Assembly (NCBI GenBank): GCA_013032095.1
Contig: WQBJ01000007.1
Coordinates: 1-64,000 of the forward strand
Length of the DNA stretch: 64,000 nucleotides
Direction of reading: 5' to 3'
Source: Ruegeria atlantica
GTDB taxonomy: Bacteria > Pseudomonadota > Alphaproteobacteria > Rhodobacterales > Rhodobacteraceae
Shown: in pieces, positions 1 to 64,000 of the stretch
Layout: every line of letters begins with the position of its first letter
Position numbering within the stretch: the stretch's first letter is position 1
Notes under the pieces: generated by a model
Seen by the model: the letters and a program-made list of their open reading frames with translations, nothing else
Told to the model about the DNA's origin: nothing
The model's database searches: none
Program-made: the position numbers and the translations under genes

Positions 1-206
1 AGCGCCGGTGAAGGGGGTTCTAAGGTTTACTACAAACCTCCGCAAGCAGAAAATTCGAGAAACTTGCAAAAAACCAAAAAATCACATTTAACCATTACAT
101 TTCAAATATTTAAGAAAATCCTTCCCGTGAAATATCTGCGAATTTCGATACTCCCTCTCCCGAATCCTGGCTTTTGCACAGGGTTACCCACAGACTCAGC
201 GGCGTA
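1..206. other. AT-rich non-coding stretch with DnaA-box-like sites
   Basis: No convincing gene is seen here. Positions 60-140 are AT-rich. Positions 172-180 (TTTTGCACA) match the relaxed DnaA-box consensus TTWTNCACA exactly, and 184-192 (TTACCCACA) differ by one base from TTATCCACA. Both are in the same orientation, three bases apart. Two boxes are too few to call an origin, and the flank beyond base 1 is not visible. Confidence 0.3.
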
Positions 207-821
207 TCAGGCGGAATCGGCTGAGCGCACGCGAGCCAGCAGGTCCGAAAAGGGCACGCGCAACAACAGAAGGCCGACAATCACGGACAGATAGATCAGT
301 GGCTCGATCTGAAAGCCCTTGGCCAACATGACGTAGTGCAGCCCGCCCAAAATCGCCGCCGGGAAGACAAGTCGCTGCAAGCTACGCCAACGCGGACCCA
401 ATTTTCGCACGGACAGATTGTTCGATGTAATCGCCAAGGGGAGCAACAGAACAAATGCGGCCATGCCGACCGTAATATAGGGACGTTTGACGATATCCGC
501 CCAAATCTGACTGGGCACCTGCACGTCCAGAATCAACCAAACCAAAAGATGCAGGCTGACATAAGTGAATGTCAGCACACCAAGGGCACGACGGAACTTG
601 AGCAGGTTCAGTCCCAAGAATCGCCGCAGAGGTGAAATCGCCAGCACAGCAATCAAAAGCTGCAGAGCCAGTTCGCCGTACCGGTGCTCGAGCGCCTCGA
701 TCGGATCGACACCCAGACCACCGGTCAGTCCCTGAAAGAACAGCCAAGGCGCGGGCAACGCGCCCAGCGCGTAGACCGCCCAGATTGGAACCCGTCGAAA
801 GACTAGATTTATCCGATCCAT
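207..821 (-). CDS. msrQ: MsrQ, heme-binding membrane subunit of the periplasmic methionine sulfoxide reductase
   Basis: A 204-residue multi-pass inner-membrane protein of the ferric-reductase-like family (formerly YedZ). It carries electrons from the quinone pool or cytoplasmic flavin to MsrP, which repairs oxidised methionines in periplasmic proteins. Hydrophobic segments cover most of the length, and His residues in the contexts SLHLLVW and GLHYVM are the likely heme ligands. The ATG at 821 is chosen because AGGAAA lies just upstream; the longer frame would start at a TTG. The partner msrP is on the same strand but about 820 bp upstream, separated by an opposite-strand gene, whereas the two are usually adjacent. 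Confidence 0.9.
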   Translation of the reverse strand: MDRINLVFRRVPIWAVYALGALPAPWLFFQGLTGGLGVDPIEALEHRYGELALQLLIAVLAISPLRRFLGLNLLKFRRALGVLTFTYVSLHLLVWLILDVQVPSQIWADIVKRPYITVGMAAFVLLLPLAITSNNLSVRKLGPRWRSLQRLVFPAAILGGLHYVMLAKGFQIEPLIYLSVIVGLLLLRVPFSDLLARVRSADSA

Positions 822-967
822 GATTTTTCCTGATCCCAATTCCGAATTAGCTCCAGTTCAAAGGGTTGCTTGCCAAATTTCCGTCTGATTTCCGGAGCAT
901 TATACCACTGACAACATTCAAAAATCACCAATCCTGACTTAGCAAATAATTACGCGGAGTAACTTTA

Positions 968-1624
968 GTGTCCCACGATGAGTTGATGACAACCGTTCTG
1001 TTGAGCTTTGGCGTCGGTATATTCGTAAGCTGGGGGCTGACCCGTTGGCGCAACAGCAAGGGGCGCACATCTGTTTTCGCCAATGACGAAAGCCTGGAAG
1101 AGGTTGGAATGTCCTTCATCTCTTCACTGTTCAACTCGTTTTCACCAAACCGGGTGGACGGGATAACTGAATTGCGCCCGCCGTGGGGATTGCGCGTTCT
1201 GGCCCCCATACTTGCGTTGGCCCTGTTTATGACAACCGACATGTCTCCACTCTGGGATTCAATCGGCGTGTATGACCCGCTGATCCGCAAAGGCACTCTG
1301 ATCGCACTCTGTCTGTTTTTCGGATATTCCTGGTTCATGTTGCTCTTCGTCCAAAAGGTCGTCTACGACGGGTCATTCATCGAGTGCTACGGCGTCGATG
1401 CGAGTAAACAGGAGCGCAAACTGTCTGACCTTGTTGACATTCGGGTTCACGAGAAACGCCCGGCGCTGGTTCTTTCGTTTGCTCAACAAAAGCCTCTCTA
1501 TATCCCGAAATTCCTCTCTCATCGGGCAGAGTTCGTCTCCCGTATGGAAGCCATCGCACAGCAGAACCGCAGCAACGGGCTAGCGGCCCCGGCGCAGACA
1601 TTGGCAAACAGGCTCGGGTTTTAA
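968..1624 (+). CDS. Hypothetical three-segment membrane protein inserted between msrP and msrQ
   Basis: A 218-residue protein of unrecognised family. Predicted membrane segments lie near residues 7-24, 76-91 and 110-129. They are followed by a soluble tail of about 85 residues rich in alternating hydrophobic residues, which may be a small beta-rich domain of the PH-like type; that is only an impression. The start is GTG, supported by GGAG about ten bases upstream. It is transcribed against the flanking msrP and msrQ, so it is not in their operon. No function can be assigned. Confidence 0.65.
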   Translation: MSHDELMTTVLLSFGVGIFVSWGLTRWRNSKGRTSVFANDESLEEVGMSFISSLFNSFSPNRVDGITELRPPWGLRVLAPILALALFMTTDMSPLWDSIGVYDPLIRKGTLIALCLFFGYSWFMLLFVQKVVYDGSFIECYGVDASKQERKLSDLVDIRVHEKRPALVLSFAQQKPLYIPKFLSHRAEFVSRMEAIAQQNRSNGLAAPAQTLANRLGF

Positions 1625-1644
1625 GGCCCGAACCGCCGGGAGTT

Positions 1645-2547
1645 TCAATAGTTCGCAGTCAGATCTAAACCTTCGTAAAGCCCCGCGACCTCCTGCTCAT
1701 AACCGTTGAACATCAGAGTGGGGATACGCTTCGCAAATAGACCACCACCAATTTGACGTTCTGAGGCCTGCGACCAGCGCGGGTGATCCACGTTCGGATT
1801 CACATTACTATAGAAGCCGTATTCACGCGGGTTGGACATGTTCCAACTGGTGGGCGGCTCGACATCCGTCAGAGTGATCCGCACAATCGACTTGATCGAC
1901 TTGAAGCCGTATTTCCACGGCACCACCAGACGCAAAGGCGCACCGTTCTGGTTCGGGATCGGACGACCATAGATTCCAGTGGCCATGATGGTCAGCGGGT
2001 GCATCGCCTCATCCAGACGCAGGCCTTCACGATAGGGCCAATCCAGAATGGGGTACCGCACGCCGGGCATCTCCTCGGGGATAACGGCCGTTTCAAAGGC
2101 CACGTATTTAGCCCCTTCCTGCACGCCCGCCATATTCAGGAGATCCGCCAGTTCGAAGCCGTTCCACGGAATCACCATCGACCAGGCCTCGACACATCGG
2201 AAGCGGTAGATGCGCTCTTCGACCGTCATCTCAGACATGATGTCCTTGAAATCATAATCGCCCGGATTATCGACCAGCCCGTCGATCTTGACAGTCCACG
2301 GCTCGGTGGTCAGGGCGCCTGCGTATTTCACAGGATCATCCTTGCCCGTGCCGAACTCATAAAAGTTGTTGTAAGAGGTGATCTCCTCCCAGGTGTTCGG
2401 CTCCAGCGCCTCCTGTGCCGACGCACCCCGTGCCACCCCCGCCAGTCCAACACCTGCAAGCCCGGCCATAAGCTGCCGCCGGTTCAGGAACGCCGCCCTC
2501 GGGGTGACGTCTGCACGTGTCAATGTGTTGGTCCAGCGATGCGCCAT
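1645..2547 (-). CDS. msrP: MsrP, molybdopterin catalytic subunit of periplasmic methionine sulfoxide reductase
   Basis: A 300-residue TAT-exported molybdoenzyme of the sulfite-oxidase fold (formerly YedY) that reduces protein-bound methionine sulfoxide in the periplasm. The twin-arginine motif (NRRQLM) is at residues 22-27 and is followed by a hydrophobic stretch and an Ala-Ser-Ala cleavage region. Cys118, in RFRCVEAW, is the expected molybdenum ligand. The start at 2547 is chosen because GGAG lies nine bases upstream and because it places the TAT signal correctly; the longer frame adds 53 residues without signal character. Its membrane partner MsrQ is encoded at 207-821. Confidence 0.93.
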
Positions 2548-2807
2548 GTATTTCTCCGTCGTCAAAAACCTCGGATGTGAGGTAGTCCGCTGATAGCACA
2601 GAGCCAAGGAAACAAGCGTCACGATTGAGAGACGAGATTGTAACGTATCGGATAAAGCCAACAGGCGCGGCCTGACGCGGCGAGCCTCGCGATTCCCGAA
2701 AGACACATTGCCCGCAGCTTTGGACGGGATTTCTGAAAAGGACTGGCACGGTACGGCAGGCTTCGATACCTCGATCTACAACGAAACATTAACCAGAGAT
2801 TAACGCG

Positions 2808-3776
2808 TTGCTCTTTATTCAAGCCTTCCCTTTGTCTTTTTCTATTTTCTGGCGCTTGGCTCTTGTTTCGCCAGTTTTGTTGATTGGTCTGACGCTCTAT
2901 GCATTTGTTGGGCTCCTCGTGGGTTTTTTGATTGGCCTGCTGTTTCCTGCGCTGTCATTCATACTGACATTTCTGATTATGGCGTCATCCAGTGTCCTAC
3001 CGACTTTGATCGGAACAAGAATGGGCTTCCAAGCAAAGGGCGTTCGGCCAGGTATAAGAGTTTGGGGATTGTTCGTGCCCGCAGTGATCTACGGCGCGGT
3101 GGAGGGTGTGAGTGTGACCCTGATCCTTGTCCTCGTGGCCGGTGTATCCGTGGTGCTGATATCCCCTGACATTCTGCGTCAGAACGAAGTCACCGATCTT
3201 GTGTATCAATATGCAGACACGACCTGGGCCTTCGCGGTGCCTCTGGCGCTGATTTCTGTTTTTCTGTCCATATGCTCGATACGCGCCAGCCTGCTTGTAC
3301 CAATCACATCTGCCTCGATCGGGCGGGATCCCGACGGTCTTCACTATACGCCGTTCCGACATTTCCGCGCTTCGTTCGGCCCGTTATTCGCGCTGACCAT
3401 CTTCAGCTATGTGGGGATGCTCATTTTGCATGCTGGTCTGATCATAGTGTTCGTACTGACGGGCTACGCTGAAACGCTGCAGGCAGACCTGATGGAGTTT
3501 AACAGCATGACGGATGGCTCCGCGGTTATCCGTCCTATCTGGTCTTTGATCGTTCTTTTCATCATCTACATGCTGATCGGCACTTGGGCATTCAGCCTGC
3601 AATGCGCGGGCGGTGTTTTGGGGTACCTGCGTTTGCGCGAAGAGAGCCCCAAATTGTCTGAACTACTGCAATCAAATCAAAAGCAGCGATCGCAACCCGA
3701 TTCTCAAGCGGACCCTAGAATGAGCGCGGAAGATCTGCGCGCGCTCCGCAAAAGTCGCGAGTTTGGCAGCAGGTAG
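2808..3776 (+). CDS. Hypothetical polytopic membrane protein
   Basis: A 322-residue protein with about six or seven hydrophobic segments. Two long ones lie in the first 65 residues, and further ones near residues 90-120, 140-160, 195-220 and 245-265. A charged C-terminal tail ends in an Arg/Ser/Glu-rich stretch. No family is recognised. The frame opens at a TTG codon with AGAG upstream. No ATG occurs before about residue 58, which is already past the first membrane segments, so the TTG start is accepted with caution. It is monocistronic, between msrP (divergent) and the cyclase-family gene. Confidence 0.7.
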   Translation: MLFIQAFPLSFSIFWRLALVSPVLLIGLTLYAFVGLLVGFLIGLLFPALSFILTFLIMASSSVLPTLIGTRMGFQAKGVRPGIRVWGLFVPAVIYGAVEGVSVTLILVLVAGVSVVLISPDILRQNEVTDLVYQYADTTWAFAVPLALISVFLSICSIRASLLVPITSASIGRDPDGLHYTPFRHFRASFGPLFALTIFSYVGMLILHAGLIIVFVLTGYAETLQADLMEFNSMTDGSAVIRPIWSLIVLFIIYMLIGTWAFSLQCAGGVLGYLRLREESPKLSELLQSNQKQRSQPDSQADPRMSAEDLRALRKSREFGSR

Positions 3777-3919
3777 CACCGCGCTCTCCAACCTTTGATC
3801 CTCTCCGCCTTTACAACTCTCGCGGCAAAAATGCAGGCTGATCTGCACGTATGAAAGGCACAAGCTAAAGGATGGATGGCCCGTCCAAAAGGTTGAAACG
3901 CTTCAGAGGTGAAAGACAA

Positions 3920-4735
3920 ATGTGTGACATCTGCGTTGTGAATGCGGTCAAAGACAAAATGCTGTCGCGGCGGAGTTTCTTCAAAGCGGCGGCTGCCTCG
4001 GGTATTGCGGCGACAGCAACCGGAGCAGCAATCCCAGCCGCGCTAGCAGCAGGGCATGGTGGAGTCGAAGACATGACCCACACACTCAGCCCTGATTTCC
4101 CCACCTATGGTGGCTCGCCTGGCTATGAGTCGGAAGAGGTTTTCAACTTCAACGATCACGGGTACAACCTGTTCAATCTGACAATAAACGAACATTCGGG
4201 CACGCATATCGACGCCCCGCTGCATTTTTCCCCAGACGGCTCATCGGTAGATGAGATCCCCGTATCCGATCTGGTCGCGCCTTTATGTGTTGTGGATATC
4301 GCCGCCCGTGCAGCCGAGGATGCAGATACACGCCTGACGCCGGATGACCTGAAGGCGTGGATCGCAGCCAATGGTGACATCCCAGACGGGGCCTGTATCG
4401 CGATGCGTTCTGGATGGGGCAGCAAAACCGCCACGGATGAGTTCCGCAACTTCGACGGTGAGGCCCAACATTATCCCGGTTTCCATGTCGAGGCAGCGCA
4501 AATGCTGCTGGAAGAAACCGGCGCCCGGTCGATCGCGGTGGATACGCTGTCACTGGATCACGGCATGTCCACCGATTTCGCCACCCATTATGCGTGGCTG
4601 CCCTCGGGCCGGTTTGGGATCGAATGTCTGGCCAATCTGGACCGCGTCCCCGCCAAGGGCGCAACGCTGGTCGTCGGCGCGCCCAAGCATAAAGGCGGAA
4701 CCGGTGGCCCGGCGCGGATTTTTGCGTTGACCTGA
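3920..4735 (+). CDS. TAT-exported cyclase-family (kynurenine formamidase-like) metal hydrolase
   Basis: A 271-residue protein of the cyclase family PF04199, which includes kynurenine formamidase and isatin hydrolase. A twin-arginine signal (SRRSFF, residues 16-21) precedes an Ala-rich hydrophobic stretch, so export to the periplasm is expected. The metal-binding signature HSGTHIDAPLH lies at residues 92-102. The short Cys-containing leader MCDICVV before the TAT signal is part of the frame. Start 3920 is preferred over the upstream codon at 3872 because AGAGGTGAAAG precedes it. Substrate is unknown; export argues against a role in cytoplasmic tryptophan breakdown. Confidence 0.85.
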   Translation: MCDICVVNAVKDKMLSRRSFFKAAAASGIAATATGAAIPAALAAGHGGVEDMTHTLSPDFPTYGGSPGYESEEVFNFNDHGYNLFNLTINEHSGTHIDAPLHFSPDGSSVDEIPVSDLVAPLCVVDIAARAAEDADTRLTPDDLKAWIAANGDIPDGACIAMRSGWGSKTATDEFRNFDGEAQHYPGFHVEAAQMLLEETGARSIAVDTLSLDHGMSTDFATHYAWLPSGRFGIECLANLDRVPAKGATLVVGAPKHKGGTGGPARIFALT

Positions 4736-4856
4736 TTGACAGCCGGGCGGATGCACCGCAATCGCCCAAGCCATCTCTGAACCGCGTCAAATTTTCGCCT
4801 CAGACTATGGTCAGGGTAAATTCAATTCATTTTCTTATACGGAACGCAATCTCCCA

Positions 4857-5393
4857 ATGATGCTTAGAACACTCGTATTGTCTCTGTCCGTGCTCGCCGC
4901 GCCGGCGTTTGCCGATGTGCAATCCTGCAAAAATCTGTTTGATCGTGCACCGCAGGTCCTCGACGATTTGAATCAGGTGGGGTCTCAAGACTACGAAAAA
5001 GATCATCCCGGTCTTGGCTATTCCGCCACCTTCGCTGATCCGTCTTCAAAGATCACAGTGTTCTTATACGACCAACTGAATCAGAACATCTCCCCAGAAA
5101 TGGCCCTCGAAAGCTTTAAACAAGCCGCTCAGGATATAGCTGCCGTGGCCGAGCGGCGCGGTGCTGATTTGGCAGAAATCAACGCGTATCAAACGCGCGA
5201 CACGTCTCGGGTCCTGCCGCTTAGGGCCGAGGTTGAAACATCGGACGGCCTGTCCGAGTTTCTGTCTGTTGGGATTGTTGACAATTGCATTGTGAAGCTG
5301 CGCTTTACGGCCAAGTTTGAGATGGAGGAAGCTCAGATCTGGATGAAGGTTCTGAACGACTATCTAAACAAAGGTTACGGATCTCCGGCCTAA
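4857..5393 (+). CDS. Hypothetical secreted protein
   Basis: A 178-residue protein with a clear Sec signal peptide (hydrophobic residues 4-17, cleavage after the Ala-Phe-Ala motif near residue 19). The mature part contains two Cys residues that could form a disulfide and no recognised domain. Two tandem ATG codons (4857 and 4860) are both possible starts. It ends at a strong terminator shared with convergent clpB. Function is not recognised. Confidence 0.7.
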   Translation: MMLRTLVLSLSVLAAPAFADVQSCKNLFDRAPQVLDDLNQVGSQDYEKDHPGLGYSATFADPSSKITVFLYDQLNQNISPEMALESFKQAAQDIAAVAERRGADLAEINAYQTRDTSRVLPLRAEVETSDGLSEFLSVGIVDNCIVKLRFTAKFEMEEAQIWMKVLNDYLNKGYGSPA

Positions 5394-5422
5394 AAAAAAC
5401 CCGCCGGATAGGCGGGTTTTTC
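5394..5422. terminator. Bidirectional rho-independent terminator between the secreted-protein gene and clpB
   Basis: The stem CCCGCC/GGCGGG is flanked by an A-run on the left and a T-run on the right, so it can stop transcription from both directions. It lies between two convergent stop codons at 5393 and 5435. Confidence 0.9.
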
Positions 5423-5434
5423 TGTGTCATTGGT

Positions 5435-8053
5435 TCAATGAACCACGGCATCATCCGGGCGGGGTCGTTCCGACGTTCCCAGCCGGTCGCCGATGATCAG
5501 GCCATCTGTTCCGGCGGTGACCGGGACGGTTTCACCATCTTTGATCTCACCGGCCAGAAGCGCCTCGGCAAGCGGGTTCTGCAAAGCGCGCTGGATCACG
5601 CGCTTCAGCGGACGCGCACCGAAGACCGGATCATAGCCTTCGTTGGCCAGCCATTCCTTGGCGCCATCGTCCAGAACCAACTCGATCTTGCGGGCGGCCA
5701 GGCGTTTTTGCAGACGCGCAATCTGAATATCGACGATGCCATCCATATCGGCCCGCTTGAGCCGGTCGAAGATGATCGTTTCGTCCAGACGGTTCAGGAA
5801 TTCGGGCCGGAAATGCGCCCGGACCGCATCCATCACGTCACGTTTCGCTTGCGCACTATCCGCACCCTCGGGCAACTGGCTGAGCGCCTGAGACCCAAGG
5901 TTCGACGTCAGGATAATCAGCGTCTGCTTGAAGTCCACGGTACGACCCTGACCGTCGGTCAGTACGCCATCATCCAGAACCTGCAGCAGCACGTTGAACA
6001 CATCCGGGTGCGCCTTTTCGACCTCGTCGAACAGCACGACCTGATAAGGCCGGCGCCGCACGGCTTCGGTCAGCACACCGCCTTCGTCATACCCGACATA
6101 GCCCGGAGGGGCACCGATCAGACGGGCGACCGCATGTTTCTCCATAAACTCGGACATATCGATACGCACCATCGCGTTGTCGTCGTCGAACAGGAAATTC
6201 GCCACAGCCTTTGTCAGCTCGGTCTTACCCACACCGGTCGGGCCGAGGAACAGGAACGAACCCAGCGGGCGACCTTCGTCATTCAGACCAGCCCGCGCCC
6301 GACGCACGGCATTGGCGACAGCGGTCACCGCCGCATCCTGACCGATCACGCGGGAATGCAGATCGTCTTCCATCCGCAGCAGCTTCTCGCGCTCGCCTTC
6401 CAGCATTTTCGAGGTCGGGATACCGGTCCAGCGTTCCACGACGGAGGCGATCTGTTCCGGGCGCACCGTTTCCTCGGCCATCATGGCGTTGCTTTCGGCA
6501 TTCTCGGCTTCGGTCAGCTTTTTCTCAAGCTCGGGGATGACGCCATAGGATAGCTCACCCGCCTTTGCCAGATTGCCCTCACGCTTGGCGATCTCCAGAT
6601 CAGCGCGCGCTTTGTCGAGCTGTTCTTTCAGATCACGCGCACCGGCCAGCTTATCGCGTTCGGCCTGCCACTGGGCGGTCATCTCGGCGGATTTCTCCTG
6701 CAGATCGGCCAGATCTTTTTGCAAGGTTTCCAGACGATCTTTTGAGGCCGCGTCATCTTCAAGCTTCAGCGCCTCTTCCTCAATCTGCATCTGCAGAATC
6801 TGGCGATCCAACTGATCGAGTTCCTCGGGCTTGGAATCCACTTCCATGCGCAGACGCGAAGCCGCCTCATCGACAAGGTCGATGGCCTTGTCGGGCAGGA
6901 AGCGATCGGTGATATAGCGATGCGACAGAGTCGCCGCCGATACCAGCGCCGAGTCCGAGATGCGCACGCCGTGGTGCAGCTCGTACTTTTCCTTGATGCC
7001 GCGCAGGATACTGATCGTGTCCTCGACAGTCGGTTCAGTGACCATCACGGGCTGGAACCGGCGCGCAAGGGCCGCGTCTTTTTCGACGTATTTGCGGTAC
7101 TCGTCCAGCGTGGTCGCACCGATACAATGCAGCTCACCCCTCGCAAGCGCCGGCTTGATCAGGTTTGCGGCATCCATTGCGCCGTCGGACTTCCCGGCAC
7201 CGACCAGCGTGTGCATCTCATCGATGAACAGGATGATCTCACCGGCGGCTTCAGTGACCTCGGTCAGAACCGCCTTCAGGCGTTCCTCGAACTCACCGCG
7301 ATACTTCGCACCGGCGATCAGCGCACCCATGTCGAGCGCGAGCAGCTTCTTGTCTTTCAGCGATTCCGGCACGTCGCCGTTGACGATGCGCAGGGCCATC
7401 CCCTCGGCGATCGCGGTTTTACCGACGCCGGGCTCACCGATCAGAACCGGGTTGTTCTTGGTGCGACGCGACAGAACCTGCATCGAGCGGCGGATTTCCT
7501 CATCTCGCCCGATGATCGGGTCAATCTTGCCCTCAGCCGCGGCCTCGGTCAGGTCGCGCGCGTATTTCTTAAGCGCGTCATAGCCCTCTTCCGCCGATGC
7601 GGTGTCAGCGGTGCGACCCTTGCGGATATCGTTGATCGCTTCGTTCAGTTTTTGCGCGGATACAGCACCGGCTTCCAACGCCTCTTTGGCCTTGGATTTC
7701 ACCATGCACAGCGCCATCAGAACCCGCTCGACGGGCACAAAGCTATCGCCTGCTTTCGTGGCGAGCTTTTCGGCCTCGTCCAGAACCTTGGCCGTCTGAC
7801 CGTCCATGTAGATCTGGCTTGCATCGCCGCTGACCTTCGGGATTTTACCCATCGCGGCGTCCAGCGCCTCAACCACGCGATTCGGTGCACCGCCTGCGCG
7901 TGTGATCAGGTTGCTGGCCAACCCCTGATCGTCATCCATCAATGCTTTCAATATATGTGTGGGCTCCAGCCTCTGGTGCCCCTCGCGCAGCGCAATCGTC
8001 TGCGCCGCCTGCACGAATCCCCGTGCCCGCTCGGTGAACTTGTTCAAGTCCAT
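5435..8053 (-). CDS. clpB: ClpB ATP-dependent disaggregase
   Basis: An 872-residue Hsp100 chaperone that works with DnaK to solubilise aggregated proteins. The order is as expected: N-terminal Clp repeat domain (1-145), first AAA+ domain with Walker A GEPGVGKT near residue 205, a long coiled-coil middle domain (about 400-530), second AAA+ domain with Walker A GPTGVGKT near residue 605, and the small C-terminal domain. Length is normal for the family. The start is fixed by AAGGAG just upstream. A heat-shock-like promoter is seen at 8131-8158. Confidence 0.98.
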
Positions 8054-8130
8054 ATTATTCTCCTTTTCCTAAGCGCCCTGAATGTGATGCGCCCGCTTGG
8101 CAGCACGCGTCGGTCTGGGCCTCACATTCC

Positions 8131-8158
8131 ATTTGGGAAATATCTTTGTCTGTTCAAG
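8131..8158 (-). promoter_or_regulatory. Candidate RpoH (heat shock) promoter of clpB
   Basis: On the minus strand CTTGAAC (8158-8152) is followed after 13 bases by TCCCAAAT (8138-8131). This resembles the sigma-32 pattern CTTGAAA-N13-15-CCCCATNT and lies about 80 bases upstream of the clpB start, a typical RpoH target. It is a match by eye only. Confidence 0.5.
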
Positions 8159-8180
8159 AGGCTAAACCGCAGATTCACTG

Positions 8181-8501
8181 TTATCGGCGCGGCACGGAAT
8201 AGACAGTATAGCCCCCGGTTTCCGCCACCTCTCGGGCTGCATGCATCTCAACCAATGATTGCGCCGCATCGCTGCCCGTCGGACAAGAGACCAAATCCGC
8301 CGCATCGTCCAAAAAATTGACTGTAAACGAGGTTTCACCAGTCAGTTGGCAATCGTCATCAGTGGACCGATATCCACGCACAAGGCGTAGATCCTGATTG
8401 GTCGGGGATCTGATCACCGTATCTGCAGCTTCGGGCTGCAATGGCCTTTGCTGGCATCCCGCTACGACCACTAAAATCCCAATACACAGTGCTGGATTCA
8501 T
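8181..8501 (-). CDS. Small putative lipoprotein
   Basis: A 106-residue protein with a lipoprotein signal: a short hydrophobic run followed by the lipobox VVAGC, with Cys at residue 16. The mature part has two further Cys residues. The start at 8501 is chosen because a GGGGGGA Shine-Dalgarno lies just upstream and because it places the lipobox near the N-terminus; the frame itself opens at 8594. It probably attaches to the inner or outer membrane leaflet facing the periplasm. Function is unknown. Confidence 0.7.
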   Translation of the reverse strand: MNPALCIGILVVVAGCQQRPLQPEAADTVIRSPTNQDLRLVRGYRSTDDDCQLTGETSFTVNFLDDAADLVSCPTGSDAAQSLVEMHAAREVAETGGYTVYSVPRR

Positions 8502-8652
8502 AATCCCCCCATCGAAAACGTGTGTGTGAATGTCGGGCACCATAGCACAATCATCACCTGATCGCTTGATTTGGATCACCCACCCGTCTTGCATGGACAG
8601 ACCGCGCGGAACCCGCTAGGACGCAGACGTTTGCCAAAAAGGAGCTTGCCCC

Positions 8653-9357
8653 ATGTCCGATGACCGTCTGATCGTTGCCCTTGATGTTCCGAACGCCCTG
8701 CAGGGGCTGGCTATGGCCGAACGGTTGGGCGATGCGGTGTCCTTTTACAAGATCGGGTTGGGTATGCTGACCGGCGGCGGGCTGGCCTTGGCCAATGAGC
8801 TGAAACAGGATCACGGCAAGCGCATCTTTCTGGACATGAAACTGTTCGACATCGGCAACACGGTGGAAAACGCCGTCCGCGGGCTGGCCCAGTTCGATCT
8901 GGACTTCCTGACCGTACATGGCGACCCGCATGTGGTGCGCGCCGCGAAAGAGGGTGCCTCGGGCAAGGACCTGAAGATTCTGGCTGTGACCATCCTGACT
9001 TCGCTGAACCGCGATGACCTGGACGCCAGCCTTCTGAAAGAGGGCGACGTGCAAGAGTTGGTGGTGGAGCGTGCGGCCCGCGCGCTGGAGGCCGGGGCCG
9101 ACGGCGTTATTGCCAGCCCGCAAGAGGCTGCCTTGATACGTGCGCTTCCTCAGGCCGAAGGCCGCCTGATCGTCACCCCCGGCGTCCGACCAACAGGCGC
9201 GGCCCTAGGTGATCAGAAGCGCGTTGCCACCCCGGCGAGCGCCATCGGCGACGGTGCCGACCACATCGTAGTCGGGCGCCCGATCTATCAGGCAGAAGAC
9301 CCGAAGGCAGCGGCAGAGGCGGTTCTTGCCGAGTTAAATTCCTTGACACAGCACTAA
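8653..9357 (+). CDS. pyrF: Orotidine 5'-phosphate decarboxylase
   Basis: A 234-residue TIM-barrel enzyme that converts OMP to UMP, the last step of pyrimidine nucleotide synthesis. The catalytic motif FLDMKLFDIGNT (about residues 57-68) contains the Asp-Lys-Asp array, and VTPGVRP near residue 176 forms the phosphate-binding loop. The start is supported by AAAGGAG. It appears to be a single gene followed by a 347-base non-coding stretch. Confidence 0.97.
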   Translation: MSDDRLIVALDVPNALQGLAMAERLGDAVSFYKIGLGMLTGGGLALANELKQDHGKRIFLDMKLFDIGNTVENAVRGLAQFDLDFLTVHGDPHVVRAAKEGASGKDLKILAVTILTSLNRDDLDASLLKEGDVQELVVERAARALEAGADGVIASPQEAALIRALPQAEGRLIVTPGVRPTGAALGDQKRVATPASAIGDGADHIVVGRPIYQAEDPKAAAEAVLAELNSLTQH

Positions 9358-9512
9358 ACGAACCACCAGATAAGCGGATTTTTGCGCAAGTTTGGCGCGC
9401 AAGCAGTTGACCTAACGTCACTTTCTGGCCTTGCCGCGCCAAATCGTCCCTGTGCCCCAAAACACACATGCAAAACACGAGTTTTGTTTGAGTGATCTAG
9501 GTCCTATCGAAT

Positions 9513-9613
9513 TCCGCGTTTTTAAGGGATTCTGGTGCCGTGATACTCCCCGCGGACCGTCTCTTCCTGAGGTCCGTCACCTCCCCCCGCCACTTCGCGG
9601 GGGGTCTTCTTTC
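9513..9613 (+). ncRNA. Candidate structured small RNA or orphan terminator between pyrF and dinB
   Basis: The 9358-9704 interval has no convincing gene. Within it the hairpin CGGACC/GGTCCG (9553-9558 with 9571-9576) is followed by a strong hairpin CCCCCCGC/GCGGGGGG (9583-9590 with 9597-9604) and the pyrimidine-rich tail TCTTCTTTC. TCCGCG at 9513-9518 could instead pair with CGCGGA at 9551-9556, which would exclude the first hairpin. A weak promoter-like pair (TTGTTT at 9484, TATCGA at 9505) precedes it. It may be a short sRNA of about 100 nt, or a late terminator of pyrF; the sequence alone cannot decide. Confidence 0.35.
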
Positions 9614-9704
9614 AAAGCATATCCTGCGTGGAATCTCCGACCGGTCTTTGCGCGGAAGCTGGGGCTGATATAAGAAAACCCCTGAACAAATCGGGAAGAC
9701 TTGC

Positions 9705-10958
9705 ATGCCCGGTCTCTGCCGAGATTGCCTGACCACATTGACTGACAAACGGCGTTGCCCGGCCTGTGGCAGCCCGCGGGTCAAGGCACATGCGGAACTA
9801 TTCGACCTGTCCATCGCGCATATGGATTGCGACGCTTTCTACGCCTCGGTCGAAAAGCGCGACAATCCGGAACTGGCGGACAAACCCGTGATCATCGGCG
9901 GCGGCAAACGCGGAGTGGTGTCGACCGCCTGCTATGTTGCACGCATTCGCGGGGTGCGATCAGCCATGCCGATGTTCAAAGCCCTGCAACTTTGCCCCGA
10001 TGCAGTGGTAATCAAGCCGCGCATGTCCGCCTATGCCGAAGTATCGCGCGAGATCCGCAAGATGATGGACGAGCTGACCCCCGTGGTCGAACCGCTCTCA
10101 CTGGACGAAGCCTTCATGGACCTGTCTGGAACACAGCGTCTGCATGGCGCACCGCCCGCCGTGATGCTGGCCCGGCTGGTGAAACGTATGAAGGACGAAC
10201 TGGGCGTGACCGGTTCAATCGGTCTGTCGCATAACAAGTTTCTGGCCAAGGTCGCCTCGGATCTGGACAAGCCACGCGGGTTTTCGGTGATAGGCAAGGC
10301 GGAAACGGCTGAATTCCTGCATGATAAACCGGTTCGCTTGATCTGGGGCATAGGCCCCGCCGCACAGGAATCGCTGGACCGTGCGGGCATACGCAGTTTT
10401 TCGGACCTACTGCGCTGGGATCAGGAGGCGCTGACCGCTCGCTTTGGTTCAATGGGTTATCGGCTCTGGCATCTGGCACGAGGCCAGGACAAACGCCGCG
10501 TCTCGGCGCATGAGCCGATGAAGTCCATAAGCAACGAAACCACGTTTTTCGAGGACACCGCCAGTCTGGACATTTTGGACGGCCATCTGTGGCGCATGTC
10601 TGAAAAGGTGGCTGATCGCGCCAAAGCCAAAGGGCTGGCCGGGCGGGTTGTCACGCTGAAGCTGAAGAAAGCCAATCACAAGATCATCACACGACGCGTT
10701 TCGTTGCGGGACGCTACGCAGATTGCCGACCGCCTTTATCGCACGGCACGGGGACTGTTCGATCAGGTCGGGGATCAGGGTCCCTATCGCCTGCTGGGCG
10801 TTGGTCTGTCTGATCTGTGTCCTGAGGCGCAAGCCGATATCTCGGGCGACCTGCTGGACCCCGGCGCCGCTCAGAGGTCACAGGCCGAACGCGCTACCGA
10901 TGAGATACGACGCCGCTTTGGCAGTGATGCAATTGTGAAAGGCCGTGCCCTGCGCTGA
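9705..10958 (+). CDS. dinB: DNA polymerase IV with an N-terminal zinc ribbon
   Basis: A 417-residue Y-family translesion polymerase. The catalytic motifs MDCDAFYASVE (40-50) and SLDEAFMD (about 133-140) are intact, followed by the helix-hairpin-helix and little-finger regions. It carries about 35 extra N-terminal residues with Cys5, Cys8, Cys18 and Cys21 in a CxxC-x9-CxxC arrangement, which looks like a small zinc ribbon; E. coli DinB lacks this. Start 9705 is the ATG that includes the ribbon. It converges with the amidohydrolase gene, with two bases between the stop codons. Confidence 0.95.
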   Translation: MPGLCRDCLTTLTDKRRCPACGSPRVKAHAELFDLSIAHMDCDAFYASVEKRDNPELADKPVIIGGGKRGVVSTACYVARIRGVRSAMPMFKALQLCPDAVVIKPRMSAYAEVSREIRKMMDELTPVVEPLSLDEAFMDLSGTQRLHGAPPAVMLARLVKRMKDELGVTGSIGLSHNKFLAKVASDLDKPRGFSVIGKAETAEFLHDKPVRLIWGIGPAAQESLDRAGIRSFSDLLRWDQEALTARFGSMGYRLWHLARGQDKRRVSAHEPMKSISNETTFFEDTASLDILDGHLWRMSEKVADRAKAKGLAGRVVTLKLKKANHKIITRRVSLRDATQIADRLYRTARGLFDQVGDQGPYRLLGVGLSDLCPEAQADISGDLLDPGAAQRSQAERATDEIRRRFGSDAIVKGRALR

Positions 10959-10960
10959 GG

Positions 10961-11821
10961 TTACTCGGCCGCCAAAGGCAGCCGCTCATCTCCGATACCA
11001 GCGATGTCTTGGATCACATCGCGCAGTATTGCCTGAAACGCGCAGAAATTCTCATTTGGCTCGATCCGGGCTTCGTCCATATACAGCGCCCGGTCGACCT
11101 CAACCTGAACTGCGTGCTGTTGGCGCGCTGGACGACCGTAGGTCTGGGTCACATAGGCTCCGGCAAAGGGGGCGTTGCGCGCAACGTTCAATCCTGCCGC
11201 GGAAAAGGCCGCTTCGATCTGATCCACGACCTCGGTCGAAGCGGATGCGCCGAACCTGTCACCCAACACAACATCCGGTCGTCTGGATTTCGAGTTTCTT
11301 GCCATTGCTACAGCTTCACGCGGCATTGAGTGGCAATCAATCAGGATCGCCTGCCCAAAGGCACTGTGTGATTCCTTCAGCAAGGACTTGATACGAGCAT
11401 GATACGGTCGCCAGCAGGTGTCGATGCGCAGGCGCGCCTCATCCATCGTCAGTTTGCCGCGATAGATTGCGCGCCCATTGGCCACCACGCGGGGAATCAC
11501 CCCCAACCCCGAAGCCACACGAGGGTTGTGTCCGGATCTACGCGCACCCTGAATCAACGCGGGGTCCAGTTCCTCGGCACTGCGGTTCAGGTCGAGATAG
11601 GCGCGCGGCATCACCGCCGAAATTATCGGAGCGCCATAATCGACGGCCGCTGAAAACAACTGATCCACAAAGGCATCTTCCGAGGAGCGAATCACATTTT
11701 CGCTCAATACCGTGCGATTCAGCAGCGTTTCAGGGTAGTTCCGGCCACTATGAGGGGAAGAAAATACCACGCAAGACGTTCGACTGGCGGGCATATCCAA
11801 TACATAGGGCGTATTCTTCAT
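10961..11821 (-). CDS. N-formylglutamate amidohydrolase family protein
   Basis: A 286-residue protein of family PF05013. Typical members hydrolyse N-formyl-L-glutamate to glutamate and formate at the end of one histidine-degradation route. Recognisable stretches are SSPHSGRNYP (21-30), the DLNR segment, and LIDCHSMP with the likely metal-binding His. No hut genes are nearby, so the physiological substrate is uncertain. Confidence 0.85.
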   Translation of the reverse strand: MKNTPYVLDMPASRTSCVVFSSPHSGRNYPETLLNRTVLSENVIRSSEDAFVDQLFSAAVDYGAPIISAVMPRAYLDLNRSAEELDPALIQGARRSGHNPRVASGLGVIPRVVANGRAIYRGKLTMDEARLRIDTCWRPYHARIKSLLKESHSAFGQAILIDCHSMPREAVAMARNSKSRRPDVVLGDRFGASASTEVVDQIEAAFSAAGLNVARNAPFAGAYVTQTYGRPARQQHAVQVEVDRALYMDEARIEPNENFCAFQAILRDVIQDIAGIGDERLPLAAE

Positions 11822-11970
11822 GGTGACTCCTTGTTCGCTTTGAACATAGACCGGAAAATAGTTCTACCAAACCCCTTGAACCCCTTTGCGACTCCTTTTA
11901 TAGACCCCGCTACCGGCGCGGGGTTCCGCGCCCCATTTCGTTATGGGGCAAGACAACGCAAAGGTTATGT

Positions 11971-12045
11971 GGGCGGTTAGCTCAGCGGTAGAGCACTTCG
12001 TTGACATCGAAGGGGTCACAAGTTCGATCCTTGTACCGCCCACCA
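11971..12045 (+). tRNA. tRNA-Val (anticodon GAC)
   Basis: The acceptor arms GGGCGGT (11971-11977) and ACCGCCC (12035-12041) pair perfectly and are followed by discriminator A and an encoded CCA. The anticodon stem CTTCG/CGAAG encloses the loop TTGACAT with anticodon GAC at 12003-12005. The T-arm contains the conserved GTTCGATCC. Total length is 75 nt with CCA. Confidence 0.96.
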
Positions 12046-12135
12046 TCGTTTCGCTGTTCCGGGTTTCCGGGGCACCCGCTAACCCAGGCGCTGGCCACGT
12101 CCTTGATGAAGGCGCCGCAGATTGGAGACAGACCA

Positions 12136-12261
12136 ATGAAGGTCAAGAACTCGCTCCGCTCGCTCAAGAACCGGCACCGCGACTGCCGGATTGTGCGTCG
12201 CAAAGGCCGCGTCTACGTGATCAACAAGACGCAGCGCAAGTTCAAAGCTCGTCAGGGCTGA
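12136..12261 (+). CDS. rpmJ: Ribosomal protein L36 (zinc-independent type)
   Basis: A 41-residue ribosomal protein starting [11 protein letters not shown]. It retains only one of the Cys residues that bind zinc in the C+ form, so it is of the zinc-free YkgO-like type usual in alphaproteobacteria. The start is supported by GGAGAC about seven bases upstream. It lies 90 bases downstream of tRNA-Val and ends before a strong terminator. Confidence 0.95.
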
Positions 12262-12283
12262 GAACTACACATAATCGATTAAA

Positions 12284-12311
12284 AGCCGCGCCTTCGAGCG
12301 CGGTTTTTTTG
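12284..12311 (+). terminator. Rho-independent terminator of rpmJ
   Basis: The stem CCGCGC/GCGCGG (12286-12291 with 12298-12303) with loop CTTCGA is followed by a run of seven T residues, 25-45 bases after the rpmJ stop. Confidence 0.92.
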
Positions 12312-12394
12312 ATTCCTTGAACCTTCTACATGGAAAACCTTGTGGTCGCTGACCAAACCATATCGCCCAGACAGCAACCAGTTCTGATACTTTT

Positions 12395-13294
12395 TCAACT
12401 CGAGCCGCCATCTGCTTGGGACATTTCCTCGACGACCTGTTTCAGGTTGTGATGGATTTCCGGAGGCGTAGGATCAATTTTTTTAGCTCTTACAAACGCC
12501 TTCTTCGCACCTTCCAAATCACCTTTTTGGTATCGGGCATTGCCTAGGCCGTATGCCCAAATCCAATTGTCCGGCCAGCGGGTTCCACCGCTGACATAGA
12601 CCTTTTCTGCAGCGTCGGTATGGCCCAGTTGTTCAAGTGCTGCCGCCGCACGAAGGATAGCCCATTGGTCTTCGCTCATCGGCAACTGGCCTGGCGGCAA
12701 AACGGCCAGTGCCCAATACTCTCCCCGCCGCCATGTCCTTAGGAATAGCTGCAGATCCATCGTCATGCGCTCATGTTCGCCGGAATGAAGGATGATTTTA
12801 TCGCTGTTCAAATCGTACCCGACCACGACCGCATAGTGCCATCGCGGTGCCCATTTGAATCCGAGATTCTGAAATATGATGACCGGGTGTCCCGCCGCAA
12901 CTTCATCCAACAGTTCTTCCATTGACGAAAGACGGACGGCCAACATCTCTTGCCGTCGGGCAGCACCGATCATATCGGCGAGAAATGTTCCCTTTGCACC
13001 GGGCGTAAAGGATTGGGTTGCGACCTCAGCCTGGGTGACTTCCAACCCGGACCACTGAAAAACCATTGCGAGAGACGCAGGCCCGCAATGGAATTCGTTT
13101 TGCTTGATGACCGGAACCCCCGTAACCGCAGCGCGCGCTGGAACATCTAACCCGGACGTAATCGGCATCCGCTTTTGCGTGCACGCAACAAGCAAAACCT
13201 GCAACAGGATGACAATCCAAGTCTGGAAACGAAGACGGGGAAAACTGATCAGCGGCCCGCACACCGGGTAAAGGGAAACACTTTCGTTAGACAC
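12395..13294 (-). CDS. PA2778-type cysteine peptidase (C39-like) lipoprotein with TPR repeats
   Basis: A 299-residue protein. An N-terminal hydrophobic run ends in a lipobox-like LLVAC. A C39-like papain-fold peptidase domain follows, with the nucleophile in EFHCGPASLAMVF and the catalytic His in HYAVVVGYD. The C-terminal third holds tetratricopeptide-type helices. The arrangement matches the PA2778 family, found next to PA2779-family genes as here. The frame opens at GTG 13294; an internal GTG at 13264 is also possible, and no ATG is available. It overlaps the end of the upstream PA2779-type gene, which implies translational coupling. Substrate is unknown. Confidence 0.82.
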   Translation of the reverse strand: MSNESVSLYPVCGPLISFPRLRFQTWIVILLQVLLVACTQKRMPITSGLDVPARAAVTGVPVIKQNEFHCGPASLAMVFQWSGLEVTQAEVATQSFTPGAKGTFLADMIGAARRQEMLAVRLSSMEELLDEVAAGHPVIIFQNLGFKWAPRWHYAVVVGYDLNSDKIILHSGEHERMTMDLQLFLRTWRRGEYWALAVLPPGQLPMSEDQWAILRAAAALEQLGHTDAAEKVYVSGGTRWPDNWIWAYGLGNARYQKGDLEGAKKAFVRAKKIDPTPPEIHHNLKQVVEEMSQADGGSS

Positions 13295-13656
13295 AGCAGA
13301 TCCGTTACCAACAGTATTATGAACACCGTAAGCAACGCGCCGACGACACCGTTGCCTCCGGCAGTTTCGTTTTCCATTTGCGTCAGAACAGAAGCTATTT
13401 CTTCGTTCGATAGTGCCTTCAAGCGCGTTTCGGCCTCTTTAGGATCCACGCCCATCGCAATAAGCTCGTCACGAACTTCTTGCTTGTCGAGCTCATTTAG
13501 CAAAAAATCGCGGTTGGCGTAGGTTTCATATCTTGAGATTACTTCGCCAGTACTGAGCATTTCGGCCTGCGCCATTGTGCTTAGTTGTGCCGCCAACAGC
13601 ATTTGCAGGGCTACAAATGTCACCACACTGCCCCGCGCAATCTTTTGAAAGCCCAT
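13249..13656 (-). CDS. PA2779 family protein
   Basis: A small protein of about 135 residues with an N-terminal signal or anchor segment (about residues 7-30), a helical periplasmic part, and a C-terminal membrane segment (GVVGALLTVFIILLVTDLL) with a short Cys-containing tail. The family is named for Pseudomonas PA2779 and is linked to PA2778-type peptidases. The ATG at 13656 is preferred to 13713 because it places the signal peptide at the N-terminus. It is the first gene of the two-gene unit. Function is unknown; the conserved pairing suggests a substrate or partner of the peptidase. Confidence 0.75.
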   Translation of the reverse strand: MGFQKIARGSVVTFVALQMLLAAQLSTMAQAEMLSTGEVISRYETYANRDFLLNELDKQEVRDELIAMGVDPKEAETRLKALSNEEIASVLTQMENETAGGNGVVGALLTVFIILLVTDLLCLTKVFPFTRCAGR

Positions 13657-14014
13657 CTTTTGGCATCCTCCCGATATCTGCCTCGCTCGAGAACGCTTTT
13701 TAAGCATCATCATCAGCTATTGTTTAGCAGGCGACAGTTGAATGCAACCTTCCTGGAACCAACCTCCGCTACCGGACAACGTATTGCATCTAGTTTTCGC
13801 TAAACCCGACCGCGACTCACCGAAGAGGTCTAAATTCTCTCTCGAAACCCAAGCAGCTAATTTTCATTCAAATGATGCGGTGCAATTCTGGGGCAGAACA
13901 GCAGCGACCTTTTGCCCAAGTATTTCTGTCGGATTTCCTTGCATCCCCCCGAGAATCGTTTAATTGACCATTTCAGTCGGGTTTACCCCGCCAAGATTAT
14001 CAATGTTGGGACAC
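13657..14014. other. Non-coding divergent region upstream of the iron-binding protein gene
   Basis: A 358-base region between two divergent units. I see no convincing gene, tRNA or terminator, and no clear Fur, Irr or RirA-type operator. It presumably holds promoters for both directions. Confidence 0.5.
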
Positions 14015-15034
14015 ATGATGCTGAAATCCTCTACCTGCGTTGCCGCCGCCCTGACGGCTCTGATTGCAACCTCTGCTGCCGCCGAAGGTGAACTGAACCT
14101 CTATTCCTCGCGCCACTACGACACCGACGAGCGCCTCTACACCGATTTCGAAGAGGCCACCGGCATCACAATCAACCGCATCGAAGGCAAGGCCGATGAG
14201 CTAATCGCACGGATGGAAGCCGAAGGGGCGAACTCGCCTGCCGACGTCCTGCTGACCGTCGACACCTCGCGTCTGGCTCGCGCCAAGAACGCAGGTATTC
14301 TGCAACCGGTCGACAGCGCCGTTCTGGAAGAGCGTATCCCGGCCAACCTGCAAGACAGCGATAACGAATGGTTCGGCTTCTCGCAGCGAGGCCGCATCAT
14401 CTTTTTCGACAAGGAAAACGTGACCAACCCGCCGGCCACATATGCCGATCTGGCAAAGCCCGAATACAAGGGGCTGGTCTGCATCCGGTCGTCCAGCAAC
14501 ACCTACAACCAGACGCTGCTGGCCTCTATCATCACGCATGAAGGCCCCGAGGCCGCCAAGGCCTGGGCCGAAGGCGTCGTCGCTAACATGGCGCGCGACC
14601 CGCAGGGTGGTGACACCGACCAGCTGCGCGGTATCGTTTCGGGCGAGTGCGACATCGCCGTGTCGAACACCTACTACTTTGGCCGCGCCATCCGCAAAGA
14701 CGTCCAAGGCGTGTCCGCCGATATCGACTCGATCGGGTGGGTCTTCCCCAATCAGGACAGCACCGGCGCGCATATGAACCTGTCCGGCGCTGGCGTTGCA
14801 GCGAGTGCGCCCAACAAGGACAACGCGATCCTGTTCCTGGAGTACCTCGCCAGCGACTCGGCCCAGCAATACTTCTCGGCCGGCAATGACGAATACCCGG
14901 CAGTCGAAGGCGTCGTGCTTGCGGATTCGGTCAAGGCCCTTGGTGAGTTCAAAGCGGATGAAGTGAACCTGTCCGAGGTCGCCAAAAACCTCCCCGAGGC
15001 ACAGAAAATCTTCAACGAGGTTGGCTGGAAGTAA
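14015..15034 (+). CDS. Periplasmic ferric-iron ABC transporter substrate-binding protein (FbpA/FutA type)
   Basis: About 339 residues with a Sec signal peptide ending in the Ala-rich stretch before EGELNLYSSRHY. It belongs to the class C Fe3+-binding proteins; the adjacent tyrosines in NTYYFGRA are the expected iron ligands, and His/Tyr in SSRHYDTD may add to them. The start is placed at the tandem ATG 14015/14018, preceded by TTGGGA. No permease or ATPase gene is adjacent, so it must work with a transporter encoded elsewhere. A terminator follows. Confidence 0.88.
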   Translation: MMLKSSTCVAAALTALIATSAAAEGELNLYSSRHYDTDERLYTDFEEATGITINRIEGKADELIARMEAEGANSPADVLLTVDTSRLARAKNAGILQPVDSAVLEERIPANLQDSDNEWFGFSQRGRIIFFDKENVTNPPATYADLAKPEYKGLVCIRSSSNTYNQTLLASIITHEGPEAAKAWAEGVVANMARDPQGGDTDQLRGIVSGECDIAVSNTYYFGRAIRKDVQGVSADIDSIGWVFPNQDSTGAHMNLSGAGVAASAPNKDNAILFLEYLASDSAQQYFSAGNDEYPAVEGVVLADSVKALGEFKADEVNLSEVAKNLPEAQKIFNEVGWK

Positions 15035-15060
15035 GCCAGACCAAACCCTTGAGCAGTCTG

Positions 15061-15093
15061 AAGGGCGCGGAGTTTTCTGCGCCCTTTTCTGTT
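15061..15093 (+). terminator. Rho-independent terminator after the iron-binding protein gene
   Basis: The stem AAGGGCGC/GCGCCCTT with a ten-base loop is followed by TTCTG. It starts 27 bases after the stop codon. Confidence 0.85.
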
Positions 15094-15108
15094 GCAATTG
15101 TATTAATT

Positions 15109-15138
15109 TTGTCTGATCATTCCAGAAGTGGGTATAAT
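15109..15138 (+). promoter_or_regulatory. Strong sigma-70-type promoter with almost no 5' leader
   Basis: TTGTCT (15109-15114) and a perfect TATAAT (15133-15138) are spaced by 18 bases. The expected transcription start near 15145 leaves only about nine bases before the ATG at 15154, and no Shine-Dalgarno is present there. The XRE gene may be translated from a nearly leaderless message. Confidence 0.6.
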
Positions 15139-15153
15139 TCTCATATTTGAAAC

Positions 15154-15708
15154 ATGCTGGATGATCTCTCAAACCGCCTCGCCACCCGTCTGAGCGAACT
15201 GCGTCGCAGCCAAGGCTGGTCGCTGGATCAACTGACTGAACTCAGCGGTATCAGCCGGGCCACCCTTTCGCGGATGGAGAAAGGCGATGTCAGCCCCACC
15301 GCAGAAACGCTGGGGCGTCTCTGCGCGGCCTACGGCCTGCCAATGTCGCGCTTGCTGATGATGGTCGAGGATAGTTTCGACCCTCGCGTGCCATTTGAAA
15401 GGCAGCCAGAATGGCGTGACCCGGAAACCGGGTTTACTCGCCGCTCGGTGTCTCCACCAGCCATTGGCCTCAGCGGTGAGGTGCTTGAGGGCCACCTGCC
15501 CCCCGGCACGGTGATCACATATGACACGCCACCGAAACCCGGGCAGGAGCATCACCTGGTCATGCTGGATGGCGCATTGACACTCACGGTAGACGGAGTT
15601 GCCCATGAACTGAATGGTGGTGATTGCCTGCGCTATCACCTTTCGGGCTCGACGCGGTTTGAAACATCGCCCGCGCGTGGCGCGCGCTACTTGTTGGTGC
15701 TGATATGA
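15154..15708 (+). CDS. XRE-family regulator with a C-terminal cupin domain
   Basis: A 184-residue transcription regulator. A helix-turn-helix of the Cro/XRE type covers residues 10-65 (SLDQLTELSGISRATLSRME contains the recognition helix). A cupin-2 domain lies at about 110-184 and probably senses a small ligand. Members of this family often control neighbouring amino-acid or amine metabolism genes. The stop overlaps the start of the acetyltransferase gene by four bases (ATGA), so the two are translationally coupled. Confidence 0.9.
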   Translation: MLDDLSNRLATRLSELRRSQGWSLDQLTELSGISRATLSRMEKGDVSPTAETLGRLCAAYGLPMSRLLMMVEDSFDPRVPFERQPEWRDPETGFTRRSVSPPAIGLSGEVLEGHLPPGTVITYDTPPKPGQEHHLVMLDGALTLTVDGVAHELNGGDCLRYHLSGSTRFETSPARGARYLLVLI

Positions 15709-16259
15709 TCTCATGCTTGGATGAAACCGGCTTTGACGCCGCCCTGGACGATCTGACCGACATCTTGCACGCCTGTGTACATGACGGTGCGAGTATTGGC
15801 TTCATCCTGCCCTTCGCGCCCGATCAGGCCCGAGCGTATTGGCAGAACCGTGTCCGCCCGGACCTGCACACCGGCGCGCTGGACCTGTTCGTTGCACGGG
15901 GTAACGAGCGTATTCTGGGCACGGTTCAGTTGATCCCGGCGATGATGCCCAACCAGCCGCATCGAGCTGATGTCGCCAAGCTGCTGGTTCACCCCGAAGC
16001 CCGACGCCGGGGGCTGGGGCGCGCCTTGATGGCCGCCCTTCAGGATCGCGCAATCGCGTTGGGCCGGTCTCTGCTGGTACTGGACACGCGCAGTACAGAT
16101 CCGTCGTGCATCCTTTATCAAAGCCTTGGCTTTCAGATCGCCGGTGAGGTTCCGAACTATTGTCGCAACCCGTTTGAGGATCGGCTGGAACCTACAACCT
16201 ATATGTTCAAGGATCTCAGTCAGGCCGACGTCTTGCGCACATTGGCGGCAAAGCAATAG
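15705..16259 (+). CDS. GNAT-family N-acetyltransferase
   Basis: A 184-residue GCN5-related acetyltransferase. The acetyl-CoA binding motif A is seen as VHPEARRRGLGRALM at about residues 96-110. It is coupled to the preceding XRE-cupin regulator. The acceptor substrate is unknown; the pairing suggests a small amine or antibiotic-like molecule sensed by the cupin. The last 40 bases overlap the 3' end of the convergent response regulator gene. Confidence 0.88.
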   Translation: MISCLDETGFDAALDDLTDILHACVHDGASIGFILPFAPDQARAYWQNRVRPDLHTGALDLFVARGNERILGTVQLIPAMMPNQPHRADVAKLLVHPEARRRGLGRALMAALQDRAIALGRSLLVLDTRSTDPSCILYQSLGFQIAGEVPNYCRNPFEDRLEPTTYMFKDLSQADVLRTLAAKQ

Positions 16260-16945
16260 CCAATACCATGTACGGTTTTGATGAAAGCCGGAACCGAAGG
16301 ATCAGGTTCGATCTTCTTGCGTAGCCGCGCCACATGCACGTCAATGGTGCGATCTCCAACGATGGTTTCACGCCCGCGCGCCTTGTCCAGCAGTTGATCG
16401 CGCGAAAACACCATGTGCGGATTGGTGACAAAGGCCAGCAACACGTCGAATTCGGTTGTGGTCAGAGGCGTCGGTCCAGGCGCACCCGCGGCCGTCAGAG
16501 TGCGCTCATTGACGTTCAACACCCAGTCGCCGAATTTGATCAACGGAGTGTCCGACCCGTTCACCACCTTCTCCTCTGGCCGCGCGCGGCGCAGAACAGT
16601 ACGGATTCGGGCCAGAACCTCGCGCGCCTCAAAAGGTTTCGTGATGTAGTCATCCGCCCCGAATTCCAGCCCCACAACCCGGTCAAAAATCTCATCGCGA
16701 CCAGACAGAACGATGATGGGTATGTTGGACTGGACGCGCAATTCACGCGTGATATCGAACCCGTTGCGTCCAGGCAGGCCGATGTCCAGCAGGATCAGGT
16801 CGATCTCGGAAGATTCCAGAATCGCATCCATCGCATTGCCGTCGGCAGCACAACTGACCCGGCAGCCCTGTTTTTCGAGGTAGCGCTGCAGGAAAGATGT
16901 AATTTGCGGGTCGTCATCGACGACAAGGATATGTTCTTTCACCAT
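16220..16945 (-). CDS. OmpR-family response regulator at the end of the iodate reductase locus
   Basis: A 241-residue two-domain response regulator. The receiver domain (1-120) has Asp10-Asp11-Asp12, phosphoacceptor Asp54 in LLDIGLPG, and the TKPFE switch Lys. The winged-helix DNA-binding domain (about 140-235) ends in TVHGIGYCF. Start 16945 is used because it gives the canonical MVKEHILVVDDD; the longer frame adds 33 residues with no domain. No kinase gene is adjacent; the nearest is the hybrid kinase at 26833-29055 across the idr genes, a plausible partner. Its 3' end overlaps the convergent acetyltransferase gene by 40 bases. Confidence 0.9.
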   Translation of the reverse strand: MVKEHILVVDDDPQITSFLQRYLEKQGCRVSCAADGNAMDAILESSEIDLILLDIGLPGRNGFDITRELRVQSNIPIIVLSGRDEIFDRVVGLEFGADDYITKPFEAREVLARIRTVLRRARPEEKVVNGSDTPLIKFGDWVLNVNERTLTAAGAPGPTPLTTTEFDVLLAFVTNPHMVFSRDQLLDKARGRETIVGDRTIDVHVARLRKKIEPDPSVPAFIKTVHGIGYCFAANVRKTSA

Positions 16946-17040
16946 AGTCGGGTCCGGGCGGGCGGGTTGAGCTAGCGCTGGACATTGGTAGCCGTTGCCG
17001 CTTGAATCTTGCAAGAACGCGGCGTGTTCAGACGTCGTAC

Positions 17041-18285
17041 TCAAAACCGCAGAAATGGCAGGGCGTGGCCCTTGGGCAACTCCTCGGTATCAGCGGAAAT
17101 AATAGCAAGGCCATCTGCCTGAGCCAACAGAGCAACGCGCCCGCTATAGGACGCCGCCATCAGGCGCAGCCTCGGCGTGCCATCGGGCTTGGTGCCTTCG
17201 ATCATCACAGGGCGATATTCCTGACGTCCGGCCCTGCGGTCCAGCGGTTCGGCCAGAATCGCCGGCTCCGGGGTCTGCGGCGCGTGATGCAGACCTGCTC
17301 GGCGCGCCATCATATGCGAGCCGATAATTTGCCAGGTCACAAAAGCCGACACCGGATTACCTGGAAGGCCGACATAGAGCGCATCACCCCTGCGACCAAA
17401 CATGATCGGCTTGCCCGGCTTCATCGCCACCTTCATCACGTCGGTCTTGCCACCGATTTCGGCAAACAGGCGGGGCATGTGATCTTCGTCGCCCACCGAC
17501 ACGCCTCCTGTAGTGACAATCAGATCAGCACTGTCGCAGGCATCGCGCAGAACTTGTTCCAACCGCGAGGGGTCGTCTTCGATCGGTCCATTGTCGGTCA
17601 GGTCGATCCATGGTTTGTCTAGCAAAGCCCGCAGCATGTAACGGTTTGAGTTGTAGATCTGACCCGGTCCCAGTTCTTCACCGGGCTGCCGCAACTCACT
17701 GCCGGTTGAGAAGATGGTGACCTTCAGTTTGCGATACACGGTCACCTCGCCATACCCGGCCGAGGCCAGCGCGGCGACTTCACGCGCGGTGATCTCACAC
17801 CCTCGCCGCAGGATTGGCGCGCCTGCTTTCAGGTCCTCACCCGCACGGCGGATGTGTTGCCCGGGCTTGGGGCGGCGCGTAAAGCGGATGCCGTCGTTGC
17901 TGACCTCGCAATCTTCTTGCATCAGAACGGCATCGAAATCGGCAGGCACCGGAGCACCGGTGAAAATCCGCAGGGCGCCGCCTGCAGGTGCGTCGTGGGC
18001 TCCGCTGTCTCCGGCGGCCACGCGCCCGGCGACGGGCAGATCAAACAATGGCCCGCTGCCCAGATCAGCCGTGCGGATCGCATAACCATCCATCGCCGAA
18101 TTGTCGAAGGCGGGCATGTCGACCTTGCTGGTGCAATCCTGGGCCAGTACCCGGCCAATCGCGCCAATCAGCGGCAGGGTTTCAGTCTCGGTCACAGGGT
18201 CGGCCACGGACAGACCCCGGGTCAGAGCCTCGGATACCGACAGATACGTATGAGCGTGCCGGTCGCAGGCGCATCCATCAGCCAT
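17041..18285 (-). CDS. moeA: Molybdopterin molybdenumtransferase MoeA
   Basis: A 414-residue enzyme that inserts molybdate into adenylated molybdopterin. Recognisable are the N-terminal DNSAMDGYAIR stretch, the catalytic-domain motif TTGGVSVGDEDHM, and GLPGNPVSAFVTW. Start 18285 is fixed by GGAG and overlaps the end of the copper-protein gene by eight bases, so it is translationally coupled to it. A moeA inside this unit fits the need to supply cofactor to the molybdoenzyme encoded upstream; moeA is likewise linked to arsenite oxidase loci in other bacteria. Confidence 0.94.
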   Translation of the reverse strand: MADGCACDRHAHTYLSVSEALTRGLSVADPVTETETLPLIGAIGRVLAQDCTSKVDMPAFDNSAMDGYAIRTADLGSGPLFDLPVAGRVAAGDSGAHDAPAGGALRIFTGAPVPADFDAVLMQEDCEVSNDGIRFTRRPKPGQHIRRAGEDLKAGAPILRRGCEITAREVAALASAGYGEVTVYRKLKVTIFSTGSELRQPGEELGPGQIYNSNRYMLRALLDKPWIDLTDNGPIEDDPSRLEQVLRDACDSADLIVTTGGVSVGDEDHMPRLFAEIGGKTDVMKVAMKPGKPIMFGRRGDALYVGLPGNPVSAFVTWQIIGSHMMARRAGLHHAPQTPEPAILAEPLDRRAGRQEYRPVMIEGTKPDGTPRLRLMAASYSGRVALLAQADGLAIISADTEELPKGHALPFLRF

Positions 18286-18766
18286 TTGGGTTCTCCAGTT
18301 GTTCGAACAGTTCTTCAAATCCGGCACGCTCGGCCTCGCCCAGCTTGGGCAGGTAAGCACGTGCCTCTTCAAGATTCGTACTTGGGTCGCCTACGACCAA
18401 TAGCATCACCATGCCATGCCGCCCATGAACGCGACAACGAATGCCGTAGACGCCCTCATTCTTGAAACTCAGGTCCATTTCGGGTTTGCCACGAATTTCG
18501 AAAGCACGCGCGCCGACCGGAATCATGCGGATAATCGACGTCACCGTATGTCGCCCTGTCGAGCCCTTGAAACGCACGGTGGACCCGGCCGGAACCTGTA
18601 AAAGTTTCGGTTCGAACCGGAAGGCATGGGCCGGAGTATCTGCGTTCAGGTCGATGATCTGATGTACCACGGCGACCTCAGGGAGATCCTCGGCCTGCGC
18701 GGCAAGGGCAAATACAGTCGCCCCTGCAATTATCATCGCTGCAATTGTCTTCAGCGAAATCGTCAT
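18278..18766 (-). CDS. Periplasmic pseudoazurin-like blue copper protein
   Basis: A 162-residue cupredoxin with a Sec signal peptide (cleavage after Ala-Gln-Ala near residue 25). The type 1 copper ligands can be read as His73 (GRHTV), Cys111, His114 and Met119 (in IRCRVHGRHGM), the pattern of pseudoazurins. A C-terminal helical extension of about 35 residues follows. GGAGG precedes the start. It sits directly between the HEAT-repeat gene and moeA, so it is a strong candidate for a soluble electron carrier to or from the Rieske/molybdopterin enzyme. Confidence 0.88.
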   Translation of the reverse strand: MTISLKTIAAMIIAGATVFALAAQAEDLPEVAVVHQIIDLNADTPAHAFRFEPKLLQVPAGSTVRFKGSTGRHTVTSIIRMIPVGARAFEIRGKPEMDLSFKNEGVYGIRCRVHGRHGMVMLLVVGDPSTNLEEARAYLPKLGEAERAGFEELFEQLENPNG

Positions 18767-18780
18767 CTGTTCCTCCGGGT

Positions 18781-20982
18781 TTAGGCCGCCCGCGAGGGTT
18801 TCCCCAGCAAGTCGACCAGCGCGCTAATCATTACTGGCCATTGGGCTCGGCGGTCATGGTCGCGCAGCTCGGCCAGCAATTGACGCCCAATGGACACCAC
18901 CGCCGGGGTGCTGTCATTGACATAGGTCACGATTCTCTGCTCGGGGTTGGCCAGCAAAAAGGGCACGATTGCGGCCCCCGCCTGATCGGGCGCGGTTTCC
19001 GACAACAGCCGCATCGCTGCCTGCCGCACAGGAGCCGAAACATCATCCAGCAGGCTGCGCGCCACATCCGGAGTGCCGTCCCACTTGGTTAGAATGTGCA
19101 TCGCATCAATACGGAAGGGAGTGTCCCCGGTCTTCAGCATTGCCCGGAGTTTGCCACGCAGGGCGTCTTGCGACGGCAAGTCAGCCTGTTGCAGAAGCTT
19201 CAACGCCTGCAGCGACAGGGCTGAATCCGTATGCGAAAGGCCTTTGGTAATCAGATCGACCAGCTGATCTTCGGCCAGCTCCGCGCCATGTCGCGCCACC
19301 GAAACGGCCAGCGCTGCAAACGCCTGTTGCGCAATTTCGGTTTCGGGATCTTGTGCAATCTGAGCCAGCATGATCTGCATACCCTTCACCTCGCCCAATA
19401 GGCGGATGGCGGACAGGCGGGTCTCGCGATCCAGTGCGTCGGCATCATCGTCCAGCGTAACGCGGCGCCGTTTGGGGTGGCGAGTTGCCTTGGCCAGCAA
19501 CGCCTGTTCGCGCGGCGTCAGGGGTTGGACTTCGTCCTCCTCAGCCTCCTGCGTTATCTCGGCCGCAATGGCGTCATGGCCCAAGATCGCACCGAGGCTG
19601 GAGGTCGGGCCGTTCTCGCCCGCCTCGGAAACATCCAAACCCGCCTCTTCCAGCGCGGCGATGTCGGTTTGCGGCGTTTCTTCGGGCACTTTCTCCGAAA
19701 TGGGCATCGGCGTGAGCGCAAAGGACAACAGCAACTCGCGACCCTGCTGCTGGTTCACATGCGGGCGGCTTTCATCGGTGACGATCATCGCCAGCGATGC
19801 CATGGCTTTCAGCCGCACCGACCGAAAGGGCGACCGGCAGGCGCGCTGCAACCACTCTGCCGCTTCTCGCAAGGGCGAGGTCGCCAGCGCATCGACAATG
19901 GCCCATTGCAGCCGCTCGGCTTTGAGGTCATCTGATTCCACCGAGAAGAGCGCGTTTAGTCTATCAGCCACGAGTTCCGGGGCCAAAGCAGCCAACAGAC
20001 CCAACGCTTGTGCCGAGACCTCGGGCTGTTTACCGGTGGCAAGGAAATCCAGCACCTGCCAGCGCAAATCCTCCTGTTTCGCAATCGGCGTGCTACGGTC
20101 GAGCCGCTCGATCAGCGCCAGCTGCACTTTGGCGCCGGGGTCGCGCATCATGCGGTCCAGCAATTCGGGCTCTGAAAAACCGGACAGGCTCAGCGCCGCG
20201 ATACGGATGTCTTCGACCGTGTCAGTCAGGGCCTGTTCGACAAGCGCGGCATCATTCGGCATCAGCGCCTCATAGGCGATCAGACGCACGGCGCCATCCT
20301 TGTCGGTAACGGCCTTGCGCAGGATGGCTTCGGCCTCGGACCCGCCAATCGCGGCCAGCGTCCGCAGGGCGCGGTGGCGCAGGCGGCGATTCTTTGATTG
20401 GGTGAACACGCCCAACGTCGGCACTGCAGGCTCGCCGATCCTGCCCAGCGCCTCGCAGGCCACATCACCCAGTTCTTGCCCGTCTTCATCCATCAGGGCC
20501 ATGACGATGGGTTCAATCGCGGCAGCGTCACCCATAAGACCCAGCGCCTTGATCGCGGCGATCTGGGTATCCAGCCAGTCGTCCCATTCATCTTGGTGCA
20601 GCTCGTCTTCGTCCCATGTGATCTCGTCCCCGCGCCCGGTGACGAGAGTGCGCAGGTAAGGCGCAGCGTCTTCTGATTTCAACTCGGCCAAGGCGGTCAC
20701 GCAGGCCAGTTTGACTTCACCGCAGGGATCGTGGATCAGGTTTTCCAGCAATTGCGGCGCGGCCTCTTGCACGCCCAGTGCGCCCAACGCTTGGGCAGCG
20801 TCCTGACGGACGTCTTCATCGTCATCCAACAGTGCCTCGACCAAAGCCGGGCTTTTGCTGGCACCAATGGCGGTCAGGGCCTGAATGGCGCGCAGGCGGA
20901 TCACGTCATATTCAGATTTTGCGTGATCAGAGAGCAGGCTGGTGGCCTCATCACGCAGGGCGGTATCGGAATGCATGTTCAT
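18781..20982 (-). CDS. Large HEAT-repeat protein in the iodate reductase operon
   Basis: A 733-residue protein built almost wholly of HEAT/PBS-lyase-type helical repeats of about 30 residues (for example KSPALVEALLDDDEDVRQDAAQALGALG near the N-terminus), interrupted by an acidic linker around residues 420-520. There is no signal peptide, so it should be cytoplasmic. The start at 20982 is the first ATG downstream of the idrA stop (21128); upstream in the same frame the reading overlaps idrA. Such proteins usually scaffold or act as chaperones. A role in maturing the molybdoenzyme before TAT export is an inference from position. Confidence 0.85.
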   Translation of the reverse strand: MNMHSDTALRDEATSLLSDHAKSEYDVIRLRAIQALTAIGASKSPALVEALLDDDEDVRQDAAQALGALGVQEAAPQLLENLIHDPCGEVKLACVTALAELKSEDAAPYLRTLVTGRGDEITWDEDELHQDEWDDWLDTQIAAIKALGLMGDAAAIEPIVMALMDEDGQELGDVACEALGRIGEPAVPTLGVFTQSKNRRLRHRALRTLAAIGGSEAEAILRKAVTDKDGAVRLIAYEALMPNDAALVEQALTDTVEDIRIAALSLSGFSEPELLDRMMRDPGAKVQLALIERLDRSTPIAKQEDLRWQVLDFLATGKQPEVSAQALGLLAALAPELVADRLNALFSVESDDLKAERLQWAIVDALATSPLREAAEWLQRACRSPFRSVRLKAMASLAMIVTDESRPHVNQQQGRELLLSFALTPMPISEKVPEETPQTDIAALEEAGLDVSEAGENGPTSSLGAILGHDAIAAEITQEAEEDEVQPLTPREQALLAKATRHPKRRRVTLDDDADALDRETRLSAIRLLGEVKGMQIMLAQIAQDPETEIAQQAFAALAVSVARHGAELAEDQLVDLITKGLSHTDSALSLQALKLLQQADLPSQDALRGKLRAMLKTGDTPFRIDAMHILTKWDGTPDVARSLLDDVSAPVRQAAMRLLSETAPDQAGAAIVPFLLANPEQRIVTYVNDSTPAVVSIGRQLLAELRDHDRRAQWPVMISALVDLLGKPSRAA

Positions 20983-21127
20983 ATCAGGTCTGCCATGTTT
21001 GCGGTTGGGAGAGGTTGGGGAAGTGGAAGACAGGTTTCCCAACCGATACCTGCCTTCCAGGTGGTCCCTTCTGCAGTGGGACCAGACCCGAGGGGCGGCA
21101 TGGCGTCCGCCCCCCGGAAAGCGGTCA

Positions 21128-23809
21128 TCAGGCGATGTCGCGCGGTGCAAAGGACATCGTACGGAACGAGGTCTTGTAGGGGCTCGGCCCCAATTTGCGT
21201 AGCTTGGCAACGCCCATCTTGTAGTTGTAGTTGCCGCTGATCCAGTCGACGATCCGGCCCTCAAGCGCGTTGGCAGGTTGCTGCATGTGCAGGAAGTCCA
21301 TGTAGACCACGCTTTTCTTGATGGCCGGCGTGACCATGGCCACGGCGGTGATCGCCGCTTTGGTCAGTTCGATATGGCCGTTCTCCATCAGTTTCGAGAA
21401 CTGGAAGTCATCGCCTTCCACACCCAGCAGCGTGGTCTTGTTGCCCGGAACGCGTTCTGAATAGACCATCACATAGTCACCGCTTTCGATACCGCGCTCG
21501 GCTGCATCGTCAGGGTGAATCTCGACCCAGTTCTCCGGCCAGCGCTGCACGATATACGGGCGGCGACGGTCGTCGAAGCCGGACTGCCAGCGTTCGTTGA
21601 TCCGACCGGATGTAGCCCAAAGCTCACCTTCGTCCTTGTTGGGTTTCAGCCATTCCCAATAGTCCGAGAAAAGACTCCATGGCGATTTCTGGATGTTGCA
21701 CTTGCCAGTCTGGCTGTTGAAATGCGTCAGCTTCTTGTTGAACACATCCTTACCCGCTGCACCGGTTTCAGGCAGCGTGCGGGTTGTGTCGTGCAGACGC
21801 TTGGTTTCAATCAGCGTGACACCGTCGGCATCCAGCATGACCGGGCATTGGACACCATCGGTTCCGAATTCACGGACCTTCTGGTGCAGGCCTTTGCCCT
21901 CTTTCTTGGCCAGACGAAAGACAGCGTGGAAGTCCTTGCGCGACCCGCGGGTAAAGCGCACGGCCTCTTCGGCAACCTCGTTCGAGTTCTGCCAATCGAA
22001 CCCGTCAAAGCCCATCCGCTGTGCTAGTTGCGCGATGATCCACCAGTCGGGCTTGGCCGCACCGGGGGCATCATAGAACTTCTGGTACAGACGCAGTCGG
22101 CGTTCGCCATTGGCGCGCAGGAAGTCCTCTTCGCCCCAGGTCGCCGCGGGAAACACGATGTCGGCGTAGCGGTTGCCGATCGGGTCCTGTAAATAGATGT
22201 CCTGGTTGATCACCACCATACCGCCGCTGTCGGCGCGGGCCTTCAGCGTATCGATCATCTCTCGCTTATCGAAAGAGGCGATCTGGTTCGGGTTGCGGAC
22301 GGTGAGTTCCTCGAACTTGTCGGCCAGTTGCTGCGAACCGCACATGGACTGGATCCAGGTGGTTCCGATCACGTGGGCCATACGGGTATGACCTGCGATC
22401 AGATACCGGTCGGTATCCATGGCGCGGCGACGGCGGCCCGGCAGTTTCTCGGGCGATTTGTTGCGCGGGTATTTCCCGCCCTTCACGCCTCCCCGCTGGT
22501 GACCACCGGCCCGGCCAATGACCTGCCCCGGACGTCCGCCACAACCACAGATGATGCCCAGCGCGGAAATCGCCTGTGTGTTGCCGGTATTGTTCGACCA
22601 GTAGAACCCTTTCTCGATCATGATCGACGTTTTCGGGCGCGAGCCGTCCTCTTTGGGTTTGGCGAGCCACTCAGCAGCCGTATAGATCTTCTGCACGTCG
22701 ATCTCGGCCATGGCCGCGGCGGTCTCAGGCGCGAATTCGTCCTGCGACAACAGCCATTCTTTCCAGTCCTCGAAGCCCTTGGTCTGGAACTTGCCCCAAG
22801 TTGTCCGCCACTGCCACGGCGTGTTCCGGGTGCCCTGACCGAAGCCAGACGAGCTTTCCCACTTGTTGTTGACCCATTTCTTGATCCAGTCGCTGTCTTC
22901 CCAGCCATTTTCCACAATGACGCGGGCGATGGCGTTGACGACTAGCAGGTCGGTGCCGGGCAGGACGTCGATATGCAGCCCGCCCATCTTTTCGGCATGG
23001 GCCACACCGGCGGACCGGCGTGGGATCAGATAGATTTCGCGCTGACCGTTTTGCATCCCTTTCATCATCCACTGGGTATAGAGGATGGTCTTTGTCTCAT
23101 ACGGGTCGGTGCCGCAGACCAAAAGGGTTTCCGCATCGCGCCAGTCTTCATACGAGGGGCCGAAGTTGTCGAAGCCTGCGTCCCGGAAACCGGGGGTCGA
23201 GGTCACGTCGGATGGCGTGTCGTGGAAGGTGAAGTTCGCGGTGTTGATATGGCGCAGCGCGTATTTCGAGATCGCGTAGGTGTTCTCGATATACTGATAG
23301 CTGAAGGTCTTCACGCCATAGGCATTGGTGCCGTGTTTGGCGATGACGTGATTGCCAACTTCAGCCGCCACATCCAGCGCCAGATCCCACGGAACCGGCA
23401 TCAGCGTGCCATAGATCCGCATCAGCGGCGTCTTCAGACGGTCACGTGTCGGTGTCTGCGGGTTATAGCATTTCTGCGCGATACACCCGCCCCGCAAAGA
23501 ACTGTCGCCGTCGGTGTTGACGTATTGCGTGTCCTTGTCAGGGATGATCACCACGTGGTGCGGCTGACCTTTGTGCAGCACGATATTGTGCTGGTTCGGC
23601 GCGACCCAGGCACCCAAGGGTGCCACGGGGAAGTCCTCGCCAAATGCGTTTTCTTCCGCCGATGGACCACCGGGTTTGGCCGTCACGGGCCAGCGGTAGA
23701 CTTTGTAACCACAGGCCACGATGCAGTAATCGCAGGCGGTCGAGATGACCTCAGCGCCTTTGGGCGGCAGCGGGACGTTGGTTTCGGGTACGTAATACGG
23801 GGTTGCCAT
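21128..23809 (-). CDS. idrA: Molybdopterin oxidoreductase, probable iodate reductase catalytic subunit IdrA (arsenite oxidase-like)
   Basis: An 893-residue enzyme of the DMSO-reductase superfamily, in the AioA/IdrA branch. Near the N-terminus Cys26-x2-Cys29-x3-Cys33 matches the iron-sulfur ligand spacing of AioA (3Fe-4S); typical molybdopterin-guanine-dinucleotide binding stretches follow. It has no signal peptide of its own and should be exported as a complex with the TAT-tagged Rieske subunit encoded just upstream. At 893 residues it is longer than well-studied AioA proteins (about 825). The two di-heme peroxidase genes in the same unit are the hallmark of idrABP1P2 iodate reductase loci and are not part of arsenite oxidase operons; no arsenic genes are seen. 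The expected reaction is dissimilatory reduction of iodate in the periplasm. Arsenite oxidation remains the alternative. Confidence 0.75.
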   Translation of the reverse strand: MATPYYVPETNVPLPPKGAEVISTACDYCIVACGYKVYRWPVTAKPGGPSAEENAFGEDFPVAPLGAWVAPNQHNIVLHKGQPHHVVIIPDKDTQYVNTDGDSSLRGGCIAQKCYNPQTPTRDRLKTPLMRIYGTLMPVPWDLALDVAAEVGNHVIAKHGTNAYGVKTFSYQYIENTYAISKYALRHINTANFTFHDTPSDVTSTPGFRDAGFDNFGPSYEDWRDAETLLVCGTDPYETKTILYTQWMMKGMQNGQREIYLIPRRSAGVAHAEKMGGLHIDVLPGTDLLVVNAIARVIVENGWEDSDWIKKWVNNKWESSSGFGQGTRNTPWQWRTTWGKFQTKGFEDWKEWLLSQDEFAPETAAAMAEIDVQKIYTAAEWLAKPKEDGSRPKTSIMIEKGFYWSNNTGNTQAISALGIICGCGGRPGQVIGRAGGHQRGGVKGGKYPRNKSPEKLPGRRRRAMDTDRYLIAGHTRMAHVIGTTWIQSMCGSQQLADKFEELTVRNPNQIASFDKREMIDTLKARADSGGMVVINQDIYLQDPIGNRYADIVFPAATWGEEDFLRANGERRLRLYQKFYDAPGAAKPDWWIIAQLAQRMGFDGFDWQNSNEVAEEAVRFTRGSRKDFHAVFRLAKKEGKGLHQKVREFGTDGVQCPVMLDADGVTLIETKRLHDTTRTLPETGAAGKDVFNKKLTHFNSQTGKCNIQKSPWSLFSDYWEWLKPNKDEGELWATSGRINERWQSGFDDRRRPYIVQRWPENWVEIHPDDAAERGIESGDYVMVYSERVPGNKTTLLGVEGDDFQFSKLMENGHIELTKAAITAVAMVTPAIKKSVVYMDFLHMQQPANALEGRIVDWISGNYNYKMGVAKLRKLGPSPYKTSFRTMSFAPRDIA

Positions 23810-23823
23810 GATACCGTCTCCCC

Positions 23824-24393
23824 TTATGCAATCAGGTTGTCGTAACGGCCGTAGATCAGGCCGAACATGCCAACGGCGTAGATGTCATCGCCGTCCAGTT
23901 CCAAAAGGACTTGCGGCAGCGACTGGTAGGCCTGCCCCGAAACGAGGATGCCGTGCCGTGTCACGTCATAGGTGGACAGATGCAGCGGGCACGGGCCCAG
24001 CACCTTATGTTCAGGCTTGTAGCTGTCATACATCGACCCGCCCTGGTGGGTGCAGGTGAGGTTAAAGGCCACAACGTCCTTTTGCGGACCGATCCCGCCG
24101 CCGCTTTCTACGCCGGTCTTGACCAGGATCGAATCCGAATAGTCTCCCTCATCCGGGTAGTAGAACTCGACCGGGACATCCTGCTCCAGCTCGGACAGCT
24201 TGCCGATCAGCTTGCGCGGATAGGTGGATACAAGGGCGGGCACTTGTTCCGCTTGGCCATGGCGGGTGGGCATGGCCACCATCACGGCAAAGGTCGTGGC
24301 ACCCGAGGCGAACAGGAACTGGCGGCGGTTCACGGTGCAGGCCTTTTTGGCCTCGCCCGAACAGCTGCATCCGGTTGCGTTATGATCTATCAT
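23824..24393 (-). CDS. idrB: TAT-exported Rieske 2Fe-2S subunit, probable IdrB (AioB-like)
   Basis: A 189-residue small subunit. The twin-arginine motif NRRQFLF (22-28) is followed by a hydrophobic core. The Rieske cluster motifs are Cys114-x-His116 (CTHQGG) and Cys135-x2-His138 (CPLH). The N-terminus before the TAT signal carries three Cys residues (9, 11, 19), which is unusual. The gene lies 14 bases upstream of idrA and begins after GAGGAG. In the AioBA/IdrBA pattern the Rieske protein passes electrons between the molybdenum subunit and the outside carrier and supplies the export signal for both. Confidence 0.82.
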   Translation of the reverse strand: MIDHNATGCSCSGEAKKACTVNRRQFLFASGATTFAVMVAMPTRHGQAEQVPALVSTYPRKLIGKLSELEQDVPVEFYYPDEGDYSDSILVKTGVESGGGIGPQKDVVAFNLTCTHQGGSMYDSYKPEHKVLGPCPLHLSTYDVTRHGILVSGQAYQSLPQVLLELDGDDIYAVGMFGLIYGRYDNLIA

Positions 24394-24398
24394 GACGC

Positions 24399-25586
24399 TT
24401 ACTCCTCTGCTGCAACCGCAGGAAGCGGCTGGTAATCCGGCAGGTCGGGTTCCTCGATCAGGATTTCCTCGCCGGACAGGGATTTCAGGAAGGCCACCAG
24501 ATCCGATTTCTCCTGGTCATTCAGACCAAGGGGTTGGATCAGCGGGGATTTGTTATCCGAGAACTCATTCTCGCCGCCGCCCTGATTGTAGAATTCGACC
24601 ACACCCTCGAGCGTCGCCAGCATGCCGTTATGCATGTAGGGTTCGGTATAGAGGGTGTAGCGCAGGGACGGCGTACGGAACTTGCCCTTGTCGGCCTTTT
24701 CCTTGGTGCGGAAATAGAACCCTGGGTCGTCCTTGGTGTGGCGATACATCTCTTCGGTCGAGCCTTTGGCATACAGCTCATACCGGAAAGTGACTTGCGC
24801 CAGACCATCGTCCTGCCAACCGTCATAGGCGGGCACGCCGGTGTTGTAGTACTTCTCATCCGACAGCAGCGCGCCGTTATGGCATTCGGAACATTGCGCC
24901 TTGCCGGTGAACAGCTCCAGCCCGCGTTTCTGTTCCTCGGTCAACGCCGCATCATCCCCACGCAGATAGTTGTCGAAGGGGGTGTCGGTCTGAACGATGG
25001 TGCGTTCGAACGCGGCGATGGCCCGCCACGCGTTGCCGATGCGCGGCCATTGATCGCCGAACACATCGTTGAACCGTTCCACATATTCGGGAACGAAGGC
25101 CAGACGTGCCTCCATCATGTCAGCCTCACCGTTCCCGGCAACTGCACCGCTTGCGGCGGATTTGGCCTGGCTTTCAAGGCTTTTGGACGAGCCCGCCCAG
25201 AACAGTTTGCCGTAATAGGCCGAGTTCACGATGGTCTGACTGTTGCGCCAGTGGGTGGTGCCGGGATAGCCGAACGAGATCGGCGCTTCGACATCCCAAC
25301 CCACATAAGGGTTGTGACAAGCCGAACAGGGGGTCGACTCGTTACCGCCCAGACGTGGATCGAAAAACAGCATTTTGCCCAGTTCGATCTTGGCGTCAGT
25401 TTGGGGGTTGTCCAGCGGGATGGGCGGCTCGCCCAGCGCCACCAGCGGCGCATCTGGGTCGGGATCTGCCCCGCCGATACCGGCCTCAATCTCCATACTG
25501 GTTTCCGCAATGGCCTGCGACCCAAGAACGGCAAACAGGGCAGCGGTGGCGATTGTGCCTTTGAAGTAAGACGAAAGGTCTTTCAT
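24399..25586 (-). CDS. idrP2: Periplasmic di-heme cytochrome c peroxidase, probable IdrP2
   Basis: A 395-residue protein of the bacterial di-heme cytochrome c peroxidase/MauG family. It has a Sec signal peptide (about 1-27) and two heme c sites, CSACH (Cys87, Cys90, His91) and CSECH (Cys232, Cys235, His236). It reduces hydrogen peroxide with electrons from a small cytochrome or cupredoxin. In described iodate reductase loci two such peroxidases (P1, P2) are thought to remove peroxide formed during iodate reduction. The stop lies five bases before the idrB start. The P1/P2 labels follow gene order and are tentative. Confidence 0.78.
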   Translation of the reverse strand: MKDLSSYFKGTIATAALFAVLGSQAIAETSMEIEAGIGGADPDPDAPLVALGEPPIPLDNPQTDAKIELGKMLFFDPRLGGNESTPCSACHNPYVGWDVEAPISFGYPGTTHWRNSQTIVNSAYYGKLFWAGSSKSLESQAKSAASGAVAGNGEADMMEARLAFVPEYVERFNDVFGDQWPRIGNAWRAIAAFERTIVQTDTPFDNYLRGDDAALTEEQKRGLELFTGKAQCSECHNGALLSDEKYYNTGVPAYDGWQDDGLAQVTFRYELYAKGSTEEMYRHTKDDPGFYFRTKEKADKGKFRTPSLRYTLYTEPYMHNGMLATLEGVVEFYNQGGGENEFSDNKSPLIQPLGLNDQEKSDLVAFLKSLSGEEILIEEPDLPDYQPLPAVAAEE

Positions 25587-25597
25587 GGGTCCACTCC

Positions 25598-26704
25598 TCA
25601 GTTTGTCGCTTCTTGCCAGTTCTCGATCGGCGCATAGTCCGTATCGATATCCTCGGCGACGAAGTCGGGGCCAGTCAGCGGCTCGCCGGACAACGCCTTG
25701 AGGAAGGCCACCAGCTGCGCTTGCTCGGTCTCGTTCAGGTTCAACGGCTTGATGCGCGGGTCCTTGTTTTCATCGTCACCGCCACCGGCGTTGTAAAAGG
25801 CCACCACATCCTCGAGCGTCGCAATCGAACCGTTGTGCATATACGGCGCGGTGTAAGTCAGCTCGCGCAGCGTGGGGGTCATGAAGGTGCCAAACGTGTC
25901 GGCCGTGTGGGTGCGGATGTAGGCGCCCGGATCGGCGCGCAGGTTCATGTAATTCGCAACGCCGAGAAACTTCATCATGGTCACAAAGGTGATGTGACGT
26001 TCAGGGGTCGCCCAGATATCAGGGTTGTCACCGACGCCGATATTGTGCGGCAGGTCATCTGTGAACCGCTCGCCCGCGTGGCAGGAGTTGCAACCACCGG
26101 CGTTGAACAGCTCATAGCCCGCCTTGGCTTCCTCCGACATCTCACCAGTATCAAACGGAGCCCCGCGCGAAATCAGCGTTTTCAGGTATTCCGGGATCGC
26201 GTTGCGCACACCACCGTTCGAGGGCTCGCCAAATCCGGCGGATTCGAACATTTCGACATAAACTGGATCCTGCTTGATGCGTTCCTGCATCAGACGCATG
26301 TCCATGTTCATGGAATAGGTCTCGGTGATGCTTTCGCGGGTCACGTCGTTGAGATTGGTGCCGATGCGCCCATCATGGAACCACGCCGCACGCTTGGCGC
26401 TGTTGATCAACGTCGGCACATTGCGGAAATGCAGGTTCCCTGCATAGGCGTCCGACAGAGCCTGCCCATCGGTAAAACCGTATTCCGGCTGGTGGCAGCT
26501 GGCACAGGACAATTCGGTGTCGCCAGACAGGCGCGGGTCAAAAAACAAACGTTTGCCAAGGGCCGCCTTGGCGGGATCGAACTCTATGGCTTCTACCGGG
26601 CCAGGCTCATCCGCCTGGGCCTGGTGAACCGGTAATGCAGCGCAGACCGTCAGCAGTGAAACTGTCGACAGCGCCGAGAACCATGTTCTGGCTTTGGTCA
26701 TCAT
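25598..26704 (-). CDS. idrP1: Periplasmic di-heme cytochrome c peroxidase, probable IdrP1
   Basis: A 368-residue di-heme cytochrome c peroxidase. It has a signal peptide cleaved after Ala-Gln-Ala near residue 31 and heme c motifs CASCH (Cys67, Cys70, His71) and CNSCH (Cys205, Cys208, His209). It is a diverged paralogue of the next gene, 11 bases downstream. It is the first structural gene of the unit; an FNR-like site lies about 95 bases upstream of its ATG. Tandem ATG codons at 26704 and 26701 are both possible starts. P1/P2 numbering is tentative. Confidence 0.78.
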   Translation of the reverse strand: MMTKARTWFSALSTVSLLTVCAALPVHQAQADEPGPVEAIEFDPAKAALGKRLFFDPRLSGDTELSCASCHQPEYGFTDGQALSDAYAGNLHFRNVPTLINSAKRAAWFHDGRIGTNLNDVTRESITETYSMNMDMRLMQERIKQDPVYVEMFESAGFGEPSNGGVRNAIPEYLKTLISRGAPFDTGEMSEEAKAGYELFNAGGCNSCHAGERFTDDLPHNIGVGDNPDIWATPERHITFVTMMKFLGVANYMNLRADPGAYIRTHTADTFGTFMTPTLRELTYTAPYMHNGSIATLEDVVAFYNAGGGDDENKDPRIKPLNLNETEQAQLVAFLKALSGEPLTGPDFVAEDIDTDYAPIENWQEATN

Positions 26705-26792
26705 CTAAAAGCCCCTTTATCGCTAATCCGATCACACGGGTTGGCCGAGGACCGGCTAAACGAAGCGTAAAGGCCAGTTGTTTCGAGGTGAT

Positions 26793-26806
26793 TTGATCCA
26801 GATTAA
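26793..26806. promoter_or_regulatory. FNR/Dnr-like operator upstream of the iodate reductase genes
   Basis: TTGATCCAGATTAA matches the FNR consensus TTGAT-N4-ATCAA at nine of ten fixed positions. Its centre is about 95 bases upstream of the idrP1 ATG, in the only sizeable non-coding gap (26705-26832) of the locus, which suits activation when oxygen is low. Confidence 0.65.
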
Positions 26807-26832
26807 AGAGCATGAAGAGATATTAAAAAATG

Positions 26833-29055
26833 TTACGATCTCTGACTGATCGAGGCACGAATGAACCGCGCAAGCTGCTGTATTTCAATTGGTTTCTGCG
26901 CGATGATTAAATTGTCTGTATCCGACATCTTCTCCATGTCGTCGAAATAGCTGCTGATCAGGATCGCGGGTACGTCCCGTCGGGCGGCCCGCGCGGACTC
27001 GATCAGATCTATCCCCATTAGGCCAGGCATCTTGAGGTCGGTCACAACAACATCATAGCTGTCCGGCGCCTCCTGAAACGCCGCCTGCGCTTTAAGCGGG
27101 TCGGAGTACGCCTCGACCCGATAGCCGTAGCGCGTTAGCAACTTGCGCGTGACAAAAAGGACATTCTCATCGTCATCGACCAGCATTACATGCTCGGACC
27201 CGGCCACGGCGCGCATTTCGGCCTGCTGTTCGGGGCTGAGGGCAGGCATCAGCGGGTAAAACAGGCTGAACCGCGTCCCCTTGCCGGGTTCCGAGTGTAG
27301 CTCGACCCGGCCGTGGGATTCCTCGACGCTGTTATGCACGATAGTCAGACCCAGCCCGGTGCCCTTGCCAATGGGTTTGGTGGAAAAGAACGGCTCGAAA
27401 ACTTTCTGTTGCACCTGTTCGGACATGCCCGGCCCGGTGTCCGAGACGTCCAGCCGGATCACACCAATGGCCTCGTCGGGCAGGTCGTCCAGCGCGGTGT
27501 CCTCGGCCCGGCTGATCCGCAGCACCACTTCGCCCGGCTGATCGCCCATGGCCTCGAACGCGTTGTGGCAGAGGTTCAACAGGGTCTGGAAAAACAGGGT
27601 GCCGTCGAAATCGGAAAAGGCAGCGTCGATCTCAGCGTCAAAACGAGTCTCCACGCTGGGCGGGGCCGAGACCTTAATCAGGTCCAGCGCCTCTTGCGTC
27701 GCTTTCACCAGATCGCCGCGTTGCGGATTGCGCGGGCGCTGGCGGGCAAAAGTCAACATCTTGCGCACCAAGGCCTGCGCGCGACGCGCCGCGATGCGGA
27801 TATGGCTGACCGAGGTCTCAATGTCCGCGTTGCCAGCTGCGTCCATCTCTATCAAGTCGGCATTGCCGATCACACTCATCAGAACGTTGTTGAAATCATG
27901 CGCGACCGAGCCTGCAAGGATGCTGACCGCCTCCATCTTCTGCACCTGGGCGAACTGCTCGCGGGTGCGGCGGGTCTCGGTAATGTCCTCGCCGATGCCG
28001 ATATAATGGGTGATGGTCCCGTTTTGATCCACCAGGGGGAAAATCGCGGTCGACACCCAATAATGCGCACCATCCTTACGCAGGTTGCGGAACACGCCAT
28101 ACCAGCTTTGGCCGTGCTTCAACTTGCCCATCAGATCGTCATATACTCCCTGCCCGGAATGCCCAGATTGCAGCAGTTTCGGTGTATGGCCATAAACCTC
28201 GTCTGCCGTGTAACCGCTGAGGTCAAAGAATTTGCGGTTGGCATATTCGATCTTCAGGTCGGTGTCGGTGATCAGGATTGAGGTCGGGCTTTGCTCGACC
28301 GCGCGGGCCAGTTTGCGTTCGGCTAGTTCGACCTGTTCGCGCAGGGCCAGTTCGGCCTTAAGGCGGCTGTTGGTGCGCAGGATGTTTGTGATCAGCAGAG
28401 TGGTGAGAATGGCAATCACCCCGACCAGAAGGATCAACCCCACCAGCAGAACCGAGAAGTTGCGCACCAGGCGTTCCCCATCCGAGAACGCCTCAACCAT
28501 GTCCGACAGGCTGCGGTCCCGCTCTTGGATCCACAGCGTTTCCAACGTGGCCAGTGCGGCCAGGGCATCGCTGTCATCGACCCGGACACGCGCGTCGATC
28601 TGTTCCGCAGTCTGGCCTGCAGCTATCCCGGCCTCGATCAAAGGAATGTTGCCGGTATATTCTAAAGCAACGTCTTCGATCTGCCGCAGAGCCTCCAATT
28701 CCGTCGGGTAGGGGTCAGAATTGCGATAAGCTTGGATAGTTGCCAGCAGCCGGTTCGATTGCTGACGCAGGATTGGGCCTAATGCAGGGTCCTGCCGCAG
28801 CACGTAATTCTTGAAGTTGTGGATGAACCCGCCATATCCGAAATCCTCTCGGATATCGGAAATCCAGTAGCCCCTCGGTGTGGTTTCGGCGGAATAGCTC
28901 TGCCAGGCTTGCCGCATGTCACCAATACGGGCCACGGTTTCTCGAGACATGTATAAAAAAACCGTCAAGATGATGACGAGTGCTATGCCAATTGCGAACG
29001 CGACGGCCAAAGGCCGCCTTGGATAACCATCGATACCTTCGGGGACGTCTTTCAT
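26833..29055 (-). CDS. Membrane-bound hybrid sensor histidine kinase (PAS, kinase, receiver)
   Basis: A 740-residue hybrid kinase. Membrane segments at about 16-36 and 199-226 bracket a periplasmic sensor of about 160 helical residues. A coiled coil (about 230-254), a PAS domain (254-360), the H-box with His386 (AHDFNN), an ATPase domain with N-box (NLCHNAFEA), DTGPGM and GTGLGL motifs, and a C-terminal receiver with Asp673 follow. Start 29055 is preferred over 29163 because the longer frame runs into nadC. It is codirectional with and just upstream of idrP1; sensing of iodate or redox state is inferred from position only. Confidence 0.88.
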   Translation of the reverse strand: MKDVPEGIDGYPRRPLAVAFAIGIALVIILTVFLYMSRETVARIGDMRQAWQSYSAETTPRGYWISDIREDFGYGGFIHNFKNYVLRQDPALGPILRQQSNRLLATIQAYRNSDPYPTELEALRQIEDVALEYTGNIPLIEAGIAAGQTAEQIDARVRVDDSDALAALATLETLWIQERDRSLSDMVEAFSDGERLVRNFSVLLVGLILLVGVIAILTTLLITNILRTNSRLKAELALREQVELAERKLARAVEQSPTSILITDTDLKIEYANRKFFDLSGYTADEVYGHTPKLLQSGHSGQGVYDDLMGKLKHGQSWYGVFRNLRKDGAHYWVSTAIFPLVDQNGTITHYIGIGEDITETRRTREQFAQVQKMEAVSILAGSVAHDFNNVLMSVIGNADLIEMDAAGNADIETSVSHIRIAARRAQALVRKMLTFARQRPRNPQRGDLVKATQEALDLIKVSAPPSVETRFDAEIDAAFSDFDGTLFFQTLLNLCHNAFEAMGDQPGEVVLRISRAEDTALDDLPDEAIGVIRLDVSDTGPGMSEQVQQKVFEPFFSTKPIGKGTGLGLTIVHNSVEESHGRVELHSEPGKGTRFSLFYPLMPALSPEQQAEMRAVAGSEHVMLVDDDENVLFVTRKLLTRYGYRVEAYSDPLKAQAAFQEAPDSYDVVVTDLKMPGLMGIDLIESARAARRDVPAILISSYFDDMEKMSDTDNLIIAQKPIEIQQLARFIRASISQRS

Positions 29056-29140
29056 GCCTGCACCCTGACCCGATCCATACCTAAGCCAAGGGTGTGTCAC
29101 GTTTTTCAGACGCGCGCCACTTTTGTTCTGGCGGACTGGT

Positions 29141-29989
29141 TTAGAAGTCCAGCCCGATATCAATGGTACGGTAGGAATGTGTCAGCGCCCCGGACGAGAT
29201 GTAGTCTACTCCGGTCGCCGCCACAGCAGCCACTGTATCGCGGCTAATATTGCCCGAGGCCTCGGTGACAATCCGGCCATCCACCAGCGCGACTGCCTCT
29301 GTCAGCGTCGCGGGCGCCATATTGTCCAGCAACACCACATCGGCTCCACCAACCTTAAGCACCTCGGCCAGTTGGTCCAGCGTGTCTACTTCAATCTCAA
29401 CCTTCATCATGTGTGAGGCACGAGCCTTGGTTGCCTCAAGCACCGCACGCACGCCCCCGGCGGCAGCGATATGGTTGTCCTTGATCAGGATCGCATCGGA
29501 TAGCGAGAAACGGTGGTTGAACCCGCCGCCATGTAAGACAGCCTGTTTTTCGACTATGCGCAGACCGGGCGTGGTCTTGCGGGTACAGGTTATGCGTGCT
29601 TCGGCGCCTTTGGTTTCGGCCACCAACTCCGCCGTTGCGGTGGCCACACCGGTCATACGCCCGGCAAAGTTCAGCGCGACACGCTCGCCTGACAAGATCG
29701 AGGCTGCACTGCCCTTGATCTCCATCAGCGTGTCCCCTTTGGAACAACTCTGACCATCCGCGAGATGAGTAATGACTTGCAGCGACGGATCGACCAGACG
29801 GAATGCCAACGCAGCCACTTGCATACCCGAGACGACCGCATCCTCTCGCGCGTTCAGCCGGGCGGTGTAGGTCACATCCGCGGGGATCACGGTCAGGGTG
29901 GTGACATCGCCATTAGCGCCCAGATCCTCCATCAGCGCGGACCGCACCATGGGTTCAAGGATCATATCGGGCAAGGCCGGATAGTTCAT
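29141..29989 (-). CDS. nadC: Nicotinate-nucleotide pyrophosphorylase (carboxylating)
   Basis: A 282-residue quinolinate phosphoribosyltransferase that makes nicotinate mononucleotide from quinolinate and PRPP, the third step of de novo NAD synthesis. Recognisable segments are TCTRKTTPGLR (substrate-binding Arg/Lys) and HGGGFNHR. It overlaps nadB by four bases (ATGA), so the operon order is nadA-nadB-nadC. Confidence 0.97.
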   Translation of the reverse strand: MNYPALPDMILEPMVRSALMEDLGANGDVTTLTVIPADVTYTARLNAREDAVVSGMQVAALAFRLVDPSLQVITHLADGQSCSKGDTLMEIKGSAASILSGERVALNFAGRMTGVATATAELVAETKGAEARITCTRKTTPGLRIVEKQAVLHGGGFNHRFSLSDAILIKDNHIAAAGGVRAVLEATKARASHMMKVEIEVDTLDQLAEVLKVGGADVVLLDNMAPATLTEAVALVDGRIVTEASGNISRDTVAAVAATGVDYISSGALTHSYRTIDIGLDF

Positions 29990-31551
29990 GCTACGTCCTT
30001 TGCAATGCGGTCCCGCAGAGCCATCGCTTCGGTCAGCGTCAAGGCCGAGCGTTGGCCGGGGCCGGGGATCAGGTCAGGAAAATCGGATCGGTAATGTGCG
30101 CCGCGGCTTTCCTCGCGCAGCAGCGCGGCTGCGGCGATAAGAGTGGCGGTTGCGGTCATATTGAGAAACAGGTCAGAGTCCGCGTGCCGTGCTTCAAGTG
30201 CTGCGATCTCGATCAGGGCGCGGCGCAGACCCAACTCGTCACGTACAACACCAACATGCTCGGCCATGGTCCGGCGCAGGGTTGCAACGTCTTGTTCATC
30301 CAAATGATCAACCCCGGGGGCCAGAAAGACATTAACCTGCGGTGCATCTTGCACAGTCACTTCACCAGCGATGTCCCGGGCACACGAGCGCGCAAAGACC
30401 AGCGCCTCAAGCAACCCGTTCGAGGCCAGTCGGTTCGCCCCGTGCAATCCGGTCGAGGCGGCCTCGCCGCAGACCCAAAGCCCATTCAGAGAGCTGCGCC
30501 CCGCCAGATCGGTTTCGACACCGCCCATATGGTAATGCGCCGCGGCCGTCACCGGGATAGGCTCTCGCTTCGGGTCAACACCATTGCGTAGGCACGCCTC
30601 GGTTACAGCAGGAAAGTGGGTCGCGATTTCGGCACCGATCGCCTCGCGCGTATCCAACGCGGGGCGCTTGCCCGCCTGTGCCTGAAGATAAACGGCGCGG
30701 GCAACAGTGTCCCGCGAGGCCAGTTCAGCATCGGGGTGGATTTCGGGCATGAAGCGGCAGCCGTCGCTGTCGATCAGAATAGCCCCTTCACCGCGCAACG
30801 CTTCGGTCGCCAATGGGGTCGGGTCTTCACCCACGTCGATTGCCGTAGGGTGGAACTGCACAAACTCCGCATCCGCAATTCGCGCACCAGCACGGGCGGC
30901 CATACCGATCCCCTGCCCCCGAATGCGCGCTGGGTTGGTGGTTTGGGCGTAGAGCCCCGATGATCCGCCGGTCGCCAGAACATGTGCGGTACCACGCAGC
31001 AGGACAGGTTTGCCGTCGGGGGCGTCGGAACTGGTCAGGTAAACACCAGAAACCTGCGCGCCATCACTTTCCAGCCCAACCGCCAGCGCGCCTTCGATGA
31101 CCTGTATCGACGGAGTTTCGCGCAAGGCCACAATCAGCGCCCGCATGATCTCAGACCCGGCCTGATCGCCCTTGACCCTCACGACGCGCGCCGCCGAGTG
31201 CGCAGCCTCACGCGATTGCACGAACCCACCATCCGCGGTGCGGTCGAACCCGGTGCCCAGTTCAGACAGATCGAGGATATGTTCCGGTGCGGCTTTGGTG
31301 ACAAATTCCGCCACTTCGCGCAGAACCGACCCTGCGCCAGCGCGCATGGTGTCATCCGCATGCGCCTCGGGGCTGTCGGTCCGCGCCATCGCCGCTGCAA
31401 CACCTCCCTGCGCCCAGGCCGAACTTGCGCCCGATCCCAGTGGTTCAGGCGAGATCATCACTACCGGCAGCGGTGCCAGCTTCAGGGCCGTATAGACCGC
31501 AGCCAGCCCCGCCCCAATGATGACCACACGCGGCGTATCAATGGTCTGCAT
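29986..31551 (-). CDS. nadB: L-aspartate oxidase
   Basis: A 521-residue flavoprotein that oxidises L-aspartate to iminoaspartate, the first step of NAD synthesis. The FAD-binding motif GAGLAAVYTAL is at the N-terminus, followed by GSGASSAWAQGGVAAA; the active-site region HYHMGG and the C-terminal helical domain are present. The ATG at 31551 is used; the frame upstream opens with a TTG overlapping the nadA stop. It starts eight bases after nadA. Confidence 0.96.
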   Translation of the reverse strand: MQTIDTPRVVIIGAGLAAVYTALKLAPLPVVMISPEPLGSGASSAWAQGGVAAAMARTDSPEAHADDTMRAGAGSVLREVAEFVTKAAPEHILDLSELGTGFDRTADGGFVQSREAAHSAARVVRVKGDQAGSEIMRALIVALRETPSIQVIEGALAVGLESDGAQVSGVYLTSSDAPDGKPVLLRGTAHVLATGGSSGLYAQTTNPARIRGQGIGMAARAGARIADAEFVQFHPTAIDVGEDPTPLATEALRGEGAILIDSDGCRFMPEIHPDAELASRDTVARAVYLQAQAGKRPALDTREAIGAEIATHFPAVTEACLRNGVDPKREPIPVTAAAHYHMGGVETDLAGRSSLNGLWVCGEAASTGLHGANRLASNGLLEALVFARSCARDIAGEVTVQDAPQVNVFLAPGVDHLDEQDVATLRRTMAEHVGVVRDELGLRRALIEIAALEARHADSDLFLNMTATATLIAAAALLREESRGAHYRSDFPDLIPGPGQRSALTLTEAMALRDRIAKDVA

Positions 31552-31559
31552 GTTGCCGA

Positions 31560-32648
31560 TCAAATACCCAGTTGGCGCGACAAGTCGATCATGCGCTGTA
31601 CCGACAGGCGGGCCTTGTCCGCCACTTCTGGGTCAACCTCGACCTGACCGGTCATGGTATCCAGCGCATAGAGTACTTTCTCAAGCGTGATCTTTTTCAT
31701 GTAAGGGCACATGTTACACGGACCGACAAAGTCGACCTCGGGCAGCTCGTCAGCGATGTTGGATGCCATTGAGCATTCGGTGATCAGCAGCGCCTTTTCC
31801 GGCTTCTCGTCAGTGACGTATTTGATGATGCCGCTGGTCGAGCCTGAGAAATCCGCCTCGGCCACAACATCCGGCGGGCATTCCGGGTGCGCAATCAGAC
31901 GCGTGCCCGGGTTCCACTCGCGGAAATCGCGCAGATCCTGAGGGCTGTACTGTTCGTGGACGATGCACGAGCCTTCCCACCAGACCACATTCTTCTGCGG
32001 CACGTCGCGCGCAACGTTCTGCGCCAGATACTGGTCGGGGGTCATGATGATTGTGTGGCTGTCCTGCGCTGCCACGATCTGTGCCGCGTTGGACGAGGTG
32101 CAGCAGATGTCCGAAGCCGCTTTGACCTCGGCCGTGGTGTTCACGTAGGACACAACCGGCGCACCGGGATAACGGCGGCGCATCTCCTCGATACCCTCGG
32201 CGGTGATGGATTCCGCCAGCGAACAGCCCGCTTCCATATCCGGCATCAGCACGGTTTTCTGCGGACTAAGAATTTTGGACGTCTCGGCCATGAAGTGCAC
32301 ACCGCATTGCACGATGACATCTGCCTCGACCTCTGTCGCCTTGATCGCCAGTTGCAGGCTGTCGCCGCCGAAATCCGAAATGCCGTGGTAGATCTCGGGA
32401 GTCATGTAGTTATGGCCCAGAATGACCGCGTTACGCTCAGCCTTCAGGTCGTTGATCGCCTTCACATAAGGTGCGTAGATCGCCCAATCGACGGGCGAAA
32501 CCACGCGGGACATGCGATCATAGATATCGCTCATGCTGGCCGCCAGCTCTGGTGAAGGGGCCAGATCATACTTTTCGGAAAGATGCGCGCGCTGCGCCGG
32601 TAGGTCGAACACGGGACTGTTTTTCTGCCTGATGAACTCGTGACGCAC
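31560..32648 (-). CDS. nadA: Quinolinate synthase
   Basis: A 362-residue 4Fe-4S enzyme that condenses iminoaspartate with dihydroxyacetone phosphate to quinolinate. Cluster ligands are visible in VQCGVHF, SDICCTSSNA and GPCNMCPYM. It is the first gene of nadABC. The likely start is GTG 32648; the first ATG (32534) would remove about 38 residues that look family-typical (YDLAPSPELAASM). A 90-base gap separates it from the upstream SDR gene. Confidence 0.96.
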   Translation of the reverse strand: MRHEFIRQKNSPVFDLPAQRAHLSEKYDLAPSPELAASMSDIYDRMSRVVSPVDWAIYAPYVKAINDLKAERNAVILGHNYMTPEIYHGISDFGGDSLQLAIKATEVEADVIVQCGVHFMAETSKILSPQKTVLMPDMEAGCSLAESITAEGIEEMRRRYPGAPVVSYVNTTAEVKAASDICCTSSNAAQIVAAQDSHTIIMTPDQYLAQNVARDVPQKNVVWWEGSCIVHEQYSPQDLRDFREWNPGTRLIAHPECPPDVVAEADFSGSTSGIIKYVTDEKPEKALLITECSMASNIADELPEVDFVGPCNMCPYMKKITLEKVLYALDTMTGQVEVDPEVADKARLSVQRMIDLSRQLGI

Positions 32649-32738
32649 TTAATATGGGGTTTGTTGTGGATTTACCACCGCTCAAACCAGAAGAATATTC
32701 CAATATTCACATAACAAGCGGAACTATCTTATCGAACG

Positions 32739-33545
32739 TCAGGCCTCAATTTCATACGCCGCGATGCTGGCCCTGATCGAATCGACCACTTTTTCGACAC
32801 GCGACGGAATCGCTGCATCACGGTGCGGCGCTGCAAACTGCCCGCTGTCATTGTCGAAATACCGACCGGTCGCCTTGGCAAAGTCCGGGGACAGAGCGGC
32901 TCGGATCAGGATATCCGCGCCGATGCCGATGTCATTACCCGCCACACCAAAGCCCTGCTGCACCATGTTGGTGGCCAATAGCGATCCAGGATTGACGGCA
33001 ATAGAGGTAGGCCCATCGGGATATTGCTCCGCGAAGGCCTGGCTCCACATCGTTACGGCCAGTTTGCTTTGAGCGTAAGCCTCCATCGCCTCAAGCTGTC
33101 GCTGGCCGGTCATCGCAGCCAGATCAATCGGTGCCTGCGCGGCGGATGACAGATGGATGATGCGCCCGTTCTCGGGCAGAAGTGGCAGCAGCAGTTGGCT
33201 CAGCAAAGCCGGGGCGAAGGTATTGACGACAAAGCGCACGTCTAACCCATCTGCCGTGATTGGCGTGTCTGTCCGGAGTACACCCGCGTTGTTAATCAAC
33301 ACGTCGAGCCGGCGGTGCGCCGCACGAACCTCAACCGCAAGCTGCCGAACCTCGGACAGATCGGAGAGATCGGCGCGGAAGGTTTCGACTTGCGCACCTC
33401 GTGCCTTCAACTCATCACTGACAGCCACCAACTTGTCCAGATTGCGGCCATGGATCAGCAGGTGATGGCCCTGATCGGCCAGCGACACGGCGGTTGCGCG
33501 ACCAATACCATCGGTCGCGCCAGTGATGAAAATGTTTTTTGGCAT
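32739..33545 (-). CDS. Short-chain dehydrogenase/reductase
   Basis: A 268-residue SDR oxidoreductase. The cofactor motif TGATDGIGRA is at about residues 8-17, NNAG at 85-88, the catalytic Ser in HLSSAAQ and the YAQSK active-site pair near residue 160. It is the third gene of an operon with the MDR oxidoreductase and DUF1330 protein, opposite the LysR regulator at 35020. Substrate is unknown; the module suggests detoxification of a reactive carbonyl or quinone. Confidence 0.88.
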   Translation of the reverse strand: MPKNIFITGATDGIGRATAVSLADQGHHLLIHGRNLDKLVAVSDELKARGAQVETFRADLSDLSEVRQLAVEVRAAHRRLDVLINNAGVLRTDTPITADGLDVRFVVNTFAPALLSQLLLPLLPENGRIIHLSSAAQAPIDLAAMTGQRQLEAMEAYAQSKLAVTMWSQAFAEQYPDGPTSIAVNPGSLLATNMVQQGFGVAGNDIGIGADILIRAALSPDFAKATGRYFDNDSGQFAAPHRDAAIPSRVEKVVDSIRASIAAYEIEA

Positions 33546-33580
33546 GATGCCTCCTTGGCTGAAGGTCGACCTAAATCTGC

Positions 33581-33883
33581 TCAGGCCAGATCGTCCTTGC
33601 CTTCTATCAGATAGTGGTGGCTGACCGACCCGGCAGTTCTGGACGTCAGATGTGGAACGTAGGCCTCATCCGTCATAAAGGCCTGCGCGGCCTCCTTCGA
33701 CGGCCACTCGATGATGATTCGCAGAGCTGCGTGCTGCGCATCGCCCTCCAGCTGTTCGTGGTTGGTGGTACGGGCAATGTACCGGCCCCCGTGAGCCGCA
33801 ACGCGTTCATTTGCTGCAGGCAAATAGTTGGGAATCCAGTCTTCGCTGGTTGGGGTTACATCCAGAACGGAATAATATGCCAT
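33581..33883 (-). CDS. DUF1330 family protein
   Basis: A 100-residue single-domain protein of the dimeric alpha/beta ferredoxin-like fold (DUF1330), with the characteristic N-terminal strand MAYYSVLDV and the segment RIIIEWPSKEAAQAF. Members are small and of unknown function, and often accompany oxidoreductases. It lies 14 bases after the MDR gene and 35 bases before the SDR gene, so it belongs to the same transcript. Confidence 0.85.
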   Translation of the reverse strand: MAYYSVLDVTPTSEDWIPNYLPAANERVAAHGGRYIARTTNHEQLEGDAQHAALRIIIEWPSKEAAQAFMTDEAYVPHLTSRTAGSVSHHYLIEGKDDLA

Positions 33884-33897
33884 GATAGGATCCTCAA

Positions 33898-34911
33898 TTA
33901 ATAGGCTTGGAGTCCGGGCAGAACCTGCTTGCCGATCACCCGGCCGCTTTCCTGCCGCAGATGGGCGGTGGTAAGGGTTTCCACCGTGAGCTCTTGGGCG
34001 CGCTCGGTCACGGTCGAGACCAATTGGCCAGAGTCCAGCATGGCCGAGACCCGGTTCAGCAAGTCGCGCTGCACCTCAATATCCGCGGTATCGAACATCG
34101 AACGGGTGAACATGAACTCCCATGAAATCGTCAACGCCTTGGGTTTGGCGGGCGCGATGTCGAACCCTTCGGGGTCGTCAATCAGGGCCACATGGCCGCG
34201 CGGAGCAATCATCTCGATGATCGCGGGCCAGTGCTGATCGGTTGCGGTTAGAGCGGCCACGTAATTCGGAGCCAGCCCAAGCTCTCCTATCTGAGCCACG
34301 AGATCTCCTCGGTGGTCGACCACATGATCAGCCCCCATGCGACGCACCCAGTCCTGCGTTTCCGGGCGCGAAGCCGTCGCGATGACCGTCAGATTGGTCA
34401 GCTTCTTCGCCAGTTGGATCAGGATCGAGCCGACCCCACCCGCACCACCAATGACCAATAGGCTGTGACCCGTGCCGCCGCCTTCGGACAGACGGAAGCT
34501 ATCAAACAGCATTTCCCAAGCAGTGATCGAGGTCAGCGGTAGTCCCGCGGCCTCGACAAAGTCCATCGATTTGGGTTTGCGCCCGACAATGCGTTCGTCC
34601 ACGGCTTGCAATTCGGCATTCGTTCCGGGACGGGTGACGTCCCCGGCGTAGAACACCTCGTCTCCGACCTTGTAACCGGTGACCTCGGCCCCGGTTTTCA
34701 CAACCTCGCCGGCCGCATCGAACCCCAAAATGTCCGGGCCGTTCTCCGGTGCCCGAACCGCGCGCAGCTTCACGTCCACAGGGTTGAGGGATATCCCTTT
34801 GACACATACCAACAAATCTCGCGAACCGATTGTCGGCGTTTCCGTTTCAAACATGCGCAACGCGCCCGCCCCATCAACTGCCCCGGGATTGTCGTATCCG
34901 ATCGCCTTCAT
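33898..34911 (-). CDS. Zinc-binding alcohol dehydrogenase-family (quinone reductase-like MDR) oxidoreductase
   Basis: A 337-residue medium-chain dehydrogenase/reductase. The GroES-like N-terminal half contains [10 protein letters not shown]; the NADPH-binding motif GGAGGVGS is near residue 160. The zinc ligands of classical alcohol dehydrogenases are not evident, so a quinone-reductase or enone-reductase role is likelier. It is divergent from the LysR gene at 35020, which probably controls it. It is paralogous to the MDR gene at 59804-60817, which also lies opposite a LysR gene. Confidence 0.9.
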
Positions 34912-34990
34912 CTTGTATCTCGCTCCTTCGCGTTTGCTTGAGGCGCAAGATATCCATTGTGATTTTGATAAAAACTGTCGATTTTAGAGT

Positions 34991-35002
34991 TCAGAATTCT
35001 GA
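34991..35002. promoter_or_regulatory. Perfect 12-bp palindrome in the LysR/MDR divergent promoter
   Basis: TCAGAATTCTGA is a perfect palindrome lying 17 bases upstream of the LysR ATG. It is a plausible operator for autoregulation, recognised by symmetry and position only. Confidence 0.4.
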
Positions 35003-35019
35003 TTTTCAGGATAATCAAG

Positions 35020-35907
35020 ATGGACACGAATTCTCTTCGCCTCTTCGTACGCGCGGCGGAACAACTCAATATTTCTGCCGCCGGGCGCAGCCTCGGATTG
35101 GCGCCTGCAATTGCCAGCGCCCGCCTCGCCAAACTTGAACATGAGTTGGGCGTCGAACTTCTGCACCGCACCACCCGCAAAGTGTCGATCAGCCAAGAAG
35201 GTGAAGCGTTCCTGCCTTACGCTCGTGAAATCCTGGCCCAGGTTGAGGCCGGGCGTGCTACGCTGGGGCTTGATGCGTCAACGCCCACTGGAACGCTGCG
35301 TTTCGCTGCGCCCAGCAGTTTTGCCCAATTGCACATCATGCCTCTACTACCGGAATTTCATGCGCTTTATCCAGAGATCACGTTGGACCTGCGCCTCTCT
35401 GACACCCGGTTTGATTTGATCGAGGGCAGCTTTGACCTCGCCCTGCGCAGCGCCCCGTTGCAGGACAGCAGCCTGAAAGGGCGCCGGCTGGCGGATGACA
35501 TTCGCGTCCTGTGCGCTTCACCTACCTACCTTGAAAAGCATGGTATGCCACAAACCCCTCAAGACTTGGCCACTCACGACTTTCTGGCCTGGGCCGATTT
35601 GGGTCCGCGAGAGCTGATCGACCATGACGGCACTGTATTCTCGCTGAATCCAAAACAAATGTGCTGTCGCACGATTGTGGATGACGGTGCCTCTCAGCGA
35701 GTTGCAACGGTAGCCGGGGCGGGCATATCGGTTAATTCCCTGTGGAGTGTCGCACATGAGTTTTCCTCAGGGCGGTTGGTTCAGGTATTGCCGGAGTGGA
35801 AGTTGAACGATCAGTCCGTCCTTTGGTTGATCTACCCCCGCTCGAACGTCCTGACACCAAAAGTGCGCTGCTTCATGGATTTTCTGATCGCGCGGCTGGC
35901 GTCCTGA
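35020..35907 (+). CDS. LysR-family transcriptional regulator
   Basis: A 295-residue regulator. The N-terminal winged helix-turn-helix includes AAGRSLGLAPAIASARLAKL, and a periplasmic-binding-protein-like effector domain starts near residue 90. It is transcribed away from the MDR/DUF1330/SDR operon and is the likely regulator of that operon. A paralogue with the same relative arrangement is at 61239-62126. Confidence 0.92.
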   Translation: MDTNSLRLFVRAAEQLNISAAGRSLGLAPAIASARLAKLEHELGVELLHRTTRKVSISQEGEAFLPYAREILAQVEAGRATLGLDASTPTGTLRFAAPSSFAQLHIMPLLPEFHALYPEITLDLRLSDTRFDLIEGSFDLALRSAPLQDSSLKGRRLADDIRVLCASPTYLEKHGMPQTPQDLATHDFLAWADLGPRELIDHDGTVFSLNPKQMCCRTIVDDGASQRVATVAGAGISVNSLWSVAHEFSSGRLVQVLPEWKLNDQSVLWLIYPRSNVLTPKVRCFMDFLIARLAS

Positions 35908-36115
35908 GACAATTGGTTCGGACGATTCCACAACCTAAAAATGCCCCGCCGTCGTTTCTCGGGTCGTCAAAACCATGCCGCTTCACGTTCCGGTAAACGG
36001 CACAGATTTTACAAATTTTAGGGCCGCAATGTACTTTGTGAACCTGCCTAAACCTGATCCACCAGTGTACAAAAAACCTTTGCGGAAGGCAGCCAGATCC
36101 AGTGCGTTGGACAAC

Positions 36116-36150
36116 GTGAAGCGGTCCCAAAGGCACCGCTTCACTCGTTC
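36116..36150 (-). terminator. Hairpin terminator at the end of the metal ABC operon
   Basis: A ten-base-pair stem GTGAAGCGGT/ACCGCTTCAC (36116-36125 with 36135-36144) with a nine-base loop lies 12 bases beyond the substrate-binding-protein stop. The T-rich side is on the plus strand (TCGTTCTTTCC), so it may serve both directions. Confidence 0.55.
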
Positions 36151-36155
36151 TTTCC

Positions 36156-37055
36156 TTAGCTTGATGTTTCCTGCGACAACGCCTCCAACAGCGTGCCCAA
36201 ATTATGCTGGAACATCGCCAGATAGCTGGTCGCCGGGCCGCCGCGCTCGGACAGGGCGTCCGAGAACAGACGACCACCGATCTCGATGCCAGTTTCGTCC
36301 GAGATTTGCTGAACCAGAGCAGGGCTGGTGATGTTCTCGACGAACAGGGCCGCTGCGCCTTCCTCTTTCAGTTGGTCGATCAGGACGGCAAGCTCTTGAG
36401 CCGAAGGCTCCGCTTCGGTGTCGATACCCACAGGCGCAAGGAAGTTCATGTCGTAAGCATCAGCCAGATAACCGAATGCGTCATGCGCGGTTACCACCGT
36501 GCGACGGTCGGCAGGCAGTTCGGCCAGTTTGGCCTTGGTTTCCGCATCTAGCGCCTCGAGCTGCGCAATATAGGCGTCGGCATTTGCGGCGATCTGATCA
36601 GCGTGCTCGGGCATCGCCTCTTTCATAGTGTCCGCCACGTTGTTCACATAAATCACGCCGTTCAACAGAGAGTTCCAGGCATGGGGGTCGATTTCACCGT
36701 CGACTTCGACCGGAGTGACGCCCTCGGTTGCGACATGCACGGTTGCCTCGGTACCGGACTCTGAGATCAGAGTGTCGGACCAGGTCTCAAAGCCCAGACC
36801 GTTGACAAAGATAATGTCTGCTTCGGCCACGGCTTTCGCGTCGGCAACCGACGGCTGGTAGACATGCGCGTCAGCGTCGGGGCCGACAATGGTCGTCACA
36901 GTGGCCAGTTCGCCGACAACCTCTTCGACCATGTCGCCGAGGATCGAGAAGCTGGCGACGATTTTCACATCGTCCTCACCAGCCACAGCCGGAAACGCGA
37001 CCAGAGCCAGAGATGCCGAGGCGATACCGGCATAGAGGGATTTCGTAAGAGTCAT
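36156..37055 (-). CDS. Cluster A-I metal-binding periplasmic protein (ZnuA/AztC-like), possible cobalt binder
   Basis: A 299-residue substrate-binding protein for a divalent metal, with a Sec signal peptide (cleavage near Ala25). The likely ligands are His in DADAHVYQP, His in DPHAW, His in TAHDAFGYL and an acidic residue near the C-terminus, as in the ZnuA/AztC/MntC family. The long His-rich loop of classical ZnuA is absent. Start 37055 overlaps the permease stop by four bases (ATGA). The upstream cobalamin riboswitch suggests the real substrate may be cobalt rather than zinc or manganese. Confidence 0.88.
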   Translation of the reverse strand: MTLTKSLYAGIASASLALVAFPAVAGEDDVKIVASFSILGDMVEEVVGELATVTTIVGPDADAHVYQPSVADAKAVAEADIIFVNGLGFETWSDTLISESGTEATVHVATEGVTPVEVDGEIDPHAWNSLLNGVIYVNNVADTMKEAMPEHADQIAANADAYIAQLEALDAETKAKLAELPADRRTVVTAHDAFGYLADAYDMNFLAPVGIDTEAEPSAQELAVLIDQLKEEGAAALFVENITSPALVQQISDETGIEIGGRLFSDALSERGGPATSYLAMFQHNLGTLLEALSQETSS

Positions 37056-37954
37056 TGTGCTCTCTCTTCTTGTGGAACTTGCGCAACGGGGAGGTCTTTT
37101 GAAACGGACGGTTTGCGCAGCCGTCTGCCAAAGCCAAGCGGACCGAAGATGGCCGAGATCAGGAAAAACGCGCCTGCCACCAGCACAATTGCCGGGCCCG
37201 AAGGCGTGTCGGGGAACAGGTAGGATAGGGTCAAGCCGATCCAACAGCTGGACAGGGCGAAGACAAAGCCCAAAATCAGCTGCGACGTAATCGTACTGGC
37301 CCAATAGCGTGCCGCGGTCGCAGGCAGGATCATCAGGCCAACAGCCATCAGTGTACCCAGCGTCTTGAACGCAGCCAGCAGGTTCAGGACCAGCAGCAGC
37401 ATGAACCCTTGATCGACCAGCCAAGGGCGGCGCGTCTGGGTTTCAAAAAACACCGGATCGCAAGTGCTGACGATCAAGGGCCGCAGGAGGAAGGCAAAGG
37501 CTACCAACGTTACCGTGGCCACCCCGCCTACAAGCAACAACGAGGCATCATCGATCCCGAGGATCGAGCCAAAAAGGAAGCTCTTCAGCGGAACGGCAGA
37601 GCCCGCAGCCGACAGAATGAAGATCCCCACCGCCAGTGCGATCAGGTAAAGCGAGGCGAGACTTGCATCGCTGCGCAGGATGGTTCGGCGCGCCAAAAAT
37701 GCCGTCAAAATGGCGACGCCGACGCCAGCGATCAGCCCGCCGACCAGCAGCGACATAACCGACAGACCTGCGGTGACAAAGCCGATGACGATACCGGGCG
37801 TGATCGCATGGGCCATCGCCTCACCCGCCAGCGACAGGCGGCGCAGCACAAGAAATGCCCCTACTGGTGCGACCGAGGCCGACAGAACCGTGGTCACCAC
37901 GAAGGCGCGGCGCATGAAGGCAAAGCTCCACATTTCAGTGAGGAGGTCAAACAT
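37052..37954 (-). CDS. Metal ABC transporter permease (ABC-3 family)
   Basis: A 300-residue membrane protein with about eight or nine hydrophobic segments, of the ZnuB/MntB ABC-3 family; the stretch RRLSLAGEAMAHAITPGIVIG is the coupling region typical of the family. It overlaps the ATPase gene by eight bases and the binding-protein gene by four, so all three are translationally coupled. Confidence 0.92.
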   Translation of the reverse strand: MFDLLTEMWSFAFMRRAFVVTTVLSASVAPVGAFLVLRRLSLAGEAMAHAITPGIVIGFVTAGLSVMSLLVGGLIAGVGVAILTAFLARRTILRSDASLASLYLIALAVGIFILSAAGSAVPLKSFLFGSILGIDDASLLLVGGVATVTLVAFAFLLRPLIVSTCDPVFFETQTRRPWLVDQGFMLLLVLNLLAAFKTLGTLMAVGLMILPATAARYWASTITSQLILGFVFALSSCWIGLTLSYLFPDTPSGPAIVLVAGAFFLISAIFGPLGFGRRLRKPSVSKDLPVAQVPQEERAQ

Positions 37955-38705
37955 GCGCGTTCTCCGCTGGGGATGGGTTGCTCCGGAACATCCAGGAGGC
38001 TTGGCTCTCGGACAGATATCCCTGCGCGACCAGTCGGTCCGGTGTCAGGACTTCATTCACCGGACCATGAGTTGCTTCCTGTCCGCCCAGCAGCAGGGCG
38101 TGGCTGCAATGATCCAGAACCGACGACAGATCATGCACCACCAGCACCACGGCACGGCCTTCGTCGCGCCACCGGCGGATGATTGACAGCAGATGCGCCT
38201 CGGTACTTTGGTCCACGGCGGCAAAGGGCTCGTCCAGCAGGATCAGAGGGGCGTCCTGCATGATCACGCGCGCGAACAGAGCGCGCTGAAGTTGGCCACC
38301 CGACAGCATGTGCAACGGACGATCGGCAATATCCAGCACCCCGGCCTCGTCCAGTGCCGCCGTCATCCGCTCGCGCGCGGCGCTGTCCAGCCCGGAGCGG
38401 TAGCCAAAGCCGCGCCACGCACCCATTGCTGCAAGGTCGCGTACGCGGATCGGAAAGCGTCTGTCGAACTCGGTCATCTGCGCCAAGTAGCCAACTTCGG
38501 CGGGGCGGCCCTTGGGCCAGTTCAGACTGCCAGATAGTGGGTCCATCAGCCCCAGCAGCATTTTGACGAATGTGCTTTTGCCCGACCCATTGGCCCCCAG
38601 AACGGCCAGAGTCGTGCCAGCATCGATATCCATGGACAGACGACGGAACAACGTCAGGTCGGTGTATCCAAGACTCAGATCGCGGATTTGCAGAACAGCC
38701 GACAT
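37947..38705 (-). CDS. Metal ABC transporter ATP-binding protein
   Basis: A 252-residue ABC ATPase. Walker A is GANGSGKST (about residues 37-45), the signature is LSGGQ, Walker B is LILLDEP, and the switch His is in VVHDLSS. It belongs to the zinc/manganese/cobalt importer group. The ATG at 38705 overlaps the TGA of an upstream 45-codon ORF (TGATG), which favours this start over the in-frame codon at 38732. Confidence 0.92.
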   Translation of the reverse strand: MSAVLQIRDLSLGYTDLTLFRRLSMDIDAGTTLAVLGANGSGKSTFVKMLLGLMDPLSGSLNWPKGRPAEVGYLAQMTEFDRRFPIRVRDLAAMGAWRGFGYRSGLDSAARERMTAALDEAGVLDIADRPLHMLSGGQLQRALFARVIMQDAPLILLDEPFAAVDQSTEAHLLSIIRRWRDEGRAVVLVVHDLSSVLDHCSHALLLGGQEATHGPVNEVLTPDRLVAQGYLSESQASWMFRSNPSPAENAHV

Positions 38706-38842
38706 CAAATCACCGCGTAGATCATAAGCCACAGCAGCGCCGATAGGACCACAGCGCCCGCAACCAGCACAGGTATGCTGAATTCCGTCAAACAGCGACC
38801 CCGCTGCGACCCAGCGTCCAGATCGGTTGCGCGCCGGTTCAT
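38705..38842 (-). CDS. Small single-pass membrane protein coupled to the metal ATPase gene
   Basis: A 45-codon ORF, too short for routine calling. It has a charged N-terminus (MNRRATDLDAG) and one strong hydrophobic segment at residues 21-45 (for example IPVLVAGAVVLSALLWLM). Its TGA overlaps the ATPase ATG by one base, and its ATG overlaps the stop of the preceding 38-codon ORF by four bases. Tight coupling on both sides and a clear membrane segment support real expression. It could be a small accessory subunit of the transporter. No family is recognised. Confidence 0.55.
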   Translation of the reverse strand: MNRRATDLDAGSQRGRCLTEFSIPVLVAGAVVLSALLWLMIYAVI

Positions 38843-38955
38843 CGGGTTTCCCCTGCGACTAATGCCGACAGGTGATCGATTGGCTTTGATAAGGCGGCGA
38901 TGACCCCACGAGTTAAACAGGGTCGGGCTTCAAGTTTCTGCAATGGCACAAGCAT
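38839..38955 (-). CDS. Small ORF behind the cobalamin riboswitch
   Basis: A 38-codon ORF starting MLVPLQKLEA, with a very strong Shine-Dalgarno (GGAGGAGG) six bases before its ATG at 38955. It ends in an ATGA overlap with the 45-codon ORF. The strong ribosome site and the overlap are the only support. It may be a leader whose translation drives the downstream chain. No known family. Confidence 0.42.
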   Translation of the reverse strand: MLVPLQKLEARPCLTRGVIAALSKPIDHLSALVAGETR

Positions 38956-39023
38956 CGCCTCCTCCATTCGGACGAGGGGAAAGCGAGTGCAAGGCTTTGG
39001 ACGGCGTAGGCCGTTTTAAACAT
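38913..39023 (-). CDS. Alternative overlapping leader ORF directly after the riboswitch
   Basis: A 36-codon ORF (start MFKTAYAVQS) with GGGAG eight bases before its ATG and the hairpin CTGGG/CCCAG just upstream of that ribosome site. It overlaps the 38-codon ORF in another frame. Being the first start codon after the riboswitch, it may be the translated leader that the riboswitch controls. Either ORF could be spurious. Confidence 0.3.
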   Translation of the reverse strand: MFKTAYAVQSLALAFPSSEWRRRCLCHCRNLKPDPV

Positions 39024-39067
39024 TGTCATCTCCCTCTGGGACACCCCGCCCAGGTTCATTCATAGTC

Positions 39068-39252
39068 GGATGGCAGGTCTCCTGACTTGCGGGTCGATGC
39101 TGTCCCGATCCTTCCCAGGCGTTTGCCCAGTGGACGATCTCGGGTCGCTCACCGCCTACAGTTGCGGGGGCAGTCACGGATTTGGCCTTTGCAACAGGAC
39201 CGCACCGTATTCCCTTTTATCCCGTCCCGCAGGTTGCGGTTGGGAACCATCG
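39068..39252 (-). promoter_or_regulatory. Cobalamin (AdoCbl) riboswitch
   Basis: On the minus strand the conserved core elements occur in order: GGGAATACGGTG, then GACTGCCCCCGCAACTGTA, then the B12 box AAGTCAGGAGACCTGCC. The outer stem is formed by GATGG (39251-39247) and CCATC (39073-39069). It lies upstream of the small ORFs and the metal ABC operon on the same strand, and should repress them when adenosylcobalamin is plentiful. Confidence 0.92.
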
Positions 39253-39518
39253 TCGGCGACAAAACACAAACCGGGTTGATTCGACAAGAGCGTGCCTTAA
39301 GTTTTGGCGTTTTACTGCGCTGGTCGTGTATCCCTTAAAAAAGAAAACAGCGCCATGACCCAGGTGACCGAGCTCAGTTATCGTAAGGCACATGTGGTTG
39401 TTGCCGGCAGTGATCATTTGTCGGGCTTTCGTCCCGACATGATTGCCCAACTGGCCTGACCCATGACCGCGCCGACCTACTTTTCATCGAAACCAGGAAA
39501 CACCCACCGCTTTGTGAC
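39253..39518. other. Non-coding or degenerate stretch upstream of the riboswitch
   Basis: It presumably holds the promoter for the riboswitch transcript (minus strand). On the plus strand a 34-codon ORF at 39354-39458 (MTQVTELSYRK...) has no recognisable family and runs into the gene debris that follows; I do not call it a gene. Confidence 0.4.
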
Positions 39519-39827
39519 GCGGCTGGGGGCATTCAAACAGAGCTTGGTCGCGGTCTTGAACCAGAATTGCTGCAACAATTCGGGCAGTTGATCAGAGACT
39601 ACCCGGGCATCTGGAAGACCATCTGGCAAGGCGCCGCAACTTCTTTCTGGGCCTCGACAACGCCCGATCTTCGCGGCAAGACCGGCCCTTATTTGGAAGG
39701 CTGCCATGTCGCCGAACCAACAACCGGCGATCCGCTGCAAGGGGGACATTCGGACTACGCGTATGACAAAACGAGTGCCAACAAGCTTTGGAACATATTC
39801 AACGAGATGTTGGACACACAGTTCTGA
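39519..39827 (+). pseudogene. C-terminal remnant of a short-chain dehydrogenase
   Basis: The frame reads GGIQTELGR near 39525 and then WQGAATSFWASTTPDLRGK and YLEGCHVAE, which match the C-terminal third of retinol-dehydrogenase/WWOX-like SDR enzymes. The nucleotide-binding and catalytic parts are missing; upstream sequence in frame does not resemble an SDR, and only a TTG is available as start. I read it as a decayed gene fragment, not an expressed protein. Confidence 0.6.
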
Positions 39828-40113
39828 TCGCTAACTGTTATCGGTTGTCGGCTGGCTATATGAGCCTCCAGCCACTCCACAAGTTCTTTTCTACACGGTT
39901 GGCAGGCGATCTTGCGTGTAGAGGTCTGAAAGTCGGCCTTGGAGTAACCGAACCGTATTATCGTTCGAGCACGTTTTTCTGGAACTGCCTGCAATTCGCG
40001 GCGATTGGCTGATTTGCAGGAGAACCTTGTATGGACTCTAGTGCATTCAGTGCAAAGATTGGGCTACGGGTTTGTATCTCCGTAAAGAGAGTTTTTTCTA
40101 CCGAGTCTCGACC
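39828..40113. other. Non-coding stretch between gene debris and the AraC regulator gene
   Basis: No convincing gene, RNA or terminator is seen. A minus-strand frame of 79 codons (39755-39994) overlaps the SDR remnant and has no family resemblance. Confidence 0.4.
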
Positions 40114-41127
40114 TTACATCCGATATGACCCTGGTGTTCGGTTTGTCCATTTTCGGAAAGCCCTATGGAAGTTCGCCGGGGCCGAGAAACCAGTGTCAAA
40201 CGCAATTTGATCTATACTGTCCGTGCTTTGCTGAAGTGAACGGATCGCGATGTCGCGGCGTAGGGCATCTTTAATTTCCTGAAAGGATGTACCCTCGTCT
40301 TTCAGGCGTCTGTTCAGGGTTCGAGGCGTCATTTTCAGAGCGCGGGCGGCATCCGGAAGCTGACAAACCTGCCATGTCGCTCCGTAAAGAAAAGCTCGGA
40401 CGCGAAGACTGTTTGTATGGGCACGCGAACCGGTAAATATCCAATCGAGCGGTGCGCGTTCAAGGAACACGGATGCCTCGGCGGGGTTGCGGGTGATCGG
40501 GCGGGTGAATTGGCGTGGGTCAAAGCGAATGCTGGTTTGTGGGGCGTCAAACTCGACAGGGCACGGGAAGACGACCGAATAATCTGCAGCAAATTCCGGA
40601 CGGGCAAAGGCAAAGTAAACCGTTTGCACCGGCGTTTCCGACCCGCTGAGCCAAGATAATAGCCCATGTGCCAGTTTCAGAATCAACATTTGGCCGAAAC
40701 GCTGCGGCTGGGTGTCAACTGAGTAAGGCATCAAAGCCAACTCCACTTCGTCGGGCTTGTTCCGCAAGTCAAAAAAGAAGTCATCCAGAAGTAGGTTCCA
40801 GAACGTCGAGAACCGGTAGAGAGCCGAAGTCAGGTTGCTCGCTCCGCACTGCACCGTCACAAGATGCTGCAATGCGCGTGGCCGGATCGGTCGGCTCCAG
40901 AGACCCATCATTTCGTCCCCAGTCTCAGGCGCGGCAAGTTGATACAGCCGGGCGATTTCATTGAGTGTGACACGTTGAGTTGGTGCCATCGGACTGGTTT
41001 GAAGGCCCGAGCGTTCCAGCAGCGAAGTCATCTCTTCCACAGTGCAACGAGAACCAAGTGCATCTAGCCAATCCTGAATAAATGCCGCTGAAACCGTCGT
41101 CAGAGAGATAGGGTCATGGCTGGTCAT
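40114..41127 (-). CDS. AraC-family regulator, candidate controller of the dmd genes
   Basis: A 337-residue regulator with an N-terminal arabinose-binding-like (PF12625-type) ligand domain and a C-terminal double helix-turn-helix (about 240-337), ending IAFDTGFSAPANFHRAFRKWTNRTPGSYR-like in pattern. Start 41127 (MTSHDP) is an ATG; the longer frame opens at TTG. It is divergent from dmdC, with 112 bases between the starts, so control of the DMSP demethylation operon is plausible. The described dmd regulator of another roseobacter is of GntR type, so this would be a different arrangement. Confidence 0.88.
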   Translation of the reverse strand: MTSHDPISLTTVSAAFIQDWLDALGSRCTVEEMTSLLERSGLQTSPMAPTQRVTLNEIARLYQLAAPETGDEMMGLWSRPIRPRALQHLVTVQCGASNLTSALYRFSTFWNLLLDDFFFDLRNKPDEVELALMPYSVDTQPQRFGQMLILKLAHGLLSWLSGSETPVQTVYFAFARPEFAADYSVVFPCPVEFDAPQTSIRFDPRQFTRPITRNPAEASVFLERAPLDWIFTGSRAHTNSLRVRAFLYGATWQVCQLPDAARALKMTPRTLNRRLKDEGTSFQEIKDALRRDIAIRSLQQSTDSIDQIAFDTGFSAPANFHRAFRKWTNRTPGSYRM

Positions 41128-41160
41128 AAGAATCTCTGCTTGGCGCAATCGGATATTATT

Positions 41161-41186
41161 TTGTCAAGAAATGAGCTTATCGACAA
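41161..41186. promoter_or_regulatory. Inverted repeat in the AraC/dmdC divergent promoter
   Basis: TTGTC at 41161 and GACAA at 41182-41186 are the arms of an imperfect inverted repeat that extends inwards (AAGAAA versus the complement of CTTATC). It sits midway between the two divergent starts, a likely regulator site. Found by eye. Confidence 0.4.
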
Positions 41187-41239
41187 TCCCTAGGGCAGAT
41201 AGATGACGCGAAACCATAATGACCGTCAGGAAGCCTGGA

Positions 41240-43003
41240 ATGTCCTATCAGCCGCCCGTTCAGGATTTGATGTTTTGTGTCGAGCATTTGTCCCACTGGG
41301 AGAAGGTGTCGTCGCTGGCCGCCTATTCGGACTACGACTTGGAGGATATTGGTGCTGTTCTCGAAGGCTATGCCAGGTTCTGCGGTGAGCAGATCGCGCC
41401 TTTGTCCCAAGTAGGGGACACGCTGGGTGCCCGGTTTGACAACGGGCGCGTGACAATGCCAGAGGGTGACGCGCATGCCTATGCACAGTTCGTCGAAATG
41501 GGCTGGCAGACGCTGACTCACCCGGTGGAATATGGTGGCATGGGGTTGCCGCGAACTGTCGGCGCTGCGGCAGTAGAGATGCTGAATGCCGCCGATATGA
41601 GCTTTGGCCTTTGCCCGTTGCTGACTGATGGGGCCATTGAGGCGCTGCTGCTGACCGGCTCGGACGAACAAAAAGCCACATATCTTGAGCCCCTGATCGC
41701 GGGGCGATGGTCCGGCACGATGAACCTGACGGAGCCACAAGCGGGCAGCGATCTTGGCCGCGTGGCGACCAAGGCGGTGCAACGCGAGGATGGCAGCTAT
41801 GGCATCTCAGGAACGAAGATATTCATCACATATGGCGCTCATGATCTGACCGAGAACATCGTCCATTTGGTGTTGGCTCGTACACCCGATGCACCTGCCG
41901 GGCCCAAGGGGCTGAGCCTGTTCATCGTGCCGCAGAGGCTTGTGAAAACGGACGGGACGTTAGGATCAGAAAATACGGTCAACTGCGTGAGCATCGAACA
42001 TAAGCTGGGTGTTCGCGCTAGTCCGACGGCGGTGCTGGAATACAAAGACGCCACGGCGTTCCTGATCGGCGAGGAAAATCGCGGGTTGGAATACATGTTC
42101 ATCATGATGAACGCCGCACGATTTTCCGTTGGTGTGCAGGGCATTGCGACCGCTGATCGTGCCTACCAACGTGCTCTGAGCTATGCGCGTGAACGGGTGC
42201 AAAGCCGTCCGGTGAATGGTCTGACCAAAGATGCAGTCGCCATCATCGAGCACCCGGATGTGCGCCGTATGCTCCTGCGGATGCGCAGCCTGACCGAAGG
42301 CGGGCGGGCCATGGCGGCGGCTACAGCGGGCCTTCTAGACATCGCACATCATCAAGACAATCCGGAGATGGCTGCACTGGCCGAATTCATGGTTCCGCTG
42401 GTCAAAGGTTTCTGCTCTGAACGCGCAGTTGAGGTCGCCTCGCTTGGCGTACAAATCCACGGCGGCATGGGCTTTATCGAAGAAACCGGGGCCGCTCAGC
42501 ATTACCGCGACGCCCGCATTCTGCCGATTTACGAAGGCACCACTGCCATTCAGGCCAATGACCTTCTGGGGCGCAAGGTGATGCGTGATGGGGGTGAGAC
42601 TGCCCGCAAGTTTGCGGCCCGAATAGCAGCGACCGAAGCCAAACTGGCTGAAGGTGACCCCACCGCGCAAGCCATTGGCACGAGCCTTGCGCAGGCGCGC
42701 GGCGCGTATGAAACCGCATTGGATTGGTTGTTGGAAAATAGCCGAAAAGATATCGACGCAGCCTTTGCGGGTTCTGTCCCGTTCCTGATGCTGGCGGGTA
42801 CGCTGGCGGCGGGATGGAAACTGGCAAAGGGAGCATTGGCTGCGCAAACCGCATTGGACAATGGGCAGGATGCGCGATTCATGACCCAAAAAATCGCCAC
42901 CGCACTTTTCTTTGCTCAGCATATTTTGCCCGAATGCACAACTGAACACACCCGCATCCTGCACGGCTCGCGCAGCCTGCTTGACGCGGTTTTCCCCGAA
43001 TAG
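41240..43003 (+). CDS. dmdC: 3-methylmercaptopropionyl-CoA dehydrogenase
   Basis: A 587-residue acyl-CoA dehydrogenase of the long type used in DMSP demethylation; it oxidises methylmercaptopropionyl-CoA to methylthioacryloyl-CoA with FAD. Motifs include NLTEPQAGSDLG (FAD/substrate), GVQGIATADRAYQ and YEGTTAIQANDLLGRK. The N-terminus MSYQPPVQD matches the family better than the upstream ATG at 41219, and AGGA precedes 41240. It is the first gene of dmdC-dmdD-dmdB-dmdA, with 21 bases to dmdD. The neighbours make the specific assignment firm. Confidence 0.92.
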   Translation: MSYQPPVQDLMFCVEHLSHWEKVSSLAAYSDYDLEDIGAVLEGYARFCGEQIAPLSQVGDTLGARFDNGRVTMPEGDAHAYAQFVEMGWQTLTHPVEYGGMGLPRTVGAAAVEMLNAADMSFGLCPLLTDGAIEALLLTGSDEQKATYLEPLIAGRWSGTMNLTEPQAGSDLGRVATKAVQREDGSYGISGTKIFITYGAHDLTENIVHLVLARTPDAPAGPKGLSLFIVPQRLVKTDGTLGSENTVNCVSIEHKLGVRASPTAVLEYKDATAFLIGEENRGLEYMFIMMNAARFSVGVQGIATADRAYQRALSYARERVQSRPVNGLTKDAVAIIEHPDVRRMLLRMRSLTEGGRAMAAATAGLLDIAHHQDNPEMAALAEFMVPLVKGFCSERAVEVASLGVQIHGGMGFIEETGAAQHYRDARILPIYEGTTAIQANDLLGRKVMRDGGETARKFAARIAATEAKLAEGDPTAQAIGTSLAQARGAYETALDWLLENSRKDIDAAFAGSVPFLMLAGTLAAGWKLAKGALAAQTALDNGQDARFMTQKIATALFFAQHILPECTTEHTRILHGSRSLLDAVFPE

Positions 43004-43024
43004 CTCCTCGAAAGGGCCTGACCT

Positions 43025-43834
43025 ATGAATGACGTCGTGAACCCCGACACCTACGAAAACCTTGCGATTTCCGAGCGTGAGAACGGCCTGTATGTCGTGA
43101 CTTTGAACCGCCCTTCAAAGCGCAACGCGCTGGATGTGGCCACGATTGAGGAACTGATCCGCTTTTTCAGCGGTGCGCGTATGGCCGGTGTCAAGGCCGT
43201 GGTTCTTGCGGGTGACGGCAACCACTTCTGCGCGGGTCTTGATCTCGTCGAGCATTGGAAAGCCGACCGCAGCCCGGATGACTTCATGCATGTCTGCCTG
43301 CGCTGGCACGAGGCGTTCAACAAAATGGAATATGGCGGCGTGCCGATTATCGCCGCTTTGAAAGGTGCCGTTGTCGGCGGCGGCTTGGAACTCGCCAGCG
43401 CGGCGCACATTCGAGTGATTGATCCCGGCACTTACTTCGCCTTACCTGAAGGGCAACGCGGGATTTTCACCGGCGGTGGAGCAACAATCCGCGTGTCAGA
43501 CATGATCGGCAAATACCGCATGATCGACATGATCCTGACCGGCCGTGTCTACCAAGGGCAAGAGGCTGTTGATCTGGGGCTGGCGCAATACATCACCGAA
43601 GAAGGTGGCAGCATGGCCAAGGCGATGGAACTGGCAGAACAAATTGCGCAGAACCTGCCACTGACCAATTTCGCGATCTGTTCGGCGATCAGCCACCTGA
43701 ACAACATGTCCGGCATGGACGCAGCCTATGCAGAGGCTGTGGTGGGCGGAGTGGTCAATACCCAACCTGCGGCCCGTGCGCGCCTGGAAGCCTTTGCAAA
43801 CAAAACCGCCGCCCGCGTGCGGCCAAACAGCTAA
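43025..43834 (+). CDS. dmdD: Methylthioacryloyl-CoA hydratase
   Basis: A 269-residue crotonase-superfamily enzyme. In DMSP demethylation DmdD hydrates methylthioacryloyl-CoA, releasing methanethiol and acetaldehyde. Glu122 (GGGLELAS) and Glu142 ([10 protein letters not shown]) correspond to the two catalytic glutamates of Ruegeria pomeroyi DmdD, one residue offset in numbering. The oxyanion-hole segment NHFCAGLDL is intact. It follows dmdC and is 16 bases before dmdB. Confidence 0.92.
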
Positions 43835-43850
43835 GTCAGGCGGAACCGGG

Positions 43851-45464
43851 ATGCGTCACCAATTCGAAGCTCTTCTGAAGACGCGGGCAAACCATGTGCC
43901 TTTGTCACCGTTGTCCTTCCTGCGCCGCGCCGAAAGTTTGCACGGCGCGCGAACAGCGGTGATCTATGGTGACATCCAAAGAACGTGGGCCGAAACTGCA
44001 AATCGCATTCGCGCCGTGGCCGGAGGACTGGTCGAGCTTGGCGTGCAAAAGGGCGATACCGTTTCAGTGCTGAGCCCGAACATCCCAGAACTCTTCGAGT
44101 TGCACTTTGCACTGCCGCTGACGGGTGGCGTCCTCAACACGCTGAATACGCGGTTGGAACCGGAAACCATCGCCTACATTCTGGATCACGCGGACACCAA
44201 ACTGGTGATCGTGGACCGGGAGCTTGTACCGCTTTTGTCCAAAGCCTTCGAACTACTCGGTTGGACCTTGCCAGTGGTTGAGATCGTCGATCCTGCGGTT
44301 ACGAGTGAGAGTCTCAGCGGTCAGACCTATGAGGCGCTGACCAAAGCCGCGCCCCTGCCCTCAGAATTGCCTGACGATGAATGGGATGCCATTGCGTTGA
44401 ACTACACGTCCGGCACGTCCGGGCGCCCCAAAGGCGTTGTCTATCACCATCGCGGAGCCTATCTGATGGCGCTCGGCACTGGGACTGCGTGGCAGATGCC
44501 GCCCTATCCGGTCTATCTGTCCGTTGTGCCGATGTTCCATTGTAATGGTTGGGGGCACCCGTGGTTGATGGCCATGCTCGGTGCGACGGTTGTGTTCACC
44601 CGTGTTCCGGCAGCAGACCGTATTCTGGACGCGATCCGCACCCACGGCGTAACCCATTTCGGTGCGGCACCTATCGTGTTGCAGATGCTGGCCGAAGCCG
44701 AAAGCGGTGCGGCTCCCTTCGATCCCGCGATCCGCGTGTTGACCGCAGGTGCACCGCCGCCGCCCTCGGTGCTGGAAAAGACCAAATCAATGGGATTTGA
44801 CGTCATGCAGGTCTACGGCCTGACGGAAACCTATGGCCACATCTCTCAATGCCTCTGGCAAGACGACTGGGATGATCTCTCCCCCGCCGAGCAAGCCGAA
44901 TTGCAGGCCCAACAGGGCATTGCCTTTCCGATGGTCGAAGAGGTCACCGTAATCGATCGCGGCAATGGCGCATCTGTGGCGCGTGACGGCTCAACGCAAG
45001 GGGAGATCGCCATTCGGGGCAACACGGTGATGGCGGGGTACTACAAGGACGCCGATGCCACCGCGGCAGCCTTCGAAGACGGTTGGTTCTGGTCCGGCGA
45101 CGGTGCGGTCATGCACGAAAACGGCTACATCCAAATCCGCGACCGTTTGAAAGATGTGATCATCTCGGGCGGCGAGAACATCTCGTCTGTTGAGGTCGAA
45201 GCCGTACTGTATCGACACGAAGCAGTCCAGGCCGCTGCTGTGGTGGCAATGCCCCACGAGAAATGGGGAGAAGTCCCCTGCGCTTTCGTCGAGTTGCGCG
45301 ACGAGGCTGAGACAACGGCTGACGACATCATTGCCTTCTGCCGCGACCATCTGGCCGGGTTTAAGGCCCCCAAAGCTGTCGTCTTCGAAACCCTCCCTAA
45401 AACCTCTACCGGCAAGATCCAGAAGTTCCAGCTTCGGGACCGCGCCAAGTCAATGGACCTTTGA
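43851..45464 (+). CDS. dmdB: 3-methylmercaptopropionate-CoA ligase
   Basis: A 537-residue acyl-adenylating CoA ligase. The AMP-binding P-loop NYTSGTSGRPKG is at about residues 181-192, with YGLTETYG, SGDGAVMHENGYI and the C-terminal catalytic Lys in KTSTGKIQK. It activates methylmercaptopropionate for DmdC. Start 43851 gives MRHQFEALLK; the frame opens further upstream inside dmdD. The stop is one base before the dmdA start. Confidence 0.93.
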   Translation: MRHQFEALLKTRANHVPLSPLSFLRRAESLHGARTAVIYGDIQRTWAETANRIRAVAGGLVELGVQKGDTVSVLSPNIPELFELHFALPLTGGVLNTLNTRLEPETIAYILDHADTKLVIVDRELVPLLSKAFELLGWTLPVVEIVDPAVTSESLSGQTYEALTKAAPLPSELPDDEWDAIALNYTSGTSGRPKGVVYHHRGAYLMALGTGTAWQMPPYPVYLSVVPMFHCNGWGHPWLMAMLGATVVFTRVPAADRILDAIRTHGVTHFGAAPIVLQMLAEAESGAAPFDPAIRVLTAGAPPPPSVLEKTKSMGFDVMQVYGLTETYGHISQCLWQDDWDDLSPAEQAELQAQQGIAFPMVEEVTVIDRGNGASVARDGSTQGEIAIRGNTVMAGYYKDADATAAAFEDGWFWSGDGAVMHENGYIQIRDRLKDVIISGGENISSVEVEAVLYRHEAVQAAAVVAMPHEKWGEVPCAFVELRDEAETTADDIIAFCRDHLAGFKAPKAVVFETLPKTSTGKIQKFQLRDRAKSMDL

Positions 45465-45465
45465 T

Positions 45466-46569
45466 ATGCGTTTGTTGTCCCAATCTCGCCGCCTGCGCCA
45501 GACACCCTTTTCCGAAGGGGTCGAGGACAAGGGCGTTACCGCCTATACCGTCTACAACCGGATGCTGCTGCCTACGGTTTTTGAGAGCGTCGAGGCCGAC
45601 TACCGGCACCTCAAATCTCATGTGCAGATCTGGGATGTGTCCTGCGAACGGCAGATTGAGCTGAATGGCCCGGATGCGGGCCGCCTAATGCGACGGTTAA
45701 CCCCTCGTAATCTGGAGAAAATGCAGGAAGACCAGTGCTACTACGTTCCAATTGTCGATGAGAACGGCGGCATGCTGAATGATCCGGTGGCAATCAAACA
45801 CAACGAGAATCGCTGGTGGATCTCCATCGCCGACAGCGACCTGTTGTTGTGGGTCAAGGGGTTGGCGGTAGGTGCGGGTATGGATGTGCTGGTGATAGAG
45901 CCTGACGTTTCACCTCTGGCCGTTCAAGGGCCGAAGTCGGATGACTTGATGGCGCGGGTCTTTGGCGACGAGGTGCGGGACATTCGCTTTTTCCGTTACA
46001 AACGGTTGGCGTTTCAGGACACGTCCTTTGTGGTCGCGCGCTCTGGTTACTCGAAACAAGGCGGTTATGAGATCTATGTCGAAAACGGTGCCTACGGAAT
46101 GCCATTGTGGAACGCCCTTTTCGAAGCCGGCACTGATCTAAATGTTCGCCCGGGATGTCCAAATCTGATCGAACGGATCGAAGGCGGGTTGTTGAGCTAT
46201 GGCAACGATATGACCATGGAAAACTCGCCACTGGAATGTGGTTTGGGCAAATTCTGCAAACCGGGCGAGGACAGCGACCACATAGGCATGCAAGCACTTG
46301 CGCGCGAGGCAGAAGCTGGCCCGGCCCGACAAATCCGCGCGATTTCCATAACCGGTGATCCCGTGCCCCCTGCTCGTTCAGGTTGGCCTCTGTTCAAAGA
46401 TGGATTGCGGGTTGGTCAGGTCACGTCCGCTGCTTGGTCACCGGATTTTGAAACAAACGTCGCTATTGGCATGGTCGATACCGGTCACTGGGACGCTGGT
46501 TCTATTCTGACGGTCGCAACCCCCAACGGCAATCGAAGGGCCATAGTTCAGGAAACGTTCTGGGCATAG
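45466..46569 (+). CDS. dmdA: DMSP demethylase
   Basis: A 367-residue tetrahydrofolate-dependent demethylase of the glycine-cleavage T-protein family. It removes one methyl group from DMSP to give methylmercaptopropionate and 5-methyl-THF, the first step of the pathway. Typical segments are WDVSCERQIEL, LAVQGPKSDDLM and the C-terminal TSAAWSPDFETNVAIGMV. The length is that of verified DmdA proteins (about 365-370), and co-location with dmdBCD separates it from GcvT and sarcosine/dimethylglycine paralogues. Start 45466 lies just after the dmdB stop. Confidence 0.92.
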   Translation: MRLLSQSRRLRQTPFSEGVEDKGVTAYTVYNRMLLPTVFESVEADYRHLKSHVQIWDVSCERQIELNGPDAGRLMRRLTPRNLEKMQEDQCYYVPIVDENGGMLNDPVAIKHNENRWWISIADSDLLLWVKGLAVGAGMDVLVIEPDVSPLAVQGPKSDDLMARVFGDEVRDIRFFRYKRLAFQDTSFVVARSGYSKQGGYEIYVENGAYGMPLWNALFEAGTDLNVRPGCPNLIERIEGGLLSYGNDMTMENSPLECGLGKFCKPGEDSDHIGMQALAREAEAGPARQIRAISITGDPVPPARSGWPLFKDGLRVGQVTSAAWSPDFETNVAIGMVDTGHWDAGSILTVATPNGNRRAIVQETFWA

Positions 46570-46631
46570 CCGAGGCCATGGCGACACCAGAGTCTTTGGT
46601 CTGCAATCCTTGGATGACAAGAGTGGATTCG

Positions 46632-46748
46632 ATGACAAAAACAGAAATTGAACATTATGAGCATATCCAGTTTCGGATCTCAAAAGCGATACTGGGTGAG
46701 GTTAACACGATGGTTTACGAGCGCTATCGCATGACAGCACGGCGGTAA
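46632..46748 (+). CDS. Small hypothetical ORF downstream of dmdA
   Basis: A 38-codon ORF (MTKTEIEHYE...), basic at its C-terminus, with a weak ribosome site (AAGAG). Just after it, another frame encodes a short Glu/Lys/Leu-rich coiled-coil-like stretch without a start codon (about 46792-46890). No family is recognised. The 46570-46952 interval as a whole looks like decayed sequence rather than an operon extension. Confidence 0.25.
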   Translation: MTKTEIEHYEHIQFRISKAILGEVNTMVYERYRMTARR

Positions 46749-46952
46749 GACCAAAATGTTTCTCGATCTGATTGCGGAACATCAGACGCGCAGAGGATCG
46801 CGCTGTTGAAAGCCGAGGTCGAACGACTGGAACAGCACCGGCATGGGAAGCAAGCGCTGAAGGAGAATATCCTCCGGTCGAGCCAATAGTCCGTACGGTC
46901 AGGCGAAATGGACGGCCGGTGCACAAACCCCAATTAAGAACGGTCCACAACA

Positions 46953-47354
46953 TCACAGGAACCTGTCGAACCACCCCATCAGGTCTTTGGGGTGTGTTCC
47001 GACATAGTCGTAGGCGGCAAAACGGGTCTTTTCCAGATCAAGGAGCTTCAGCTCTTTCTCTATCGTGAGCGAGTTGTAGTAATCCTCGACCATGTTCGCC
47101 CAAAGCCCTTCGGCGTCGTGAACGCTGGGCACGTGAATGGGTCGGTTCTCTGCCACACAGGCAAAGACATGATCCGCGACTTCTTGAGGATCGGCGACGT
47201 TTCCGCTTTCTGACGCGATCGCCTGCACCGCAAGATCAAGTCTTTCGCGCAACGCGCCTGAAAAAGCCACCAGTTGCACATCACCGACGTCCAACCGTTT
47301 GTCGACAGCGGCATTGAACCCTGTCGCGTAGGCTCCCGGTGTAGGTACGCGCAT
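46953..47354 (-). pseudogene. C-terminal SDR fragment fused to a foreign 5' end
   Basis: A 133-codon frame. From residue 6 on it matches the C-terminal half of SDR oxidoreductases (PGAYATGFNAAV, then DPQEVADHVFACV), but the Rossmann motif, Ser and Tyr-Lys catalytic residues are missing. The first five codons (MRVPT) and the upstream 110 bases resemble those of the truncated gene at 47712-48155. It looks like a deletion fusion that kept a promoter region but lost the front of the gene. Confidence 0.6.
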
Positions 47355-47449
47355 AACGCTGCATTCCTATCATTGGTTTTATTCAGAAAATCTGGGTGTC
47401 TTCGCCCATAATTTTGCACAGCATTTGCGCATAAGTTTGCACGGTTCGC
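47340..47449 (-). repeat. Copy A of a duplicated 5'-region element
   Basis: About 110 bases with roughly three-quarters identity to 48143-48250. It includes CATAACGCTGCATT just at the start codon, ATTTGCGCATAA (47423-47434), and two tandem 23-base units of the form GTGCAAA-N-TTATGSGC on the minus strand. It is placed immediately upstream of, and overlaps, the first codons of the SDR fragment. Confidence 0.65.
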
Positions 47450-47711
47450 TATACGCGCTCAATTGTCGATTGTCGTAGCGCGGTTCGATCAACTTGAACG
47501 CACCAAAACTCAATCAAAAGTGCATTCTGATTGGAATCATTCAACCTAAAACTGAACAAAACAACTCAATTGCGAGGTTTTGGTAGATCCCTTTCAATGT
47601 AGCGCGGCTCGGTCGGCCTTCTCGCAGCCAGCCAACTAGTGCTTTGACGCCATACAAGCTTTGCAGCAAAGGCGGCATCGATTGCTGAGCAAGTGAACTC
47701 CATCGAATTCC
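47450..47711. other. Non-coding stretch between the two truncated genes
   Basis: No gene seen. Two direct copies of GTAGCGCGGYTCGRTC (about 47475 and 47600) enclose an AT-rich tract of about 110 bases. This might be the scar of a mobile element, but no transposase remnant is recognisable. Confidence 0.35.
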
Positions 47712-48155
47712 TCAGTGCTTAATATCCCGCTTTGATAGAGCCGCTACGAGGACAGGTGCCAAAACAAGCGCCGCCAAGATCTTAAAAATATGATGCACGC
47801 CGACGAACGCAACATCACGACCAACGCTCACCGCTATGATTGACATTTCCGCCAAGCCCCCTAGTGAATAGGTCAAAACAAGTGCGACCGGGTCTGTCTC
47901 CAAGGTGTTCGTAACCGCCAATGCACCTGAGAAGGCCACATAAATCTGCACAGCGACAACCATGGTCGCTGCACCTAGAGCTGCGATCAGTGCTTTGATG
48001 GGAACTCCGGAAAACCGCGCACCAACATTAATGCCTATGAAGACCTGTACCAACGCAGTCACCGAAACCGGGATCTCGAATTCTGTCCATCCCAGCAAGT
48101 AAACGGCCGCGCTGAATATCATCGGCACTACCACACCAACTGTAGGTGCTCTCAT
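47712..48155 (-). pseudogene. C-terminal half of an AbrB-family membrane protein
   Basis: A 147-codon frame with four or five hydrophobic segments. It resembles the second repeat of AbrB-family (PF05145, ammonia-monooxygenase-like) membrane proteins, including VFIGINVGARFSG and LGGLAEMSIIAV. Complete family members have two such halves (about 350 residues), so this is probably truncated. Its first codons (MRAPT) and upstream element are shared with the SDR fragment at 46953. A functional half-size protein cannot be excluded. Confidence 0.55.
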
Positions 48156-48250
48156 AACGCTGCATTAACAGTATTGATTTCATTAAAGAAAATCTTTGAA
48201 GTTTGCCAATAATTCTGCGCGATATTTGCGCATAACTTTGCACGATTTGC
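48143..48250 (-). repeat. Copy B of the duplicated 5'-region element
   Basis: The partner of 47340-47449. On the minus strand it carries three tandem units related to GCAAA-N-TTATGSGCAAA (about 48250-48200), including ATTTGCGCATAA at 48224-48235. The motif resembles ATTTGCGTATAC in the tctC/dehydrogenase divergent promoter at 54653, which hints at a common regulator. Confidence 0.65.
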
Positions 48251-48285
48251 CCAAAAGTTTGTTCACTCCCGTTTTCGGTGCCGGA

Positions 48286-48927
48286 TTAAACCCTTCCGAA
48301 AGTTACTTTGAGGTCTGCGACTTGTTCTGCATTCAACATTCGGGTTGGCATACCACGCAGTGCCAAGAGCAACTTGGCCGTTTCTTCCAGTTCTTCTGCC
48401 GCACAGACAGCTGAGAAGAGGTCCTGTCCCGAAACGACGGGACCGTGATTGACCAATAGAACCGCACCAAATTTGCCGCCCAGTTCGCGGATCAAATCAC
48501 CGGATTTTGGATCCCCCGGCTTGACGTATGGAACCAGTTTGACCTTGCCGACACGCATCACCACATATGGCGTCAGCGGTGGAATACAGTCATTGGGATC
48601 GGTGTCTTCCAGGCAGGACAGAGCAGTGGCCCAGGTCGAATGCAGATGCACCACTGCACCCGCTTCCGGTCTCGTTTCATAGAAGGCTTGATGCAGAAAA
48701 ACCTCTTTGGTCGGCTTGTCTCCGGAAACGTGGTTGCCATCCAAATCAATCTTGGCGATGCGCTCGGGGTCAATATCGCCCAAGGTGCAATTGGTTGGCG
48801 TCATGAGGATGCCGTCGTGCAGACGTGCAGAGACGTTGCCCGCAGTTCCGACGGAAAATCCACGTGCAAACAGGGATGCGCACAGTTCCGACATCTGCCG
48901 TCGTAAAACCAATTCTTCAGAACTCAT
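48286..48927 (-). CDS. Class II aldolase-family protein, probable 3-oxo-tetronate 4-phosphate decarboxylase (OtnC-like)
   Basis: A 213-residue zinc enzyme of the class II aldolase/adducin family. Metal ligands are visible in VHLHSTWAT (two His) and NHGPVVSG. Beside a DUF1537 kinase, such proteins act as OtnC, decarboxylating 3-oxo-tetronate 4-phosphate to dihydroxyacetone phosphate. The stop of the kinase overlaps its start by four bases. It is the last gene of the minus-strand operon. Confidence 0.8.
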   Translation of the reverse strand: MSSEELVLRRQMSELCASLFARGFSVGTAGNVSARLHDGILMTPTNCTLGDIDPERIAKIDLDGNHVSGDKPTKEVFLHQAFYETRPEAGAVVHLHSTWATALSCLEDTDPNDCIPPLTPYVVMRVGKVKLVPYVKPGDPKSGDLIRELGGKFGAVLLVNHGPVVSGQDLFSAVCAAEELEETAKLLLALRGMPTRMLNAEQVADLKVTFGRV

Positions 48928-50201
48928 TTGCCGGTCTCCATCATTCTGAGAGCCTTCGCGAAAAAGTCCGGAGCGCCAAAGTTTCCAGACTTCAACGCCA
49001 TCGCAATGGGTTCAGTTTTTCCAACGCTCAGGACTGGCACGCCCGGGTCAATCTCTGGTCCAATAGACATGGCGGGAGAACCCAATGTCTCGGACACAGC
49101 CTGGGAAACCGCGCCGGAGGTTTCCCCTCCAGCCACCACCAGGCGCCTGTAGCCCTTTTGGACAAGTGCTTTTGCAGCGTTTGCAAAGAGGGCGTCCAGC
49201 TTTTCCGCTACAGCTTCCTGACCGAATTGACATTGGATCGCGCGTACATCATTCGGACTTCCCGATGAATACGCGAGCGGCGCCTGACCCGAATGCATTT
49301 CAAAGAAATCCAAAAGCGTTTGCGTGGTCACATCCCCGGACATGACGCCCGGAACTTCAATGGCCAACGTCGGATGGGACTTCGCGTGAGTTTCAATCTG
49401 CCCGCGGGTCGCACCTGAACAAGATCCAGCAAGGATCGCTGCGGGCCCGTTTATACCCTTGAATACGTTGTCGGCTCGTTCAGACGAAGTACTTACCAGG
49501 AGGTTTCTGGGTAGCCCAAGGGCTATGCCTGATCCGCCAGTAATGAGTTTGGCATCCTTTAGAGCCTCGCCCCAGGCCAGCAAATCCTCGTCCGAAATCG
49601 CATCACCTATCACAAATCGTTCTTCGGCGTTCCGCAAAGCGGCAGCAATCGCCTTTGATCCTTGCTTCACGGTGTCATTTGGCACCAACCCAACCGCTTC
49701 TTCGGTCTGACGCTGCAACCAACGCTTGATGTTCGCATCAGTCATCGGAGTAAGAGGGTGATTTTCCATCCCGGATTCGTGCAACAGTTTACCGAGCACA
49801 AAAAGATGACCGTGATAGACGGTGCGCCCGGTTGTTGGAAAGGCCGGACAGAAAACCACCTTCTGCGCGTCCAGCTCGTCGGCAAGCGCTTCCGCAACTG
49901 GGCCGATATTTCCTTCCGTCGTGGAGTCGAAGGTCGAACAATACTTGAAGATGAACTGCTGGCATCCTTGATCCGCGAGCCACCGCAAAGCACTCAAACT
50001 GTCTGCAATGGCTTCCGCGACCGGTGCAGTGCGGCTTTTAAGTGAGATCACTCCCGCTTCGATCTCCTCGTCGGCTGGGATATTCGGAACACCCGGAAAT
50101 TGCGCCGTTCGTAATCCACCTTCCGGCTCAACGCCCTTGGCCAAGGTGTTCGCAATATCACTCGCACCAGTGAAGTCGTCTGCAATGACACCGATTTTCA
50201 T
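48924..50201 (-). CDS. Four-carbon acid sugar kinase (DUF1537, OtnK-like)
   Basis: A 425-residue kinase with the N-terminal DUF1537 substrate domain (MKIGVIADDFTGASD) and the C-terminal nucleotide-binding domain (VVAGGETSGAV). Family members phosphorylate 3-oxo-tetronates or related acid sugars at C4. It is coupled by four-base overlaps to both the MBL-fold gene upstream and the aldolase gene downstream. The exact substrate is unknown, since the usual dehydrogenase and isomerase partners (LtnD, OtnI) are replaced here by other families. Confidence 0.85.
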   Translation of the reverse strand: MKIGVIADDFTGASDIANTLAKGVEPEGGLRTAQFPGVPNIPADEEIEAGVISLKSRTAPVAEAIADSLSALRWLADQGCQQFIFKYCSTFDSTTEGNIGPVAEALADELDAQKVVFCPAFPTTGRTVYHGHLFVLGKLLHESGMENHPLTPMTDANIKRWLQRQTEEAVGLVPNDTVKQGSKAIAAALRNAEERFVIGDAISDEDLLAWGEALKDAKLITGGSGIALGLPRNLLVSTSSERADNVFKGINGPAAILAGSCSGATRGQIETHAKSHPTLAIEVPGVMSGDVTTQTLLDFFEMHSGQAPLAYSSGSPNDVRAIQCQFGQEAVAEKLDALFANAAKALVQKGYRRLVVAGGETSGAVSQAVSETLGSPAMSIGPEIDPGVPVLSVGKTEPIAMALKSGNFGAPDFFAKALRMMETGK

Positions 50202-50995
50202 AATTCAATGTCCCTCGTCGGTCCTGGATCCAACCTATGGATATGCGGTGCCGCACCGACGGGAAAAATCTCACGCACAAGTGGATCATGGCCGGGCACG
50301 ATAAGTCGAGGATGCGAAACCAACCTCTCGAGCGTCTCGAAACCATCTATCATGTCTTGCAGGTCGACGACGATGGGAAAGGCTTTTCGCGCCATGAAGT
50401 TCTCGTAGTAATGCGAGGCATCAGAGGCGAGTACCATCCACCCGGCTGCCGTTCTTACGCGAACGCATTGCAACCCGCGCGAATGCCCACCGATGCAGTG
50501 CACCGTGATCCCATCTGCAATCTCGGCTTCTCCGTCGTGAAATATGACCTGGCCTGAATAGAGACGCTTTACGACCTCACAAACATGGCCAGCCGTGAAA
50601 GGCGCACGCAGGTGATCATGGCACATGCAGGGACCTGTAGCGAAGGCCATTTCCGCCGATTGCATGTGCAACTTCGCATTCGGGAACATATGCAGCCCCC
50701 CTGCGTGGTCATAATGAAGATGGGTCACGATGACCTCAGTCACCGCTTCCGGCGCGATGCCTAAGGGGCGCAGAGCCTCGCGAGCGTCCATCGCGATGGG
50801 ACGACCGCGGGCAGCGGCCTCATCGGAGTCGTAACCAGTATCGACCAGAATGACTGTGTTGCCGCGTTTGAGCACCCAAACGAAATAATCCATCGCATGA
50901 GGCGCGTCGTGATTATCATCGATGATGAAACTATCAGCTCGCGTCCGAGCGTTGCGATCTGCGTATTTCACGGCATGGATTTCCCAATCGTTCAT
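50198..50995 (-). CDS. MBL-fold metallo-hydrolase, possible lactonase
   Basis: A 265-residue metallo-beta-lactamase-fold enzyme. The di-metal motif THLHYDHAGG is near residue 94, with further ligands in GGHSRG, ASDASHY and PGHDP. It resembles the AttM/BlcC group of lactonases. In an acid-sugar operon it could open a sugar lactone; a quorum-quenching role cannot be excluded from sequence alone. It is coupled to genes on both sides. Confidence 0.82.
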   Translation of the reverse strand: MNDWEIHAVKYADRNARTRADSFIIDDNHDAPHAMDYFVWVLKRGNTVILVDTGYDSDEAAARGRPIAMDAREALRPLGIAPEAVTEVIVTHLHYDHAGGLHMFPNAKLHMQSAEMAFATGPCMCHDHLRAPFTAGHVCEVVKRLYSGQVIFHDGEAEIADGITVHCIGGHSRGLQCVRVRTAAGWMVLASDASHYYENFMARKAFPIVVDLQDMIDGFETLERLVSHPRLIVPGHDPLVREIFPVGAAPHIHRLDPGPTRDIEL

Positions 50996-51279
50996 CGGAT
51001 GACCTCGGAATACTGGTGAACTACCTTGGTGGCGATCATATCAGCCACTGCCGTATCGAAGGACTGAAAATGCGCGCTTTCTAGATGGGCAGAGAACGCC
51101 GCGCTGTCATCATAAACCTCATAGAGAAAAACTGTCTCGGGATCGTCGCCGAGGCATACGTCAAACTGCTGGCATCCGATTTCTTCACGTAAAGAGGTTG
51201 AAGCGTTTTCGACCATCAGCGGCAAAAAGGTGTCTCTCATACCGGGCTTGAGAGTGAAGGTGACAGTAACTACAAACAT
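50992..51279 (-). CDS. Antibiotic-biosynthesis-monooxygenase-fold small protein
   Basis: A 95-residue protein of the ABM (dimeric alpha/beta barrel) family, with the usual pattern of an N-terminal strand (FVVTVTFTLKPG), EIGCQQFDV, and FLYEVYDDSAAFSAHLES. Members include quinol monooxygenases and sugar-mutarotase-like proteins. It overlaps the MBL gene by four bases and shares one base with tctA, so it is an integral operon member. The role is unknown; mutarotation of the imported sugar is one possibility. Confidence 0.78.
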   Translation of the reverse strand: MFVVTVTFTLKPGMRDTFLPLMVENASTSLREEIGCQQFDVCLGDDPETVFLYEVYDDSAAFSAHLESAHFQSFDTAVADMIATKVVHQYSEVIR

Positions 51280-52790
51280 CAGACTGAAAGTCCTTTCAGA
51301 CGTGAGAAAGCGCGTTTTGCTACGGGCAGTTGGCTAAGGATCAGACCAATGTTGAGCACCAGCAGAATGGCCGCACCGGGTCGTGAAAAGAAGACCGAAA
51401 GATCCCCGTCCGACAAGAACAGCGACCGGCGGAAGGTTTCGTCAAAAAGGCTGCCCAAGATAACCCCGATAACCAACGGCGCGATTGGGTACTTCATCAG
51501 GTTCATGAAGTAGGCAACGGCACCGACGCCGAGCATCAGGTAGAGATCATTTATGCCACCGCCGACGCTGAAAGACCCAATCGTTGTCAGAACCATTACG
51601 ACTGGTAAGAAGATGGTCTGCGGGATGGCGAGTATCTTGATAAATACCCGAGCCGTGAAAAGCCCCATCAGGAACATCGTCAGGGATGCCAGCACCAGGA
51701 TCGCAACCACGCGCAGAATGATCTCCGGATCAATCGTTGGGCCCGGGATCACGTTGTTGATCTTGAAGGCCCCCATCAAAGCGGCGGCGGGTGGTGAACC
51801 GGGAATGCCCAACACCAACAGCGGGATCAGTGCGCCGCCAATACAGGCATTGTTTGCAGTCTCAGAGCACAACAGACCTTCCAAGGAGCCTTTTCCGTAC
51901 TTGTCGCCCTCGGCGGATACGGTCTTGCCAACACCGTAGCTGACCCAACCGGCTACATCTTCGCCAACGCCGGGAAGCGCTCCGATCCCTGTCCCAATCA
52001 CGCCTGACCGGCCAATGGTGGGCAGGTAGCGTCGAATAGATCGAAGGTTTGGAAGAATACGGCCTTTCATGGCCAGAACTTTTCCAGCCTCAACATGCCT
52101 CAAACCCTCGATGATTTGGGGGATTGCAAAGGCCCCCATCAAAACCGGCACAACCTGAAATCCGCTCATCAGGTAAGACCAACCGAAGGTATAGCGCGGT
52201 TCAGACAACAGAGGGTCAAGCCCCACCATGGACATCGCAAGCCCGATCAGACCGGCGATCCATCCCTTAATCACCAGGTCTTCGCTCATCAAAGTGCCAG
52301 AAAGCAGAATGCCGAACAGGGCCAGCAATGCTTTCTCCGGGCTTGCGATGTTCTTTGAAACCAAAAGCAGCGCCCAGACAAAAATCAAAAGCGTGATGGT
52401 TCCGATAACTGTGCCAATGAAACTGGCCGTCGTGGTCAGCCCTAGTGCTTCGCCCCCTCGACCCGCTTTGGCCAGAGGGAAGCCATCCATGGCCGTCGCC
52501 GCGCTGGCTGCCGTGCCCGGAATGTTCAGCAAAATAGACGGGTAAGAGCCGCCGTAAATCGCACCGACATAGGCCCCGAGCAAAGCGATGAGCGAATAGT
52601 CGAGCGGGATTTTGTTGCCGAAGAAACCCGTCAGGATCGTCACTGCCAGCGTTGCTGTCAGGCCGGGCAATGCGCCGAACGTGATGCCCAGGAACACGGA
52701 TGCAATCAAGTACAGATAGGTCAGCGGGTCTACTGCCAGACCCACGAATGCGGTCCCAAATCCAGCCAGTTGCGAAAGGATAAAGTCCAT
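51279..52790 (-). CDS. tctA: Tripartite tricarboxylate transporter large membrane subunit TctA
   Basis: A 503-residue integral membrane protein with about eleven or twelve segments and family motifs GALPGLTATLAVTILTGF-like near the N-terminus and LPGVGEDVAGW. With TctB and TctC it forms a secondary carrier driven by an ion gradient and fed by a periplasmic binding protein. It lies in the acid-sugar operon, so its substrate is probably the organic acid degraded by the neighbouring enzymes. Confidence 0.93.
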   Translation of the reverse strand: MDFILSQLAGFGTAFVGLAVDPLTYLYLIASVFLGITFGALPGLTATLAVTILTGFFGNKIPLDYSLIALLGAYVGAIYGGSYPSILLNIPGTAASAATAMDGFPLAKAGRGGEALGLTTTASFIGTVIGTITLLIFVWALLLVSKNIASPEKALLALFGILLSGTLMSEDLVIKGWIAGLIGLAMSMVGLDPLLSEPRYTFGWSYLMSGFQVVPVLMGAFAIPQIIEGLRHVEAGKVLAMKGRILPNLRSIRRYLPTIGRSGVIGTGIGALPGVGEDVAGWVSYGVGKTVSAEGDKYGKGSLEGLLCSETANNACIGGALIPLLVLGIPGSPPAAALMGAFKINNVIPGPTIDPEIILRVVAILVLASLTMFLMGLFTARVFIKILAIPQTIFLPVVMVLTTIGSFSVGGGINDLYLMLGVGAVAYFMNLMKYPIAPLVIGVILGSLFDETFRRSLFLSDGDLSVFFSRPGAAILLVLNIGLILSQLPVAKRAFSRLKGLSV

Positions 52791-52794
52791 CCGG

Positions 52795-53544
52795 TCAATC
52801 TTTCCATAGCGGACGAAGCGTCACGTAGTAGTGGTATTCGATTTGCTTGAAGATCAGCCCGCCGCGCGCGGGCACGTTTTGGCGAAAGACAAAAGCCATC
52901 ACACAAACAAGGATGAGCGGGGCAAGTATTGCGACCAATGGAACGAACCGCAAAACGCGTTCGGAAGCCGCTTTGGTCAACACCACAAGTGATAGCGAGA
53001 CCCATAAGGCCAGTGTAAACCAATCATCACCGTGTGCGTTCCAGTCCGCCTGCGCGGGAAAAACAGCAAACGCAAATAGTCCAGCAGAGACAACTGCGAT
53101 ACAGGCAACCAAAGCACGCCGAGCATGGCCGCCGTAGTAGCCGTAAGTCAAAGCTGTAATCAGCAATCCAGAGCACAGAATGAAGTCCACTCTGGGAACG
53201 AGCCCCACGACATATGCAAGAAGGATCAGGCCTATTGTTGAAGCTCGATAGGCTTCCGACTTATCCCATCCGATACCCAACGCGCTAAGCGCGTTTTGAG
53301 CTCCTCCTGAGCGGATCGAAATCGCAAGCAACACGCAGGACAAGACAAGTAATCCACCGAAAATGAATAGCGGTACAATTGCAGCCGAGTTGTACCAATC
53401 AGATCCACTTACGCCTGCGCGGTTTTCACCCCAAAGTGGGATGTCTGTCGTCTTCCAAAGAAAAAAGACGGACACCGCTATTAGAACAATTGCTGCCCAA
53501 AAGTCGCGCGTCCGCATGACCAGTGTTTCGTCAGGTTTGTCCAT
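52795..53544 (-). CDS. tctB: Tripartite tricarboxylate transporter small membrane subunit TctB
   Basis: A 249-residue protein with about seven hydrophobic segments, longer than typical TctB (about 150 residues) because of additional membrane segments in the second half. It is placed directly between tctC and tctA, as usual for the family. The stop is four bases before tctA. Confidence 0.82.
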   Translation of the reverse strand: MDKPDETLVMRTRDFWAAIVLIAVSVFFLWKTTDIPLWGENRAGVSGSDWYNSAAIVPLFIFGGLLVLSCVLLAISIRSGGAQNALSALGIGWDKSEAYRASTIGLILLAYVVGLVPRVDFILCSGLLITALTYGYYGGHARRALVACIAVVSAGLFAFAVFPAQADWNAHGDDWFTLALWVSLSLVVLTKAASERVLRFVPLVAILAPLILVCVMAFVFRQNVPARGGLIFKQIEYHYYVTLRPLWKD

Positions 53545-53601
53545 TGCCTGCTTCCTACAGGAAAGGGCACGATCAAACGCGCCCTTTCAAATTTGATCGG
53601 A

Positions 53602-54609
53602 TCAGGGCTTCTCGATACCCAGCGAGGACGGATCGACGGTCGCTGCGCCCAGATCTTGCAAGGTATAGGCAAAGGTAGCTTCGAGGTTCGCAAACAGCTC
53701 TTGAGCTTCTTCGCCGTGTTGACCACCGACATCATAATTGTTTGCAGAGGCCCATTCAGCGACGGTGTCGGAGGCAATCGCTTGCTCGAAGGCATCACCA
53801 AGCGCGGCCTTTACGTCGTCCCCGGCTGAACTGTGAACTGCAAACCCGATGGCCTGCTTGAGCGGCAAATACTGATCGAGACCGTCATAAATGCCAAAGG
53901 CAGAAGGCACTGTTGCCCCTGCAATCTGCGCATCTTCGGGCGTCAACATCGCAAGCGGTTTAAGTTGACCGCCTTCGATCAACGGGGCCTGTTCAGCTAG
54001 AGAAGTCACAACCAACGCAACTTCACCCGCTACCGCTGCTTCCTGCCCTGGCGCTGAGCCTTTGTATGGAACAAACTTGAATTCTGCACCGGACCCTTTT
54101 TCGATTGCCAGAAGGTTCAAGTGGTGGATCGAACCTGCGCCGGAAGCCGCCGCTGGAATAGTGCCAGGAGCAGCTTTCGCAGCGTCGACCAGCTCTTCCA
54201 GAGTATTGTAAGGACTCTCCGCCGGAACCGAGATCAGATCAGGTGATCCGCCAACGATGAACGGATACCAAAAATCAAATTTCTTATCCCAGCCACCTTG
54301 CACAGCTGCGGTGACGTTCGACTCTGACAGACCAACCAATGTATAACCATCGTCTGGTTGGTTCATGACATAGACCATCCCGTTGGAGCCTGCGACACCT
54401 CCTGTTTGATTGATCACATTGATCGAGACCGGAAGATGTTTTTCCATCTCGGCCATGATCATTCGGTTGATCGTATCCGTGCCTCCTCCGGCCCCCCAGA
54501 CCACAGCTGTAGTGATATCGCGATAGGGGTAATCCTGCGCAACAGCTGCCCCTGCAATCCCGGCCGCCATCACGGCTGCGGCCGCCAACCGCCCTAGCTT
54601 TAGTTTCAT
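53602..54609 (-). CDS. tctC: Tripartite tricarboxylate transporter substrate-binding protein TctC
   Basis: A 335-residue periplasmic binding protein of the Bug/TctC family, with a Sec signal peptide (cleavage after Ala-Val-Ala near residue 25) and the typical GAGGGTDTINRM and NQTGGVAGSNG segments. The start at 54609 is fixed by GGGAGGA; the frame opens further upstream. It is the first gene of the minus-strand operon and divergent from the dehydrogenase at 54746. Confidence 0.92.
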   Translation of the reverse strand: MKLKLGRLAAAAVMAAGIAGAAVAQDYPYRDITTAVVWGAGGGTDTINRMIMAEMEKHLPVSINVINQTGGVAGSNGMVYVMNQPDDGYTLVGLSESNVTAAVQGGWDKKFDFWYPFIVGGSPDLISVPAESPYNTLEELVDAAKAAPGTIPAAASGAGSIHHLNLLAIEKGSGAEFKFVPYKGSAPGQEAAVAGEVALVVTSLAEQAPLIEGGQLKPLAMLTPEDAQIAGATVPSAFGIYDGLDQYLPLKQAIGFAVHSSAGDDVKAALGDAFEQAIASDTVAEWASANNYDVGGQHGEEAQELFANLEATFAYTLQDLGAATVDPSSLGIEKP

Positions 54610-54652
54610 TTCCAAGTCCTCCCAAAACAACTTCGCGTTTATTATTGCATTT

Positions 54653-54667
54653 ATTTGCGTATACATT
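54653..54667. promoter_or_regulatory. Candidate GntR operator in the divergent catabolic promoter
   Basis: ATTTGCGTATACATT contains the GTATAC core seen in FCD-type GntR operators and lies between the tctC and dehydrogenase starts, flanked by the inverted pair TTGCAT and ATGCATTG. It resembles ATTTGCGCATAA in the two duplicated elements at 47.4 and 48.2 kb. A regulator of the GntR/FCD type is encoded at 56859. Confidence 0.5.
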
Positions 54668-54745
54668 AAAGAATGCATTGTCAACGGACTGTAGTGAAAG
54701 CTGCTATCGCGCTATGAATGCGAAACGGGAAGGAAGCGGGCTAAG

Positions 54746-55834
54746 ATGAAAAAGAATTATGATGTGGCAGTGTTCCACGGCGACGGAATCGGCCCTGAAA
54801 TTATGGCCCCTACGCTTGAAATTCTGCGCCAGCTCTCAGGCAAAAATCCCAGCTACGAGTTAGCGTTTTCGGACGCACCAGCAGGCGCCTCTCACTACGC
54901 AGAAACTGGAGAATCGTTTCCAGCGGGATCACTTGAAACGGCTCGCAACGCCGACGCAATTCTGCTGTCTGCAATGGGTTTGCCGGATGTTCGCTACCCG
55001 GACGGAACTGAGATTTCTCCGCAGATTGATCTGCGGAAGCAGCTCGGTCTTTTCGCTGGTGTGCGTCCGGTAAAAGTAAGCAGCGGACAAACGACTCCCT
55101 TGTCGCTGCCCAACGGAAAAGAGATCGACTTTGTTTTAATTCGTGAAAGCACCGAAGGGTTGTTCTTCACACAAGGCGCAGGGGAAGTCACCGAGCACGA
55201 AGCACGTGAGACTCTGCTTATTACTCGTGAAGTTTCCGAAAAACTGTTCCGTTTCGCGTTTGAACTCGCCCAGAACCGAAAGGATACTCGGCGTGGTCGG
55301 GGGCGGGTTACATGTGTCGACAAAGCCAATGTGTTCCGCGCCTTTGCGTTTTTCAGGTCAATGTTTGATGCAGAGGCCGCCCACCATCCCGAATTGCAGG
55401 CAGACCATGCTTATGTTGATGCTACCGCTCTGTGGATGGTCCAAAAGCCTTGGGAGTTTGATGTTTTGGTGACTGAGAACATGTTCGGAGACATCCTTTC
55501 CGACCTTGGCGCAGGTCTCATGGGCGGTCTTGGATTGGCTCCTTCAGCGGACATTGGGTTGAACCACGCTGTATTCCAACCCTGCCACGGCTCCGCTCCG
55601 GACATTGCGGGACAGGGAATTGCTAACCCTTTTGCGATGATCCTGTCCGCAGCAATGATGCTTGAATGGTTGGGTTTGACCCATGATCACCCAGGCCTGT
55701 CCAACGACGGCGAACGATTGCGCGAAGCCGTGGAAAAGGTGACTGCGAACGGACAAAACCTGACGCGGGACCTAGGTGGCTCCGCCGGAACGCAGGACGC
55801 AGCCTCATCGGTATTGGACGAATTGCGGCCATGA
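54746..55834 (+). CDS. Isocitrate/isopropylmalate dehydrogenase-family beta-decarboxylating dehydrogenase
   Basis: A 362-residue NAD-dependent dehydrogenase of the IDH/IPMDH/tartrate dehydrogenase superfamily. It opens with the nucleotide-site motif GDGIGPEI, has RESTEGLFF in the substrate loop, and ends with DILSDLGAGLMGGLGLAPSA and CHGSAPDIAG. Leucine synthesis is unlikely because no leu genes are near. It probably oxidises a 2-hydroxy acid (tartrate-, malate- or tetronate-like) imported by TctABC. It overlaps the next gene by four bases. Confidence 0.87.
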   Translation: MKKNYDVAVFHGDGIGPEIMAPTLEILRQLSGKNPSYELAFSDAPAGASHYAETGESFPAGSLETARNADAILLSAMGLPDVRYPDGTEISPQIDLRKQLGLFAGVRPVKVSSGQTTPLSLPNGKEIDFVLIRESTEGLFFTQGAGEVTEHEARETLLITREVSEKLFRFAFELAQNRKDTRRGRGRVTCVDKANVFRAFAFFRSMFDAEAAHHPELQADHAYVDATALWMVQKPWEFDVLVTENMFGDILSDLGAGLMGGLGLAPSADIGLNHAVFQPCHGSAPDIAGQGIANPFAMILSAAMMLEWLGLTHDHPGLSNDGERLREAVEKVTANGQNLTRDLGGSAGTQDAASSVLDELRP

Positions 55835-56862
55835 ATACTCAGCAAACGATAAGAGTCGCGTGTGTGGGTGCGGGGTATTTCAGCAAGTTCCACTATGACA
55901 GCTGGTCTAGAATGCCCGGAACTGTTCCCGTTGCATCCTGCAACCGCGATATCAACAAGGCGAAAGAAACAGGACTGGCCGCTTACGATGATCTGTCAAA
56001 AATGCTGGAGGCGGAAAAACCAGATCTCCTGGACATCATCCTTCCACCTGTGGCGCAGGCCGACACCATCCGAACGGCACTACGGTTTGGTATCAAGTGG
56101 TTGATCTGCCAAAAGCCTTTCTGCATGTCTTTGGATGAAGCGGAGATGATCGTCTCCAAGGCTGAAGCGGTAGGCGCAACTATTGTCGTGCATGAGAATT
56201 TTCGCTTTCAGCCTTGGTATCGTGCGATCAAGGTGGCGATGACCCAGGGTCGAATTGGTACACCTCTCCAAGCCACTTTCCGGCTTCGGCCCGGCGACGG
56301 ACAGGGGCCACGCGCCTACCTTGACCGGCAGCCGTATTTTCAGGACATGCCGCGTTTCCTGGTTCATGAAACAGCAGTTCACTGGGTAGACACATTCCGA
56401 TTTTTGTTCGATGCGCCCAGCGCAGTTTATGCGGACTTGCGCCAAGTTAACCCGGTTATCGCGGGCGAGGACGCAGGTTACATCCTGTTTGACCACCCCA
56501 ACGGTTTGAAAGCTCTGTTCGATGGCAACAGATGCCTTGACCACAGCGCAGAAAACCTGCGTCAAACCATGGGTGAAGCTCTCATCGAAGGAACGGAAGG
56601 ATCAGTGGTTCTTAACGGCGACGGTTCAGTAGAACTCCGCGCTTTTGGAAAACAAGAGCGACAGCAGATACTACCTCCGAGCGATCATGATGGATTTGGC
56701 GGAGATTGCGTCCACGCCTTGCAAAGTCACGTCGTTTCAGGCCTTTTACAGGGCACGCCGCTGGAAAACACGGCCCGAGAATATTTGGACGTGATCCGCG
56801 TCGAAGAGAAGATCTATCTTTCGGCTGCGGAGGGACGAAAAATCAACCTGGAGACGCCGTGA
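55831..56862 (+). CDS. Gfo/Idh/MocA-family oxidoreductase
   Basis: A 343-residue NAD(P)-dependent sugar or polyol dehydrogenase. The Rossmann motif GAGYFSKFHY is near the N-terminus, the EKP-type motif appears as QKPFCMS (residues about 90-97), and the C-terminal domain has VHETAVHWVDTFRFLF. Families like this oxidise sugars to lactones, which would supply the MBL-fold hydrolase. It is coupled by overlaps to the dehydrogenase before it and the GntR gene after it. Confidence 0.88.
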   Translation: MNTQQTIRVACVGAGYFSKFHYDSWSRMPGTVPVASCNRDINKAKETGLAAYDDLSKMLEAEKPDLLDIILPPVAQADTIRTALRFGIKWLICQKPFCMSLDEAEMIVSKAEAVGATIVVHENFRFQPWYRAIKVAMTQGRIGTPLQATFRLRPGDGQGPRAYLDRQPYFQDMPRFLVHETAVHWVDTFRFLFDAPSAVYADLRQVNPVIAGEDAGYILFDHPNGLKALFDGNRCLDHSAENLRQTMGEALIEGTEGSVVLNGDGSVELRAFGKQERQQILPPSDHDGFGGDCVHALQSHVVSGLLQGTPLENTAREYLDVIRVEEKIYLSAAEGRKINLETP

Positions 56863-57536
56863 GGGATCAGGACAACAAAACTCTTTCCAATACACAACGC
56901 GCTGTTAGGGACTTACGGCGGATGATCCTGTCTGGCGAACTGGCCGCAGGAACTGACCATCTGGAGTCGGAACTCGCTGAAACTTTGGGCATGTCCCGCA
57001 CCCCAATACGGGAAGCCGCGCTGATGTTGGAAAGTAAGGGGTTGCTGGAAATGCGGCCCCGCAAAGGTGTGCGAATACTGCCCGTCTCTTCGGACGATAT
57101 GCGCGAAATCTACGACATCCTAACGGAACTCGAGAGCCTTGCAGCGCAGCGCGCCGCTGAAGCAGGTTATTCAGAAGATGAATTAGCGGTACTTGCCGGA
57201 TCAATCGCAAAAATGGATCAAGCCATCGAAACCGAAGACCTGGAAGCATGGGCTGAGGCCGATGAATTATTTCATCAGGAACTCGTTCGGTTGGGCGGCA
57301 ACAAACGGGTCGAAGCGATTGTGGCGATGATGAGCGATCAGGTTCGTCGCGCACGCGCTACGACGCTGTTTATCAGGCCTTTACCAGTCAAATCCAACGA
57401 GGATCACCGTGTTGTTTTCCAGGCGATTAGCGAAGGTCGACCGGATGTGGCGCGCGAACGCCATCGGGAACACAGGCTCCAAGCCAAGGCTATGCTTTGC
57501 GGGATACTAGAGAAGCATCGGCTTAACAGCCTTTGA
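56859..57536 (+). CDS. GntR-family regulator (FCD type)
   Basis: A 225-residue regulator. The winged helix (about 10-75) contains ESELAETLGMSRTPIREAALML, and a helical FCD ligand domain follows with metal-binding-type residues (DELFHQEL, then DHRVVFQAI). The GTG at 56859 forms a four-base GTGA overlap with the preceding stop and is preceded by GGAG; the longer frame starts inside the upstream gene. It is the probable local regulator of the divergent catabolic operons. Confidence 0.9.
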   Translation: MRDQDNKTLSNTQRAVRDLRRMILSGELAAGTDHLESELAETLGMSRTPIREAALMLESKGLLEMRPRKGVRILPVSSDDMREIYDILTELESLAAQRAAEAGYSEDELAVLAGSIAKMDQAIETEDLEAWAEADELFHQELVRLGGNKRVEAIVAMMSDQVRRARATTLFIRPLPVKSNEDHRVVFQAISEGRPDVARERHREHRLQAKAMLCGILEKHRLNSL

Positions 57537-57816
57537 TCAACTTGGACGACTTTTCGAAAGTTCACTAAATCACGACGACCACCGGCGAAATTGCTGCTTT
57601 CTGGCTCGTTGCAGCCATTTGGCGAAATTCACTGAAGGTCTTGCCTTTGGGGTTACCGATTGCAGAGCTCGATGTGAGTTATCCTAATTCACCGAAAGTT
57701 TGGTGTTTTGTCCCGAAACGCTCAAGCTTCAGCGATCTTTGTGCCCCAGTTGGAGAATCCGATGATGACAAGACCTGAAACAAGCCCAACGAGGTTACCA
57801 CGCATATTGTTTTTTC

Positions 57817-58269
57817 TCAGTTCAGTATCGCAATAGTAAGGTTCAAGGCCGTGGCAAATGCGACCCATGCAAAGTACGGCAGGAAGGCCAGTGCGGAAAC
57901 CTGATCCGAGCTCCTAACTCGAGCGATGAACATGACGATCACAATCAGCAACGCGACAATGACCACAAAGGCAATCCACGGCAGTTGCAGCACAAAAAAT
58001 GTTGGGGGCCACAAAAAGTTCAGGCTCATCTGCACCCACCACAGCTTCATGGGGGTCGAGCTTCGGTCTGTTTCAAACTGACGCCAACCCGCCATGGCGA
58101 TCAAGACATAAAGCACCGTCCAAACCGGGCCAAAAATCCAATTTGGTGGATTGAAAGCAGGTTTAGAAAGCTGCGCATACCAATCACCGGGTGCGGTCAG
58201 TGTCCCGATCAGGATGCCGCCTCCCAACATGAGCGTAAGGAATGCTACGCGGATTAACCAGCTCGACAT
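57817..58269 (-). CDS. tspO: TspO/MBR family protein
   Basis: A 150-residue five-helix membrane protein of the tryptophan-rich sensory protein family, which binds porphyrins and in Rhodobacter relatives modulates tetrapyrrole and photosynthesis gene expression. Typical are KPAFNPPNWIFGPVWTVLY and the Trp-rich WWVQMSLNFLWPPTFF. It lies 13 bases after the secreted-protein gene upstream and is likely cotranscribed. The 57537-57816 gap holds no gene that I can see. Confidence 0.95.
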   Translation of the reverse strand: MSSWLIRVAFLTLMLGGGILIGTLTAPGDWYAQLSKPAFNPPNWIFGPVWTVLYVLIAMAGWRQFETDRSSTPMKLWWVQMSLNFLWPPTFFVLQLPWIAFVVIVALLIVIVMFIARVRSSDQVSALAFLPYFAWVAFATALNLTIAILN

Positions 58270-58282
58270 TGTGGGACAGCTC

Positions 58283-58786
58283 TCAGCAGTCCTTGGTCGT
58301 CACATTGACAAGCGCTTCGGAAGTAAAGATCGCGGTACTGACCTCTCTCGCATCGATATATGACACCGTGGCACCTTCGAGCTCCGACCCCGCTACGGTG
58401 ATTTCGCGTTGCCCGATAGTGTCATCTACATCGATGGTAAAGGCGAGTTTGTCCCCGGCTGCGAGGGAGGCGATCTCAAGTTCTATTGTATTTTGCCCGT
58501 CCACGACCGATGGAAATTGACGCAGTGCATCAGCACCCTCCACGAATTCAAGCGGTTGGAAGACCTCCACACCCGCACCTTTTTCGGTAACGTCTAAAAT
58601 CAGACGTCCGGCAGATTGCGACAAGTCAATATTGAGGGTCGAGGCTTCTACTTCGCACGTTCCGACATTTGTCAGAACAAAACGGTCCTTGGGTGCGCCT
58701 TCTATGAAGCGAATTTGAACACCAGCTTGAAGCGAAGTGGCTGCAAATAATCCAAGAGTCGCCGCTAGAATACTCTTCGGGAGCAT
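58283..58786 (-). CDS. Hypothetical secreted beta-rich protein
   Basis: A 167-residue protein with a Sec signal peptide (cleavage after Leu-Gln-Ala near residue 21). The mature part is acidic and rich in Val, Thr and Asp, with one Cys in the middle and one at the C-terminus, suggesting a beta-sandwich with a disulfide. Similar small secreted proteins occur in roseobacters, but I cannot name a function. It is probably cotranscribed with tspO. Confidence 0.7.
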   Translation of the reverse strand: MLPKSILAATLGLFAATSLQAGVQIRFIEGAPKDRFVLTNVGTCEVEASTLNIDLSQSAGRLILDVTEKGAGVEVFQPLEFVEGADALRQFPSVVDGQNTIELEIASLAAGDKLAFTIDVDDTIGQREITVAGSELEGATVSYIDAREVSTAIFTSEALVNVTTKDC

Positions 58787-58922
58787 ATTTATCTCCTTGC
58801 TAAAGGGTCCTAGACAGATACGCGTCGGCGGGTTTCTTGGATCAGACTTATGCCCTTTGACTATCGTGGTTTAGCCGACAGGACCTTTCGAAGTTCCATA
58901 CACCGCTGTCAGAACGGTTAAG

Positions 58923-59306
58923 TCAAAACATGCCGTTTTCATTCTCGCTGTTTGCCGGAACCTCCTGAAGAACGCCCCAGTGTTCAACAACCTTACCTTC
59001 GGCATCCAGGCGAAAAATATCGATCCCTGCGTACTCGAGACCATCGGGCCAGATTTGATGGCAATGCAGAACAACGTGATCGCCTTCAGCAAACGCACGT
59101 TTGATGTCCACACGCTTTCCCGGGTATTCGGCGGCCATGCGCTCGAAATACTCGACAAAGGCTTGCTTGCCGTCGCCAACATGCGGGTTGTGCTGCGTAT
59201 AGGTATCACCAACAAAGGTCGCTATGGCCTCGGCAGGTCGACACTCGTTGAACATCATTTCGTAGAAAGCGATGACGTTTTTCTTGTTTGTTTTGAGGTC
59301 CGGCAT
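58923..59306 (-). CDS. SnoaL/NTF2-like small protein
   Basis: A 127-residue protein of the SnoaL-like polyketide-cyclase fold (NTF2-like), with YTQHNPHVGDGKQAFVEYF and HCHQIWPDGLEYAGIDIFRLD, which are typical of the family. Start 59306 is chosen because GGAG lies nine bases upstream; the frame opens at 59402. It is the last gene of the second LysR/MDR module. Function is unknown. Confidence 0.82.
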   Translation of the reverse strand: MPDLKTNKKNVIAFYEMMFNECRPAEAIATFVGDTYTQHNPHVGDGKQAFVEYFERMAAEYPGKRVDIKRAFAEGDHVVLHCHQIWPDGLEYAGIDIFRLDAEGKVVEHWGVLQEVPANSENENGMF

Positions 59307-59451
59307 ACTGATCTCCAAATCGACGTTTGCACCGCCCAAAAAATGTTGGTCCGCGTAATTCTTGGAAGCAACCCGGCTATGATCTCGATCACTAATCGAC
59401 AAGAAGTTACGAGCTTGATTTTGCGTACCGACTATTTCGCGGGTTAGCCAC

Positions 59452-59803
59452 TTATTCGGTTTCTTCGAAGTCTATATGAATGTGATTCCCATCAGGATCG
59501 GCCACATGGATTTGGACCATTCGGGCGCCCGGGACGTCAGTTTTGCGATACTGGATCTGCCTCGAGATCAGTATTTCCTCGAATGCGCTCGAGCTTGAGC
59601 TTCGCTTCGGAGCCAACATTTGGCGTTCCTTCGTGCCCCACAAGGTGAACCACGGCGTCATCACCCGCATACAACCAAGCTCCGGGAAACGGAAAATCAG
59701 GGCGGGCCCCAGGCTTCAAACCCAGGACCTCTTCATACCAAGCAACCATCTCAGGCAAACTAGTTGTCACGATATTCACATGATCCAGCCGCTCAATTCT
59801 CAT
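59452..59803 (-). pseudogene. Frameshifted VOC (glyoxalase-like) protein gene
   Basis: The first frame (from 59803) encodes the N-terminal half of a vicinal-oxygen-chelate protein (RIERLDHVNIVTTSLPEMV, then GAWLYAGDDAVVHLVGH). The second half (SRQIQYRKT, MVQIHVADPDGNHIHIDF) continues in another frame down to 59452. The switch lies near 59590-59605 and appears to include loss of several residues, so this is more likely a real lesion than a single sequencing error. The ATG follows directly after the MDR stop codon. Confidence 0.75.
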
Positions 59804-60817
59804 CTAAAAACCCTCAAGCACGAGCTTCCCTTCGGCCTTGCCGCTTTCAAGGATAGCATGCGCTTTCATTAAGTTTGTAGCATTGATCCTACCGAGTGTA
59901 TCGGTCGCTGTGGATCTGATCTTTCCATCATCTATCAACCCGGCGACCTGATTCAGGATTTCGCTTTGACGATTCATATCTCCAGTCCCGAAAAGCGACC
60001 GAGTGTACATGAACTCCCAATGCAAGGAGATCGATTTGGGTTTGAACGGCGCGATGTCGAAGGTCTCAGGATCATCGATCAACCCAAAGCGACCTTGGGG
60101 TGTCATCACCTCTCCAGCTTGAGACGTATAAAGCTGGGAATGGTTTGTCGAATAGATGAAATCCACGCTGTCGATAGCGAGAGCCTTGAGTTGTGTGCCA
60201 AAAGGTTCCGCGTGGTTGATGACATGGTGTGCGCCGAGCTCTCGAACCCAATCTTGTGTCTCGGGTCGGGACGCAGTGGCAATCACCGTCAAGTCAGTGA
60301 GAGCCCGCGCCAATTGAATGGTGATTGACCCGACACCACCTGCGCCACCAATAACCAGCAACGTATTGGTCCCACCAGAAACGGTATTCTGGACTCGCAA
60401 GCGGTCGAACAGCATCTCAAAGGCCGTAAGCGTCGTGAGCGGCATCGCCGCAGCCGCTTTCGCCGGTATGGATTTTGGCGCGACTCCGACGATACGTTCA
60501 TCCACCAGATGAAATTCAGCATTGGCTCCCGGTCGGTTGATTGCCCCGGCATACCAAACATTGTCTACAACATTGAAGGCCGTAACCATTTCTCCAACTG
60601 CTTCGACGATCCCTACTGCGTCCCACCCCAGAATATCAGGTGCAGGACCAACAGGAGCACGTTTTTGCCGAATTTTCGTATCGACTGGGTTCACTGACAC
60701 GGCTTGCACTTTCACCACCAAGTCGTGCCCCTTAGGCGTCGGCTTGTCGGCCTCGAAGTCGATTAAGGCGTTCGCCCGATCAATCGACCCTGTCTCACGG
60801 TATCCCACAGCTTTCAT
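59804..60817 (-). CDS. Zinc-binding alcohol dehydrogenase-family MDR oxidoreductase, second copy
   Basis: A 337-residue paralogue of the protein at 33898-34911, with the same length, [19 protein letters not shown] and the [13 protein letters not shown] segment. Start 60817 is supported by AGGAG. Unlike the first copy it is flanked by two damaged genes. NADPH-dependent reduction of quinones or enones is the likely activity. Confidence 0.9.
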   Translation of the reverse strand: MKAVGYRETGSIDRANALIDFEADKPTPKGHDLVVKVQAVSVNPVDTKIRQKRAPVGPAPDILGWDAVGIVEAVGEMVTAFNVVDNVWYAGAINRPGANAEFHLVDERIVGVAPKSIPAKAAAAMPLTTLTAFEMLFDRLRVQNTVSGGTNTLLVIGGAGGVGSITIQLARALTDLTVIATASRPETQDWVRELGAHHVINHAEPFGTQLKALAIDSVDFIYSTNHSQLYTSQAGEVMTPQGRFGLIDDPETFDIAPFKPKSISLHWEFMYTRSLFGTGDMNRQSEILNQVAGLIDDGKIRSTATDTLGRINATNLMKAHAILESGKAEGKLVLEGF

Positions 60818-60843
60818 AACGTGCTCCTGTGTCCGGTTCTTTA

Positions 60844-61134
60844 TCAACCGATGACGGTCATCTCATTCAACGTGAATTCTGCAACGGCGCCCTCTGTTGC
60901 TTCCAGATAAGTCGCAAGGTGTTGAGCTCACATATAGGTTTGCCAGAGCTCTCGGCTTTCCCAATTTTCGTAGAACACGAAATGAGCCGGGATGTCGTTG
61001 TCCTGATGCAGGTCGTAGTTAATGCAACCCTCTTCGGCACGGGTTATGTCGATGAGCTTGATCAGCTCGGCTTTTACGAGGTTAACTTTGTCGGGGTTGG
61101 CTTTGATGTTGGCGACGATTGTCAGCTTGGCCAT
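60844..61134 (-). pseudogene. ABM-type monooxygenase gene with an in-frame stop codon
   Basis: The frame starts MAKLTIVANIKANPDK and matches small quinol-monooxygenase-like proteins for 68 residues, ending WQTYM at a TGA (60928-60930). Reading through the TGA, the same frame continues with AQHLATYLEATEGAVAEF and ends at 60844, which is the normal C-terminus of the family. One base change thus truncates the protein. No selenocysteine context is apparent. Confidence 0.75.
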
Positions 61135-61223
61135 TGGATTAGGCCCCTTGTTTTCATAAGCGATGCCTCTGATTTACGCCTCTGTCATTTCGGGATAAAC
61201 AGGACAAGAGCGAACATATAATT

Positions 61224-61234
61224 CGGATAATCCG
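61224..61234. promoter_or_regulatory. Palindrome at the LysR start in the second module
   Basis: CGGAT-A-ATCCG is a perfect inverted repeat four bases upstream of the LysR ATG. It occupies the position where a ribosome site would be expected, and no Shine-Dalgarno is seen. It may be an autoregulatory operator. Confidence 0.35.
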
Positions 61235-61238
61235 TTTA

Positions 61239-62126
61239 ATGCTCCTAGACAATCTTCGCTTGTTTCTGACCATAGCCGAGAAAGGCAGTCTTGTGGCCGC
61301 GGCGCGCGAGACAGGGATGTCGAGCACGACAGTGTCCGAGCGGCTCGCCGCACTGGAGGCACATTACGGTGTGGTTTTGTTCAACCGCACCACCCGTTCT
61401 ATTAGCCTGACCGAAGAAGGCCGGACACTAGCTGACGGAGCTAGAAGCGTACTCAGTGAGGTTGCGGACCTGGATACGCTTGTTCGGCACGGCGCCGAAA
61501 CTCTGTCTGATCCAATTCGCATTAGCGCGCCGATTGATTTGGGACGGAGCATTGTCTCCAAGGTTATAGCCGAATTCACCGAAGAGAACCCTGCCGTCTC
61601 AATCGAACTGTCACTTTCAGACGGTTATGTCGACCTTGTAGGCCAAGGTTTCGACCTCGCCGTTCGCTACGGCAACATTACAGACAGTTCGCTCAGGTTG
61701 CGAAATCTAGGAAGCTACCAACGTTTCGTGTGTGCGTCCCCAAGTTACTTGGCCTCATTCGGAACGCCTGAAAAACCAGAAGATCTGTTAATCCACAACT
61801 GCTTGGTCATGAGGTTTGGCGACATGATCGACAACGTTTGGGGGTTTGGATCAGGACCATATGCCCAGCGCGTTTCGGTAAAGGGAAATCGAATAGTCAA
61901 TGATGGTTCACTCATCCGCGATTGGGCGATTGCAGGCCATGGGATCGTCTTAAAGTCGGAGCTGAATGTCAGCGACGATGTTCGATGTGGCAGACTTGTT
62001 TCTGTCTTGCGCGATTTCCTCCCACCGCCGAAGCCTTTGCAAATGATGTTTCCTCCGAGCCGAGCCCAACCACGTCGCATAACGGCCTTGGCCGAGCATT
62101 TGCGTCGCAAATTTGATGTGAGTTGA
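61239..62126 (+). CDS. LysR-family transcriptional regulator, second copy
   Basis: A 295-residue LysR regulator with the N-terminal helix-turn-helix (AARETGMSSTTVSERLAAL) and effector-binding domain. It has the same length and the same divergent placement relative to an MDR gene as the regulator at 35020. It probably controls the ABM/MDR/VOC/SnoaL operon, two of whose genes are broken. Confidence 0.92.
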   Translation: MLLDNLRLFLTIAEKGSLVAAARETGMSSTTVSERLAALEAHYGVVLFNRTTRSISLTEEGRTLADGARSVLSEVADLDTLVRHGAETLSDPIRISAPIDLGRSIVSKVIAEFTEENPAVSIELSLSDGYVDLVGQGFDLAVRYGNITDSSLRLRNLGSYQRFVCASPSYLASFGTPEKPEDLLIHNCLVMRFGDMIDNVWGFGSGPYAQRVSVKGNRIVNDGSLIRDWAIAGHGIVLKSELNVSDDVRCGRLVSVLRDFLPPPKPLQMMFPPSRAQPRRITALAEHLRRKFDVS

Positions 62127-62158
62127 GTCCGCAGGGGAAGACACTAAACTGATAGCCG

Positions 62159-63064
62159 CTATGTTTGCTCAATGAATTTCAAAGTTGCGTGTGCTAGTTC
62201 CGTGCCAGCATCTTCTTGAATGAAATGCCCGGCTTTTGGCACAACGATATGATTTTGACCAACTGCCCCTGGGATCAACTTTTGGAACACTTTGTCTACT
62301 CCCGCCATGACCCTGTCATCCTCTCCAAAAACGGTCAGAAACGGAGTGTTGAGGGTCTTGAGGGTTTCCCATGCGGCTCGGTTGGCTTCTGAAGCTGGGT
62401 TGTCGGGTTTGTCGGGCACCAACATTGGAAACTGTCGAGCGCCTGCCAGATAGCGCGCATCCGGGAACGGTGCGTTGTAGGCTGCGACCTCTTCATCGGA
62501 AATCTTGGATGTTGTGCCGCCGAATACGATGCGTCCCGAATTAAATTCAGGAACGGATTGCGAGTATTCCCGCCAAGAAAGAAATGCCTCGCCCAAGGGC
62601 GTGTCACCGGTGGGCAAGGCCGTGTTTGCCACAACTACCCGAGAGAACCGCTCGGGCATACTTGCAACCAGCCGCAAGCCTATGAGCCCGCCCCAGTCCT
62701 GGCAAACCAATGTGATGCCCGTTAGGTCAACTTTCCGCAACCACTCGGACATCCAGTCGACATGGCGTTGGTAGGTGTAATCGAACCGCTCAGTTGGCTT
62801 GTCCGACCGTCCAAACCCAATCAAATCAGGAGCCAGAACTCGATGGCCCGCATCTTTGAATAACGGAATCATACGCCGATACAGGAAGCACCAGGTTGGC
62901 TCGCCATGCATCAACAATACTGGCGGTGCCTGTGCCGGTCCCTCGTCCAAATAGTGCAGTCGGAGACGACCACCCTCGGTATCATCCACATCAAGATAAA
63001 TCGGGCTAAATTCGAAATCTGGCAATCCGTCAAACCGATGGTCCGGTGTACGAAGAAACTTCAT
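62159..63064 (-). CDS. Haloalkane dehalogenase (HLD-I-like alpha/beta hydrolase)
   Basis: A 301-residue alpha/beta hydrolase. HGEPTW (53-58) forms the oxyanion/halide region, Asp123-Trp124 in CQDWGG are the nucleophile and first halide-binding residue, and the catalytic His is in KAGHFIQED near residue 280; an acidic residue in the GEDDRV segment completes the triad. These match subfamily I haloalkane dehalogenases, which replace halide by hydroxyl. It is monocistronic, opposite the second LysR gene. Natural substrates in sea water could be bromo- or iodo-alkanes; an epoxide-hydrolase-like activity is less likely. Confidence 0.82.
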   Translation of the reverse strand: MKFLRTPDHRFDGLPDFEFSPIYLDVDDTEGGRLRLHYLDEGPAQAPPVLLMHGEPTWCFLYRRMIPLFKDAGHRVLAPDLIGFGRSDKPTERFDYTYQRHVDWMSEWLRKVDLTGITLVCQDWGGLIGLRLVASMPERFSRVVVANTALPTGDTPLGEAFLSWREYSQSVPEFNSGRIVFGGTTSKISDEEVAAYNAPFPDARYLAGARQFPMLVPDKPDNPASEANRAAWETLKTLNTPFLTVFGEDDRVMAGVDKVFQKLIPGAVGQNHIVVPKAGHFIQEDAGTELAHATLKFIEQT

Positions 63065-63321
63065 CGTGAACTCTCCAAAAATGCCAGCGGTCTTGGTCCA
63101 ACAACAGTGATCGATAAAACTAAAACGGTCCAGTTCCAGCGCATAACGACTTCAGGTTTGTATGAGTTCGACGCATTTCTTCGCTCCCTAACGGCGGAGG
63201 CCCTTTTTTGCAGACGTCTTGAATCTGCTGCTCCAACAAAAAGTTTGGTCTCAAAAACCTTATCTTGTGAGTTCTTCTGAGCTGAAACAGTGCACATCTG
63301 TACGGATCGCCGAGAGACGGC
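63065..63321. other. Non-coding gap between the dehalogenase and the permease genes
   Basis: 257 bases without a convincing gene. A 78-codon frame on the minus strand (63061-63297) lacks family resemblance and overlaps the dehalogenase start. The gap should hold the dehalogenase promoter. Confidence 0.4.
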
Positions 63322-64000
63322 TCAGAAGAAAAGGGCAAGCCCGGTCATTGAGACAACCAAGAAAAGTAGAGTCATGATTCCGCCCGAGCGAACAAAATCG
63401 ACCACCCGGTAGCCTGCTGGGCCCATGATCAACGCGTTCACTTGGTGTGTTGGGATCAAAAATGAGTTGGACGTCGAAATTGCCACGGTGAGAGCAAATA
63501 CAGCTGGGTTACCACCCGCCGATACGGCAATAGAAACTGCTAAGGGCACCAAAAGAACAGTAGCGCCTACATTGGACATTACCAGCGTGAACGCCGTCGC
63601 CAAAATGGCGATTCCTGCTTGCAAAGACCAGATCGGCCACCCCTTAAGGAGGGCCAACACATGCGCGGCAATCCAATCCGCAGTGCCGGTGTTCTGGACT
63701 GCCTGGCCCAACGGGATCAGCGAAGCGAGTAGAAAAACTGTACTCCAACTTATCGATTCGTAGGCTTCATCAATCGAGAGCACCCGGCTCAACACCATCC
63801 CAATAGCACCGATCAACAGGCACAATGACAAACGCAGATCAGAGAACAAAATTAAGCTCAACGCTATTAGGAAGAAGGCGAGCGCCCATCCGACCTTGTG
63901 AGGCCGTAGCTCTTCCTGGGGAAAATCCGAAGTTACGACGACAAAATCCCTGTCCGACTTAAGCCGTGTCAGACGGTCCCACTGCACGTGCACCACACAA
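63322..64000 (-). CDS. SLC13/DASS-type permease, C-terminal part (runs off the window)
   Basis: The visible 225 residues contain about six hydrophobic segments and the motif TSNSFLIPTHQVNALIMGPAGY, typical of the second half of SLC13/divalent-anion symporter permeases, some of which carry TrkA-C domains in the middle. The frame remains open to the window edge, so the start is missing; the GTG at 63996 is not a believable start. Substrate could be sulfate, a dicarboxylate or another anion. Confidence 0.8.
   Translation of the reverse strand, partial: CVVHVQWDRLTRLKSDRDFVVVTSDFPQEELRPHKVGWALAFFLIALSLILFSDLRLSLCLLIGAIGMVLSRVLSIDEAYESISWSTVFLLASLIPLGQAVQNTGTADWIAAHVLALLKGWPIWSLQAGIAILATAFTLVMSNVGATVLLVPLAVSIAVSAGGNPAVFALTVAISTSNSFLIPTHQVNALIMGPAGYRVVDFVRSGGIMTLLFLVVSMTGLALFF

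Follow-up and report, generated by a model that had tools for sequence, protein, structure and literature searches.

The 64,000-nt window analysed here, a stretch of the Ruegeria atlantica genome, contains what we consider, with a probability of roughly 0.8, to be a clade I idrP2-P1-B-A iodate-reduction island of a Ruegeria, gated by low oxygen and by a kinase/regulator pair and equipped with partners for assembly and electron supply (Table 1). That the enzyme and its host reduce iodate is a prediction from the sequence. The core locus is of a known kind, as idr loci of marine alphaproteobacteria have already been published (PMC11445184), and the novelty lies in the partners, the kinase/regulator pair and the clade I branch. 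An initial annotation had proposed an idr locus with an extended set of partners in a roseobacter; the host genus is indeed Ruegeria, and the extra partners are real. Iodide formed from iodate at the sea surface leads to ozone loss, and the idr genes of ordinary aerobic marine bacteria have been proposed as a source of it (PMC11445184). The partners that constantly accompany the locus and its candidate operator sites, both described below, provide handles on IdrA assembly, electron supply and iodate sensing.

All four core genes are present on the minus strand, where a Rieske subunit with a TAT signal and an AioA-like enzyme of 893 residues lie behind two di-heme peroxidases, much as first annotated; the gaps, described at that stage as 5-14 bases, measure 11, 5 and 14 nt from idrP2 to idrA. 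Pfam and NCBIfam assignments agree with this reading of the ORFs, the TAT model of Pfam scoring just below its cut-off on IdrB (19.5 against 22.7). The names idrP2 and idrP1 were assigned from the published order idrP2-P1-B-A, which is the same in strains SCT and IR-12 (PMC10989891), and in published loci the two peroxidases 'always preceded' idrAB (PMC8801600). An earlier view that the genes stand in an inverted order, P1-P2-B-A, was discarded, since idrP2-P1-B-A is itself the published organisation (PMC10989891; PMC8801600). The designation 'idrABP1P2' is a naming order. The window forms part of a 193-kb contig.

Table 1. Features of the idr island and its surroundings, listed in the direction of transcription (window coordinates).
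Feature	Position	Strand	Remarks
Hybrid histidine kinase, candidate sensor	26833..29055	(-)	periplasmic sensor domain, PAS, HisKA, HATPase, REC; upstream of idrP2
TNACA-N5-TNACA-N5-TNACA 10-bp-phased repeat, degenerate	26811..26835	(-)	3 mismatches; upstream of idrP2
FNR/FixK-box-like site TTAATCTGGATCAA	26793..26806	(-)	1 mismatch to TTGATNNNNATCAA; ~100 nt upstream of idrP2
idrP2, di-heme cytochrome c peroxidase-like	25598..26704	(-)	two CxxCH, at residues 67 and 205
idrP1, di-heme cytochrome c peroxidase-like	24399..25586	(-)	two CxxCH, at residues 87 and 232
idrB, Rieske subunit	23824..24393	(-)	twin-arginine NRRQFL; CXHX18CX2H
idrA, AioA/IdrA-like molybdopterin large subunit, 893 aa	21128..23809	(-)	[3Fe-4S] motif CX2CX3CX70S; own TAT motif absent
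HEAT-repeat solenoid protein, 733 aa	18781..20982	(-)	start chosen at MNMHSD; downstream of idrA
Pseudoazurin-like cupredoxin, candidate electron donor	18278..18766	(-)	N-terminal signal-like segment (by eye)
MoeA, molybdopterin molybdotransferase	17041..18285	(-)	start by eye
OmpR-type response regulator	16220..16945	(-)	start by eye

A census of idr genes was made by profile searches over all ORFs of the loci. The IdrA loci were reduced from 129 to 101 before counting, those removed having identical C-terminal 500 residues. Among the 86 loci whose upstream sequence spans 3.4 kb or more, 85 show the order P-P-B-A. For idrA, dN/dS values of 0.020-0.032 between the window and four Ruegeria indicate strong purifying selection. 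Since the same four-gene order is kept so widely and idrA is under purifying selection, the gene group is not a product of chance.

In the phylogenetic tree, 31 IdrA-type rows, which are homologues sharing the locus structure and not verified IdrA sequences, form a single clade (support 100, branch 2.14), with all seven AioA rows outside; six of these group together (support 98), without the seventh, the long-branched L195. The large subunit of the window falls within the IdrA clade and outside AioA, and its identification as an arsenite oxidase was rejected on this ground. The initial choice of an Idr-type locus is thus borne out by the tree, by synteny and by the AioA loci themselves, which had been said to lack the two peroxidases: none is annotated within 3.5-7 kb at any of the seven, the gene table used being incomplete. 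The AioAB systems of NT-26, Sinorhizobium M14 and Thermus HB8 resemble the window in combining a [3Fe-4S] molybdopterin large subunit with a Rieske subunit whose gene comes first, and some AioAB loci have moeA (glp) and a two-component system nearby; they differ in their place in the tree, in the absence of annotated peroxidases and in a glutamate of the binding funnel. We take the AioA funnel to consist of H, E, R and H, and one aligned column to correspond to E203 of A. faecalis AioA, presumably the funnel glutamate. At this column the AioA rows have E (seven of seven), the clade I rows S (87 of 88) and the clade II rows D (six of six), and the window retains H, R and H with S in place of E. 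A further 15 columns are near-fixed in IdrA and different in AioA. An AioAB variant that had acquired two peroxidases would fit the arsenite-oxidase models TIGR02693 and TIGR02694 of NCBIfam, both of which exceed their cut-offs (401 vs 359 bits for the large subunit), as well as the closest solved structures by sequence, which are AioA. Tree position, an identity of 31% to NT-26 AioA, the serine at the E203 position, the lack of annotated peroxidases at AioA loci and the absence of arsenic-related Pfam families from the 39 scanned of 59 listed window ORFs all speak against such a variant, which we regard as very improbable.

Upstream of idrP2, 86 regions in all were compared, three loci with short upstream sequence being left out for the TNACA and FNR sites. 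The TNACA triple with at most one mismatch occurs in 19 of 36 loci with the kinase/regulator pair and in 3 of 47 others (p 2e-6); the corresponding counts are 8/36 and 3/47 for perfect triples (p 0.05) and 25/36 and 5/47 when two mismatches are allowed. In 13 of the 36 kinase/regulator loci, the window among them, the stretch around the locus holds no triple with at most one mismatch. The triple, newly described here, often accompanies the kinase/regulator pair and is a predicted operator, at which the pair would most likely act on expression. Loci with a CRP/FNR regulator carry FNR boxes, and in the window low oxygen most likely controls expression through the FNR-type box. With 20 of the candidates scored per genome, the idr kinase was not found in six and is broken in one of the 19 idrA-positive Ruegeria genomes (one of the six, G028, stops at a contig end), and the kinase is therefore not essential for retention of the locus. 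Its sensor-domain motif GYGGxIHNFKNYVLR is nearly invariant among the aligned idr kinases of both clades. At the level of the domain, matches occur in 23 of 150 Pseudomonadota genomes, its own included and several with more than one, for which reason the domain was rejected as an idr-specific iodate sensor.

Among 54 Ruegeria genomes, orthologues of the HEAT protein and of the cupredoxin are found in exactly the 19 that carry idrA. With clade II and the Vibrio/L106 pair set aside, 79 loci remain, and in 78 of these the HEAT gene comes directly after idrA; no more than 55-residue remnants of it persist among the 35 idrA-negative Ruegeria genomes, in two of them. Co-occurrence marks both proteins, and synteny the HEAT protein, as constant idr partners, a result that is new. 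The window genome has three MoeA_N matches, the idr-adjoining MoeA being one of them; two genomes that have lost the idr genes still carry an orthologue of the latter next to the scar, and MoeA was consequently rejected as an idr-specific partner. The HEAT protein might have a regulatory or scaffolding role that has nothing to do with IdrA maturation, with MoeA and the two-component pair as chance neighbours, a reading to which the persistence of MoeA, the lack of kinase hits in several idrA-positive genomes and the generic fold all lend weight; Foldseek with the predicted structure model (pLDDT 85.9) returned generic solenoids with low TM-scores and no indication of function. The position of the gene directly 3' of idrA, its reduction to remnants where idrA is absent and the concentration of 14 of 19 invariant residues within residues 55-169, including W123, W133 and W136, argue the other way, and we think this reading rather unlikely.

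In the mechanism we propose, IdrB would carry IdrA to the periplasm by the Tat pathway. Electrons from the quinol/bc1 branch would pass to a small carrier, most plausibly the adjacent cupredoxin, then to the Rieske centre of IdrB, the [3Fe-4S] cluster of IdrA and the Mo cofactor, where iodate would be reduced; following the published model, IdrP1 and IdrP2 would remove peroxide by-products. The HEAT protein would most likely act in the cytoplasm, where it would help to assemble IdrA/IdrB or proofread their export, and MoeA may provide an extra Mo-insertion gene.

The idr loci of Pseudomonas sp. SCT, Denitromonas IR-12, Azoarcus DN11 and Aromatoleum TC-10 share with the window the four genes in P2-P1-B-A order, the spacing of the Fe-S and Rieske motifs and a TAT signal on IdrB only, and two-component genes lie near several of them (PMC10149662, PMC8801600, PMC10989891, PMC8692401); for DN11, the published IdrA iron-sulphur and IdrB Rieske spacings match those of the window (PMC10149662). 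Roseovarius azorensis, Notoacmeibacter marinus and Aliiroseovarius sediminilitoris, marine alphaproteobacteria with idrABP1P2 like the window, reduce iodate in static culture, and in R. azorensis reduction is induced by low oxygen plus iodate; the available portion of this account names no HEAT or cupredoxin partner and no binding site (PMC11445184). Loci of Azonexus and Thiothrix, to which the window is about 49-50% identical, carry a kinase with a sigma-54 regulator, a cytochrome c and moaA, as described for strains of the SCT/IR-12/DN11/TC-10 type, and probably represent verified iodate-reducing strains; the window instead has the HEAT protein, cupredoxin, MoeA and an OmpR-type regulator.

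The window IdrA belongs to clade I and shares 49-51% identity with the clade II rows, which resemble the loci of tested iodate respirers, and 66 positions are near-fixed for different residues in the two clades, a few of them adjoining presumed funnel residues (198, 204). Clade I might reduce another oxyanion, such as bromate, or have another main substrate, with iodate a minor one. This divergence would be in line with such a difference, as would the absence of any verified iodate reducer among the loci placed here in clade I, and the predicted mass of R. azorensis IdrA (99.4 kDa; PMC11445184), matched within 0.05 kDa among 95 rows only by L081 of clade II, a weak hint that some tested roseobacter belongs to that clade. 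Both clades, however, have the four genes, their order and their motifs in common; one type of kinase/regulator occurs with both; TNACA sites are also found at the clade II loci L081 (one mismatch) and L080 (two), being absent at L079; and the habitat is marine, with iodate a main form of iodine there. A different substrate is on balance improbable, and we favour iodate reduction also for clade I, a branch that may be experimentally uncharted. Only tentatively can clade I be pictured as a branch of iodate reductases with a function of its own, found mostly in marine alphaproteobacteria, with maturation dependent on a dedicated HEAT protein and electrons from a dedicated cupredoxin, whose iodate-sensing kinase and OmpR-type regulator, acting at phased TNACA repeats, would be common to both IdrA clades through module exchange.

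The IdrA family is large: a scan of a GTDB-based collection with two patterns, by which one locus may count twice, yielded 499 stretches encoding IdrA relatives. The best 80 of these include no locus of R. azorensis, N. marinus or A. sediminilitoris and, by name, no experimentally verified IdrA sequence. All 80 are at least 76% identical to locus L070, with L162 and L179 as partial matches.

The window carries a genuine idr island that belongs to clade I, the branch formed by its own IdrA and its relatives, with the genes arranged as follows.

Idr-linked genes of the window
Product	Position	Strand	Remarks
hybrid histidine kinase	26833-29055	-	first in transcription order; start set by eye
di-heme peroxidase (idrP2)	25598-26704	-	two CxxCH
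di-heme peroxidase (idrP1)	24399-25586	-	two CxxCH
Rieske subunit IdrB	23824-24393	-	NRRQFL and CXHX18CX2H
large molybdopterin subunit IdrA	21128-23809	-	CX2CX3CX70S
HEAT-repeat protein	18781-20982	-	start set by eye
pseudoazurin-like cupredoxin	18278-18766	-	
MoeA	17041-18285	-	start set by eye
OmpR-type response regulator	16220-16945	-	last in transcription order; start set by eye

Within the four-gene core the gaps measure 11, 5 and 14 nt, while 145 nt separate idrA from the HEAT gene and 14 nt the latter from the cupredoxin gene. The Fe-S and Rieske motif spacings of IdrA and IdrB equal those given for Azoarcus DN11 in passages of PMC10149662. The initial annotation had called the gene order inverted because the name idrABP1P2 was misread as a gene order; P2-P1-B-A is in fact the published order, reported for the SCT and IR-12 loci in passages of PMC10989891, and is found in 85 of the 86 loci whose upstream sequence reaches 3.4 kb or more. 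Only L084 departs from it, its idrA being truncated and lacking those partners.

The large subunit was placed in an IdrA/AioA tree of 40 rows, constructed by a quick method that warns of long branches and including seven arsenite oxidase (AioA) rows from named plasmids. Separate from these seven, 31 IdrA-type rows form a single clade (support 100, starred; branch 2.14). Six of the AioA rows group together (98, starred), and L195 lies outside that grouping at a place that the tree does not fix. The window's large subunit, for which this phylogeny had been proposed as a check, falls outside the AioA rows and within the IdrA-type clade; with the P2-P1-B-A order and the Ruegeria host, this bears out the idr-type locus claimed for a roseobacter. 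Clade I (97, starred) comprises the window, other alphaproteobacteria, a Vibrio megaplasmid and L106, and clade II (100, starred) comprises Azonexus, Thiothrix, L107 and the same-family loci L079-L081; L105 branches with clade II (91, not starred). IdrA identity is 48-52% across the two clades in the rows compared, and 31% between the window and NT-26 AioA. At the position of the AioA funnel Glu, 87 of 88 clade I rows carry Ser and 6 of 6 clade II rows Asp. After removal of rows at least 89% identical to one already kept, other Ruegeria included, the row nearest to the window is Cohaesibacter (89%), ahead of Tritonibacter and other roseobacters, which suggests that IdrA was transferred between orders.

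Compared with four Ruegeria, idrA has a dN/dS of 0.020-0.032, the lowest of any gene in every comparison (a ranking that leaves out a misread regulator row). Its synonymous divergence is 0.34-0.57 versus 0.40-2.32 for non-core genes, and this fits high expression, within-genus gene exchange, or both. Judged from sequence, iodate reduction by the window's clade I branch is likely (probability about 0.8). The presence of idr genes in marine alphaproteobacteria has already been published, as passages of PMC11445184 state.

The host genome (6.14 Mb, 272 contigs) groups with Ruegeria, and the window begins a 193-kb contig. Full-length IdrA occurs in 19 of 54 Ruegeria genomes (15/37 in one genome set, 4/17 in the remainder) at 96-99% identity, the own genome being 100%; matches of 26-29% to other molybdoenzymes were left out of this count. 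More widely, IdrA matches were obtained in 22 of 394 family, 12 of 385 class and 5 of 398 phylum genomes drawn, each draw including the own genome and some genomes being common to several draws. The host genome also has eight PF00384 molybdopterin oxidoreductase matches and three MoeA_N matches. Some 13.5 kb away from the closest of the idr-linked genes, the window encodes a ferric-reductase-like membrane protein (207-839, minus strand) and a molybdopterin-binding oxidoreductase (1645-2706, minus strand), presumably MsrQ and MsrP of periplasmic methionine sulfoxide repair. Elsewhere, idr loci lie on records filed as plasmids in Azonexus (L048, beside Tn7-like genes and IS21), Thiothrix (L049, L085) and Vibrio (L047, a 1.7-Mb replicon). 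An Anaerolineae-labelled contig (L177) has an idr locus arranged like that of alphaproteobacterial L167, reflecting either misbinning or transfer.

Leaving aside clade II and the Vibrio/L106 pair, 79 loci extend 1.8 kb or more past idrA, and in 78 of them (all but L100, and including L105 with its diverged HEAT protein) a HEAT gene lies behind idrA in the same orientation. It is absent from 7/7 clade II loci (truncated L084 being assigned to this clade by identity, not by the tree), from Vibrio and from L106. Among the 54 Ruegeria genomes, exactly the 19 with IdrA also encode the HEAT protein (71% identity or more) and the cupredoxin (66% or more). Two of the 35 without it, G029 and G1162, retain the last ~55 HEAT residues along with a disrupted cupredoxin and a MoeA that is uninterrupted, and idr therefore seems to have been lost there together with its partners, MoeA excepted; the loci concerned (L197 and L196, respectively) appear as scars of a deleted idr island. 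Further IdrA-lacking genomes contain distant cupredoxins of 28-31% (G002, G004, G1163, G1164) and, in G1163, a 46% cupredoxin stretch. The HEAT protein is predicted to form a two-half alpha-solenoid, 14 of its 19 invariant residues fall within 55-169 (W123, W133 and W136 among them), and no signal peptide was apparent by eye; we infer a possible role in assembly. The open-access full texts searched yielded nothing relevant joining HEAT repeat with iodate, Ruegeria with iodate or cupredoxin with iodate reduction, and neither PMC8692401 nor PMC8801600 uses HEAT as a gene term in its main text. The useful new content lies in the constant HEAT and cupredoxin partners and in candidate operator sites. 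In both clades, many loci also encode a DUF2478-type protein close to idr (for example L110, L081 and L124, the last confirmed by Pfam). Seven loci (L065, L066, L078, L083, L100, L101, L105) carry an extra module of a cytochrome bd-like membrane protein and cytochromes c, in most of them with an EB_dh/heme b-type protein, possibly a dedicated quinol-to-Idr chain.

Regulators were surveyed in the 81 loci that have 7 kb or more of upstream sequence. The kinase lies upstream and the regulator downstream in 11, all Ruegeria; 24 have the kinase with a divergent regulator (clade II L079-L081 included), 18 a divergent CRP/FNR-type and 2 a sigma-54 type regulator, 1 a regulator only, 1 a kinase only and 24 none. 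A 10-bp-phased repeat, TNACA-N5-TNACA-N5-TNACA, occurs with at most one mismatch within 250 nt of idrP2 in 19/36 kinase/regulator loci versus 3/47 others (Fisher p 2e-6; 0.1% in shuffles), the three being two Ruegeria with a lost or broken kinase and one sigma-54 regulator locus. With no mismatches the counts are 8/36 versus 3/47 (p 0.05), and with up to two 25/36 versus 5/47 (p 3e-8), p values that serve only as a guide because the loci are related. Whole-locus scans at up to one mismatch found the repeat in 23/36 kinase/regulator loci, always upstream of idrP2 and including clade II L081, and not in the other 13, among them L079 and the window, whose copy has three mismatches. In CRP-type loci, TTGATNNNNATCAA is present at up to one mismatch in 17 of 20 (1.7% in shuffles). 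Of 17 Ruegeria regions inspected, 9 have TTAAY-N4-ATCAA near -100: the window, 3 of 10 others with the kinase/regulator pair and 5 of the 6 that lack an intact kinase. This upstream-site pattern fits what passages of PMC11445184 describe for R. azorensis, namely induction of iodate reduction by low oxygen together with iodate.

A two-component system has already been proposed as the likely iodate sensor in another group (passages of PMC8801600). The kinase was found in none of the 35 Ruegeria genomes lacking IdrA; among the 19 with IdrA, 1 has a broken copy and in 6 no kinase was found (the sequence of one of these, G028, runs out at the edge of its contig), which speaks against a necessary role. 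Its periplasmic sensor region (window 28290-29055), with a GYGGxIHNFKNYVLR motif and no Pfam match at 1e-3, represents a domain widespread across Pseudomonadota.
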